A stretch of DNA of 64,000 bases from Austropuccinia psidii (lineage: Eukaryota; Basidiomycota; Pucciniomycetes; Pucciniales; Sphaerophragmiaceae): assembly GCA_023105745.1 (NCBI GenBank), contig JALGQZ010000011.1, forward strand, positions 21,602,975-21,666,974. The letters are read 5' to 3'. How positions within the stretch are numbered: the first letter of the stretch is position 1; the number at the start of each line of letters is the position of its first letter. The notes under the pieces were generated by a model that had not been told where the DNA came from, did not search any database, and was given only the letters and a program-made list of their open reading frames with translations. Positions 1 through 64,000 of this stretch are shown here, piece by piece. Position numbers and translations under genes: made by a program.

Positions 1-821
1 TTTTGTTTGTTTATTTTCGAGAATGTTTAAGATCAGTCGAGAAGGAGCTACCGTGCTTAATTCATAGGTTTTTATATGTTTATTTCCTTGAAAATGAAAT
101 AATTAAATCGGAAAAAGATTAAAGAAAACAAGAATTTTCAGTTGATATAGGCGCTGAGGAATTTCCAGAAAGTATGGTTTTTTTGGTTGGAGAAATAATA
201 CCCTTATTTTGAATTCCAGGCTTGAAAGGTAAAGTATTTTAATATTTGAATATCCGATATTCTGTAAATTTTCAATGAATTTGTAAGCATAACAAGAGTA
301 TAGTAGAAATACCTTTAGGTTTTCCTGCATCTTATGGTGATATTAGGATTCACAGTAAGATGAAAGCTTATCAGAAACTTAATAAATTACTCGGTATTTT
401 TTTTTATGTTTAATTCCATTTCCAATCCTATTATTTCATATTTTTCTCCTTTAAGATGTTATTAAATCTTAGCTTCATAAGAATATCAATTGGAGCTTTG
501 CTGAGCTCCATTATATAAGAGTTTGGCAGCTAAAACGGTCTTGAATAAACATTTAAACTATTTAATAGATTATTTCAAAATTCTTTTTTAACATTGCATA
601 GGAATATTGCAAGTGTTTTGGGCCTAATTTAAAAATTTCCAATTGGAATTCAACAAATGTAGGGATATGGTCAGGATTAAAAAGTTTATTTGCATTTTTT
701 CAGTACTGAACGATCTCTTGACAGAAGCTATAAGTTATATGGAAGTGAATGATGAAATAATTGAATATTTATATTTAATTTTGAAGAAATATCTTTCTGA
801 AGGGAGGGAGTAGTCATGGCA
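1..821. other. AT-rich flank without a recognisable gene
   Basis: Only short random ORFs occur here. No repeat partner for this stretch was seen elsewhere in the window. It ends in TTCAG (822-826), the left target duplication of the adjoining copia element. Confidence 0.6.
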
Positions 822-826
822 TTCAG

Positions 827-1442
827 TGTTGAAAATACAGATCTTGACTAAGTCGTATTCAGTATTTCTCCCCTAGTGGCAAAACCGTACGTTGGACCAC
901 TGATCTACAAGATCGGCAAGAACTACTAAAAAGCGCAGATCTCTGCGCATAATCAACAACGTAAAAACACCTCCACAGCTGATCCTTCCTTGAATATTTA
1001 ATCGCGTTATTTCCTCCTCTTTTCGTCTCCTCCATCGCTCTTTTTTTCTTCCTCCTCCCTTTTTCTTTTTCTTAGTATACACTTCATTCTTTTTCTCAAA
1101 CCCATCTCTCTTTGTTCTTTTCCTCTCTCTCTCACACTTTCCTTCTTAAAACCTCCTTTCCTTCTCTTTTCTTTTCTTTTCGTTTATCTTCTTATTTTGC
1201 ATTCTTAAGCTGATGTAGGTGTAGCAATTTATCTCTACACAACATACACATTTGATTAACACTCTCTATTGATCGTTCTTAGCCATCGTTGATCTACCAA
1301 AGCCACTGTTGTACACGTCCTGTTGTTTATTTTTAGAAACCTCTTGCTGCCCACAGTTTAGGTACCTTTCTCAAATTCTTGTATTTCAGCTGTGACACTA
1401 TTTAACTCATGAAATACTATCGTTTATTTTATCACTCTAACA
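827..1442 (+). repeat. 5' LTR of copia element (616 bp)
   Basis: Direct repeat of 5440-6071. It contains a pyrimidine-rich stretch at about 1015-1190 with CT and TTTTC runs that are shorter than in the 3' copy. The primer-binding site should begin at 1443, but I could not match it to a specific tRNA. Confidence 0.95.
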
Positions 1443-1508
1443 GATTTACAGTCTCGGCGCTCGATCCCTCGCAGACTACGGTGGACATCAAGGATAAAAC
1501 TCAAAAAG

Positions 1509-4500
1509 ATGACTGACAAAAACACAGACAAAGAAACCTTCAGTATTCCCATACTCGACTCCTCAAATTATAGTGAATGGAATCTTTGGTCAAGGGATCT
1601 TCTGGACGTCTGCGAAACTCCTCTCGCAGCAGGTGCAACAGCTCCGGCACTTAACAAATGGACCAAAGCAAGCCATGAAGCAATCAACATCATTGCTTCA
1701 AGGCTAAGTCATGTGGTATTTCTTGAAGTTATCAATAATGAAACAAAAGACAATGCTCACTTACTTTGGACAAAGATCAACGATCAGTACGCCTCAAAAA
1801 GAGCAATCAACCGAGGCAGGGTTTGGATGGATTGGATTTGGTCGAATTATCATGGAGACCTTCAAGAATACATCAACAGTTGTCGTAAAATGAAACTTGA
1901 ACTTGACGCCGTAAATATTAAAATAGAAGCTGAGCTACTCTCTTTCTCCATTCTTGGAAAACTTGTCAAAGATCCAAAGCTACAACATTATATCGAAGTT
2001 CTAACCTTGAATGACAAGATTATAGAGAAACCCGACCTCATTTTAACCAAACTTCAAGATTTTGTGAACAACTCTAGAATTCAACCCACCAAACAAGAAC
2101 CAGAACCTTCTGCTCTCTCTACTTCAGCTCAAAATCAAAACTACAAAATTACTTACTACTGCTCAAATGGCCAGCACAACCCGAACTGCACTAGCCACAC
2201 CAAAGAGCAGTGTTATTCTGAGCACCCTAATCTTAGACCTCCTCGAAAGAATAAGCGAACAACACCTCCAAGTAACCCTCCTTCAGCTCATCTTTCATCT
2301 GCTCAAGCCCTTCTTACAGGAACCTCTTACCTAGAAAAGAATCACCAACTCATCGTCGATTGCGGGGCAACTCATCACATGTTCAACACTCAAGAACATT
2401 TCTCCGTCCTTGACACTATTCCTTTCATCAGGGTCTCAACCGGAGATGCATCGAGCTCTTTGACAGCAGAAGGCATAGGCACGGTTAATATCATTTGTAG
2501 TGGATCATCCCTCACACTCAAGAACTGCTTGTTTGTACCAAGCCTTACGTGCAATCTGGTCAGTCTACTTGAACTATTCAAAGACAAACTTACCATTGCA
2601 TGGGAAGGAAAACTCTTCAGCTTAGAATCATCAAGGGTCCCGACGCTAAAAGGAACGGTTCAAAACAATCTCATGGTTCTAAACTACACCGTTCCAAAAG
2701 CCCTTATCACCAAGAATATTTGGCACTATTGCCTCGGACATCCTGGTTCAATGTCCCTCAAAACAATGGGACTTCCCGACATGCTTGACCAATGCGCAAC
2801 TTGTGACTTCAACAAAGCACACTCACTTCCCTTTAAACATCAGTTTGATCCAGTAAGTCGGCCTCTAGACTGCGTCCACATTGATTTAGTCGGGCCAATC
2901 ACCCCCATGTCTATTTCCGGCTGCCGATATTTTCTTACTATAGTAGATCAAGCTACTTCGTTTAAGATTATCAAATTTTTAAAAAACAAATCTGACGCTT
3001 TTGATCAGTTTGTCATAGCCAAGAAAGCCATGGAAAATTTCCACCATCAATCATTAAAAAGGCTTGTGTCGGATCGTGGTGGCGAATTTATGAACAACCA
3101 GTTCACTCAGCTTGCTGAGTCCCAAGGTTTCACCCACACTTTTTCACCAGCTGAAACTCCTCAGCACAATGGGTTCGCCGAAAGAAGCAATCACACCATC
3201 CTTGAAAAAGCCCGATGCTTGCTTAGCTCATCGAACCTTCCTAATCAGTACTGGTCTGAAGCAATCAACACTTCAACATTCCTCTGTAACATTGTTCCGA
3301 CGCTGTCAAGGCACAACTTATCTCCTTATGTCCTCTGGAAAGGCCTACCCCCTCGTATCAAGCGACTCCGAACCTTTGGATGTCAAGCCATTATTACCGT
3401 TCCAAAGCAACACAGAGAATGGAAGCTTGCTCCCTCCGCCGAAGAAGGGATACTTCTTGGCTACGAGAATGACAACACTTCTTATAGAGTCCTCCACATC
3501 AGGGATAGGAAAGTAGTCGTAGCTAAGCATGTAACCTTTCGCGAGGATGTTTTTCCTTCTTTGGGAAACTCAACTCAAGTTGCAGAACCACTCCTCATAC
3601 CACTCACTGAAGAAACAGTAACCACAGATGAAGTCGGCTCTGTTGAATCAGCTGGAGTAGGTGACATTCCATCTGTTCAACCACTCGAAGTGTCGCATTC
3701 ACCCGATCCTCAAATTGAAGCTGCAAGAACTCCTCATTTGGAAGTCGAAGAAAGCCTGATGAGGGAACCTCCCTCTGGTCCACCCAAGAGGATCAAAGTA
3801 ATCGGACCTTGTCATCCGACTCTGATATCTTGCGATCTTGATTGCTCCAATGTCCTCCCATACTCTAGACGACCAAAGGTACTCATCTCCTCCTGCGATG
3901 ACGCTCCACGCACATATCAAGGTGCCATCAAGTCTCCAAATAGCGAGAAATGGATGGAATCCATCGCAAAAGAGCTCGGTTCAATGAACCGATTGGACGT
4001 TTGGGACGTCGTGGATTTCGACCCAAAGTTTAAGCTAGTAGGCACCACCTGGGTGTTTAAACTTAAGAAGGACCATCTTGGGAATATCACGGAGCATAAG
4101 GCCCGGCTGTGTGCACAGGGATTTACTCAATCTGCCGGCATCGATTTCGGACAAACTTATTCGCCTACAGGACGACTCAACTTGCTTCGCTCACTAATCG
4201 CCTTGAATTCCACCAGGTGGATATCAAAAGCGCCTTCCTGAATGCTCCTTTGGCCGAAACCGTTTATTTGGCAATACCTCAAGGTCTCAACATAGATCAA
4301 CAGAAACACTGCTTACGGCTTAAAAAAGCCATTTATGGATTGAAACAAGCACCTCTGGGTTGGTATGAAAGGTTGCGGACCTGGCTTCAATCCGTAGGTT
4401 TCTCGTCCTGTGTTTTAGACGCATGCGTCTTCTACCAAATGGGGACCAATCCAATCTGGCTGTACATTCATGTCGACGACATTGCCATCTTCGGGAAAGA

Positions 4501-5464
4501 TGTAATCGGTTTCAAGAAAGAGCTTGCGAATGAATTTGAAATCAAAGACCTTGGACAAGCCAACCTTTTACTAGGCATCAAGATCACTCACTCTGAAGAC
4601 TTTGTTTCCTTGGACCAACAACACTTTACAGAATCCCTCTTGGATCTGTACGGCATGAGCAACTGCAAAGCCGTGTCCACCCCATTGATTCCAGGCGTAC
4701 ACTTAGAGGTTGCAAGTCAAGAAGACTTCAAGGAGTTTCAAGCTTTAAATGTCAGCTACCGGAGCGCCATAGGGTGTATTAACTATCTCAGCATGGCAAC
4801 AAGGCCTGATCTCTCTCACCCGGTAAGCGCTCTGTCTCAATTCCTTGAGAATCCTGGGATTCGGCACTGGAAGGCCTTCCTGCACGTTCTCAAGTATTTG
4901 AAGGGCACTCAGGACATTGGATTGACCTATCCAAAGGACATCAATGCCGGCATTGTTGCCTATACTGACGCCGACTGGGGGAACTGTAGCACCACCCGAC
5001 AATCAGTCACTGGGTTCTTGGCGACAATGTGTGGCAGCCTCGTTCTGTGGAAAACGAGAAAACAACCCACAGTCTCGTTGTCCACCTCCGAGGCCGAGTA
5101 CAAGGCTCTCTGTGACCTTACTTCGGAATTGATGTGGCTCAAGCAATGGTCCCAAGAATGCAGCATTCTCACGGTAGACAATCCGATACCCGTACACGAG
5201 GACAATCAAAGCTGCATCAACGCAGCCAAAGGTGACTGCAATCTCAATAACAAAAGGATGAAGCATATCGATATTCAGCTTCACTTCATCAAGGAAGCCA
5301 TCTCTTCAAGTTTTATCAAGTTAATTTATACTCCGACCTCAGATATGCTTGCCGATTTTCTCACCAAATCCGTAGGTAGGGCCAACTTATCTCGGGCACT
5401 CAACTCCCTTGGCGTTTTGCGACTAGGAGAGAGGGGGGATGTTGAAAATACAGATCTTGACTAA
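1509..5464 (+). pseudogene. copia Gag-Pol polyprotein, frameshifted in RT
   Basis: This is the polyprotein that would package, process, reverse-transcribe and integrate the element. The first frame (1509-4241, 910 aa) has a Gag region, a protease site DCGATHHMF near residue 284, a GAG-pre-integrase segment (HYCLGHPG, then CATC) near 405-430, and integrase motifs HIDLVGPI, SDRGGEF and AETPQHNGFAERS. It ends inside reverse transcriptase (KARLCAQGFTQ). The second frame takes over at about 4190-4215 and continues with HQVDIKSAFLNAPL, the catalytic box HVDD (usually YVDD), RNase H (SEAEYKALCDL) and KHIDIQLHF, stopping at 5464. The junction looks like a small deletion between RSL and NRLEFHQ that is not a multiple of three. 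The protease carries D-C-G rather than D-S-G. All other motifs are intact. Confidence 0.93.
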
Positions 5465-6071
5465 GTCGTATTCAGTATTTCTCCCCTAGTGGCAAAACCG
5501 TACGTTGGACCACTGATCTACAAGATCGGCAAGAACTACTAAAAAGCGCAGATCTCTGCGCATAATCAACAACGTCAAAACACCTCCTCAGCTGATCCTT
5601 CCTCGAATATTTAATCGCGTTATTTCCTCCTCTTTTCGTCTCCTCCATCGCTCTTTTTTCTCTTCCTCCTCCCTTTTTCTTTTTCTTAGTATACACTTCA
5701 TTCTTTTTCTCAAACCCATCTCTCTTCGTTCTTTTCCTCTCTCTTTCTCTCTCTCTCACACTTTCCTTCTTAAAACCTCCTTTCCTTCTCTTTTCTTTTC
5801 TTTTCTTTTCGTTTATCTTCTTATTTTGCATTCTTAAGCTGATGTAGGTGTAGCAATTTATCTCTACACAACATACACATTTGATTAACACTCTCTATTG
5901 ATCGTTCTTAGCCATCGTTGATCTACCAAAGCCACTGTTGTACACGTCCTGTTGTTTATTTTTAGAAACCTCTTGCTGCCCACCGTTTAGGTACCTTTCT
6001 CAAATTCTTGTATTTCAGCTGTGACACTATTTAACTCATGAAATACTATCGTTTAGTTTATCACTCTAACA
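5440..6071 (+). repeat. 3' LTR of copia element (632 bp)
   Basis: Direct repeat of 827-1442, 16 bp longer because of microsatellite expansion (CT run near 5740-5760, TTTTC run near 5790-5810). The gag-pol stop codon at 5462-5464 lies inside this LTR. Confidence 0.95.
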
Positions 6072-6076
6072 TTCAG

Positions 6077-9000
6077 AATCAATTGAAATAATATTTTGTA
6101 ATTTGACATATTGGTTTAGTGCTTCTGATTGATATGAAAATTAGATATAATTATTTCTTACTCTCTCATCTCGGATTAAAAAGGCTCTTATATAGCTAAA
6201 AGATATAATTGCGTTTGAAACTAATCATATTTTGATTGATAATCTGGATAAAAATTAAGTGCTGAAGTCAGATTTTCTACTGAGTAGTAGCTCTAGAAAA
6301 AATTCAAGGTATTCAAATAAAGTAATTCAAATTAAATTACTGAAGGGGCTGTAATATTTGGCATCAGAAATGATATAAATTCCAGTGCCTTATATATCAA
6401 GTAATTGTTTTTCCTCAATTAAGATCTTAGTACTCACACAAGCATGGGGTATTGGATTTTGCACAATATTGATGTCCATAGAGGCCGGCCTGGTTCTCTC
6501 GAGAAGATTGGATATGGGCTTCCATTACTTCTTATTGCTTTTCAATCAAAGAGGTATTAACTACAAGATTTCCCGTGAAGAAAGAGGCAGAACCTGGGGG
6601 CTGGGTACATGGGTTTAACCTGACTTATAGATTTGGTTTCCTTTTGACTAGAACTGGGGAATATACCTAAATTCAACCGCATTAAGATAGGAATTCTTCT
6701 TATATATATTCCAAGCCATATTAAAACACATTTCTGATCCATTTACCTTATAAAGAATCTTATTTGATATCATTATTTAGTTAAATCCAGTTTGATACTG
6801 ATAAATCTATAAGGTTAGCATAGAAAGACGGTATTATTAGCAGAAAAAATTCTCCTCGACCTAACAAATTTTGCTTCTGGAGAAAGGCTTATACTCAAGT
6901 ACAGAATAAAATGACTACCAGCTGATATATTAATAAGCAACATTCCCGTGAAGCTAATATGAAGTTTATCTTCAATGAAATTTTCGAAGATTTTGATTAG
7001 TCGTCGTGGACCAGAAGCCTACACCAAAAAGATGAAATTTTTTGCATATTTTTTAAGTTTAAAATCAATAGAATAAATATTTTTTTTCGAATTTTGTAAA
7101 CTTATTCGAAAATAGTAACACAGAAAATTGACATCGATCAGATCATATTTCCATTTAATCTTTATCAGCTTTGATATGAAAATAAAGTATTTATGAAGAA
7201 ATAGATGGAGATTTTCCTTCCTTAGTAAAAATAGAATGATGAACTTACCTTCGGTGGTGCCTTATAGCCTCTGAGCAGAGTATATGAGGTATTTTAGAAT
7301 TTTTTTTTCATTTTTACATACTTCAACATCTAGAAGTTTGTTAGAAGAGTTTTTCATTTCACTGAAGGAAGTGTTGAAATATTTATATACTTATCAGTTC
7401 AATTGAAATAATTATTTTTATAAATCTTTTTTCATTTATTTCACAAGAAAACGTTGAAAAATTTATTTTTAGATGAATGGGTAGGAATTCTTGGTATTTT
7501 GTTACTGTAAAAAATTTCTCAAAGAGTTGAAAACTGGAAAAAGTCAAATATATCCAAAACAAATTCTATAATAATATCTTGTTGTTAATATTTTATGGAT
7601 AATTAGCTCATACTCAAAATAACAGGCCTTTTTTCCCCTTGGCTCAGGATTCCTAAAAAATATTTTTGAAGCAGATTCCTCGGTAATATTTGGAAGAAAA
7701 TTCAACAATAAACAACTTTCATGAGGGAGAAGATAAAATTTCTGATAAAAAAGGATTAATAAATTTTCCTTTTTATCTCTTTTAGTGTTGTCCTACACTA
7801 ACTTAGTGGATATCCATATGTAAGAGAGGACCTTTTGAGAGTGCGCTTCCTTTGAATAGACAATTATTTTATGATTGAGAAAAATCTCTTTAGCTTATGA
7901 ATTATAGCTAAATACAATCTTTCTTTCAACAGATTATTATTGTAGTTCTTTTAATACTAAAAGTAAAGAATTAAACAGTAATTCTTGTTGAATATTTAAC
8001 AGGGAAAATACTGAATTGGGCTAATTTGGAACTTATTAACCTTTTTACCTTTTCATATTCTTTTTATTAATAAATATCCCTGTTTTTGGGTCTTATATTT
8101 TTCTTTTTTATTTATTTTCCAAATATATTTTCGTAAATTGAGCTATCTCAATACTATAGCCAATTAATTCTTAAGAGTAGCAGATTCATACTGAATATTA
8201 CATGGTAATATTCTAACATTAATTTTGAAAGGGGGAACAAGTTTCCGGAAGTGTGGCTATTATTTATGTATTTTATTTTGAGGATGCTTTCTGTCCTAAT
8301 TTATCGGTACATCTTGTAAATCTATATTTTCAGAATTGTAAATTTCTATGGTCAGTCTGCTTTAAACCATAATATACTGAGGATTATTTTTAGTCAAGAG
8401 TTTGATTTTTCTTGAAAAGAGCTTTCAATTGTGAATATTTTTCGTGAATAGCTTGAAAATAAGGCTCCTTTTAATCTCCCCAATATCTTATTATTATTTT
8501 CCTCAATAGTTCAAGATCTCTCTATAAGATCTTATTATTCTGCTTCTCAATTTGTCAAGTTCTTTTTGGAAGAACTTCTTATTCTTCTCTTAGTAAATTT
8601 CAGGAATCTCTACATAACTTTGAAGCATGGCCATAGTCGACTCCAAATAACAAGTTTACAGCAACAGAAGCTGGCTTTTGTATATTTGGAGACTTTGAAT
8701 AATGTGTTTTGTGACTATATTTTGTGGATTTCTTACTCTTTTATTTTAGCTACTCATAGCTTTCCAATATTACTTGACAAATAATAACAGAAAATGGTTC
8801 TTATGATTACTGTAACCTAGGGATACTTTCATTTAGTAGTTGTGGGAAAATGCCACATATTGTAAAATTCCTAATTTAATCAAACTCCCATTCAGCTATA
8901 TAAAAAGGAAGGTAAAATGAGATTTACCCTCACAAACATCATTCTCCCACTATTTCTTGTTTACTATGTGAATAAAGGGTTTTTTCTTGTGCATTTAAAT

Positions 9001-10494
9001 TTTTAATTAAAATGGACTTAAATTTGATGATAAAAATTGATTATGTATAAATTTACTATAAATAAACTATGTCTTATTGAGGGGATACCTTTTATCAATT
9101 GAAAAATATATATAACTTGAAGGCCAATTTTTTCAAAAAAGAGTGGCATACCACTCCATTCTGGAAAGTAATATTAAAAATTTAGTAATAAGAGAAGATT
9201 ATCATGCCAAATCAGATCATTTTGCAAAGGCTTATCCTTTTCATTTTAGAAGATAACCAATAGTATATATTTCTTTTTTTATAAAATTAGAAAATTTCTT
9301 CATTTCCTAAATAAATGATGAAAATAGTGAAGTAATGATTTAAAGGTACTGCATAGTATATATGCATATTTTTATTTCTGCTAGAAATACTTGAAGGTAT
9401 ATTTTTATTCTATACATAAATTCAAATGAATGACTCTTCAATATCTCTCTCAAGGCTCACCACATAAAAGGTATTTTCACTAACCATCAGTTCTCTGGTT
9501 ATTAATAAAATTTCTTACAGATTATTTCTGAATATAGAAATAATTAAAACCAAATAAAATTTCAGAAATATAAAAATATTTCATGTAAACATTATTTTCA
9601 GGGAAAATTCAATTTCAGAATAGGAAAACAACATTCCAAATTATCCAATACATGGTTTTATGTAAAGGCTCACAGTATATATATATAAGGAGGAGAATAT
9701 ATTCTTTATTACTCATTTTTCCTTTAAAATAAGCTCTTGCTACATCTGAAAACATTTCTTAAGATAGAAGCCTTCAGTAATTGTTAATTATCACTTAGGA
9801 TACCACAATTAAAGTATTGGAGTGATTAATTTACTCAAGGAGTGGTATAATAATTAAAAAAATGATAATTAGAAACATATTGAAAAATGAATTAATATGA
9901 CTTTGAAGAAAATATTGATCAAGAGAAATCTACAAGATTAATGAATGAGGAAAATAATTAAAACTAATACCACCAGATATATAATAAATCTAATTAGCAA
10001 AACTTGATCTTTGATGGTGTGCATAAAGGCTGTAAATGCCATTTTTCCAATATCAGTAGAAACATATGCTTTGACCACTTCCAAGATATCTGAATGGGCC
10101 CTTTGAAACCAGTGGTTTTTTTTAAATTACCACAATCCACTGGAATATTCTGGCTTTAATGGATATTACATCTTTTGAGCTTTCTTCTTTTTCTATTTTC
10201 CAACTTCTTAATTATACAGATTTTTCATTCTTAAAGTATTATATCATATCATATCTCAATTATTTTATGTTTTTAACTTCTTAGATTTTTCTGTTTTTCC
10301 TCTTTTAATGCTTTCAATTCTTTAAAATTTCATTGATGTTATTTTTCAATTATTCAGTTTTTATCACCTGGCCTGTATTCCCTCTTTCGGCTCTTTTTGG
10401 GGGACTGGCCAATTATAGAACCCCCTCTAGACCTCTATAGCCCTTTTCATTTCTGTAACACAATTAAACACTCTTCTATCTGAAAAGTGGGGTG
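6077..10494. other. 4.4 kb AT-rich tract, nothing recognised
   Basis: No ORF with protein-like composition and no LTR pair was found. TATA-like stretches (for example 8896-8905 and 9677-9690) lie in sequence that could be old solo LTRs, but no boundaries or target duplications could be fixed. CpG is rare, as expected of old methylated repeat sequence. Confidence 0.5.
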
Positions 10495-12667
10495 TGTGAG
10501 CCTGTGAGATATTAAGGTTTGTGTATGAAACTCCTTATAATAGTAACAAATATCAAGAGTACTGTGACTGTCCTCAGTAGAAAATATAATATAATTAAAT
10601 ATTATAACCACCAATTAATATGATTTTTAAGAACAATTATATATAAAAAAGAATTTAATTGTTTTTAAATAAGTTAATAATAGAAAGATTTCAATAATTA
10701 TAATGAATTATAGTTATTCTATTAGTATTTGATTCTCTGACAGTTATGATAATAAGAAACATAGAGCTCTTCATGAGACAATTATGTGTGGAAAATATGA
10801 ATATTCAACCACTCATAAATAATATAGAAATTATTTATAAAACAAATATAACACACACTGTGCAGAGATAATTCTTCTAGAAAAATTCTATTTAAAAAAC
10901 TAATACTAGATAAAAAAGATATAGAGCTTTAGAAAAAGCTTGCTTAAAATATTTATTTAATACAACAAGTCAAAAAAGCACAGTTATAGTATGAAATAAT
11001 TCTTATAAGTTAGAAACACACCAAAAATCAATATTTAGAAGATAAGACATCTTTAATAATAAAAAATATGATTTAAGAGTTTTTAAGGGGAATTTGTGGA
11101 TTTTAAAATATAGTTAGGACAATAATTTCATAAGATAGAATGTATTATTGGTGATTACAACAATAGTCTGATTTCTATGACCTCACTTCTCCAATTTAAG
11201 ATTTATTAAGAATAGAATACTTAATAAGTACTTTTAAAATGAGATTTCATATTTAATAAAACTTTACCTGTTTATATGTCTAATATGATTGGAATGGTAA
11301 TTGGTTCTTGCCAAAAACAGTGATTTGAAAGCTCTTTTTATGCCTTCAGAGCCTCTCTCATGATTCATAATGGATATGGAGGGCATACTCAGGTCAAAAA
11401 TGAAAACTCATGCTGGAAAATAAGGTTATTAACTTAAGGTAATTTATTTTTGATTCCAATTTAAAGTTAACAGTGTGATTCTTAGCTGAAAGTGACTTTA
11501 ATCCTCCTTTATGTTAATTATTTTAAGCTTTAATATGAGCTAAGCTTATTCATATTAAAGTTCCTCCAATGAAACACTTAAAAATGAAGTTTCAAGCAGA
11601 AATATCTTGAATTGAATTTTTAATTAATTTTTAAAGAAATCTTAATTTTTGTTAAGAATAATTAACAAAATTAATTTGAAGGCAAATTACCAATAAAACC
11701 TCTTCAAAACATAATTAAAATTTGATGAATACACAGATAACATTCAATTGTAAGCCGTGTGAAAGTTTCTAGCAAATATGTAAAGAATTGTATTTTTAAT
11801 GAGTTTTTGAAGTTATTGCTGTTTTTCCACATAAGATAGCAATACACACCAAACCTTAAATTTTGATAAAATTTTGAAACTTAGAAGTTCAAATTTCTAA
11901 GCTCATTTGAGATTTGAAAGTTCTTAACACCTTGATTAAAAGCTTGAATATTGGTATTTACCCCTTGGCAGATTAAAATTCCTGTTCAAATTAGGATAAA
12001 GTCAGTTTAACCTTTAATTTTTGATCAAAGTCTAATCTTACATTTTAAATAAGTTTGAAAATCCCCCAATGAAGTTGGGAAACCTTAAGTGAGTGTATGA
12101 AGCTCCCAAAAGTAGGTTACCATGGATCCCTTTGTTCTTTTTCTGTTGTCCCACCTGTCTGCGTGGGTTTTGCCCTTTTGTTTATTTACAGCCATACTAT
12201 GGCCTGAAACACTTTGAATTGAGTTGATGCAGGATTTACATCCTTTTTAGCAAATCCTTAGACAATTCAGTAAATATAAAAAACACCTCAATTTTAACTA
12301 AAATTTTGGTAAGTTTGCATAAGCTCTATGAAGCTTCAAATTAAACCTTATTTAAGCTTCAATTTAACAATTTTTAAAAATTTTAAAAAAGTTGCAATTG
12401 TAATGTGAGATCCTTACATCTTCTAATAACATAAGAAACATCCATTTTTGGGTATAACACCCTATGGTTCTACCCTAGGTTATTTTTGGTGAAGAATTCA
12501 AAAATGAAATAATAATCATAGCTTTTGTTTATCCAAAAGAAAGCTATACTTATTTTTTGTTATTTTTGTCATAAATTCAATTGATAAATATGTTTAAGAC
12601 AAAATAAACTGTACAAAAAGTTATTTGTAGCCTTATGGGTATGTTGTACATATCTCACAGGCTCACA
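10495..12667 (-). repeat. Ty3 LTR in inverted orientation, 18-bp terminal inverted repeats
   Basis: Read on the minus strand this matches the LTR that starts at 16545 and resumes at 23938. Shared blocks include the segment around 12540-12660 against 16560-16640, and the stretch around 11940-12080 against 24090-24200. Both ends carry TGTGAGCCTGTGAGATAT as an inverted repeat (10495-10512 and 12650-12667). The length of about 2.17 kb agrees with about 2.1 kb for the split right-hand copy. The flanking five bases (GGGTG and GAGAT) do not match, so there is no target duplication. Confidence 0.85.
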
Positions 12668-15600
12668 GAGATATTCTGAGCCTTTTGAAGAAGAAGAAAT
12701 ACCAGATAAACCCAGTATAGAGAAAATTAATGTATTCTTTGAAGTCACAGAAGTGCATACTCACTTACCACAATATAGTGATGAATTTATGGCTCTCATA
12801 CATGTGCAAGATGCCAAAATGCAGAAAAATAAGCCTGTGAGATGTAAAGGTTATAAATCTGGATCATCCTGTATCATTAATATTGTGATAAAAAACAGAG
12901 AAGGAAAGATTAATATTGACTCAGGTGATTTCTGCACTTTTGTTGGTAAAAATTATCTTGACAAAGTTTATACAAATTGGCAAGAGAAATTGATTCCAAT
13001 TGAAGGTATAAAATTCAGAAGTGTTAGCCAGGATATGCACCATTTGGGCATCCTTGACTTGAAAATGATATTTCATAACCCTGCAAGAAGTATCAGACTT
13101 GAAGTTGTTTTTGCTGCTATGAATAACTGCACTTCACAACATTATATACTTGGGAATGATTATCCCAATATTTATGGTATTTATATTATTAATAATAAAG
13201 ACAGATATTTCACTATATGGGAAAATAAAATACAAAAATTTGCTTTTCCTCTAGAGAAAAGAGAAATAACTGCCATCAGACAAGTAAGAAGTTTTAATAA
13301 GGAGAAACTTGTGACATATCAATTGATTGAAGCACAAATAAGCCCTGAACTAACATTATAAATGAAGGATGACCTTATTGAAGTCCTATTTCAATATAGA
13401 GAGTCCCTTGCTTCTGATGATGAGGCACTAGGGGCTATCAAATGCCATGAAGTGAACATTATGCTTAATGTGGAAAGGCCTTATCCTCAACTATCAAGAA
13501 TATCAGATTAAAAAGCTATCCCCAGAGCTAGAGAAGCATTGAGAGCCCATATCAATAAGATGATGAAACTTGGAGCTCTCAGAAATTTTGGACACAATGA
13601 GGAAGTGGAATTCACAGCCCCCATAATCATTACTTGGCACAATGATAAATCAAGGATGGTTGTTAATTTTATAGCATTGAATACCTACACCATTCCAGAC
13701 AGGTATCCAATTCCTACAATCCATGAGACTTTGACTCAATTATGGAAAGAAATATGTATCACTTCTATAAATTTTCTTAAAGGCTTCCATAAGAATGTTT
13801 TTATGCCTCATGCTAGAGAATCATTGAGAATAATTTCTCATTGTGGTATTTATGCATATATGAGGATTTCTTTTGGAATTAAAAACACACCCTCTCATTA
13901 TCAAAGAATGCTGAATACCATCTTTCCACATGAATTACCAGACGCATGGTTAATAATTTATATTGATGAAATTATCATTTGTTCAGAAACCAGGAAATTA
14001 CATTTGGAGAGACTTTAATTGGTACTTAAGAGAATTCTTCAAGTGAACATAAAAATATCTCTTCAAAAAAGCAATTTTGGGTTTCTTGAGCTAAAAGCTT
14101 GAGGACATGTAGTTTCAGGACTTAGCCTTGGTGTTGAAAAAAGGAAAGTGGATTCAGTCCTATTGAAAAGAATTCCCCAGAACAAGAAATAAATAATGTC
14201 TTTCTGATGGTTTGCTAGCCATTACAGGCAACATCTCAAAGATTTTGCAATCCATGCCATATCATTGTACAGGCATTTTGATCACCAAACTGTCTTTGAA
14301 ATGACACAAGAAGGGATTCAAAAATATGAAAACATCAAATATGCCTTTATAAATGAACCATTATTATTGATTCCACTCTGGAAACTTCCTTTCAAGCTTT
14401 ATATTGATGCATGTGGTGAAGGTCTAGGTGCAGCTCTTCATCAAGCTTAAATTGTCAATGAAAATCCTTATGAAGGCCCAGTTTGTTTTATCTCAAGACA
14501 AATAAAGCCTACTCAGTCCATATATGGAGCAATCCAAATGGAGTGCCTTTGCCTTTTGTGGTCTCTGGAAAAGCTCCATTATAATCTTGATGGGAGTGTG
14601 TTTTAGGTGATTACTGATTTCAATTCCATGAAGTCACTTCTTAAAATGAAAAGTACAAATAGACACATGTTAAGATGGAACATTGCTATACAGGAGTATA
14701 GAGCCAATAAGAACATAGTGCATAAAGATTGAAATATTAATAATAATTCTGATGGATTAAGTAGATAGCAATTATGCAATACACCTGATAATACTGCTTA
14801 TGTTCCTGAAAGTGCAGAACCTCAAATTACAAATGAAAGAATTAATATCACAGATGCAGGAACAGAATTCCTTGAAGAAGTTAGAGAAAGCTATAAGAAA
14901 GATGAGAACTTCAATTTTCCTACTTCTATAATTGACAAAAATCTCAAAGATTAAGCTTTGGATACTTCTTTATATGATATATGGAAAACACCATATGATA
15001 ATGGAGGGTTACATTTGTTTGATAGTATCTTCTATCATAGGTCTAAACACACATGTGCAATGGTCTTATGTGTTATACTGTTAATAAACACAATATAGCT
15101 ATACTGCCATGACAACATTGATTCTGGAAATCTGTATGAAGACAGAAAAATGGAAAGAATTGGGACATGTTCTTGTTGGACATCTTGGAGAAAAGATGTC
15201 ATTGAATACTATCATAGTTGTGACAGGTGTCAAAATTCTAATAAATCTTGGGTGAAAGATCTGGGTAAATTATTAATATCAAAGAACCAAGTACACCATG
15301 TGAAGTGGTTCATATGAATTTGGTAACAGCCTTACCACCTGGTGGTGAAAAAAGCTACAATTCATGTCTTGTAATTGTAGAAAGGTACAGAAAATCCCCA
15401 ATCTTTTTACCATGTGATAAAGATGACACAGCTATGGAGAAATCTCTTTTAATTTGAAACAGAGTCATATCTCACACTGGTCTCTTTAAAAATATCATTA
15501 GTGATAGAGACCCAAAACTTACATCAGCCTTATGGAAAAATTTAAATAAGAGTTTGGAAACAAAACTATCATTCTCAACAGCTTACCACCCACAAACTGA

Positions 15601-16393
15601 TTTATTAGCAGAAAGAATGATTCAGACACTTGAGGACATGATAGGAATATTTTTTTGCTTATTTCCTGCAGTTTAAGGATTCCAATGGCTTCAACCATGA
15701 TTTGTGAACATTTATACCAGAAGTGTAATTAGCCTATAGGACTTAAATTCATTCCTTAATAGGAAAAACTCCTGGAATATTGGAAAAAGGATGGAGCCCT
15801 AAGCTTACAGTTGATAATTTGAAGAAAGATTTGGTTGATATTCATCCAACTGCTTCAAGCTTTAAGTTAATTCTGAATAAAGTGAGGCATTATGAAAATG
15901 AAAGCATGACTTATGTCATTTGATATGCTAAGAAAAAATGGGACAGAAGTCATAAAACCTGGAATTAAAAGTAGGGGACTTAATAATAGATTCAACCTTG
16001 AGCTTTAAAAACATTAAAGGCCTATGGAAATTGAAAGATTCCTTTTGAAGACCATTTATTATGAAATCCCTTCATGGGGAAAACACAGTACAAGTAGAAC
16101 TGTCAGGAGAACTGGAAAACAAAAATCCAACTTTCCCTGTTATTCTAGTAAAGCATTATGATTCAAGTGACAAGGATTTATTTCCTTTGCGAAATGAAAC
16201 ACCCTTATAAGTACCACCACTGAATCAAGGTGAAGAGAAAACAGTGCTGAAAGACTTGGAAGAAATAAGACCTAGGGGGAAAATGAAAGAGAGTACTTAG
16301 TCAGATACAGAAACCCAAAACATGAAGAGTGGCTTTCAGAAAGTAAAATAACTTATTCAAAAAAGTTTCTCAGAAATTTCAGAAATAAGAGAT
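12668..16393 (+). pseudogene. Ty3 chromovirus gag-pol remnant (decayed)
   Basis: This is a degenerate copy of the same polyprotein family as the intact one at 54872-60796. It begins in the Gag C-terminus directly against the inverted LTR. Protease has NIDSGDFCTF at about 12914-12943, followed by a segment matching GNDY and NNKDRYFTI. Reverse transcriptase at about 13370-14018 has its catalytic box changed from YIDD to YIDE. RNase H ([16 protein letters not shown]) lies at about 14400, integrase with HPQTD at about 15590, and a chromodomain-like end (EYLVRYRNP, EEWL) near 16300. Many stops and frameshifts break it into at least five pieces, the longest at 12753-13361, 13539-14018 and 14265-14450. 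Most of Gag and any ORF1 are missing at the 5' side. It is not functional. Confidence 0.9.
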
Positions 16394-16473
16394 GACCAAT
16401 TCCCCAGTTAAAACTTTGAATTGTGTGTTTTACCTACTTGAAAGTATTAGTAGAGAGGTTATAAAATGGATTA

Positions 16474-16501
16474 TACCCCCCAATTTAATTGGGGGTATAC
16501 T
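16474..16501. repeat. Near-perfect hairpin beside the Ty3 3' LTR
   Basis: An inverted repeat with arms TATACCCCC and GGGGGTATA around AT-rich centre AATTTAATT, with one extra C in the left arm. It lies between the end of the decayed pol region and the LTR start at 16545, where a polypurine tract would be expected. Confidence 0.6.
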
Positions 16502-16544
16502 ATTCAATGGGACATTGTAGTATCTTTTTTTTTGTGGTAGGGAA

Positions 16545-17031
16545 TGTGAGCCTGTGAGATATGCATGACATACCCATAAGGCAAAAAATGACTTTCTGTA
16601 CACTTTATTTAGTCTTAAACAGACTTATAAATTGAATTTCAAACAAAAAATAACCAAAAATAAGTATAACTTTATTGTGGATAAACAAAGCTATAATTTT
16701 TATTTAATTTTTGGATTCTACATCAAAAATAACTAGGGTACACCAATAGGGTGCTATACCCAAAAATGGATATTTCTTATGTTATTAGAAGATTTAACAA
16801 TCTCACAGTACAATTGAAGCTTTTTTTAACATTTTTTAAAAATTGTTGAATTTAAACTTAGATAAATTTAAATTTGAAGCTTCATAAAGCTTATGCAAGC
16901 TTACCAAAATTTTAGTTGAAATTGAGGTGTTGTGTATATTTACTGAATTGGCTAAGGAGTTTTCATACAGGATGAAAATCCTGCATGAGCTCAATTTGAA
17001 GTCTTTTAAGGCAATAGTATGGCTTTGAATG
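16545..17031 (+). repeat. 3' LTR of decayed Ty3 element, first part
   Basis: Starts TGTGAGCCTGTGAGATAT directly after GGGAA and follows the pol remnant in the correct orientation. It is interrupted at 17031 by another LTR element and resumes at 23938. The region around 17011-17025 and 23938-23955 together matches the uninterrupted inverted copy near 12180-12205. Confidence 0.85.
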
Positions 17032-17586
17032 TGTGAGCCTGCAAGCATGTACTGCCTTACCTGCTTCACCATCTCCATCTTGAATTTTTATCTTATTCAA
17101 ATATTAGGTTCAAACCTTAACTGAAAATCAAACTTTATTATTTTAAATATTGATGATGTAATAAAATCATTATATGACATCATTTAATTCTGTAAATGTA
17201 ACTCTTATTTCATTTTCTTTTGAATATGTCATAAAATGTTTATCTGACATCATCTCAATTCTTATATTTGAAATATTTAAGAGGATCATTCTTACCTTTG
17301 AATGATAACTCAGAGCTCAATTTCATGAATATTTTTTACAGTTTAAGTTAAGTCATTTATTAATTTAAAAAATATAAGATCTCTCAAACTTTCATTTAGT
17401 AATTTATATTACTTTAAGTTATAGATTATCTTTAATATTATTAGTGAAGCTCATTCCACTAATAATACTATAATCTAATTACAGTGACGTCTCTATTATT
17501 TTATTTCAATAGTATTCCACTCTAAATTAATTTATTAATTCCTTTTATATCAACTGGAATTCACAAAAGAGACCCCAGCTTGAATT
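17032..17586 (+). repeat. 5' LTR of nested non-autonomous element
   Basis: Direct repeat of 23454-23937, with an extra stretch of about 70 bp near 17190-17250 that the other copy lacks. The 3' boundary is approximate. Many differences show the insertion is old. Confidence 0.75.
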
Positions 17587-17825
17587 TAACATATTAAAAT
17601 TATTATTAGTAATAATTCATTAGCTAATTAATTCTAATAAATTAATTAGAGGTTGGATAATACCTAACTAAAAATTCTATCTATTCTTAATCCATCATCT
17701 GATAAATCAAGGAATATTCCCATTATTCCTCTTGTGACTATCTAAAAGGATTTGAAGATTTGATTCCAAATTGCTTTTATTGATACTATCTTATCTAGTT
17801 AGACCCATCTGTTAATTCATCTAAC

Positions 17826-18890
17826 ATGAAAAGGTTAAATAATACTACTTTTGCTCACTCTGTAGTATTACGTTTTGATAATATGTCTTTACTAATGAAA
17901 GAAATGAGTACTCTCACTCATAATATATTGATGATTATGACCAATACTTGTATATTTAACAGCTATACACCTTGTTGTTGGCATGGAAAACCTACAACTA
18001 GATCTGAAAAATGGAACAAACACTTCCAGAATAATTCATACAATGCCAATTTAACTTTGCATGCTACTGCAAACATTAAGTGTGGCAGTTATACAGCTAC
18101 CAATTACTGTGAATTGAGGCCCACTCAACCTCCAGCACCTCAAAATGTTAGCAGCAATCAAAGAATTGTAGTGAGGAAGTATAAAGATGATTATCAATCA
18201 AGTTCACAAGAAAATATAACAAATAATACAGTTTTCGACAATAGAAGTGGTAATACCACCTTTAAAAACTCAGCAAATACAGCTTACCGAATTCCATTTA
18301 ATCCCCTCATTCATACATATGATAATAACAAACAATCTCACTTCCTTTACAATGCTGGAACCCCACAAGCTACCTTTGTTCTTAAAGAAATTGGAAATTA
18401 TACTCAGACCAAGAAGATTGTTTCTAATGAGGAGCACAGGAGTAATAATGAAGTTAATTAAAAACCAAAGTTAAAATCTACTACAGACAGCAATAAGAGG
18501 AAAATTGTTGGTAGTGGTATGATAATATATCACTTTAATGAAGAGATTGATGCAAAATATACTGAAAAAACCTTTAACAGTGAAGAAAGTAGTGATACTA
18601 TATGTGATCTGAATACAATCAATAATAGTAGCAGTCTACAAACTAAAATTTAAGATAAAGAAGAGAACAACATTAACAATGCAAGTAAAATGAGAAATGA
18701 AATTTGGGAATCTATAACAAAGGGGTTAATTGGGAAAGCTAAAACACTGAAGGAAACAATATTGAAAGCTTTAAAAAACATTACCAAAAACATTAGATAG
18801 TGCAATAAACATTGATAAGTTATTCTTTCCAAATGAAGACTATAATAAATTGAGAATTTATTTTGAAGAAATAAAAAAACTTGAATAGTC
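17826..18890 (+). pseudogene. Unrecognised ORF of the non-autonomous LTR element (5' part)
   Basis: An open stretch at 17826-18461 (211 codons) continues in protein-like but interrupted form to about 18890. It is rich in Asn, Thr and Ser and contains a Cys/His cluster CIFNSYTPCCWHG, with no match I recognise to Gag, protease or polymerase. The frame is cut by the MULE at 18902. It resumes after the 8-bp duplication with EFLNKEEIKSWLNFYDSD and stops at 23412, and this join works without a frame change. In-frame stops (for example after LKNITKNIR) show decay. A Gag-like or packaging role is only a guess. Confidence 0.5.
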
Positions 18891-19159
18891 ATTTTATTTT
18901 GGGGTGTTGGTAAACACATGTAAGCTTTTAGTAAAAACACGTAAGCCCTTACATGTTTTTACCAATTTATGTTACAAACACATAAGTGACCTTATTTTTC
19001 AAAAGAATTCCTCAGGCTCAGTTTTGAGGATTTTTTTAATTTTTTTTGCCATATTTTTTCCAACTTGGCATGTCAATAAGCACAAATTTTTTCAATTTTT
19101 TTTTTTGCCACATTTCACCAATTTGGCCAATATGCCAAAATGGCATATTTTTTCCAAAA

Positions 19160-19540
19160 ATTCATTTAAAATCTTCCCACTTATGAATTTCCTTCATTTT
19201 TTTTTTTAAAATGAAGGGTTCAATTTGAAGAATGAAGCACCAGAATCCCATAGTTTTGGGAATTTGTTTGGGTGGGACAAGTGAAGGCGCAAAAAGGGTT
19301 TTTTTTTCAAATGTTTTTTCCCGTCATTGTAATATGCCTATTTTTAAAAAGTGAATTTAATAACTTCCCACTTATGAATTTCCTTCATTTTTTTTAAATT
19401 AGAGGGTTCAATCTGGACAATAAAGAACCAGAAGCTCATGAATTGGGAAGCTTTTTTTGGTGGGACAACAAGTGAAGGTGCAATGAGTGTTTTTTTTCAA
19501 CTGTTTTTTTTCTTGTGTGTAATATGACTATTTTCAAGTA
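19160..19540. repeat. Tandem duplication (about 190 bp x 2) inside the MULE
   Basis: Two adjacent units share CTTCCCACTTATGAATTTCC (about 19173 and 19363), then GGGTTCAAT, GGTGGGACAA and GTGAAGG in the same order. They differ by scattered substitutions. The block lies between the left terminal repeat and the 3' end of the transposase gene. Confidence 0.75.
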
Positions 19541-19781
19541 CAAAAGTTCCACATGTTTGATAAAAAAGGAGACTGAGGTGGGATTTAAGCAATAAATATG
19601 ACTGAGGAGGGGGATAATTGGAATAAATTGTATATACAAAAATCATTCAATCAGAATCAACCTCCAAAAATAGTGGGTTTTTTCTGAGAGGGGGGAGGAA
19701 GATTGGACAAATACAACATTCTGTGTTTCTTAAATTTATAAGCCCACCCCAGGGCTTGTGTTTGGCCATGAATCTCCCAGT

Positions 19782-22706
19782 TCACAGTAAGGGGGGGACT
19801 GTATAAGCTTTAGAAATGATGATGTCCAAAGGAACAAAATGAGCACAACTATTCAAGAAGCAGATGAAAATGGGGGGATTATCATTTGGAGGACAGAAAT
19901 AAGGGAAAAAAGAAAAGGAGTGGGCTGTGGAATAAAAGAAAACTGGTCTTTTATACTTATTTGCAATTGGATCCCCCATGTCAGGCATGGACATCCACTT
20001 ACTTTTTGGAGCCTGGCCAACATCTTCATACCATTCAATTCTTTCCAAATGAGAGGATACTGAGGGAATTAAGGTATTCATGGCTTCATAAAGGTCTTGA
20101 TTTTGGTGAATTTCTTCAGCCAAGTCACCTCTGACATCAGCCCATTGATCTTGAGTCTTGTAAATGAAGTGCAATACTGTTCTGTAGCCACAGTTTCTAT
20201 CACCATGGACATTGATGGCCTTGAAGGGGTATTTCAATATAAACTTGGGCAACTCTTCTGAGCCAGTTATCTGATAAAATAAGTTCAAAAAATGAATAGA
20301 TATCAAAATAAACAACAGAAAATTACATTAAAAAGAATCAGAAACTCACAAACAGCTTGGAGCATTCATCACCTGTGTGATAATTGCTTTAACAATGCTG
20401 ACAGGTCAAGTAAATTGCATGATAGATATTCAAACTGGTGGCAGGCTTGTGTGATTTTCTTTTTGAGGTTTTGCTTCCAATTGCCAATCTTCTGGACCTT
20501 CTAAGGGTTACTTCTGATTTATTTAATTCAGTTTCTGAGAGTAGTGAATCTGATTAACTGATGGATTTAGATAATGAGTCCTCAGAATCTTCAGAATATT
20601 CAGATGAGTCCACTTCCATAATTGGAGAAGGGACATTTGACTGGGATCTTGACGTTGTTGTACTGGTCACTTTTGAGGGGGGTCTTCCTCTTCTCTTGGA
20701 TTGACTTTCAATAATTTCAAATCTTAAAGGTTCTCTTTTGTTTTGATTTTTGTTTTAATTCTTGGATCCTTGGGGTCTTCCACGGATATTCTTGCATTCT
20801 AGAGGGTCTTCATAATATTGATCATCCTCTTGACTCTTGGGAATTTGATCAAATGGGACTTTTTCAGTCAAAACATCTTGAAAATGTTGAAGTATTGGAG
20901 TGATTTCTGCCATTGGTCTTTGAAACAGGTCTTCCCCAATGTCTTCAAATATTTTCTTGGCTTCATTCTTTCTTTCTTTTTCAACACTTTGATCATCACC
21001 TTGAAAACCAGCCTGAGAAGAATATGAAAAATAAAATCAGTTAATAAGAAAAATAATAATAAGAAGAAATTAAAAAAACCTCACAGGCAAATTCAAATGC
21101 CATTGAGGATGGAAATCTGATAACTCAAGCCTTTGGCGCTTGGCAAATGCCTTTTGGGTCTTATACTTGAAAGGAATGCCTTTATAGTTGTTGTATTTGT
21201 TGGTGCATTTTTCATTTGGAGGAAATTTTGTTTTGAAATTTTCAAAGGCAATATGAAGAGCATAATGAGACACCTTGCCATTGAGGGCACAGATGTGTGG
21301 AGGAAAATTCTTGACATGGCCAATCATTTCTTTGGAGATGCTGTTGATTATTTCAATAAATTGTTTTCTGAATGCCATGTGGAGAGCCATGACTACCTCC
21401 AGGATAGTACCAGTGGACTTTTGGAGCCAAAGTTTAACCATGGAATGGGCACCTTCAACTCTGGAGGTGGAGCCCACACCCAGGTGGTAATGGTGGTTGG
21501 TCCAGGCTGGCACATAATACTCCTTTAGAGGAAGCCACGTCTTTTCCAAATATTGCAAGACCTAAGGATTTTTGACTTGCTTTTGAAGCTTCTTCCAGTT
21601 GTCTTTGAAAGACTTTTCAGTGGATGAATACATAAGCTGAGAAATGAATCCCAAAGTCATTAATAAAGACCATCATAAGAAAAAAAGTGAAATAAAGTGA
21701 ATAAGTATATTACTTGATTTCAAAGGCCCATAAAATTTTCAAAATCAGTTCCATGACCAATTTTCTTCATGAAATGAGCAGATACATCCTTGTTGATGTG
21801 CCAAATGCATAGCATGACTTTGGAGTCTGGGAAGAGCTTCTTAATAGAGTTTTTCAAGGCCAGATCCCTGTCAATAACAATAACTGGAGGGGGAACAAGA
21901 TTGGTGTTGTTGAGGACCTTTTCTATGTATTGATTTAATGCCCAAGTATATGAAGGTTCATTTTCATTCTTCATAAAACAAAAAGCCCCAGAAAAGGTCT
22001 TATTGGTTGAGCTGAATCCAACAATATGAAAAAGGGGCATTTTGTACTTATTGGTTTTATAAGTACAATCCATAAGAATGACATGAGGAAAGCCATGAAT
22101 AAGCTTTATGGCCAGGGGATGAGTAAAAAACAAGGAGGTAATGTGTCCCTCAGAATCCCTTGCAGAGGACCAAACGAAATTTTCTTCTTTGAGAGTGTCA
22201 ATAAGAGCATCAATGGGCCTTCTGCCTTGCAGTTTGTCTTTCTTGATTTTCTTGACTTGGTTGTAAATGTCTTGAAGGATTACAGGCCTGTCAGACTCCC
22301 TCTGGCTGAATAATTGGGCCTGAATTTGCCTTGGCATGAGCAGTGATTCAGACATTTGAGAAATTTGGGATGTTTCTTGATCATTGAATTTCCTGAAAGT
22401 AGGATGTGCCATGATATTTTCAGTTGCATCATGGCTATGTTCAGGATTTTTGACTTTAAGAGTCCAAGTGGTACTCTTGGCATAAAGTCTAAAAGGACAG
22501 TCAAGCTTTCTTGAGGTGACTGTTTTGGAAGGGCTTTTGTTGGGATTTGGGGTGCCAGACCTGTCACAACACATTTCAAGTTGGTTGTGGGTCATATTGG
22601 ACCTCAAGGTGGACACAGAATACCCCTGAGCCCTGGAAACATTATGCACATGTTGCCAAAGAAGCTCAAGGGTCTTAAATTCACCTTCAGTGGGGGGTTG
22701 AAGCAT
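19782..22706 (-). pseudogene. MULE transposase with C-terminal OTU-like cysteine protease
   Basis: It would bind the terminal repeats and move the element. Exon 1 (22706-21720) starts at an ATG and has a FAR1/WRKY-GCM1-type zinc region (DCPFRLY near residue 69, HSH at 90-92). DDE signatures follow: VILMDCTYKT (Asp213) and VIVIDRDLA (Asp279) with LCIWHINKDV. A second exon (about 21640-21070) carries the C-terminal transposase, with GVGSTSRVEGAHS. A third (about 21013-20340) is acidic, with AT-hook-like RGRPQGS and RRGRPPS. The last exon (20270-19782) is an OTU fold: GDRNCGYR holds the catalytic Asp and Cys, and SCAHFVPLD the His. A frameshift or stop at the end of exon 1, TAG near 21566 and several TAA codons in the third exon make it a pseudogene. 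Exon limits are by eye. Confidence 0.85.
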
Positions 22707-23453
22707 TTTTTAATGAAAAATATGTATAAAAGTGAAAAAAGGGGGAATTGGGGGATCTGGAATGGGGTAAGAACCTTTCGAAATGTGAAAAAGAGGTGAA
22801 AAAAGGTGTGAAAAATGAACAGAAGTGGTTAAAAGTGAAATAAAGTGGTTTAAATGTGGGATTAATAGATGAGGGAAGGTAAAAAATTGAAAATTGAGGG
22901 GCTTGAAAGCAGGTTGTTGTGGTGGAAAATGCAGTCTTTGGGGGAAAAAAGAAAAAAAAGTGTGAAAAGCTTTGCAAAATGGCTTTGGTAATGCTGTTTT
23001 TCCAAAAAAAACAATGGTTTGGGGTGGGGATAATGTGGATTATTGGGGTGTTTGGGATTGTTTTTTTTTTGGGGGGGGCTGGTAAAAAAAATCTGAAACA
23101 ATTTGGAGTTAGAGAGGTTTTGTGGGGAAGAAACCTCTTTTGGGCATGTTTTGGCCCAATACAGGCCCAATTGTGTTTCATTTTTAATTAAAAATGGGCC
23201 CAGGGCACCCCTTACATGTTTTTACCAATTTGCTGATGTGTTTTTACCAAAACCCTTATTTTGAATTTCTAAATAAAGAAGAAATAAAAAGTTGGCTCAA
23301 TTTCTATGATTCAGATTACACAACAAGAAAAGAACTTTATCTTAATAATTCAAAAACTCAAAATATTATGATGAAAATTACAAATAAATACAGTTGTTAT
23401 TATGAACTATAAATTACATTTATCATTTTGTTATATTTTTTAGTGTTATGAGA

Positions 23454-23937
23454 TGTGAGCCTGAAAGCATGTACTGCCTTACCTGCTACACCATCTCCAC
23501 TTCCAATTTTTCTCTTATTCAACTATTAGGTTCAAAACTTAACTTAAAATTAAACTTTATTATTTGAAATATTGATGATGTAATAAAATCATAATATCAC
23601 ATCACTCCAATTCTTGTATTTAAAATATTTAAGAGGATCATTCTCACCTTTGAATGATACCTCAGAGCTCAACTTCATATATATATTCTACAGTATAAAT
23701 TAAATCATTTATTAATTCAAAAAATATAAGATCTCTCAGGCTTTTATTTAGTAATTTATATTACTTAAAATTATTAATTATCTTCAATATTATTAGTGAA
23801 GCTCATTCCACTAATAATAGTATGATTTAACTACAGTAACATCCCTATAAATTTTATTTTAATAGTATTCCACTCTAAATTAATTTATTAATTCCATTCA
23901 TATAAAATGGAAATCACAAAAGAGACGCCAGCTTACA
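23454..23937 (+). repeat. 3' LTR of nested non-autonomous element
   Basis: Direct repeat of 17032-17586. Starts TGTGAGCCTGAAAGCATG and ends CCAGCTTACA, followed by the resumed Ty3 LTR. Confidence 0.8.
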
Positions 23938-25542
23938 AAATGAATAAAAGGGAAAAGAACATGCAGAAAGGTGGGAAAAAGGAAAAAGAACAAATAGAGC
24001 CAGTGTACCCAGATTTTGGGATTTTCAAGGACTCAATTAAGGTTGTCCACTTGTATTTGAGGATTTTCAACCTTATTTGAACTTAAAGATTAGACTTTGA
24101 TCAAAAATTAGATTTTAAACTGGTTTTATCCCAATTTGGACAGGAATTACAAGCTACCAAGGGGTAAATCCCAATGTGCAAGCTTGTAATTAAGGTTTTA
24201 AGAACTGTTGAAGCTTAAATCAGCTTAAATATTTAAATATATAGGTGTTAAAACCTCATCAAAAGTTAAGTTTCGGTGCTTACTTCTATTTTACATGGAA
24301 AAATAGAAATAAACTCAAAAACTCATTTAAGTTCCAATTCTTAATGGATTTGCTTGAAAATTTCACAAAGATTACAGTTAAGCCTTCTATTTTTATGAAT
24401 TCAATTTAACATATCCTTTTTAAACATGTTTAATTGGTAATTAGCATTGAAATTAACATTTTTAATTATTCTCATAGAAAATTAAGATTTCTTTAAAATT
24501 AATTAAAACTTCAGTTTGAGAGATTTGTGCTTGAAGCTTTATTTTTAAGTTTTCAATGTGATTACCTTTAATATGAATAAGCTTACTTTATATTTAGAAT
24601 TGAAATAATTAACCCAAAAGGGGATTAAAGTTACTTGGAGTTAAGAATAACACTGGTAACTTTAAATTGAAATTAAAAATAAGTTACCTTAAGCTAAGAA
24701 CCTTATTTTTAAGCATGATCTTACGTTCTGACATGAGAAAGCCCTCTATATCCATTATGAATAATTATAGTTTCTCTGAAGGTATAAAAAGAGCCTTTAC
24801 ATCACTGTTATTCCCAAGAACCAATTATCATTCCAATAATCTTTGACATTTCAACATGTAATGTTTTATTAGATATAATATATTATTATTAAAAGTATTT
24901 ATTAAGTATTCTATTCTTTATAAATTCTAAATTAAAGAAGTGAAATCATAGAAATAAGATTACTGTTGTAATCACCAATAACAAAATTTATCTTAAAAAT
25001 TATTGTTTTAAATATCTTTTGAAATTCACAAATTCCTCTCAAAAACTGTTAAATCTTATTTTTTATCATAAAAGGTTGTGTATAATTTCAAATATTGATT
25101 TTTGGTGTATTTTTAGCTTATAAGAATTAATTAATACTATAAATTTTGTCTTTTTGACTTGCTGTATCAAATAAATATTATAAGTAAGTTTTATTTAAAG
25201 TTCTATATATTTTTTATCTAGTATTGGTTTTCTTATATAGAATTTTTCTATAAAAATTATCTCTGCACATTGTGTGTGATATTTATCTCATAAATAATAT
25301 TCATATTAATTTATAACTGTCAGTGACTGTAATAATACAGTAATTATAATTTATTATAATTATTAAGATTTTTATTATTATTGAATTATTTAATAATAAT
25401 TCAATACTTCTTTTTATATGATTATTTTTAATAATTATATTCATTTGTGGATATAATATTCAATTATATTATACTTTATACTGAGGACATTAATAGTACT
25501 CTTGATATTTTTTACCATTATCACAATTTTCATAGACAAACC
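23938..25542 (+). repeat. 3' LTR of decayed Ty3 element, second part
   Basis: Continuation of the LTR begun at 16545. The stretch 24090-24200 (AGATTAGACTTTGATCAAAA and following) and the end at about 25480-25542 match the reverse complement of 12080-11940 and 10590-10515. The terminal ATATCTCACAGGCTCACA of the inverted copy is missing, so the 3' end is truncated or diverged. Confidence 0.8.
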
Positions 25543-28505
25543 ATGGAATCTGATGGAAGTGAAGAAGATTTTCATGCCACAGCTGCTGTGGCTTCCCAGC
25601 TTTTGAAAGTGTGACTTTTATATCATTTTATCATAATCAGCATACAGAATATTTTCTTCCTCACAGAATGTTTTTGATATTTTTTTGAAGTATATCTTTC
25701 TGAGAGCTTCCCATCTACAAGGGTTGCCAGAATTCATTTATGAGAGTCTTGTAGGTATTTTTCTACAACAGATATGGAAAGTCACCATCCAAAATAGCTT
25801 TATGTGTTTTCTGAAATCTGAAGTTTATTTACAGTCAGGATAGTAGAGCTACATCCTGAGTTTTGAGATTTAATTTTGACAATTGTTGTCTTAATAAGCC
25901 TTTTTTTCAGTTCAAATACATCATACAACCTGATATTGAGTGGAATGAATTATTTTGTATGTAATTGATATTTAACAGAATCCCCAGAGGTTTATTAGAG
26001 CCTCTGGTGTGGAAATAGTCCTACATAAACTCGCGCTACAAAAATTAACTCATTTATAAACATTTTTCATACCATGCTAAAATAATGACAAATGTCAACA
26101 AAGTATTTCTAAATTGATATGAAGAAGTACTTCCTTGAGAAGCTCAGAGGTGGACTGGAGGGCACTGTGTGTAGGTGTGGTGAGGATGCGCAAGAAACCC
26201 CACGCACAAGCTAACTGCTATCTGTTATACTGTGAAAAATAACCGATATACCTCATGGTAAAACAGTTAATACCGTGCAAAATAACCAATATACTGCACA
26301 GTAAAACAGTTAATATTTGCAGTGTCGTTAGGTTTACAGACCTGAAGATTACTGAAGTATCCCCACCACCACCCAATGAGAAAGTGATGAATCTTTTTCA
26401 AAGTAAAAGTTCAATAAACATATTCTTTTAGGGGCTTTGATAAAAGATTCTAACATGTTTTCAGCTATTCAAGATATATATTTTGTGTGTTATTCCACAA
26501 GATAACCCTTCCTATAGATTTCATTTTACTTCCATTTTTTTACTAAAGAAGGTCTCTTATTGAATTTTTTATTAGATTATTATGTTCAAAGCTCATTTAT
26601 TTTTATCTTTTTGAGTTATAAAGTTTTTTCAAGCTAATAATTTCATATTAATCAACAAAAATCTTAAAATAGAAAACTCTCAGCATAAAAACTATAATTT
26701 TTAATAGCACTTATTAAAGATTTCTTTTTCAAGTTTTTTGATAACAAACTATCATTTACTATGATTTTTAACCTAATGCTCCAATGATGAAGCACATAAT
26801 AAGTGAAAAATTTCTCAATATTCAGTCCTAATGGTAATAATGACACATTTAGAAAGAAGAAAATGTTTTTCTCTTATCAGGAATTTTTCTTTAATTTTAA
26901 ATAATGGTACCCTTCCATGGCCCCTGATTTCTTTAAAATAAAGCCCAAGGGTCTTCTGAGATTTATGAAAAACCATATTCAATTTAATTAAGTAGCACAA
27001 TATGCTAACTAAGTGAGAGATATGGATTCTAGGGCTGAGAATGAATTCTAATATCAAATTGGAATTGAAATTGGTGAGAGATCTTCCAAAATTGATATTC
27101 TTCCAAGGTTTTTTTCCCACCCCTATAGAATTAATCCTATGCATAAGCTTTCATTGGCAAATTTCTTCCAGTTTTCAAGTTTTCAAGTCTTTAACATGCA
27201 AGATTATGCTATTTAATGTCCTAAAATATGGTACAATTTAGACTTTCTAAATGGTGTTCAGCCACCTATAAATTGTTCAATCTCATTGACTAGTTGTCAA
27301 AAATATGAAAACTAAGTATAGAACAGACCAGAAGACTAGTCATTAAGAAAAAATATTTCTTCCAACAAAATGGTAGAAGAGAAGAATATTTTCCAGAAAA
27401 TCCAGTAATTTTGACTCTAAAACACCTTCTTAACACCTTCAATTTACAAACTTTATCCCCAAGATTTCAGCCACATCAGAAAATTTCAAATTGATAGAAA
27501 AAAAACACCTTCAGACAAATGCCTCATCCAAACTCTGGTTCAAGTAAGAGCCTTACCAAAAAATAGAAAGATTCTTCTTCATACAAAGTTTCAGGTTAGT
27601 GATTTTTGTTTATTCAGTAAAATTAATGTGCCAATTGTGTGGCTTGAAAGGAAAAGAGATTTTCTCAAGAAGTAGAGATTCTTCCAGTTGCATTCCCAGA
27701 TTCAGAATCTGGGGAAGATGGAGTTCATATTCATAATCTTGAAAAAAGATAATTTTACCTTCTCACAAGCCCAATTTTCACCAAAAGGCTGAAGCTTTAT
27801 ATGTTCACCTATTCAGAATCCCCAAGGGACTAATTAAGAACCCAAATACACTTCAAAAATATTACACAATGAAATTTATTTATTCCTCAACAATTTTTAA
27901 AGGTAATGAAAATGCTACCCCGCATGTGATTCCCACCTCCAGTGTTCTGCCTGAAGGGCACCACTTAAAGTTTTGTGAGATTTTTAATGAAGCTGAGTGG
28001 TTTTTAGGTTGATTATTTTCTATTTAAACCCCCATTAACATTACTACAGAAACTATTGAATGAAATAGTACTGCAAAATAACTCTATGATTAATATATAT
28101 ATCTTTTGTCAAAGAGGAGACCTATAGTTTTGAATTCTAATAAAACTCAAATTTATTTATATTTTCTTTCTTTCAATAAAGTAAAAATATTGTAAAAATT
28201 ATTTTCACCTTTCAATTAAAGATTTTTATGCCAATTCTTTTTATAAATCATTTTTTTAAACAAGATTTATTTCTCTGGAGAAAATCCATTTTCTTTTACT
28301 TTAAGCTCCTACTTTAAATATATATTCAATGGAGCTAGTGGTTAGTTTTAGTAATCTGAGACAAAAGGTAACAGATATCTATCACAATTTAGAAATTACT
28401 TGAAAATTGTTGCTATTTTCCCATTCATAATGCTGAAAAATGGCCTAGGATTTCCAATATTCAGAAAGCTTACATGTTAAAATCTAAGTTAATTTATTAA
28501 TTAGG
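25543..28505. other. 3 kb AT-rich tract, no recognised gene
   Basis: A short protein-like stretch at 25543-25611 (MESDGSEEDF then AATAVASQLL-like, stop at 25612) could be the start of a decayed transposase gene, but it cannot be placed in a family. A 43-bp tandem pair is annotated separately. Nothing else stands out. Confidence 0.45.
26228..26313. repeat. 43-bp tandem duplication
   Basis: Two adjacent units of about 43 bp (26228-26270, 26271-26313) share AAAATAACC, ATATAC and GTAAAACAGTTAA. They differ at a handful of bases. Confidence 0.8.
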
Positions 28506-29372
28506 TGGGACCCTGTGGGGTATGTATGACATATCCATAAGGCCACAAATAATATTCTATAGATTGTATTTCTTTATTAAATAAATTCTTGAATGAATTT
28601 AAAAAAAAACTAATGGTATCTTATTGGTACCTTATTTTGTATAAATAAAGTTATGATTATTATTCCATATTTGGAATGTACACCACAAATAATACAGTGT
28701 AACCCTATAGGGTGTTGGGCCCAAAAAATGATGATTTTGGGTTTTATTAAGATAATTGCAAATTATTCAGAAAACTCAATAAATATTGAAAATTCAAAGA
28801 GCTTTATAATATTTTTCTTTTTAAGACTAATTTGAAGCTACATCATGTAGCTGTAAGCGTACAAAAAAAGTGTTAAAGTTAGGTTGTTCTGTATATTTAC
28901 TTAATGGAATACAAATTTCTCATACATAATTTCAATCCTTTGTGGACCCAATTAAATTTGGCTTAAATACATGGGATCTTTTAAACAGATAAGCTTTCCA
29001 AAATTAAAAAAAAGGTAAAGGGGGAATAGAAAAAAGTGCCAGAGTATGCAAAAATTGCAATATGCAAGAGCCTCATTGAGTTTTTAACCCTTTATTCAAG
29101 GTGTTCAACCTTAATGAAGCCTCAATATTAGACTTAGACTTAAAATTAAAGTTGAAACTTGTTTATAATTCATTTGAACAGGAATCAACAGCTTCCAAAG
29201 GGTAAATCTCAATGTACAGGCTTTTTTTCAAAGTTTTAAGAGCTTTCAAAGCCTAAAAAAGCTTAAGAAAGCTCAAAGTTAGCCACGAATTGATTAAAGC
29301 CTTATTACAACCTGAGGCTTAGTGTATACTTCTATTTCTGTTTGAAAATGCAATAACTTGAGAAATTCATAC
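28506..29372 (+). repeat. 5' fragment of a Ty3 LTR
   Basis: Starts TGGGACCCTGTGGGGTATG, a decayed form of TGTGAGCCTGTGAGATATG. It then follows the same order of blocks as the LTR at 16545 and 23938 (ATACCCATAAGG-like motif, GGGTGTT, GGAATCAACAGCTTCCAAAGGGTAAA). It is cut at 29372 where the next Ty3 element begins. Confidence 0.75.
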
Positions 29373-30810
29373 TGTCAGCCTGTGACTCCAAACCAAAGCA
29401 CAAGCATGACAGCCAAAATACCATAAACCAATGGTATAGCCAAGATACCACCAAAACATGGAGCTGAGCCAAATTAGCTTAAAAGGTATCAAAAGAAAGA
29501 GGAAACTCACCCCTTTCTGAATATATAAGTCCCATCACCATAGGACAAAGAATAACAAAGTTATTCCTGCTCAAAGTTGTTGCTGAGCATAAACATTAAT
29601 TTTCACCTCTCATCTAAAATCCAGAAGGAGAGGCTTAACCCCATCAAATGGGCATTCAAAATGAATCTCTAGGCCAGGGCTATCCAATGGTACTAGCCAA
29701 ACTGAGCTAGCACAAGTATTACTTGAGTTATGGTCAAATTCAGACCAAATAAGGGTGAACAAAACATTCACCTCCCATCTAGCTTTTGCAGTTTTAGCGT
29801 GAGATACCTAAAGTGGGGTCTTTTTGGAAAGAGCAAAATCAGGGCTATCTGATGGTGTCATCCATTTCCCCGTAGCTCAAATAGAACCAAGTTTATGGGG
29901 CAAATAAGCTCAATACAGCTTTTTGCCTAAACCACACAAATGCCCAAAACTCTTGTACATGGGATAACTTTCCCACATGTAATGATACCCATATCAAATG
30001 AGGTACAATTGTGTAGAGCACATACAGGGCTACACACTGAACCAATTTTGAGGGTAATATCTCAAGAATTGACAAAGGTATGGCTGTTTTAAGGTCAGAT
30101 TCCCACCTGCTGTCATATACAGATTTACCATGGGATAATGTCCCATAATCATGAATATGAGGTGTCAAATAGACAAAGAAGCTTGTTTTTACTTCAATAC
30201 CTCATATTTCAGTCAATACTGAGGTCCCATACAGTTTCTGTACTGCATTCTATGCGTCATACATGTCAGAATCAGGCTGTGAGGTCCCCAGGTGAAAATT
30301 TTCACCCTGTATTGGTGAAAACTGCCCAGATGTGGTTTCAAAACCACATCTGAGCCCAATACAGGTTAATACAGGTATTTGCAAGCCACAAGTCTGTCTC
30401 AGAGAGTGAGAAAATCTTCACTTCCTCTACGTGGAAAGGTTTAGCACCCTTTCCCCCCCATTTCAGGATAAAAAGGAGGCTTTTCACAGCCAGAATTGCT
30501 TTCCTCATCCTGCTCTTGAATTCCTACGTAGTACAACTGTCAAAAACAGTTATACTCTTGGAAAATAATGAGGTATACTCGTAATTTAGAAGTATTGTAG
30601 TCTTTATTATTGTAATCCAACAGGTCAAGCTGCACCCAGGGCTTTCAACAGCGCTCACACCACTATTGCAAAATAGTAAAGCCCTTTTATATGATCTATA
30701 AACCCTTATCATCAATAAATAACTTTATTTTATCACTTTATTTCAGTGTCACAGTCAAAGTTAAAGTTGTAACTAGCCTAATTACTGCTTCTACATAGAC
30801 TCAGCCTGAC
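29373..30810 (+). repeat. Probable 5' LTR of second Ty3 element
   Basis: Begins TGTCAGCCTGTGACTCC where the older LTR fragment stops, and ends near CAGCCTGAC at 30810. A TTTTTGTGGCC stretch follows at the place of a primer-binding site. No second copy is present, so the right boundary is inferred from the position relative to the element at 61269. A TATA-like GGATAAAAAGGAGG lies at 30467-30480. Confidence 0.6.
30290..30366. repeat. Compound palindrome within the LTR
   Basis: A perfect 12-bp stem CAGATGTGGTTT / AAACCACATCTG (30327-30338, 30341-30352) with a 2-nt loop is nested in an outer 10-bp stem CCTGTATTGG / CCAATACAGG (30306-30315, 30356-30365). GGTGAAAATTTTCACC, a 16-bp palindrome, lies immediately upstream (30291-30306). 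Together they could form a long hairpin in RNA or a cruciform in DNA. Confidence 0.85.
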
Positions 30811-31366
30811 TTTTTGTGGCCTGGATGTGTTTGTTGACCATTTTGGACCTTATAAGTGAGTTTTTTTACTTATTTTCTTTATTTTCTGACACTTGTTTCA
30901 TCTTTTTGGGCATAATTATTTCCCAAAAATATATATTTATTATATATTTATCCTTATACTCATATTAAAAAGAGTACTTGTCACGTGGCTAATAACAACA
31001 AGACCCTTATTTTTGGTGTGTTTTGTATATAAAAACACTTTGAGCCATTTAAGACACCTCATACTGATAAACCAACATTTGAGGCATGGTTGTGCAGATT
31101 GTTAACTCAATTACCCTATTACATACCACTTTTTGACAGTTTACACTTGCTAATTACAAGTTATTCTGTGAGATATTGGTATAAAAACAGTATACCAAAT
31201 ATCAGTAAGCTGTATTTATGATGTGAAATTGTTAATTCAATTACACTGTCATTGTACAAGGGCATATTTTAGTAATATACAAGCCCAGAGGCCATTCTTA
31301 GATGTACAAACAGCATTTTAAGAAGTCTTAACTGAAATTAAGACCTCTTTGTTCCTGTTTGTTTCA

Positions 31367-32436
31367 GTTGAAGATAACTTCATATCACTTGAAAGCCAGT
31401 CACAGGCCAACACACCAGTGACACCCTCAGAGCCAGAGGGCAGCAAAGGCAAAAGAAAGAGGCACAGTGAAGGCCTGATAACAGCAAAGAAGTGGACACC
31501 CATTGCCACACAGAAGAGTAGAAAACCACAAAATTCTGCTTCAATACAAGGTAAACCAACCTTGATAACTTGTACAGGGAAAATTACTATAATTAACACA
31601 ATTGTAACCTCTAAAGGTAAATTGCCCAAATCATCAGACAACAAATTTGTACAAGGCACAGTCAAAGGTAAATACCCTAAGAAAATAAAGGTATTGAATG
31701 CTTTAAAACACTAACATGTCACCTGTTCACCTCAGAGATCTTGGCTTCCAAATGAACCAGCCAGAGGACAGAAAAGGCTTGTCCAGAACCAGAAGACCTG
31801 AAAGAGGACACCTTTGACACAGTAGTGGATGGCAAAACAATGAGGGGGATAATATCAACCCTGCCATTAACACTCTAATTCAATGGAGACCTCAAACCAG
31901 AGGACTGGAAAGACATGGATCAAGTTCTTCAGCTCCACCAACTCCTCAAGGACCTATTGCAATGAAGCATGGACAACAAGAGGTTCAACCTGGCATCTCA
32001 CTGGGCAGAACTTGGAGCAAGTTGCCAGAAGATCTGTCTCAAAGAGATAGACTTCAAAGACCGTATGATAATTACCAAAGGTTGGAATCCTACCAGGAAG
32101 TCCAGACTCCTGGAGGCAAGGGCACAGAGGATAATGGAGAATCAAGCCACTATCCAAGCTATAGAAGAACAGTTAACCCAGACAGGGCCTACTCAGATTC
32201 CTTCAGGCTCACAAGGAGCAGGCCAAATAAGCTCTCCAGTAGCTTCAAACCACTCAGACACCAACAGATCAATGACCAAGAGTCACCACTCTTCACAATT
32301 CCAGGAGGTTTCCAGGAGAAGAAAAGGATACAAGGGGAAACACAAGACCTCTTTCAGCCAAAGGCAGAAAGAATCAGACCCCATGATCCAGAAGTTTTTG
32401 GATTTGGTGAAAGAAGTGCACAAGAGCCAGAAGTAG
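31367..32436 (+). pseudogene. ORF1 relic in the second Ty3 element
   Basis: A protein-like stretch follows an acceptor-like TTTGTTTCAG at 31366 (LESQSQANTPVTPSEPEGSK). After a possible intron comes a block from about 31740 to 32436 in the frame of 31969. The latter is interrupted by TAA (31876-31878) and TGA (31963-31965) and ends with TAG at 32434-32436. The segment containing RFNLASHWAELG and ITKGWNP weakly resembles the ORF1 of the young element ([11 protein letters not shown] and LLNGWHP). As in that element, it overlaps the start of gag in the +1 frame. Function unknown. Confidence 0.5.
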
Positions 32437-35400
32437 TTGCAAACCACTCTAGAATCAGTAATCCTAGTAATAGAAACATTACCCCCACTCAGACTGAACA
32501 TAACATTGTCACATCTGAGAGTAACATCAACAGTGATACACTGTGGTTACAAATGTCCCAATATGCTGAGCAATCTGCAAAACAGTTTGTAGAACTTGAA
32601 GCAAGCCATGAGAGGATGAAGAGATTAACAGCCTCCATGGATGAAATAATTAAAAATCTTCACAAAGGACATGATCAATTGAGCAAAGCCTCTGAAGAAA
32701 CCAACAAAAGACTGAATCTAGTCTTTGAAGAACAACACCACAGCAGAAGGAACAGGGATTGTCTGGACCAAGACAACAAAAAACTGTTTAATTTCTACCA
32801 TAACTTGGAGCCCCAACCACAAGTCCAAGTTATGGAAAATCCATATCAACCAGATGTCATCAAACCAGATGCCATTAATAAAGCAAGATCTCCATCACAA
32901 TACCAGGATGGAGATGTCATGTCTTATTTAGAGAAGGAAACCTTGAAACAGCTTCCTGAGGCCTCAAGCTGGCCCAAATTCTCTGGAACAGGAGAATATG
33001 ATCATATGGAACTCATACATTATATTGATGGACTCTTCATTGATGTACCTAGCATACCAGATTACTGGATTACTGCTAGATTGAATACATAATTTAAAGG
33101 TCATGCTAGTATATGGTGCACAGACATGAAAGAAATTCATGGCAGAAGAAACTGGCCATGGTGGAAGAGTCAAATCATCCAAAAGTACAGTAATGGAAGT
33201 TGGATATGGCAAAAGACCATGTCATTTGACAATGATAGATACTATGTGGACAAAGATCCATATGAGTGGTGTCCTAAACATTCTAAAAAACTTAAAGCCA
33301 TTGATTCTCAGATGAACATCCAAATGAGGAATCACAAACTTCTGACTCAACTGGCAGGAGAACTAGAGCATGCAGTAAAATGCAGATGAAACCAAAATTG
33401 CAATCTAGGTGACATTGCTAATACCTTACAAGATTTAAGGAAAAGAACTAATATAGGGAAATTCACCCCATATAAGAGCAGTGGTTTCAGAGAGAAACAA
33501 CCTTTCAGGGTAGAGTTTAAATACAAACCCAAAGAAAGAGTGGCAGAAGTGGCAAAGAAGAAAAATTCTTGTCATAATTGTGGTTCAACAGACCACTATG
33601 CCAAAAAGTGCCCAAAGGAAAAGAAAAAAGTCCATGCCATTGAGAAAGTCCCAGAGGAGGAATCCCCAACAGAGGATTCTGAATCAGACTCCATGGGTGA
33701 TGCTAGCAGAGAACTATCTGATGATGACCAAGACCCAAAGGAAGAATTTCTAGTAGAATACCAAGAGGAAACCCCTATAAAAATTCAGGACATACAGTTG
33801 GAAGCAGGCATGCCACAGGATACTGCCAATAAAAGCTTGTGCAAACACACACAAGATGCACAAACATTCCTGGTTACAACAACCAAAGAGATAGCATATA
33901 TACATGGAACAGCCACTAAAATGACTGTCTGTATTGACAATTCTCAACATCCATTGATCATTGATAGTGGGGCACACTGCTCCATAGTGGCCAGAAATTA
34001 TCTGGATAACCACTTCCCAAATTGGGAAAAACAGCTCTTGCCCACCAAGGCAAAGAACTTCAAAAGTGCCTCAGGGAAGATGACTTCCATTGGTACAATT
34101 ATCAAAGAGATAATTATACCCCACAGGAAGGGTAATATCAGACTCAACCCAGAGTTTGTAGTGCTTGATGATGCCCAAATCCAAGGGTTCTTACTGGGAA
34201 CAGACTACCAGAGGATGTATGGCATAGATATTTACAACAATAAAAATAGGCACATCACCATTGGTACCAACAAGGAAAAGAAATTTTCACTTGATATATA
34301 CCATATATCTTCTCAAGATATCCCTGGAAGAACTTCTGAATGAATTCAGAGAGGGACAGTTTAGCACTACCCGCACCAGGAAACAAAAACTAAGTTTAAT
34401 GAAGATTCTGAGAAAGAACAGACCAGCATTTGCCATTGGTGAAGAACCACTAGGCAAGATCAAAGGCCATTATATGGAACTATATCTGGATGTGGAAAGA
34501 CCTTATCCACCCATGCTTAGGAGACCTCCTTATCCAGAAAGCCTGGAAACCAGGAAAGAAATTGAAAACACATCAATGAAATCCTGGACATAGATATCAT
34601 CAGGAAGATTGGACATAATGAAATAGTGGAAATAACCGCCCCTGTCCTAATCACCTGGCAAGATGGCAAGTCTAGACTGTGTGGAGACTTCAGAGCTCTG
34701 AATAAATACACAAAATCAGACAGGTACCCTATACCCAGGATACCTCATTCCCTGGATAAACTGGCAAAAGCAAAATACATAACCAAAATGGATTGTATGA
34801 AAGGCCTCCACCAAAATGGAGTTAAACAAAACTCCATGAAATTACTCAGAATAATATGCCATATGGGCATATATGAGTATATCAGGATGCAATTTGGCAT
34901 CAAAAATGCACCAGCCCACTTCCAAAGGATGATGGACACAATATTTCAAGAAGAAATATTGGAAGGCTGGATGGTGGTATATATTGATGATATCATTATA
35001 TACTCAGAGACATGGGAAGACCATGTACATTAAATAGACATAGTGCTAAGCAAATTTACACCCATAAATATGAAGATTTCACTGAAAAAGTGTAATTTTG
35101 GCCAAAAAGAGCTACTACCTCTAGGACATAAAGTCGCAGGTCTTAGTCTGGCAATTAACCAGAATAAAGTAGCAGCAGTACTGCAAAAGCCAGTACCAAA
35201 GAGCATCAAAGAGATGCAATCTTTCCTTGGGTTTGCTAGCTACTACAGAAACCACATCAAGAATTTTGCCCACATAACTAGTAGTTTATACAAGTTATGT
35301 TCAAAAGATGTAGTTTTGAAATTACCAAGGAAAGAAGAGATGAATATGAGAGGATCAAACATGAACTCCCAAATGCACCTGTACTCATCTTGCCTGACTT

Positions 35401-36040
35401 TGAAATACCATTCAAGTTATATATAGATGCAGCATGTAGCCAAGGCTAAGGAGAAGCCCTTCACCAAAGACAAATTGTGGATGGTGAACCAAGAGAGGGA
35501 GTAATATGTTACATCTCTAGCCAGCTGAAAGATTCAGAGGCCAAGTATGGGGCCACCCAGACTGAATGTATATGCTTAGTCTGGGCTCTGGAGAAACTTC
35601 ATTATTATCTGGAGGGTGCAGTTTTTGAAGTCTACACAGATTGCACAACCTTGAAGTCTTTACTGAACATGAAGACTACAAATAGACACATGCTTAGATG
35701 GCAAATAGCCATCCAGGAGTATAGAGGGAACATGACAATCTTATACAAAGAAGGTGAAAGTCATACCAATGCAGATCACCTTAGCAGATGGCCACTGGAT
35801 AATGTCAAGAGCAATCCAGCGTATGACCCTGAAGTTTCAGCCAAGATCCCTATCTATTTAATGGAAATAGATAGGAGGAAGAACTTCAGATTTTCTGAAT
35901 GGGGACCAGAAAGTGGTACCCTTGACAGTGGAAACACTGATTCAGAGGGAACAGAAACTCCCATATTGGGAATAAGTTCCTCAGAACTGCACAATGAATT
36001 CTTTAGTGCAGTACTACAGTCTTATGCCAAACACAAACAG
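31962..36040 (+). pseudogene. Ty3 gag-pol relic (gag, protease, RT, RNase H)
   Basis: Gag runs from 31962 with internal stops TAA (33090-33092) and TGA (33387-33389). It holds a coiled-coil-like stretch, a Gag core (WPKFSGTGEYDHMELI) and a CCHC knuckle CHNCGSTDHYAKKC at about 33570. Protease has LIIDSGAHCSIV at about 33955. The frame shifts near 34310 and again before 34626. Reverse transcriptase keeps YIDDIIIYSE at about 34980, with a stop at 35031-35033. Another shift precedes RNase H ([15 protein letters not shown] at about 35575). The homology ends at SYAKHKQ, 36040. In the intact relative the same point leads on to integrase, which is missing here. It is a dead copy with recognisable catalytic boxes. 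Confidence 0.9.
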
Positions 36041-36044
36041 TCAC

Positions 36045-36165
36045 CGGGGCGAATCTCGTGTCAATCGTCGGCGATTGACTTCACGTCAAGCAAACGTCAA
36101 GCAGGATAAAAGTCGAGCTCACGTCAAGCGAAAATCAAGCAAACGTCGAGCACACGTCACACTCT
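36045..36165. repeat. Cluster of CGTCAAGC-type motifs at an element junction
   Basis: About six copies of CGTCAAGC or CGTCGAGC-like octamers with irregular spacing begin right after the Ty3 relic breaks off. Such clustered short direct motifs are typical of subterminal regions of EnSpm/CACTA elements, and a tnp2 gene lies next door. Assignment to that element is inference. Confidence 0.5.
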
Positions 36166-36373
36166 GGTCTTACACCAAATCCTGTGACATCCAATAATAT
36201 TGGTTCCCCTGTGCCTTCAACTCAGATTCCTCACCACCTGATCATCCCACAACCGTCCGATGATTGGTAAAAATTACACCAGACCCGCCTGTTTGCACAC
36301 ACACACATCAAAGATGTCCTTCAGCCAGTCTTGATGTAGGCGGGGGGTTTGACTTCACCAGGTCATCCATGAA

Positions 36374-36480
36374 GTGTGCGTGTGCATTGGCGTGTGCGGG
36401 TGGGTGGGCGTGTGCATTGGCGTGTGCGGGTGCGTGTGCGTGTGCATTGGCGCGTGCGGGTGCACATGCGGGTGTGGTTA
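36374..36480. repeat. GTGTGCG-rich minisatellite
   Basis: Imperfect repeats of GTGTGCATTGGCGTGTGCGGGTG. The cysteine/alanine-rich ORFs read here in two frames are translations of this repeat, not genes. Confidence 0.85.
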
Positions 36481-36741
36481 CGCAAAAGCCGATTCCGCTT
36501 CCAACATGATGATGGCGCAGTTAGAAATTTTGGATGCTGTGAAGGGTGAGTGTGTGGGTCATTTGATCATTGGACTTGGCTTATTCACACTGTACCCAAT
36601 GTCAAAATAGTAAGTTCTTTGTGGCAATGTGAAATAATGGGCTTTGCTTGTCACAATGGCATGTCTCTGTCACTAAATTTTGAGGCAATTATTTCACTAG
36701 CAAAATTGCTAATGAATCTGAGAGATTTGCATTTTTGTAGA

Positions 36742-39700
36742 CTAAATATCATGAAATAACGGCTTTATCATTACAAGCAGTCCACATGACAGAGCTTTGT
36801 TATCATACAATCCACAGTTACCTTCTATTTCTTCTTCAGATATAATCAAGTGTCCATCATCAAAACCAACAGCTTTATAAATATTCAGATGCGGCCAATC
36901 TGGTAGGAAATTCACATCAATCTTCAAAGGTTTTAAAATCAGAAAGTTATTGTTCAGTATGCTAGATGGCTCAGAGACTTTGAAAATGCTATCAATAATA
37001 CCAAATTGTCGTGAGTTGCCCCTCAGAAAACATATCACACTGTTGCTGACATTTTTGGCTTCAGTTGAAAATATATTGTTCCCAATATTAATGTTTGAAA
37101 CTGGAAAATACCAAGGTGAGACAATCCTTGAAGTGGGAGGACTTGTGGATTGCACGGTAGTGTCTAAGCTGATCCAATCAACTATTTCCCTTGTTGCATG
37201 AAAAGTCTGTAAGTACTCAACCAGGCAATCATAATTTTGTTGGTCATGGCGGGATGGCTTGTTATATTTATGGTGATTGAACACGGCAGGTGGCTGTGAT
37301 TCGAAAAGCTGTTTTATTTCACATGGCACAGATGGGGATTTCAGGAGAACGGAAAGGTTGGAACATCAACAGATATGTTGAAGTAAGGTTTTATCTATAT
37401 CATCTATTCAGAGTTGCAAAAAGTTAGTCTTATTCAGTTCAGGTGTTTAATCAATGTGAATATATTGATCTTATTAATTGACGTACATATCTTGTTATTT
37501 GTTGGCATCTTTGCAAATACTCCAATCAAGCGCTCATAACCCCATGTGGCTGAGGCTTGTGCTGGGCCCCAACGTTGGAAGAGTTCGGGAATATGATCAG
37601 CAAAATGATGATTTGGTTTACTTTTCTGTTTTGGGAACAGGTGTTGATTGGAAAGGCGGAATTTTTTCCAATGTTCAGCAAATGCAGTCGCATCATCTAT
37701 TGAAACAGTCCAGCTTGTGGCAATGTTGATAGCACTAATCAAATGGAATGTATTCTTGGCTAGTTCATTTGCAAGTTCTTCTGACTGACCCATTTTTCTT
37801 TGAGTGTTGGCAGATTGGTGTGCATCTAATGACATCTGTTGACTGAGCATTAGAAATGGAATATAGACCTTATATAAGAGAGCCCATTCAGCGGCTTTTA
37901 AGCTACCATGAGAGGGGGAACCCATTTTGCGGGGAACTCTTGTCCATGATGAGGGAATTATGGTCTCAGATATGATTTGTCAGAGATGCTCAAGAGCCTC
38001 ACCCTTGATCTGGTGATCGCTCAGTGCAGTGATATCCAATTCAGAGGGTATTTCAGAAGTGGGGATGTAATCGGCATCAAATGAAGGAATCTCCGCAGAA
38101 CCACTAGATGGATGTTCTGTGTGAAGGGTGGGCATTGGGAAGTAGTTTTTCCGGGTGGAAGTAGTGGGGAGTGGCTCATTTATTATTTTTGCTGCGTCTC
38201 TTCTCAGGGAGCGGGCCTCTCTCAATGTGATTTTATCAAGAGAGCTGTTGGAGGTCATGGAATCTGAGTCTGAACTGTTGGTGTCATTGGATTTCCTGCG
38301 GGACCTGAAGTAAATTTTTGATTTCGCCTCTGGAATGCACAATTTGAAAGTTGCATGATCCTTCAAAATTCCAAGTATTAAATTATGCATTATGTCAAGA
38401 TTAACCATTCTGGTTGCATCCCAATACGGAAGGTCTTCCAAAATTGAATATCGCACTCCATACTCAGAGAAAATTGCTTGTCTTTGTTGTGGGGTTGCCC
38501 GAAGCCATTTGGCAATGGTTGATTTATGACTTTGGTATGAGCGCGTGTAGTGAAATTGAGGACCAATTTCTTCAATTTGAGCTTTGTGAATGGTGCAAAA
38601 ATTACAAAAGTGGTTTCCTGAATGGGAAATAAATCCAGTAAGCTTGCGCATGGCAACCACATCCGCAATGGCTGTGAGGATGGCAACACGGATAAAGGAT
38701 CCTGATGGACCTGTTGAGGTGGGTGCAAAATGGTAACCTTGCCATAGCTCTTTGAGCTCGTTGATGAGTGGCATTAATAGATAATTCAATTGAAGCGCAG
38801 TTGGCTCCTTCGGACCAGGGATGATTCCTGCAACATAGACATTCTCGGGCTTCAATCTTTCACTTGGGGGGAGATTAAGACAAATAAGCATGATAGGTCC
38901 AATGCTAGCCAACCGGGTTGACTTTCCATGTGCATTAAACCAGTCCACATATATGGAGAAGGCCAATGCACCAGGAATGGACATGAATGGGGGGTCATGG
39001 ATATTTCTAGTGCCAGTGAAGCGTCTCCAGACCAATCCATCCCAGACGTCACGTTTTGGGGAATCTTCGGGAGTTTGGGATTGTTGATGTTGATGCAGAA
39101 TGTCCATAATTCCAGCCCGCTGGAGAAATCTGGCAAGCCAATTTTTGAATGGTTGATAAATGAAATGTTTTGTTGGTATAAATTTTTGCTTCATGTTGGT
39201 TGTGTTTTGGGTGTGGGGTTCAGATGAATAGATGAATTTGCCTAATGATTGTGTGCAAGGGGGATCATGATCATTTGGGTCATTATGGCGTTGACAGTGG
39301 GGTTGGTCAGTTGTGACTGATTCAGTAAGGCCATTAAGAGAGAAACATTGAGGACAACATATATAGTTTTGAATCACTGGCTCCAATTGGAGATGTTCAA
39401 ATATGGTACTCAGATCTTGAGGTATATGGAATGCAGGAGCGGGGGGACCAGCTGAGCTTGAGATACTGGACTTGATCAGCAGGTTCAGGGCGGGGTTGAG
39501 TATGCGTGAAGCCCTGCGGGGTAAATTATACCTTAATGATAGAATGGCAGATATTATCATTCCTAGGTCTTGTGGGGGAAGGGTTTGACTGCCACTATAT
39601 GGTTTCTGTGCAGTTGAATTGAGACCCGCTGGAGTTGGGAAAGTGCTTTGGGTCAAACGTGAATAATCAGCTGGGAAGATTTGATCCAATAGAATTTGTG

Positions 39701-39902
39701 GGCACCCAGATCCTGATGCAGAAGTAGGGATGTTTGGAAGAGATTTGGGTGCAATGGTTGATTTGAGCTTTTTAATGTGCTGTTTATATTGGAAAGGTGT
39801 GAAGGCAACTCCTTGCCTATCACCCTCAGGGGAAGAGTGTGTTTGAGTTGAGCAGTGTTGACACATGCATATATGCATTGAGGAATATGGCCGGGTTGTC
39901 AT
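36742..39902 (-). pseudogene. tnp2-type transposase (EnSpm/CACTA superfamily), two UGA codons
   Basis: The ATG at 39902 opens a 640-codon frame with an N-terminal Cys/His cluster (CMCQHCSTQTH) and a central tnp2 region. The latter includes IYVDWFNAHGKSTRL, AGIIPGPKEP, a HFCNFC zinc motif and PYWDATRMVNLDIMHNLI with the conserved D-x-MHN. A UGA at 37980-37982 interrupts it, but the same frame continues with TRVPRKMGSPSHGSLKAAEW and KPNHHFADHIPELF. An intron follows (GTACGT donor at about 37491, AATAG acceptor at about 37410) and a second UGA sits at 37366-37368. The C-terminal part ends at 36742. No frameshift was found, so the gene is two point changes from open. It would catalyse excision and insertion of its element. 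Confidence 0.85.
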
Positions 39903-40862
39903 TGCTGCAGGAATTGGGAGTACGGTTGGTTTGTGTATAAATATCTATGGTTGATGTGAAAGTGTTTAGGAGTGTTATTAATTGGAAATAAAATTCAGTG
40001 ATTATTTATGAAGGGGGAGATGATTTGAGCCAGCTGAGGATTTTATCCCATTTGTAATGGAGCATGAGCTGCAGTGGATAAAGTTTAACATGTCTCATCT
40101 GGATGGCGGAATTGGTTAGGCGTTTAATTGGGTAAAATGCCATGCTGCTCAATGCTCATACATATTCTAGTTTATTTACACATTGTGATAGTGTGGGTTT
40201 GACCATTGAGGGGGTTCCATTAGTGAAGTGTTACCATTGAATTGAGGGGATTAACATTTAATCCATGTACGCTGGCACGCCATTGTACATGGTTTAAACC
40301 TTATTACAGACATAACTATATAACTCTATTACATAAGGGGTTGGAGTGCAGCTAAAGTCTTGGTATTTGGTTTGAGTGCGGCGGGCTTTGAATCAGTTGG
40401 AATGTGATTTGGATTGTCTTGCCTTTTGGGAAAAGGTGATGTCTCTTTTGTGGGTAAATCCTTCATGAATATACCCCTTTACAGATGTACAATGTTGTGG
40501 AATTTCAATGCATATATGGGCAGTTTGGATAATTCACAAAATGTGACAATGGGGAGGCATAAATGGTACTGAATATGATTACTTATGAATGATGGGTCCC
40601 CTTTGAGATCAAGGAAATATCACATTATATGCTGGTAGGCCGTGCAGGGTGGTTTCCGACAAAAGCGGAGGAGCTCAAGAGGAGGCAGGGAGGATTCTCC
40701 TCAAAAGAGTCTTATCCGACTTCCACACAACACTTAGTTCCAACTATTCATAGAATTTCTCTATTCTAAATTTGAAAAGATTTCATCTCATATCACTCTA
40801 TTTTATCATAATACTGAGGTGTTTTATCTAGTTAAAAATATTACTGTACTTTTTCGGCCCTT
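39903..40862. promoter_or_regulatory. Divergent intergenic region between tnp2 and the next gene
   Basis: These 960 bp separate two genes transcribed away from each other, so both promoters should lie here. It contains one copy of the recurrent palindrome (40264-40291). No clear TATA box was assigned. Confidence 0.5.
40264..40291. repeat. Recurrent palindrome, copy 1
   Basis: 28 bp with arms CATGTAC / GTACATG and core GGCACGCC. It has two adjacent mismatched pairs plus an unpaired centre, making it the most diverged of four copies. Confidence 0.75.
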
Positions 40863-42924
40863 ATGTCATCTTTCAAGTCACATAAATCCCGTTCAGGTTC
40901 TGTTCATGACTCAAATAGTGAATCTAGCATAGAATATGTTCAAACACAGTCACCATTGAGTCCCAACATTCCTCTCACAACCCCTATCGCATCCTCAATG
41001 AATGTATCAGGTCTTAACATTGATGTGGGCAATCCAAAGGCTCCAACTTCAAGCACTTGGTCAATCCCAAATATTTCCGTCACTCCAATTCCCCCAAATC
41101 CCACTAATACACAAATTCATGTGTCTCAGGGGCCAGAAGGCACACCTCAAATCTCCTCACACGCTAATCCCCAATCAAAATTTCCACGTGAGTTCCTCCT
41201 TAATCCCGGTCGGAATCCAGTCGCATCCCAGGATCCCTTTGGCCAAAGTAAACAGCCAACCCTCAATATTCCATCAGGATCGCAGGTTCATGTGGGTGAT
41301 GAAAGGCGCGTGGATGGGGGGCGACGAAAAAGACCTTTGGAAAATGTATCTTGGAGCGGTCTGTCGGAGGGAAATCCAGTATTGACGCTTCATCAAAGTA
41401 AGTCATTTGAATTTTGGAGTAGAAACTTATTCACAATTTGATATGTTTGTTTCATGGGTTAGATATGGCACCTAAAGGCAAGTCAGTCCGATCTCAGGAG
41501 CCAATTGAAGATCGTGAGGATGACCAGTCTTCATTAATGTTTTGATGTGTTAACTGATGATTTGCATAGCAGGGGATGAACTTTATGCGTCTTCACCTCT
41601 GGTCCATAAAGAGAAAGTCACTGGACGTCATCATCCATATGCCTCCAAACCAAGAACGGGTCATGCCAGTACATCAAGAGCAACAATGGTGGATGATGAG
41701 GATGAGAACATGTCTCCAACTCAAAGTGAAAGAAATGATGAACCAAGGAGGGACAATTTCACAGCGCATGAGCAAGGCACTCAATCAAATAGTGAGTTCA
41801 CCCATCCTCAGCTGGGCCTCGCCCAGAGTATGCTTGAACAATCCGAGGTCAGACAGCAAAGGAAACAGGCCCGCAAAGCTCACAATGTGGCGAAACGTGC
41901 AAGCCAGAAGGAGCAACAAAAATGGCTGAAGGCAGAACTTCCAGAGAATGTCCATGGAATGAGCTCAGCAGTACATGCACATTGCCTGTTCCTACTCAAA
42001 GTTAGGGATAAGGATTTTTCCTCACTACCAGCACCACCCAGCACAGAAGAGCGTGAAATTGCAATTCAAGTGGCTGGTCATCTCGGTTATGTCCCCGAGG
42101 ATGTGTTCAATGAGCCATCAACACAGGTTCAGTCTCAGGGTTTCCAAAGCTACTGCGAAAATGAGCTCCACAAGCTAGGACTAAAGCGATTCACTTGGGA
42201 CTGGGAGAGCTCATGGCAACATCCGTTCAACGAGCTGATGTCTATGGTGTTTTACCGTACATTCCGTCTCGCACTTGTCAGCACTGAGTATCATCACTAC
42301 TGTTGGAACAAGGATCATAACAACTATGGGGTCGTGGCGGCTTTAATGGAGCGATATTTCACTTATTTGAAAAGAGAATGGAAGTCTATTCAAAAGGATG
42401 CGGAGTATTTGGTAAAAAAGAAGGAGAATCAAAAGCTTGCAAAGATTCGTCAAAGAGTTAGTTACTGTATCTCTTCTTCATTGTGGACCAAGTCTGATGA
42501 TGATCTACTTGATTATGTGCAGACCTGTGAGCACCATCGTGAATGGTGTGATACGGCTAAATTTCCCATTCTAGCATCACAATTCAATGACCCTCGAGTA
42601 TGCTCAGATACTGAGGAGGTACTGGAAAATGGCTGTCAAGTTTACCGCAAAGTGGGATTACGCTGGCGCTCCCAGTTATTTAATGATTTGGTATTGAAAA
42701 TGGATAGAGACATAGAGTTTTGTAATCGGATTAAAAAAAAGGGTAAAAAAACTATTGATAGATTGCCAGAATTACGATCAACAGATGATGGTGATATTCC
42801 GGAAGGCCTATCATTTCAGGTATTTGATCAAGATTGGCTCAAAGGCTGTAGTAAGATGCAGACTAGCGCCCTCAAGATACTTGACATGCCAGTTATTAGG
42901 CCTAATGGTGATGCTCTGCAATAA
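40863..42924 (+). CDS. Three-exon gene of unknown function, charged, transposon-associated
   Basis: Exons 40863-41397, 41463-41513 and 41573-42924 use GTAAGT and GTGAGG donors with TAG and CAG acceptors. The joined length of 1938 nt is a whole number of codons and gives 645 aa without a stop. The N-terminal 250 residues are Ser/Pro-rich and probably disordered. A Lys/Arg/Gln-rich helical stretch (SEVRQQRKQARKAHNVAKRA) follows, then a compact region rich in Trp, Cys and His (FTWDWESSWQHPFNELMSMV, CEHHREWC). I recognise no named domain. It is divergent from the tnp2 gene and convergent with the SNF2 gene. It could be a TnpA-like accessory protein of the tnp2 element or a host gene. The first of these is a guess. 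Confidence 0.75.
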
Positions 42925-42930
42925 CTTAGT

Positions 42931-42961
42931 AATTTGTCACGGTATAGCACTGTGACAAATT
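42931..42961. terminator. Hairpin just after the stop codon
   Basis: Perfect 10-bp stem AATTTGTCAC / GTGACAAATT with an 11-nt loop, seven bases after the stop of the three-exon gene. It may influence 3'-end formation of the convergent transcripts. Fungi do not use hairpin terminators for mRNA genes, so the role is uncertain. Confidence 0.45.
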
Positions 42962-43230
42962 AAAATTTTGTGAATTATTTGTGCAGGTGTAATAAAATCT
43001 GATTATTATCTCTTAAGGATGCAACAACTTGCTAAATATGTTAGAATATAGACAATATGAATTGAAATGTATCACCGTCTCCCTTGCAATAATACTCTAT
43101 TGCTCATTTTCATTGAGGAAATATTGAAGAAGTTCGATCCAGCTCATGGTGTTCATAATTGTGGACCTGTGCCAGAGTCAACAGGAGTTATCAACTTTGC
43201 CAATCACAAATTATATAATATCAGTAAGGC

Positions 43231-45663
43231 TCACGCAGTTAATGATTTTTTCTTTTCTTGGACCTATTGGTGATTGGAATATGGCATTCCCATAAGGAAG
43301 GATTTCAGAATAGTAATACAATCAAGTGAAAGATGAGGTTGAAAGGTACCTTCCGCATGTTGACCTCAACTGAATGAGGAGTGATATAGTGGATGACCTG
43401 TACAGGTCGTTGTTGGCCAATACGATGTAGACGATCAACAGCCTGAGCCTCAATGGCTGGGTTCCAATTAGGCTCCTGGAAATGTGGATGTCAGGGTCCG
43501 AAAATCAGGGGAGAATTTTGGGGGGCCCCTCACCATTAAATAGACTATATTAGCACAAGTTATATTGAGGCCAGTTCCAGCCGCGGCAATGGATGCAATC
43601 AGTACTTCACATTCAGGATTATTGAAGAAATTCTCAAGCGCCTTGTCCTGCGCTCGTGGTGTAATTGTTCCATCAATTCGTGCTGAAAGGATAGAGTGAT
43701 GGGCAAGAGCAATACCAATTCTACAATATAAAAAAGTCAGATGGAGTCAATTGGTAATGGATGCATATTAGAATTAACGCACAAATCTAGAAATTGGGTC
43801 CATTGGGTATAAACCACCGATTTCGTTGGACCACACCTTGTTTGTTTGTTCTTCATTAAGCTTTGTAGGAGGTGTGCAACTTTACTACTCATCATGCATG
43901 TTTCCACATCCACAATAGTTCGTGTGATTCTTGGGGAGTTATCCTGAGTGCTCCTGCCCTCGGGGTCTTCCAGCTCCGCCTCCGCAATTGTGTTAAGCAT
44001 GATGTGATGGTTACAACATATTTGCAGCTTATTAATATTTCTGAAAAACTCTCCTGGTCCTTTGCTTTTGGATGATAGGAATTCTTCATATAATGTGGAA
44101 TATTCTTGCTGCATGGTCGGGTTGAGTGGGAGCAGCTCATAATGATGGCTAATAGTGGGGAGAGATTTGAGATGTGTGGTTTTGGTGCGGCGCAAACTTA
44201 AATGCCGCAATGCCAAATGCAAAATATCATTGCAACCTTTTGAAAGACTACTCAGGATGAATGGTGACCAGTTATCTTGATCGGCGCTCTGGGGTTGAGT
44301 GATGAAGGATATTATGCCCAAAAGGTCATAAATGGTGTTGTGAATAGGTGTGCCCGTTAAACATATTCGATGGGATGAAAGGAGGCTATTAATGGCACGG
44401 TGAGTGGCAGTGTATTGAGAGCGAATACAGCTATAAGAGGGGGCAAGGGTTATTGGATATAAAAGGTAATTTGAATCATTTAAGCTCAGCCACTCACTGT
44501 GCTTCATCCAAGATTATACGATGCCAATTGATTTGAAAAATGAATGATGTAGAGGGATTGGTTTGCTTAAATTCTTGGGTGATAGTATTGTAAGAAGTGA
44601 TGATGATATCATATTTTAAGATGTCGGCTTGGGATAATGAGTGACGAGTGGGACCATGGTAGATTTTGGCATGCAGTGCTCCAGCCTGAGCATGCTTGGA
44701 TATTTCTGATTGCCAGTTGGTAATTAAGCAAGGGGGGCAGATGATCATGGTGGGCGTGGAGCAATGGGGGTTTGCAATCATCCGCTCCTTGGAGGTACCA
44801 ATTAGAGCAATGGCCTGAATGGTTTTACCTAATCCAATATCATCCGCAAGCAGTCCTCCAAGAGGGGTATTGGTCGAAAGGGATTCAAATGAGCTAACGA
44901 CCTTGTTTGTAATGATGTGCCTGGCATTAAAAGTGGATCCTGGGGGTGAGGTTGCCCAAAGGTTACGGGCTGATTGGCCATTGGGGATTTCTCGATCCCA
45001 GAGAAAAGCTAGTCCGGTCTTTTGATGAGGGAGGAGGGGGGTTTGAATAATGGAATGGGGCGGGGTCATCATGGGGAGGTCTGATCCACTGGGTAATTGT
45101 ATCAGTTTTTGCTTGGAAATCAATGATGAAACAGAAGGATATGAAGTAGGCGTCGAGTTTGAAGCGGGAAATGTCGGAGTAAAGAGTTGACATTGACAAT
45201 GAGTAGTACAGTCATATTCTTTGGGCATTTTAAGCTTGAAATCTTGTGTTCGAAAGCTTTCCATTATGAATAGAATGTTTGGATACCATGTGAAGAACAT
45301 CAATGCTAGATTGGGTTTCTGAGATGAGGAGGGATCATTGGCATCAGTCATAAATACTCCCTCAACAAATAATATTTGAGTAGGATTGGATTGGCAATTT
45401 TCAATCCATGCCCCACCAGGACCACAGTGCATGAACGTTTTGGGTGCCCCAAGGAATGGTATCAACGTTTGGGAAAGGGTTCCCAGGAGAGAGCCAATAG
45501 CATGCTGGTGATTGGGGAGATATACGAATATGTTGTGTTGATTGTGCCATAGGATAATCCAAGAACCTAAGTGGGAATTCTCAGGCTTTAAGGTTATATC
45601 ACTATTTATTTGAATACGAATATTAATCATCCCAATGCAAAGTGGTTGTGAAGGGGTTGACAT
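43231..45663 (-). CDS. SNF2-family DNA-dependent ATPase, five exons, intact
   Basis: Exons (minus) 45663-44498, 44430-43783, 43720-43534, 43475-43350 and 43263-43231 use GT-AG introns of 58-86 bp. The joined length of 2160 nt gives 719 aa with no stop. The helicase core has an SNF2-type Q-motif region (LLPHQKTGLAFLWDRE), Walker A DDIGLGKT at residues 274-281, DEAH at 386-389, LTGTPIHN, and motif VI (QAVDRLHRIGQQRP). The histidine codon of DEAH is completed by splicing the first intron (CA + C). No RING finger sits between the lobes, as it would in Rad5/HLTF proteins. Such ATPases remodel chromatin or move along DNA. It is an intact gene between transposon-like neighbours, so it may be either host or element cargo. 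Confidence 0.9.
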
Positions 45664-47120
45664 GATGGCTATTTTAAATTATTTGGGGACAGTTGGGAAT
45701 TATATGATCGGGAAGGGTTAGCTAAAGGGAATGAAGAGGAATAAGCGCAGGTGGGGAACTTATATGAGTGGCAGCAACAGGCCAAAAGGGGGATGGCCTG
45801 TGGTTACGTGCATGGTCTTGATGGAGGTGGGCCTCTTGGGCTCATAATTTTCATATCCGATATGGGGCATATATCAAGGCAAGGTGGCCAAAATGTGGGT
45901 GCACCATTATGACTGCTGGATCTGCAGCGAGTTACAAAACATTTGGTGGAACAAGGCTGACATTAGCACATCCGAAATTGGGTGGGTTGTAGCAGCTTAT
46001 TGTGGAGGGCATATTAGAGGCATGCGGTCATGTTCACTGGTGTGACAGCAAACAATGAGCGTATCCTCCCCAGGTTAATTATTCACAGGGACCTACTGGG
46101 CAATGTTGGCAGTTTCAAAGGGCAATCTCACTGTGGGGATGTTTGTGTGTGGGCGGGTGAGATATGTTCGGTGGCATGCCACCAAACATGACTTTGGTTT
46201 GGCCTGAAGTTTTTTGCTGACTGATGCATACTGGGCTTTCAGGGGGAATGTGTGGGATGATCAAAGGGGGCGCCATCCGTGAGCCGTGATCCACATATAC
46301 ATTCACCCCTATGGCGTTTGAGGCGAGTACTAATCCACCGAGATTGGCATCCGGGGCTTTGCCTCACGCGCGTACAGAACTCCGGAGAAAGAGGCCACAC
46401 GCCCAAGGGATTTTTTGGCTGCAAGCCAGGTGCCACAACTTGCGCGGGGCGTGTGAGAACGTAAAGAAAATGACCCGCGGTGGGAGATAACCACGCCAAC
46501 ATGACCAGCCTCAGCAATCATAGGCTGGGATTGTTAATCTAATGTGGATGAGGCTGAAGCAAATCCACACTGATTGGCCTCAGGTTTCCACGCGCAAGCG
46601 GGTGAGCGTCTGCAGTCAAGCTGACAACCCGAGCAAGAAAATACGCAGCTGGAAGACTGGCAGTAAAATGTGTTCCAGGCGTGTGAAAGTTGCCTGCATA
46701 TGACCCATCGGGGGTGCGTATGAAAGCGTGTGGCTGCCCGACAATGAACAAGCGGGCTAGTCATTGTTTGCCCCAACCATGGCACCGGAGTGAATCAACT
46801 CTTTGTGTATGACCCAAATATTAAGTCATCCCATTATGACCCACTTACATTAACTTGGATTACATGCGCATCTGTGCCGTAGTTAGGCAGAGCTGTCCAA
46901 CAAGGTGCATCAAAGGGATGCAGGTGAGAGATATGACTCGATGGCTTGACGTGATTGCATGTTACATTGTTGAACAGCTTTTTGCTCTGCCCCGCAGTAC
47001 ACATTTACAAAGGTGTACTGCGTACTACAGTGTTGACTGTACTGTGCAGATCAGGAAGGTGTAATACTACTTGAGCCTGCATGCATATAGCAAATGTGCA
47101 TGCACCTTCCGATCGTTTGC
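45664..47120. other. Non-coding stretch upstream of the SNF2 gene
   Basis: Several overlapping frames are open at 46.2-46.8 kb, but none has convincing protein composition or splice structure. One recurrent palindrome lies at 46164-46189. An interrupted inverted repeat GTGGAT...ATCCAC occurs near 46543-46570. The SNF2 promoter should lie at the left end. Confidence 0.5.
46164..46189. repeat. Recurrent palindrome, copy 2
   Basis: 26 bp, arm ATGTTCGGTGGCA, one mismatched pair. It lies about 500 bp upstream of the SNF2 start codon. Confidence 0.8.
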
Positions 47121-47389
47121 ATTTACGTAGCTCATGTGCCACATGCTCAGCATTGTGTTTCACCCGATTTGCACACGCAAGCTGAGCATGTCATGGTCAA
47201 AAGAACCGTGTGAAAGTGCTCAGTAAAGCCATGGAATGAACTAATTCTGCAATAGCTCACTGGAAGGCTCAGTTTGGAGCACTTCACCAAAGCGTGTGAA
47301 ATGCTGCACCTTGCTGAAATGTCATCCGATGCTGTGCCAAATGCTCAGAGTGCGCGCATACAAAAACGACTGAGCAATGGCTCAGCATG

Positions 47390-48121
47390 GTGCATTTGAT
47401 ATTGTTATATCTATAGCTCAATCACTGTGCAATTCCAATGTTCAGCCACTGAGCATTTCAATTATGACCCAAAAGCAAACCTGAGCAATGGGTCGAGGCA
47501 AGCTCACGCTGTATTCACTTGTCTTACAGCCCCCCCCTTTGTTCACATACTATTACCAGGCCATATGGCCGGTAATCTCGCCGCGGTCACTTGTGACCAA
47601 ATGCACCGGGTGCTTTTCTGCATGGGTCACTTGTGCATTGCACCCACAATGCACATTCAACATGGGCCTCACGACCACCCTCCTGGGTGATCGGGTGACT
47701 ATTTAAGGAAACAAAGGGGATGTGACTGAGCTTGACAATTCAATAAATTGCAATACTCAGCAGTGCATTTGATATTGTTATATCAATTGTTCAATTACTG
47801 TGCAATTCAAATGTTCAGCCACTGAGCATTTCAATTATGACCCGAAGACAAACCTGAGCAATGGGTCGAGGCAAGCTCACGCTGTATTCACTTGTCTTAC
47901 AGCCCCCCCCTTTGTTCAAAGACTATCACCAGGCCATAAGGCCGGTGATCTTGCCGCGGTCACTTGTGCATTGCACCCACAATGCACAATCAATAAGGGC
48001 CTCACGACCACCATCCTGGGTGATCGGGTGGCAATTTAAGGAAACAAAGGGGATTTGACTCAGCATGACAATTCAATAAATTGCAATACTCAGCTTGACA
48101 ATTCAATAAATTGCAATACTC
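47390..48121. repeat. Tandem duplication with CTGAGCA-type motifs
   Basis: Two units of 373 and about 300 bp (from 47390 and 47763) share long identical blocks such as GAGCAATGGGTCGAGGCAAG. The second lacks about 60 bp around the CACCGGGTGC region. A final 31-bp piece (CAATTCAATAAATTGCAATA with flanks) is itself repeated at about 48068-48122. Short motifs CTGAGC/GCTCAG occur more than a dozen times from about 47140 to 48265. Confidence 0.85.
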
Positions 48122-48247
48122 AGCCAGACCCCCATTGTTCTTCTGCCTCACGTGAGCATTTCACCTCTCAGTTGCAGCATTCGCTGAGACTCAGCTTCAA
48201 TTTTGCCCACATGCCTTGAAGCTGAGACTTTTGCGGGTGCTGCAACT

Positions 48248-48281
48248 GCTGAGATCGTCTCAGCTTCACCTTGGTATAAAA
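48248..48281 (+). promoter_or_regulatory. Palindromic GCTGAGA site and TATA box
   Basis: A perfect inverted repeat GCTGAGA-TCG-TCTCAGC (48248-48264) sits 10 bp upstream of TATAAAA (48275-48281). This is about 430 bp before the ATG of the Zn2Cys6-type gene. The half-site matches the CTGAGC motifs repeated upstream, so one DNA-binding protein could recognise all of them (inference). Confidence 0.6.
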
Positions 48282-48705
48282 GACCATCTTCACACGACAC
48301 GCACTTCACTTTCTTTCTCACCCGCTCCACTTCGTTCAACCTCACCCGCGTTTGTCCTTCTTGTGCGTATTCCCCCTTGTCTTCCTGCCTTTCCAGTCTT
48401 TTCTTTTGCACTCGACTAACCCCACTCCCCTTCCTGCTCGCTTTTTGTTTTTCCTGCTAATACTTTCAGAACCCCACTTCTATCTACTTTGTACGTTTTC
48501 TCCAATTAAACTTTAGTCAACATTATGTACCGATATTAATATTTTTCTTTCTTCACGACTTCCTTCCAGACTTTTAAAAACTTCCGACCAGAGCGTCTTT
48601 AATTTGATTCCGTTTTATATTTATATAAATCATCGTATGTCTTCCTTTTCTTTCTTGATTGCTTACTTTCTATTCAGTTACTAACCTGTTTTGTTTTGTT
48701 TTTAG

Positions 48706-50069
48706 ATGTCGTGCACGTTATGCACCAAGCGGGGTATCCCCTGCATTCGTTCCTCGACGACGAACGACGCTTGTGATGCTTGCCGACAAGCACACAAGAA
48801 ATGTTCGTTCATTGTCCGCCCCTTCTGACCACGAGGCCAGACGAGTTCTCGCCCAAGACGCCCTCGCGAGGACTCCTTTGTGGTCGACGATGATGAAACC
48901 ATTTCCGAGCGTGAATGGACGCCGGGCCCCCAAACAGGCCAACGGGAACGATTCCGGACGATTAGCCCTGTCCCCTCCAGTATCGATTTGTCCACTCCCC
49001 CTCCTAGGCCACCATCCGATGGTCACTTCACTCCTCGACCGGAGCGAAGTGATTATCCGGCCGATGAAGGATGGCAATGGCGAGAGGACATTCGAGCTTG
49101 GGCTGATCGTCACCATGTCTTATCACCGATGGGATTCAAACGCCAAAGTAAGTTTTATTTCTCCTCTTTATCTCATTTCTCTTCACGCAATAATACTGAC
49201 TTTTTTCCATTACTCATAGAACCAAACCCCCCGAATCCCACCCGACACGACTCTCCCGTTCCCAGTTTGCCTCGCGAGCAAACCCCCCGGCAACCCACTC
49301 CAGGCCCGAGTGGCACCCGATGGTCTGAGGAATTATTCCGTGGTAAGCAGCCAAAGTTTCATTTCATTTTCACTTTCACTTTTGAGTCGAGTGAACTGAC
49401 ACTTACTCCTTTTTTAGAACCCTCCCGAACCGAAGAGCCACCTATTCCTGGCCCAAGTCCATCGTCCCAACCACCTGAGGACGATACGACTCGTGAGCCA
49501 GAACCTGAGGTGGCTCCTACGCAATCCACGGAGGAACCTTATGGTAAGTCACCCCTTTTTTCTCTTTGATCCATATCCACTTTTCCTCATTTTTTCTTTG
49601 ACCGTCTCCAGATCGTCCCGCCACTCCTCGCTCGATCATCATCATCGACGATACGCCTGTGGGATCACCCCATCCCCCTCCCCCTTCTTCTTCACCGACT
49701 CCACCATCTTCCCCTTCCACTCCAACCCCGGTTCCCGCCCCAGAGATCCCTTCCAGTGCCCCCGAGAACCCCAACGCCTCCTCCCCCCCGGTGCCAAGCT
49801 CCTCTCATTCCCACGATGACGCTCGCCAGGAATTCACCGACCTGCGACCGACCCTAATGATTCCTCGAGCCATCGTCCACGATTCGATCAACCGAATCTT
49901 GTTGGAGCATTGTTGCTTGCTCCACATGATTCCTTTCGTGGATGCAACTCATCGAAATGAGATGCACCGGGAATTCTGGGAGGAACTAAACTCCCTCCTT
50001 GCCCAGGCACTGGAGGCTTATCCAAAGGAGGACATAACCGGGATAGTCTCCAAATTCCTCGAAAAATAA
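48706..50069 (+). CDS. Zn2Cys6-type (Gal4-like) zinc-cluster protein, one in-frame UGA
   Basis: The ATG at 48706 directly follows a branch-point and acceptor (CTAAC...TTTTTAG), so a 5'-UTR intron from GTATGT at 48635 is likely. Coding exons 48706-49147, 49220-49342, 49418-49543 and 49612-50069 join to 1149 nt. Residues 3-33 hold C-x2-C-x6-C-x9-C-x2-C-x6-C (CTLC, IPC, CDAC, KKC), exactly the Gal4-type spacing. The middle is Pro/Ser-rich and probably disordered. The C-terminus (residues about 310-382) is helical (EFWEELNSLLAQALEAYP). Codon 41 is UGA (48826-48828), right after the zinc cluster, and would end the protein there unless read through. It could be a pseudogene or a sequencing error. 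A poly(A)-like AATAAAATA lies near 50127. CpG and GC content are high. Confidence 0.75.
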
Positions 50070-50490
50070 AAATTTAAAAAAAAAGTCATTATTTCCTCTT
50101 TTTATTTTTTGTAATACTTTCTTTTGAATAAAATATTTGTCTTCAATTATTGTTATGTTCAAATTCTATTACATTCTTTGTTCACGTAAAAATTACTTAT
50201 TTCCTCCTTAGAGAAAAACCCTGATTGCGTGAGAATTATTTTTGTAAGTGCCCCACCAAGAGTTTGAGTGAGTATTTGTTTTCGTGAACCTCTTTTTCTC
50301 AAAATGCGCCAATAGTTGCCGTTATCCTCTCGTATATTTTCTTCTTCCATGGTTTAGAGCCATACCCATTCCTAACTGTAAAAAAGCGGGAGGTTCCCGT
50401 ATGTGAGCAATCGAGTCCAGATTCGTGAAACATGGCCTTTCCTATGGTCACACGCTATTAGTCTTACTCATGTATTGAATTGTTTAAATT
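50070..50490. other. 3' flank of the zinc-cluster gene
   Basis: AT-rich 3' UTR and spacer with no gene seen. The minisatellite starts at its right end. Confidence 0.5.
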
Positions 50491-50494
50491 GTCT

Positions 50495-51110
50495 AGAACC
50501 TTCACAAGCGTAAGGATTGGCGTGTGACTTGTCGGGAGGCTGCACAGGCGTAAGGATTGGCGTGTGAATTGTTGGGAGCCTGCACAGGCATAAGGATTGG
50601 CGTGTGAATTGTTGGGAGCCTGCACAGGCATAAGGATTGGCGTGTGAATTGTTGGGAGCCTGCACAGGCATAAGAATTTGTCAGCATTGTTGGCAACCCT
50701 CCCATGCGTAAGGATTGGCGTGTGAATCGTCGGAAGCCTGTACAGGCGTAAGGAATTTTAGCACTTTTGGGACCCTCCCCAAGCATAAGGATGGGCGTGT
50801 GAATTGTTGGGAGCCTGCACAGGCGTAAGAATTGGCGTGTGAATTCTTGGGATCCTGCACAGGCTAAAGAAAATTTCAGCACTGTGGGGAAGCTTCACAA
50901 GCGTAAGAATTGGCGTGTGAATCGTCGAAAGCCTGTAAAGGCGTCACGATTGGCGTGTAAATTTTCAGGAGCCTGCACAGGCCCAAGGATTGGCGTGTGT
51001 AGCGTTGGCACCCCGCATAGGCGTAAGGAACTTTCAGCATTGTCAGAACCTGCACAAGCATGAGGATTCGCGTGTGAAGCATTGGCATCCTGGACAATAG
51101 CAAGAAACCA
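50495..51110. repeat. Minisatellite, about 40-bp unit
   Basis: Roughly a dozen or more imperfect units built on GGCGTGTGAATTGTTGGGAG followed by CCTGCACAGGC and TAAGGATT. Adjacent units at 50550-50670 are almost identical, and outer ones are diverged or deleted. Open frames through it on the minus strand are translations of the repeat. Confidence 0.9.
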
Positions 51111-51116
51111 GGACAG

Positions 51117-51142
51117 ATGTACGATGGCATGCCACCGTACAT
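51117..51142. repeat. Recurrent palindrome, copy 3
   Basis: 26 bp, arm ATGTACGATGGCA, one mismatched pair. It lies directly beside the minisatellite and 125 bp past the stop codon of the Tet-like gene. Confidence 0.85.
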
Positions 51143-51266
51143 AATCCACTTCACCCCTTTTTCATGTGAGACACCCCATCTCCCGCACTCGAATCCATCC
51201 AATCCTGGTGTATATTGTCCTCTGCCTTACCTCACCATTACTTACCCAACCCACTTGCAAATCTCC

Positions 51267-52478
51267 TCATTCTTTGAATCGGCATGAGATTGTATTACCA
51301 TCCCTGATTTGATAGCCCGCTCTCTCGCCAATCTCATAATAGCCATTGCTTTTTTGCCGCATTGTTTTTGCTAACCTGCTTGAGCATTGTGCGGACATAC
51401 CCACTAGTGTCATGCTTTCATTGTCCTGTGCTGGATCAGTATAATGAACAAATGTACTACTGGCCCACACTACCTGAATGAGCCCATGACATGCGGATAG
51501 ATCAATCCAAAAATGCTCATTTGGGAAAATCAATTTTCCCCCTGTACACCGCTTTGACGCATCTCTTTGAATTTGGCCGGTCCGCTTATCAGCTTGAAAC
51601 CACCATCCCGAAGCATACAGCGATGCATCCTTATCAACATGAGGTGCGTTTTTGAATCCATTCATGGTGAAAGTGAGTGCGGAAGCGAACTCGAATGCAC
51701 CCTGATTTGCCGGAATATCGCCTTCGTAGTTGACTTGATCAAAAGACGGAACCCCCAATGGGTTGTAGCAATTTTGAATCTTCTGAAATAAATTATCCCC
51801 AACATATCGTAAGGATTGACCTAGAATGCGACCCACCGAGCTAAGATTGGCACCTCGGTCCCGCCATTCATCTTTTGCATTTTCAATTTTGCCAGCACTA
51901 CCATACAGACCAAATTGTTCATTCTTCGTGGTGCATTTGCGCCACCCAATCGCGAACATAAATCCCTCCAGTAATGCTCCATTTGTTGCAATAGGGTCGG
52001 TGAAACTCTTTTCGCGAAATAGGAATTGTGATAATTCATCCCATTGATTGAGCTCGACTTCACTCATTGTTGTGAATGGTCGGAATTCGACAAGGGCAAT
52101 GAGTAATCCGGTTGAAGAGAAAATTGCCACACGCCCAAAGTGAATGCGTTTGATCTGATTGACATCCACAAGCCTCCGAATTTCACTTGGGGTGATATTT
52201 GCTGATACTGGCATTGATATTTGTGCTGTTGGGCGAGAGGAGGAAAACAACCTATTCATTCGGGTCGTTTTGCGCTCATTTGTCTTTTGGGATCTGCTAC
52301 TATTCCCGAGTGGTTGAGGGATCACTACGTGTTGAAGCACACAAGATATCAGATACTGCCAAGGAGCTTTCTTCGGCACACATCCTTTGACTTCCCTGTT
52401 GGAGCCCACATGACATTGGCACAATCTGAACCGACTAAAGCCCATGTTCTTCAGTGGGGCCCAATGAGGGTGCCACAT
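51267..52478 (-). CDS. Tet-like 2OG-Fe(II) oxygenase family protein
   Basis: A 403-codon uninterrupted frame. The segment KRIHFGRVAIF (residues 110-120) onward follows the pattern of the Tet-like 2OG-Fe(II) oxygenase domain found in many rust-fungal proteins. Iron ligands are His280 and Asp282 in NAPHVDKD and His345 in STFVHYT. Arg368 is a candidate 2-oxoglutarate contact. CTGGKLIFPNEHFWIDL forms the strand pair between them. The catalytic set is complete, so the protein could be active. TET/JBP relatives oxidise methylated bases in DNA, but the substrate of this branch is not known to me. The first 73 residues look less like the family, and a second Met at 52259 may be the true start. The young Ty3 element inserted about 540 bp upstream. 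Confidence 0.85.
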   Translation of the reverse strand: MWHPHWAPLKNMGFSRFRLCQCHVGSNREVKGCVPKKAPWQYLISCVLQHVVIPQPLGNSSRSQKTNERKTTRMNRLFSSSRPTAQISMPVSANITPSEIRRLVDVNQIKRIHFGRVAIFSSTGLLIALVEFRPFTTMSEVELNQWDELSQFLFREKSFTDPIATNGALLEGFMFAIGWRKCTTKNEQFGLYGSAGKIENAKDEWRDRGANLSSVGRILGQSLRYVGDNLFQKIQNCYNPLGVPSFDQVNYEGDIPANQGAFEFASALTFTMNGFKNAPHVDKDASLYASGWWFQADKRTGQIQRDASKRCTGGKLIFPNEHFWIDLSACHGLIQVVWASSTFVHYTDPAQDNESMTLVGMSAQCSSRLAKTMRQKSNGYYEIGERAGYQIRDGNTISCRFKE

Positions 52479-53015
52479 AAATGTGGAAGCATATATATAT
52501 ATCTATATATATACACTGAGATTAAGCGAGTAACCCACACTTTCCTTCCTCAGCCCGACGCTTTCTCGCGAGTTCCCTTTTACGCTCTTTTCCTTTTTTC
52601 GTGAATGGCATGCTTTCAGCAGAAAATGAAATGAAACCGAATGATTACTGATTTCTTAATATCACCTAAATTGGATTGCGGTGGATGAATCTTTTTTAAT
52701 TGCGGCTAAAAAGAAAGCTCACGCCTGACCTTGGCAAATTCACGATCTCAAATACCTGAACCTGAAAATTGCAGTGGATAGTGCATTATTCAATTTTACA
52801 CATTGATGTTCCCATGCAATCACTTTCCAATCCAACCATTTGGAATCTTGCAAGCACACGCAAATGCAATTTGCATCGTGCTGCGGATCCCTAGCTATCC
52901 TAGTCCTCTTGAAAGACACAGGAACATTTGGCCTATTATGGGCTGGCGGGAAGTGATAAACGCGACTTCCCGCAATGCCCTGCGTGTGCTACTCGCGGGC
53001 ACAACGCCTGACTCA
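52479..53015. promoter_or_regulatory. Upstream region of the Tet-like gene, interrupted by a retrotransposon
   Basis: Contains an AT microsatellite (about 52491-52513) and no ORF of note. The original sequence continues after the insertion at 63107. The right target copy is GCTTG at 63107-63111 and the left is at 53016-53020. Confidence 0.55.
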
Positions 53016-53020
53016 GCTTG

Positions 53021-54848
53021 TGTAAGGTGTGGATATGAAACTTTGATTAAAAATCAAGTACTTTTCCTGTCCTCAAAATTTGTATAAGGTAAAATTCAGT
53101 TAAAAATAGTATGAAATATTATTTTTAAGAGAAAACACGCCAATTTTATTGTTTATAACTTTATTAGTATAAAACAATAATATTATAAAAATTTATTGTT
53201 TTACCAACAATAAAAATTTATCCAAAAAATACTCTACAAGAGATATTTTAAGGCTACAAAAGAAATTTCTTCAAGAGCAATTTCAATTGGAATTAATTGA
53301 GCAAAGAACTGCAAGCAATTAATTAAAGAACAGAGTCTTTAAAAAGAATATTAAAGAGAAAACACGCCCAAAAGTGACCAGAGTGAATTTGGAAACAAAG
53401 TGACAAAGTTAACAGTGATGAAAGATGCTTTAATTCACTTTTGGGGTGGTTCAGGGGTAAAAATGATTATAAGAGTTACAAACAATGATTATAATGATTT
53501 TTTCACATGGTTAAAAGGTTTAAAATGATTTAAAAGAGGTGGTTGGAATCTTTTATTGATTGGTTTAACAGTTTTAAACTAATTAATAAAAGGAAAAGAT
53601 TCTAACATGAAGAGAAAAGTGGGGCAAAGAAGACATTCTTTTATAGCCATCAATTCTCTTACTCCAAAAGTAAAATTTACTCTTGTCAGTCGTGAAAAAC
53701 AGTCTGACAACAGAAAAGCCAATTATGGCATCATTGAACCCTGGTTTAGACCAAAAAGGGCTGGTTTAAGCCATTTTTAGCCATTTTAGACCCTTAAATC
53801 AGCCATTACTATAGCAATACCAGGCCTAGAGCCTTCAAAACACGTCAGAATGTGTGTCAGAGGCGTAGAAACCAGTTAAAACTGTTTTTATTATGATTGT
53901 TTTATCTTAAGGGTAGTTTTACCTTCTTGGCAACAGCTAAAACTACCCCAGTTGGTATCAAAACCTCATCATCAATTGAGTCCACAGACCCTGTAACTCA
54001 ATTCCAGGCCAAAAGTGATGAACTTTTGCGTGAATTTTGACATCCCACGCCTGTCAGCAAGGATTTTGGGGGTCTAGCTCCCCCTTAGAGCTGGAGTTCC
54101 TTTTCCCCCCCAAATTTAATCTTTCCAATTTATTTTTCCTTTAATTCCTCATCATGTATTATACTTATAATTTACACATGTAATTCAATTCAATTGTACA
54201 GTACAATACAGTAATAATTGACACCTCATATGTAAATCAAAGTTCACTTATGTAATACACGCGCACATTTTGACATTTCAATTGAATTCAATTGAAAATA
54301 CTTTAATTCCTCATAACTTCTAAACTAAACACAACACCTCAATTTTAACACAAAAATTGATGGTTAACACCACATGTGGTGTGAATTAAATTAAGGTTTT
54401 GAGGATTTTCAACTTTTGTATTGAAAATACTAAAAACTTAATTTAAGCTTATTTAGAGTTGAGTTACAAAAATTTCACTCAGAGGTGACCCCACCTGATT
54501 TTTTATGAGGAATCCAATGGTGAAATAAAATTTATATGTTTATTTATTGGATAAAAAGTTATAATAAATTTTATTTAACTTTTTTCCAAATTTATTTATT
54601 TTTTCACAATTTTGTTAAAATTTCATTTTTACTTAAATTTTTCAAGTATAAATGTAATTTTATATTTACAAAATTTAAAGTAATTTTATTTTTAAATTAT
54701 AATTAATTTTTTATTTTTAATATAATTTTATATTTATATTTTTTATTTTTATTTTAATAATATAAATAAATTTATTTTATTTATATTAATATGTTATTTT
54801 TTATATTTGTGGTCTTTTGGGTATATGAAATTACCTCTAAGGCTCACA
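53021..54848 (-). repeat. 3' LTR of young chromovirus (1828 bp)
   Basis: Nearly identical to 61269-63106. It includes an extremely AT-rich segment (about 54590-54800). On the minus strand it starts TGTGAGCCTTAGAGG and ends CACACCTTACA. Confidence 0.97.
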
Positions 54849-54866
54849 TTCCCTCCCCCTAAAAAA
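54849..54866 (-). promoter_or_regulatory. Polypurine tract
   Basis: Minus-strand run of A and G ending GGGGGAGGGAA directly before the LTR. It primes plus-strand DNA synthesis in this class. It lies only five bases after the gag-pol stop codon. Confidence 0.85.
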
Positions 54867-54871
54867 CAATA

Positions 54872-57800
54872 TTACTTTGTAATATTGGTGTTTCTAGTGT
54901 GTCTGAATCTCCTCAGGAGTTTGGTGGCTTCTGGTATATCTTTCTCTTCTAACCATTCATCTTCACAAGTTGGGTCACTGTACCTAACAAGGTATTCCCT
55001 TACTTTCTTGGTTCTTAATTTCCTTTCTTTAAGAACTTTGGTTATTTTCTTAGTACCAGATGTCTCAATAGGAGGTATAACTTGGGGAATCTTATTCCTC
55101 AAGGGAAATTTCTCAGCATCACTAGATTTGTATGGCTTTATCAAGCTTACTGGAAATGTAGGGTGCTTATTGCTAAGTTCTTCAGATAACTCTACTTCAA
55201 CAGCATTTTCTCCATGGAGGGCCTTAATCACAAAAGGTCCTGCAAAGGAGTCTTTTAACTTTTTACATCCTTTGATGTTATTGAAGTTAGTGGTGGATAC
55301 AAGAACTAGGTCCCCCACTTTGAAATCTGGAGTTGCATGAGATTTATCCCATTTGTCTTTAGCATATGCAAAAGAGTCCTCCATGCATCTCACTGCATGC
55401 TTTCTAGCTTTGTCTAGCATTCCTTTGAAGCTAGCAGCTGTGGGATGTATTTCAATTAAGTCTTTCCTCAAGGAATCTTGGGGTAACTTGGGGTTCCATC
55501 CTTTTTCTAGAATAGCAGGAGTCTGATTGGTACTGGAATGGATTGATGTTTTATATGCTAATTCCAGTGCTGGTAACAGAGTACACCAATCATGGGTAAA
55601 TCCATCACAATCTTTGAATTCAAGGCCATATGCACAAAATCTTCTCACCATGTCCTCTAAGGTTTGGATCATTCTTTCAGCCAGACCATCAGTTTGTGGG
55701 TGGTAGGCTGTAGAGAAAGACAGTTTTGTGCCAAATAATTGGTGAAGATTTGTCCATAGAGCTGAAGTGAATTTGGGATCTCTATCACTGATGATATTTG
55801 TAAATATCCCAGTCCATGACACTACTCTATTCCATATCAGAAGAGCTGTATCCATGGCTGTATCATCTTTGTGACATGGTAAAAAGATTGGAGTTTTACT
55901 GAATCTGTCCACAATTACTAGGCAAGCATTATAGCTCCTGTCACCTCCTGGTGGTAGGCCAGTTACCCAATCCATATGGACAATTTCCCAAGGTCTGTTT
56001 GGTTCTTGGATTTTCATCATATTTCCAAGTCTTTTGCCAGTGGATTTATTTGCCTTTTGGCATCTGTCACAGGTTTTGCAATATTCTGCAACATCTTTTT
56101 GCCACATTGGCCACCATATGCAGGTCTTTACTTTCTCTCTTTTTCTGTCCTCAGAAAGATGTCCTGAAAAGGGACTATCATGGCATTCTTTCAGTACAAG
56201 ATTGATTAATGACCTGTCTACAACTGTCATGACACATGTGTGCTTGGTTCTGTGGTAAATTATACCATCCAGTAGGTGAAATCTCCCTTCATTATAAGAT
56301 TTTCTCCATACTTCATCCAAGGCATGTATTAGAGAGTTGTCTTTACAGTCTTTGTTAAGTAATTGGCATAAGATGCTACAATTCTTATCTTGAGTGTAAC
56401 TATTTCTGACTTCTTCAAAGAAGGTGGTGTTCAAGTCTGTAACACTTATTCCTTCTATTGGAATTTGTGGTGAAGCTTCTTCTGGAACATAAGCAGGATT
56501 ATCAATGCTATTTGGTAATGGCCATCTGCTTAGTCCATCTGCATTCTTATGAATATTCCCATCCTTATGAACAATAGTCATATTGCCTCTGTATTCTTGT
56601 ATGGCTATTTGCCATCTGAGCATGTGTCTGTTAGGTGTTTTCATGTTCAAAAGTGATTTCACAGCTGTACAATCTGTTATTACTTCAAAAACACATCCCT
56701 CTAAGAAATAGTTCAATTTCTCTAAGGCCCAGACAAGGCATAGACATTCCATTTGACTTGCTCCATATCTGGCTTCAGTTGGTTTGATTTGCCTGGATAT
56801 GAAACATATTGGTCCTTCTACAGGTTTGTCATTTATGATCTGAACTTGGTGAAGTGCAGCACCTAGTCCATCCCCTGATGCATCAATATACAGTTTGAAA
56901 GGCAATTTAAAGTCTGGCATCAGTAAGAGTGGAGCAGTGGTCAATGCTTCTCTTAGAGACTCAAAAGCTTTGACTCTGTCAACAGTCATCTCAAATACTG
57001 TGTCTTTGTCACACAACTTATAAAGTGGTCTTGCTATGGATGCAAAGTCTTTAATGTGTTGCCTGTAATATCCTGCAAAACCTAAGAATGACTGAATTTC
57101 CTTCTTATTCTGAGGCATGGGTTTTAACAATACTGCTGCAACTTTGTTTTTATCAATTCCAAGGGACAAACCAGATACAACATGTCCTAGTGCCTTAAGT
57201 TCTTTAAATCCAAAATGACATTTCTTCAAGGAGATTTTCATGTTTACTGATTGGATTTTTGTCAAAACTCTTGATAATCTGTACATGTGCTCCTCCCAAG
57301 TCTTTGAACAGATAATAATGTCATCAATGTAAATGATTAACCATCCTTCTGAGAGTTCTTCAGGGAAGATTTCATTCATCATTCTTTGGAAGTGTGAAGG
57401 TGCATTTTTGATACCAAAGGGCATCCTTAAGTATTCATACACTCCACAATGAACAATAATTCTCAAGTATTTTCTTGCTCTTGGTGTTACTACATTTTGA
57501 TGGAATCCTTTAAGGGCATCCATAGTGGTTATATACACTGCTTGAGATATTTGAGTAAGGGCAATTTGGATTTTTGGTATTGGGTATCTGTCTGGAACAG
57601 TGTAAGTGTTCAGAGCTCTAAAGTCCCCGACCATTCTGGATTTTCCATTATGCCACGCCACTATGACTGGTGTAGTTATTTCTACTTCCTCATTGTGGCC
57701 TACTTTTCTTATTACACCAAGGTCTAGAAGTTCTTTGATATGAATTTCTAGAGCTTCTCTTGATTTTGGACTTGCTGGATAAGCAGGTCTTCTTAAGAGT

Positions 57801-60796
57801 GGTGGATAAGGTCTCTCAATGTTAAGAATGATGTCAACTTCATGACCAATAATTGCTCCCAGGGGTTCTTTGTCTGTAGCAAATGCTCCTCTGTGGTCAT
57901 ACAAAAGGGAAGAAAGTTCATTTTCTTGCTTATCAGTCAGATGAAGGCTTATTTCAGCCTCATTTAACTGTTCAGACTTGAATTTCTCTAACTCTAAGTT
58001 GACTGGTGATACTTTGTTTACTGTAATTTGTCTTTTAAAGGGTAAAAAGGCAAATTTCTGGCGCTTATTGTCTCCAATTGTAAAGTATCTGTCTTTGTTA
58101 TTATGTAAATCTATCCCATACATGATTAAATAGTCATTTCCCAATATAAAATGGGTACTAGAGCAATTTTCCATAACAACAAATTCAACTGTGATCCTTA
58201 AATTCCCATTTATGTGTGGGAATATGACATTGGTCTCAAAGATTCCTAATGCTTTCATTGGGTTACTTGCACTGTTGAATTTTATACCATCAATTGGTAA
58301 CAATTGGTCTTCAAAATTTGGTACACAAGTCTTAAGAAAAGATTTTCCAACACAAGAGCAGAAGGCTCCTGGGTCAAGCAAAAGTTTGGTGGGTTTGTTG
58401 TCAATCACCACTTCTGTTATACAGGAGTTACCAGCTGTATAACCTTTTCCTCTGTTTGGTTTTGTCTTCATAAGTTGTGCATCTTGAACTTTTGATAAAT
58501 CAACTTGACCATTGCTCAATTGTGGTAAGTGGGAATAAGATTCCATGATGTCAAAAGTGGCATTGATATTTTCTATATCTTTTGAAGATTCAGAGAATAT
58601 GGATGACTTATCATCTGAATTGTCTTCAATTATGTCTTCTTTTTCAACATCTGGTTCTTTTTCAATGTCAATTTCATTGATTTTCCCCCTTTTTGGACAT
58701 GTATTGGCTAAATGGGTGGTGCTTTGGCAAATATGGCATTTTCTGACTGTATCTGCAGATTTATATTTAATATTACTAGAATTTTCTTTGGGGTTTTTGT
58801 CCACAGAATCTTTCCAAGGTGTATTAAACCTTGTTTTAAGATTCACCCTACTAGAACCAATTTTGGTTCTGGTGGTTACTTCTTCCAGTATATTGATAAT
58901 ATCCTCTGCTGAAGATTGTTCAGTAGTCCTGCTTTTGACAGCATGCTCTAAGTCACCTCCACATTGTCTCAGAATTTTTCTATGGATCATAAATTCTGAC
59001 ATGTCAGGATATAATGCTGTTAATCTGTCCTTTTGTTGGCAAAACCATGGTAAAGCTTTGTCTTTATCAGCATTAAATTTGGAAGATTCAAAGGCTGTTT
59101 CAACTTTAAACCTCCAAGCATCATTTGCCCATTTGTTGATGATTTGGGTTTTCCACCAAGTCCAACTCTGGTGTCCATGTGCTTGTCTTATTTTGATGTA
59201 CCATCTGTGAGCTGATCTGGTAAACAAGGTGTTAAACCTGGCTGTTACCAATCTTTCTGGTAATTCAAAATCCTCTTTGATCATGTCAATACCTCTAATG
59301 AATTCCATATGGTCATACTCTCCTTCACCACTGAAGTGAGGCCATTCTTTAAGTTTTGGAACTTCTTTCAAGAGTGCTTGGCCCATTGATGGTTCCAAGT
59401 TATGAAAAGAAGTGGATAATTCATTTTTTAATTGTGAATTATCAGGATCCAATACTTGTGGATTTGAAATTCTTGTGCCCTCATTTTGATTTAGAGGTGT
59501 AGACATTCTTGGTAGGGTGTTCAGTAATTGTTCAATGTCATTCATTTTACTGTTGCTACACCTTTGGGAATTTCTGTATTCATGTTGGAAGCTTTGTATT
59601 AAATTTATTACTTCAATTTTATACATGTCTTCTTTATGTGTAAGTTCTTGCCATACCTCTGTCTGTCTTGTATTATCAGCAGTGACTTGATTCAATTTCA
59701 TTGATAATTTTGATACTTCTTCTTGTGAAGCATCAAAACACTTTTTCAAGGCAATGGTATATGTCTTTACTTCAGTAAATGAATTTGAAATGTCATCAAG
59801 GACTTTCTTGTTATCTGTCTTGATAATATTTATGGCTTGTTTAATTCTTGTTTCAATTATGTCATCAATATTGAATTTAGAATATTTATCTGTTAATTCT
59901 TTAATAATGGCAGATTGTTCATTTATTTTATTGTTAGAAGAATTATCATTATTGGAATTTTTAATTGTTCTCAAAACTTTTTCAAAACACATAAGTGTTT
60001 CATTAATTTGGCACAGACTCAGGTTGTTTGTTTTAATGTTGTTACAAATGGTGTCATTTTTATCAGAAAGATGTTTTTTCACGTCATTTATAGCATTATA
60101 CAACTCTGGGATGGAATCAAATATGTCAGAAATCATTTCTGGAACCTTAATCTGGCTTCCTCCTTCTTCTGTAATTCCATCATGGTTCTGGCCATCTGAA
60201 ATACATTTTCCATGGCATCCTGCTGAATCTTTGGGATTCTGTAGCCCTGTCTGTAAGGTTTTGGGGCTGGTGCCTTCCCTTTGCCCTTGTTTGGAGTTTG
60301 TGGCTGCTTTTTCACGTTGGAATTGCTGCTGCTGGCCACTGGGGCTGTTTTTGGCACTGGTTTGGCTGGTGGAGGGTTGTTTTTCCTCCATTCTAGTGTC
60401 AAAAGCATCATGTTTTTCTTCTCCATCAATGGATGCCATCCATTGAGCAATTTGCAAGTGTTGGGATGGCCCAAGAATTTTCTTACTGTCAGGTAAGAAT
60501 TCATGCAATTCTTCCACAGGTCTGCAAGGATCTGGTACTCCTTGAATTGGAGTGCATTGTTGTATGCACTGTGGCTGGCTTTGTATATGTCCACAGAGGC
60601 TTGTTGTGGCGGTGTCAGCTCTTTTTGAAGGTAAAATGGTATTATCAGCTTCAGAATGACCCATTTTAGTTGTTTGGAAGTCATCAACTGACCCTTTTCC
60701 TTCTGTACCTGGTTGGCCTCTGCCATAATCACGTCTATTACCTTTTTGGGAGCTTCTTGAGGGGTTGTAGCTGGCTCCTGACCTGGTTGAAGGCAT
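54872..60796 (-). CDS. Intact Ty3 chromovirus Gag-Pol polyprotein
   Basis: 1974 codons from the ATG at 60796, or 1754 from the ATG at 60134-60136. The first 220 codons overlap ORF1 in another frame and look less protein-like. Order: a Gag helical region, the Gag core ([15 protein letters not shown]), a CCHC knuckle [14 protein letters not shown] near residue 690 and protease near 808. Then come reverse transcriptase with YIDDIIIC near 1155, RNase H ([16 protein letters not shown]) near 1300, the integrase HHCC finger and D,D,E motifs ([28 protein letters not shown]). A C-terminal chromodomain ([20 protein letters not shown]) follows, of the kind that targets chromatin. The protease carries D-P-G (Pro codon 58370-58372) where D-S/T-G is expected and where both older copies in the window have D-S-G. 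No stop or frameshift was found. Confidence 0.95.
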
Positions 60797-61122
60797 AATT
60801 ATGGTTAAAAAAGGCTTAAAATAGTATTTTTACGTCAAAAACTTACTATTGGCCAAATTTTTGGCTTTCTGAAGTGTATTACTTATATCCAAGTTAATTA
60901 ATTCAGAAGATATTGGTTCAGGTTGATTATTTTGAGTTACAATAACAGTACTATTATGATCAGAATTAACAGTACTGGCAGGGATAATGCTGGTTACTGT
61001 TGAGGCTGTTTCAATGTTTTCTTGTCTTACCACGTTGTCAGACACTAAAATTAATGAAAAAGCCAATTAATTAAGTAAAAAAAAGGTTATTTCAAAAAAG
61101 AAATAAAAATATAAGCCTCACT
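60133..61122 (-). CDS. ORF1 of the young chromovirus (spliced model, 282 aa, unknown function)
   Basis: Two putative introns, 61045-61121 (GTGAGG...TTTTAG) and 60783-60846 (GTAAGT...AACCAG), join A(61122), 61044-60847 and 60782-60133 into 849 nt. This is 283 codons with the stop. The first junction creates the start codon (A + TG), and no ATG exists on the unspliced strand between the LTR and 60796. The second intron contains the gag-pol ATG. The product begins [15 protein letters not shown] and has a central Trp- and Leu-rich helical region ([27 protein letters not shown]). It ends in a Lys/Pro-rich tail with a charged helix. The UGA stop overlaps a gag-pol ATG as ATGA. The family is unknown to me. 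The second Ty3 element has a relic in the same relative frame. The exons are unverified. Confidence 0.6.
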
Positions 61123-61250
61123 TATAATATGAAAAAAATTATTTTTTAAGGATTTTTTTGGATTATAAGTATTTTGTATATGTTGTTAAATTTTTCAATA
61201 TAAGAAAAAAAGATTTAAAAAGAGTAAAAAATATGTCACAGGTAAAATAT

Positions 61251-61266
61251 CACGGCTGGGCCCCCA
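61251..61266 (-). promoter_or_regulatory. Primer-binding site
   Basis: Minus-strand TGGGGGCCCAGCCGTG starts 2 nt after the LTR end CCTTACA. The leading TGG fits pairing with a tRNA 3' CCA. The specific tRNA could not be identified. Confidence 0.7.
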
Positions 61267-61268
61267 AA

Positions 61269-63106
61269 TGTAAGGTGTGGATATGAAACTTTGATTAAAA
61301 ATCAAGTACTTTTCCTGTCCTCAAAATTTGTATAAGGTAAAATTCAGTTAAAAATAGTATGAAATATTATTTTTAAGAGAAAACACGCCAATTTTATTGT
61401 TTATAACTTTATTAGTATAAAACAATAATATTATAAAAATTTATTGTTTTACCAACAATAAAAATTTATCCAAAAAATACTCTACAAGAGATATTTTAAG
61501 GCTACAAAAGAAATTTCTTCAAGAGCAATTTCAATTGGAATTAATTGAGCAAAGAACTGCAAGCAATTAATTAAAGAACAGAGTCTTTAAAAAGAATATT
61601 AAAGAGAAAACACGCCCAAAAGTGACCAGAGTGAATTTGGAAACAAAGTGACAAAGTTAACAGTGATGAAAGATGCTTTAATTCACTTTTGGGGTGGTTC
61701 AGGGGTAAAAATGATTATAAGAGTTACAAACAATGATTATAATGATTTTTTCACGTGGTTAAAAGGTTTAAAATGATTTAAAAGAGGTGGTTGGAATCTT
61801 TTATTGATTGGTTTAACAGTTTTAAACTAATTAATAAAAGGAAAAGATTCTAACATGAAGAGAAAAGTGGGGCAAAGAAGACATTCTTTTATAGCCATCA
61901 ATTCTCTTACTCCAAAAGTAAAATTTAATCTTGTCAGTCGTGAAAAACAGTCTGACAACAGAAAAGCCAATTATGGCATCATTGAACCCTGGTTTAGACC
62001 AAAAAGGGCTGGTTTAAGCCATTTTTAGCCATTTTTAGCCATTTTAGACCCTTAAATCAGCCATTACTATAGCAATACCAGGCCTAGAGCCTTCAAAACA
62101 CGTCAGAATGTGTGTCAGAGGCGTAGAAACCAGTTAAAACTGTTTTTATTATGATTGTTTTATCTTAAGGGTAGTTTTACCTTCTTGGCAACAGCTAAAA
62201 CTACCCCAGTTGGTATCAAAACCTCATCATCAATTGAGTCCACAGACCCTGTAACTCAATTCCAGGCCAAAAGTGATGAACTTTTGCGTGAATTTTGACA
62301 TCCCACGCCTGTAAGCAAGGATTTTGGGGGTCTAGCTCCCCCTTAGAGCTGGAGTTCCTTTTCCCCCCCAAATTTAATCTTTCCAATTTATTTTTCCTTT
62401 AATTCCTCATCATGTATTATACTTATAATTTACACATGTAATTCAATTCAATTGTACAGTACAATACAGTAATAATTGACACCTCATATGTAAATCAAAG
62501 TTCACTTATGTAATACACGCGCACATTTTGACATTTCAATTGAATTCAATTGAAAATACTTTAATTCCTCATAACTTCTAAACTAAACACAACACCTCAA
62601 TTTTAACACAAAAATTGATGGTTAACACCACATGTGGTGTGAATTAAATTAAGGTTTTGAGGATTTTCAACTTTTGTATTGAAAATACTAAAAACTTAAT
62701 TTAAGCTTATTTAGAGTTGAGTTACAAAAATTTCACTCAGAGGTGACCCCACCTGATTTTTTATGAGGAATCCAATGGTGAAATAAAATTTATATGTTTA
62801 TTTATTGGATAAAAAGTTATAATAAATTTTATTTAACTTTTTTCCAAATTTATTTATTTTTTCACAATTTTGTTAAAATTTCATTTTTACTTAAATTTTT
62901 CAAGTATAAATGTAATTTTATATTTACAAAATTTAAAGTAATTTTATTTTTAAATTATAATTAATTTTTTATTTTTAATATAATTTTATATTTATATTTT
63001 TTATTTTTATTTTAATAATATAAATAAATTTATTTTATTTATATTAATATGTTATTTTTTATATTTGTGGTCTTTTGGGTATATGAAATTACCTCTAAGG
63101 CTCACA
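61269..63106 (-). repeat. 5' LTR of young chromovirus (1838 bp)
   Basis: Carries one additional 10-bp AGCCATTTTT unit near 62025-62040 compared with the 3' LTR. Substitutions relative to that copy are at about 61755, 61927 and 62312. Confidence 0.97.
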
Positions 63107-63136
63107 GCTTGCGTCTTGTCGGAGTCTTTGCAATGA

Positions 63137-63160
63137 TGTACGGAGGCATGCCGCCGTACA
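63137..63160. repeat. Recurrent palindrome, copy 4
   Basis: 24 bp, arm TGTACGGAGGCA, one mismatched pair. It lies 119 bp past the stop codon of the right-edge gene. Confidence 0.85.
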
Positions 63161-63278
63161 ATTACTATTGGTACTCAGACTGTGGCATCCGGGAAGTAGT
63201 AGGATAGGAAGTCATGATTATTAAATTCATCAATAACTTTGCAAAATTCAATTACAATCTATCTAGTACAAAGCTAAT

Positions 63279-64000
63279 CTAAAACGGGTCAATCCTGGTT
63301 GTGAGTTTAGCTGACCTGGGTACCGTCAAGGTGACCTCATCACTTGAACCAAGCCCGCGATTCGCCACCCAGGCATCACCAAAGTCTAATACTAAGCATC
63401 GTGCAAAATCAAATCTAAGAGGTACAGTGGGGTTAAAAGACTCTGATGAGAAGAAACCTTTATTCAGTAAATTACATATATACTTATTAGTACATAGCCA
63501 CACTGGCTCCACTAGATTTTTACCCTCTGAAAGTTTTGCGGAAATGTCAATTAGTGCTAAAGCCCCTTTAACTGAGCTTGTTCTCCAGTCATCTGAGCAT
63601 ACCATCAAACCACGAACCCCCGCCGCACAGAATGCCGCTAATATACCATAGCAAATTCGATTGATTCCAAGATTCTTGTGACACGCCAAAAGATCTTTGA
63701 TGGCCTCATTTTTTTTTGAGTTCGTGAGTTTGCCTTTGATGCCATTAACTTCGACCTTTGTATGTGCACGTACCATGTTGTACGCAATCATCAAATGGAT
63801 AACTGTATCCATTAGATCCTCCAGGTTCTTGTGCGGCTTTGTTGATATCTCATTGTCAGCCCCGCCACCTTCAATGCTGAGTTGGGTTGCATGTTGCTTC
63901 AATTTACTCAAGCAGGAGGCAAGGTATTCAACTGCTCCCCGTTTGAGTCCAAGAGGATCGGTCGAATTTGATGTTGGTGCAACATATGGTTTGGGTGCAA
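63279..64000 (-). CDS. Unrecognised protein, 3' part, runs off the right edge
   Basis: The frame is open from 64000 to the stop at 63279, about 240 codons. The 5' end lies outside the window. It reads DPLGLKRGAVEYLASCLSKL, then a helical region with ICYGILAAFCAAGVRGLMVC, SDDWRTSSVKGALALIDIS and a C-terminal LVLDFGDAW. Composition is that of a folded, soluble, Leu/Ala-rich protein. No catalytic motif or transmembrane signature was recognised, and I cannot name the family. Higher GC and CpG than the flanking Ty3 element suggest a host gene or a less decayed repeat. The palindrome 119 bp downstream also occurs after the Tet-like gene. Confidence 0.7.
   Translation of the reverse strand, partial: APKPYVAPTSNSTDPLGLKRGAVEYLASCLSKLKQHATQLSIEGGGADNEISTKPHKNLEDLMDTVIHLMIAYNMVRAHTKVEVNGIKGKLTNSKKNEAIKDLLACHKNLGINRICYGILAAFCAAGVRGLMVCSDDWRTSSVKGALALIDISAKLSEGKNLVEPVWLCTNKYICNLLNKGFFSSESFNPTVPLRFDFARCLVLDFGDAWVANRGLGSSDEVTLTVPRSAKLTTRIDPF

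Follow-up and report, generated by a model that had tools for sequence, protein, structure and literature searches.

In the window, a 64,000-nucleotide stretch of Austropuccinia psidii DNA, the start of a retrotransposon Gag-Pol frame is overlapped by a second protein frame, ORF1. We consider it highly probable, from the sequence features set out below, that splicing switches the leader/gag region between two overlapping genes. The host element (53021-63106, minus strand) is a Ty3/Gypsy-type LTR retrotransposon with paired LTRs and TG...CA termini, flanked on each side by the 5-bp target duplication CAAGC (63107-63111 and 53016-53020), and is abundant in the 1.0-Gb genome of this rust fungus. 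The following parts frame the locus.

61269..63106, minus strand: 5' LTR, with TG...CA ends and 99.3% identity to the 3' LTR
53021..54848, minus strand: 3' LTR, preceded by a purine-rich tract
54872..60796, minus strand: Gag-Pol open reading frame, 1974 aa, with reverse transcriptase, RNase H, integrase and a Tf2-1-type SH3 domain

The gag-pol frame of 1974 codons opened by the ATG at 60796 was recovered as originally predicted (60796-54872), and its Pfam domains occur in the order RVT_1, RT_RNaseH, Integrase_H2C2, rve, so that integrase follows reverse transcriptase and RNase H within a single polyprotein. The label of chromovirus was not borne out, as Pfam (E ≤ 1) returned no chromodomain in Gag-Pol, just the SH3 domain of Tf2-1 type. 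No relative turned up in a scan of viral contigs. Gag-Pol codons 1-220 overlap ORF1 or its introns, which are laid out as follows.

61122..61268, minus strand: exon 1, the part after the LTR, ending in the A that opens the ORF1 AUG once spliced
61268-61253, minus strand: putative primer-binding site, within exon 1
61045..61121, minus strand: intron 1, 77 nt (GTGAGG...TTTTAG), absent exactly from genomic copies L049, L050 and L051
60847..61044, minus strand: ORF1 exon 2, 198 nt, starting with the TG of the AUG, then 65 open codons without ATG
60783..60846, minus strand: intron 2, 64 nt (GTAAGT...AACCAG), holding the Gag-Pol AUG and absent exactly from L050 and L051
60693..60782, minus strand: ORF1 exon 3, 90 nt
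60621..60692, minus strand: intron 3, 72 nt (GTCAGT...AAAAAG), in frame for ORF1 and coding for Gag-Pol, absent exactly from L050 and L051
60133..60620, minus strand: ORF1 exon 4, 488 nt including the stop TGA at 60135-60133, encoding the basic C-terminal half

The original prediction comprised two intron-like segments of 77 and 64 nt (pairs 61122/61044 and 60847/60782); these coordinates were right, and the segments are precisely missing in genomic copies. Its joined length of 283 codons holds with two introns removed and the stop counted, but intron 3, which has a weak donor (GTCAGT), had been overlooked, such that fully spliced ORF1 has 259 codons including the stop and a 258-residue product. 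A 215-aa part of ORF1 has a pI of 9.9, no Pfam match and a poor predicted fold (mean pLDDT 51.7).

Spliced junctions were sought genome-wide, allowing up to three mismatches to the junction-1 pattern and using the reversed pattern as control. Four matches were obtained (control, 0), three of which (L049, L050 and L051) lack intron 1 exactly. Introns 2 and 3 are likewise missing, exactly, from L050 and L051, in agreement with the expectation that removal of intron 2 drops the gag-pol AUG and joins exon 2 to the +1 frame, and the junction-2 pattern had a single exact genome match, the element of L051 (control, 0). These copies look like reverse-transcribed spliced RNA; RNAs with these junctions would have existed, since the junctions are present as genomic copies, and L049 suggests that removal of intron 1 alone may be common. 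Identity to the window element over matched pieces was 85-90% for L050 and 93-98% for L051, a difference that makes the two look like separate events. Both are decayed, with a start codon ATT and one ATG in the leader of L050 and a stop after 108 codons in L051. Three spliced copies against 32032 ORF1-like places, a loose first-look count, suggest that spliced RNA was rarely copied back.

We assessed whether each frame is open beyond what the other imposes. In the window, the Gag frame was open in 1 of 20000 synonymous-codon permutations that kept the ORF1 protein (mean 7.3 stops) and in none of 10000 trials in which the protein was kept and codons were redrawn by pol usage. The ORF1 frame was open in 1417 of 20000 permutations keeping the Gag-Pol protein (mean 1.9 stops) and in 469 of 10000 with redrawn codons, which is weakly improbable taken alone; six control stretches of Gag-Pol had 11-20 stops in the equivalent frame. 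In L033, L048, L034 and L035, the Gag frame was open given ORF1 in 3, 1, 0 and 0 of 5000 trials, and the ORF1 frame given Gag in 169 (L033) and 33 (L048) of 5000. Both frames are open beyond chance, as in an overprinted gene pair, with the ORF1 side being weaker and leaning also on conservation.

L033 and L048, both distant copies, have an ORF1 with 37% identity to that of the window element (E = 1e-24 and 9e-29). Across three pairs, blastp bits for ORF1, Gag and the third frame were 105/56/62, 110/48.5/46 and 152/99/56, and the share of mismatches was highest at ORF1 codon position 3 (0.60, 0.55 and 0.51 vs. 0.34-0.47; p = 0.004, 0.027 and 0.0007), while in a Gag-only control region it was highest at gag position 3. 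Out-of-phase aligned columns were left out of these frame comparisons (0, 79 and 91 in overlap pairs; 97, 0 and 52 in control pairs). Judged by identity, bits and codon positions, ORF1 is the conserved frame and the overlapping Gag-Pol N-terminus stays open but drifts, consistent with the earlier view that the +1 frame is the more protein-like of the two. Overlap divergence from the window among the MF-1 models listed was 31% in the Gag frame vs. 20% in ORF1, for models picked by different searches. Conservativeness of amino-acid changes relative to neutral expectation did not separate the frames in MF-1 models, with Gag looking more conservative (observed −0.14, expected −0.41) and ORF1 hardly so (−0.21 vs. 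−0.23). Among 29 young copies, 7 of 9 variable overlap sites were ORF1 second and gag third positions, a biased count given that the copies were selected on ORF1 identity.

The layout of the window element's family (F1) recurs in two further families, F2 and F3, with an unclear intron-1 donor in F3. The window itself contains a decayed F2 element.

31368..32436, plus strand: part of the decayed F2 element that shows the layout of F1
31368-31667, plus strand: F2 exon 2, starting TT in the window copy and TG in better copies
31668-31735, plus strand: F2 intron 2, holding the gag ATG at 31716
31736-32436, plus strand: F2 ORF1-frame exon, with 3 stops

In the better F2 copies, L034 and L035, the A|TG junction is readable and the gag AUG lies within intron 2; a start codon in exon 1 of the window F2 copy had been considered for its ORF1 and was dropped on the evidence of these two copies. 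In L033 and L048, TG directly follows the acceptor and the gag AUG is again within intron 2; F3 copies have no clear intron-1 donor and L048 no clear intron-3 donor. Homology between F1 and F2 ORF1 was not supported, their similarity falling short of significance (hhalign E = 0.52 and 0.2; best hmmsearch E = 0.047; 35 of 1000 shuffles as good).

The unspliced leader has a composition that bears on where Gag-Pol starts.

61887..61893, minus strand: TATA-box-like TATAAAA, the presumed promoter, 37 nt 5' of the ATG that most closely precedes the AUG-free leader, and at position −1097 from the Gag-Pol ATG
60797..61853, minus strand: AUG-free leader, 1057 nt with 0 ATG and 17 CAT, with the Gag-Pol AUG directly 3'
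60794..60796, minus strand: Gag-Pol AUG, inside intron 2, its first base 14 nt from the intron 3' end

The 472 nt from the LTR end to 60796 contain no ATG, making 60796 the first ATG after the LTR as predicted, and the ATG-free stretch reaches 1057 nt when the LTR part is included; it runs from the downstream LTR part through the putative primer site, intron 1 and exon 2 into intron 2, most of which it covers. Transcription is predicted to begin near 61855-61865, where the AUG-free stretch has its edge. Leaders before the Gag-Pol AUG had 0 AUG in 1057, 1539 and 1223 nt (CAT, 17, 23 and 19); the F1 leader ends at 60796 and that of F3 at its counterpart AUG. F2 leaders had two AUGs each, one of which sits at a similar position in both copies. 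The Gag-Pol AUG was retained in all 32 matched F1 copies, the window element being one of them. A leader purged of AUG would let scanning ribosomes make Gag-Pol from unspliced RNA, which is most likely its source.

Under the proposed switch, unspliced RNA, in which the AUG of Gag-Pol is the first to follow the region of the presumed transcription start, would yield Gag-Pol and could also act as genome. Removal of intron 1 would join A to TG and create the ORF1 AUG, removal of intron 2 would eliminate the Gag-Pol AUG and fuse exon 2 to the +1 frame, and removal of intron 3 would trim 24 codons in frame, such that fully spliced RNA would encode ORF1 as a basic accessory protein of 258 residues. 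Splitting the ORF1 AUG by an intron would allow exon 2 to sit upstream of Gag-Pol while the leader stays AUG-free. We infer both RNA isoforms in cells, and translation of each product, from these sequence features.

A different route to Gag-Pol, which we regard as improbable, is suggested by one further overlap.

60133..60136, minus strand: AUGA, in which the ORF1 stop overlaps the in-frame Gag-Pol Met codon M221

Ribosomes ending ORF1 at UGA on spliced RNA would restart here, with Gag-Pol beginning at Met221 and the 220-residue overlap normally untranslated in the Gag frame. Such stop-start translation at UAAUG or AUGA is a described mechanism, including in a non-LTR retrotransposon, with SART1 and Helminthosporium victoriae virus 190S as the cases given in the relevant part of PMC5972666, and 14 of the 120 gag-frame gene models listed start at AUGA. 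Unlike in those systems, the overlap is not specially conserved: Met221 is kept in 71% of 97 covering models, below most neighbours, and the window F2 copy lacks AUGA, its ORF1 ending in TAG. This makes reinitiation probably not the main route, and it was demoted from first alternative also because the Gag frame upstream of Met221 is open against expectation and AUG has been purged up to 60796, even across introns absent from spliced RNA.

It is also quite improbable that ORF1 alone is real, in which case the Gag frame would be open fortuitously as far as about Met221 and Gag-Pol would start further downstream by another route. The greater divergence of the Gag-frame protein in MF-1 models would fit this, as would Gag scores near the third-frame control in two F1-F3 pairs, but that Gag should be open by accident, given ORF1, is unlikely for five copies from three families, the Gag frame beats the third frame in the F3a-F3b pair (99 vs. 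56 bits), and the AUG-free leader of F1 stops at 60796 and that of F3 at the equivalent AUG. Chance GT-AG-like segments with an accidental +1 frame in AT-rich repeat DNA are hardly credible, even with GT and AG common and a weak intron 3 donor, because three segments are exactly lost in genomic copies, which refutes chance for introns 1-3 as long as L049-L051 are not artefacts, ORF1 is deeply conserved and the layout occurs in other families.

The splicing switch originally proposed is strengthened by what is seen in the DNA: genomic copies carry the spliced junctions exactly, ORF1 is conserved, both frames are maintained, AUG is depleted in a leader that fits unspliced Gag-Pol, and further families share the layout. 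It needed revision in that the introns number three, ORF1 comes to 259 codons and the N-terminus of Gag-Pol stays open as well. Regulated retroviral splicing of the HIV Rev type yields an accessory protein from spliced RNA, and Gag-Pol and genome from unspliced RNA. The arrangement proposed here from DNA is similar, down to a splice donor that follows closely on the putative primer site, and we claim no sequence relation between ORF1 and Rev. Among LTR retrotransposons, Cer1 belongs to Ty3/Gypsy and BARE1 to Copia. In Cer1 of C. elegans, spliced mRNA gives the accessory protein CERV, with exons 1-3 in the gag frame and exon 4 in its own, and unspliced RNA serves as Gag, Pol and genome, according to the sections of PMC10309623 on this element, which also mention Rev-type splicing. 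The likeness would lie in an accessory frame read from spliced RNA; a splice-assembled start codon and an AUG-free leader are not described for Cer1 in those sections. CERV is shown there to be needed for RNA export, whereas an accessory role for ORF1 is a guess by analogy, the best and still tentative one being a Rev- or CERV-like factor acting on unspliced RNA. Barley BARE1 similarly has a facultative intron and separate RNA pools for translation and packaging, but its splicing favours Gag over Pol by truncation, as the relevant text of PMC3735527 has it, whereas splicing here would swap to a different overlapping gene. The Drosophila MDG1-group sORF1 and sORF2 are likewise accessory small ORFs, though located upstream of gag rather than over it, on transcripts that the pertinent part of PMC11952523 describes as being without evidence of splicing.

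Possibly, though we hold this with considerable doubt, such elements form a class of start-codon-switch LTR retrotransposons abundant in the gigabase rust genome, with a 1-1.5 kb AUG-purged leader, an accessory AUG present only after splicing, a Gag-Pol AUG present only without it, and an ORF1 that would protect, export or package unspliced RNA in a Rev-like feedback loop. Many predicted A. psidii genes carrying these frames would be transposon products. The way in which a single transcript acts both as message and as genome could be tested directly with existing RNA-seq, as infection and spore data for A. psidii are reported in the portions of PMC8063080 and PMC12774611 that concern them. If the reading is true, fungal LTR retrotransposons would be able, much as retroviruses are, to commit RNA either to genome and Gag-Pol or to an accessory protein, and their start codons would encode the switch.

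In the window element, an LTR retrotransposon of family F1, a single ORF encodes a 1974-aa Gag-Pol whose RT, RNase H and integrase are arranged as in Ty3; Pfam detected no chromodomain in it. The element also has a purine tract, and CAAGC is duplicated at its target site. Its LTRs share the window with a member of a second family, F2:

61269-63106, minus strand: 5′ LTR, 99.3% identical to the 3′ LTR
53021-54848, minus strand: 3′ LTR, 99.3% identical to the 5′ LTR
30811-36064, plus strand: decayed F2 element with the same intron and overlap layout

At 12717-16392 (plus strand) there is also an old Gag-Pol relative, with 55% identity from residue 741 onward and no match for the gag part.

The two introns of the original prediction were placed correctly, intron 1 at 61121-61045 and intron 2 at 60846-60783. 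Among young copies, GT...AG was conserved in 29/29 for intron 1 and in 27 of 29 for intron 2, where the donor GT was lost in one copy (L019) and the acceptor AG in another (L010). The 29 aligned copies, including the window's own, came from 30 loci (L009, whose match starts later, was omitted) and were picked by ORF1 identity, such that this retention proves little alone. Genuine introns could leave occasional reverse-transcribed copies of spliced RNA, and we therefore searched the whole genome (1,015,390,075 bases, 84 contigs; in line with the gigabase A. psidii genome published in PMC8063080) for the intron-1 junction. Allowing up to 3 mismatches, the exact junction had four matches and its reversed control none. 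Intron 1 is precisely absent from three genomic copies, L049 (0 mismatches), L050 (1) and L051 (2), all with LTR sequence upstream; L052 was rejected as a spliced copy, since it retains intron 1 and its match, at the acceptor, is fortuitous. Intron 2 is precisely absent from L050 and L051, as is a third segment at 60692-60621 (72 nt, GT...AG, in frame; intron 3), while L049 retains introns 2 and 3. A junction-2 search returned one exact match, the L051 element (control 0), and missed L050 because it is too diverged at that site. Identity to the window over matched pieces was 85–90% for L050 and 93–98% for L051, so the spliced copies likely derive from at least two separate events. Both have decayed, with the start codon gone in L050 and a stop after 108 codons in L051. 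The proposed splicing is best supported by these genomic copies; as DNA evidence they show that such spliced RNAs existed and say nothing on abundance.

Fully spliced ORF1 joins 1 + 198 + 90 + 488 nt into 259 codons including the stop. Its best 120 relatives of 580 (E ≤ 10) were all named Austropuccinia psidii MF-1. MF-1 gene models are in partial agreement: exon 2 is present in 32 of 120 listed models, about 20 of the 32 having the predicted intron-2 junction when read by eye, and intron 3 is skipped in 23 and kept in 52 of the 75 models spanning it (45/120 unclear); the models are predictions, not RNA evidence. The 215-aa part of ORF1 is basic (pI 9.9, charge +19) and had no Pfam match, and ORF1 was predicted, at low confidence, to be mostly helical. 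In F1 the ORF1 stop overlaps a Gag-frame Met codon as AUGA (60136-60133). Pairs of ORF1 matches ~8.25 kb apart occur in genome G000 (C9:37685752 and 37693989; C1:35443177 and 35451435; C4:20213294 and 20221546; C6:3741330 and 3749587), the spacing expected for tandem elements with a common LTR.

Sixteen arbitrary 10-kb stretches scanned for ORF1 matches yielded L046, a close F1 copy; L033 and L048 (F3a and F3b), distant relatives placed in family F3; an F1-like fragment in L034; and, spread over four stretches, five F2 matches at 75–85% identity (L034, L035, L041 and two in L047). They also yielded one distant F2-like ORF1, at L040:1427-987 (32% identity, several stops), which may represent a fourth family. 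F1 and F3 ORF1 share 37% identity (E 1e-24 and 9e-29; 154 and 179 columns). In frame-blind DNA alignments, each of the three F1/F3 pairs had its mismatch maximum at the third codon position of ORF1 (P = 0.004, 0.027 and 0.0007; 0, 79 and 91 out-of-phase columns removed). Where only Gag is encoded, these pairs had the maximum at the third gag position instead (P of 1e-6 or less), so the codon-position method works. The ORF1-position-3 peaks indicate that the overlap region is conserved mainly as ORF1. Two observations do not fit this simple view: of the few variable overlap sites in young copies, 7 of 9 are gag third positions, and MF-1 amino-acid changes did not separate ORF1 from the Gag frame.

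With the ORF1 protein fixed and synonymous codons permuted, mean Gag-frame stops expected were 7.3 (window), 5.7 (L033), 7.1 (L048), 8.3 (L034) and 7.7 (L035), against 0 observed, and the Gag frame stayed open in 1/20000, 3/5000, 1/5000, 0/5000 and 0/5000 permutations, respectively (L033 and L048 using only the part after intron 3; L035 ORF1 itself having one stop). By this measure chance does not account for the open Gag frame, and both frames are in use. Gag amino-acid make-up predicts 1.9 +1 stops in the overlap vs. 13–18 in controls, and because it avoids +1 stops this part of Gag looks overprinted on ORF1.

The Gag-Pol AUG is preceded by an ATG-free run of 1057 nt (F1), 1539 nt (L033) or 1223 nt (L048), in which the same strand carries 17, 23 and 19 CAT, respectively; in F1 a TATA-like box is located 37 nt upstream of the start of this run. 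From LTR end to AUG there were 0 ATG in 472, 729 and 597 nt, where dinucleotide composition predicts 6.0, 8.0 and 7.0 (as low in 2, 0 and 1 of 2000 simulations). F2 leaders have 2 ATG in 942 nt (L034) and 929 nt (L035) vs. 12 and 14 expected (1 and 0 of 2000 as low), and the decayed F2 copy in the window has several. The 1060 nt before the AUG hold 1, 0 and 0 ATG in F1, L033 and L048 vs. 11–14 expected, and the 1060 nt after it 27, 19 and 22. Among 33 F1 sequences supplied, 32 matched (all but L009; the window's own, L001, included; L032 partly covered); the Gag-Pol AUG was kept in 32/32, and the leaders together had two ATGs, a single one in L046 and another in L005. As the ATG-free stretch spans introns missing from spliced RNA, selection must act on unspliced RNA, which would be scanned from near its 5′ end up to the Gag-Pol AUG. 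The ORF1 AUG may be split by an intron because an intact one there would capture ribosomes.

The layout recurs in the other families. In F2 (L034, L035) a donor-like site follows A and an acceptor-like site precedes TG, such that splicing would make ATG, and the gag ATG lies 20 nt from the intron-2 3′ end. In F3 an acceptor-like site precedes TG, the intron-1 donor is not clear, and the gag ATG lies 11 nt (L033) and 14 nt (L048) from the intron-2 3′ end. The F3 segment at the intron-3 place (a good GTAAGT...CAG in L033, donor not clear in L048) has in-frame ORF1 stops and an open, partly conserved Gag frame, which agrees with intron 3 removal from ORF1 RNA only. Sequence comparison did not demonstrate a relationship between F1 and F2 ORF1. 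The protein collection contains 869 F2 ORF1-frame relatives; among the best 120, 119 are named A. psidii. In the region of introns 1 and 2, L034 and L035 have in common a short upstream ORF start, ATGACTTATTA(A/G), and a TGA stop codon, which may also serve as a branch site, lies one base 5′ of the gag ATG.

LTR elements with a spliced accessory gene are already known; an example is Cer1, whose CERV is described as the product of a spliced RNA and required for unspliced-RNA export (PMC10309623); for BARE1, splicing is described as serving Gag (PMC3735527). In the open-access literature searched, which lacks most subscription papers, and with two A. psidii genome papers covered by term search, we found no account of the ORF1 of this rust element family, its splice-assembled AUG or its AUG-free leader. 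In the mechanism we propose, unspliced RNA would supply Gag-Pol and the genome, intron 1 splicing would create the ORF1 start codon, intron 2 splicing would remove the Gag-Pol start and set the frame, and intron 3 splicing would trim ORF1. Retention of introns in sampled copies would be expected if the packaged RNA is unspliced. By analogy with CERV of Cer1, we guess, tentatively and against the balance of probability, that ORF1 may help to export or package unspliced RNA.
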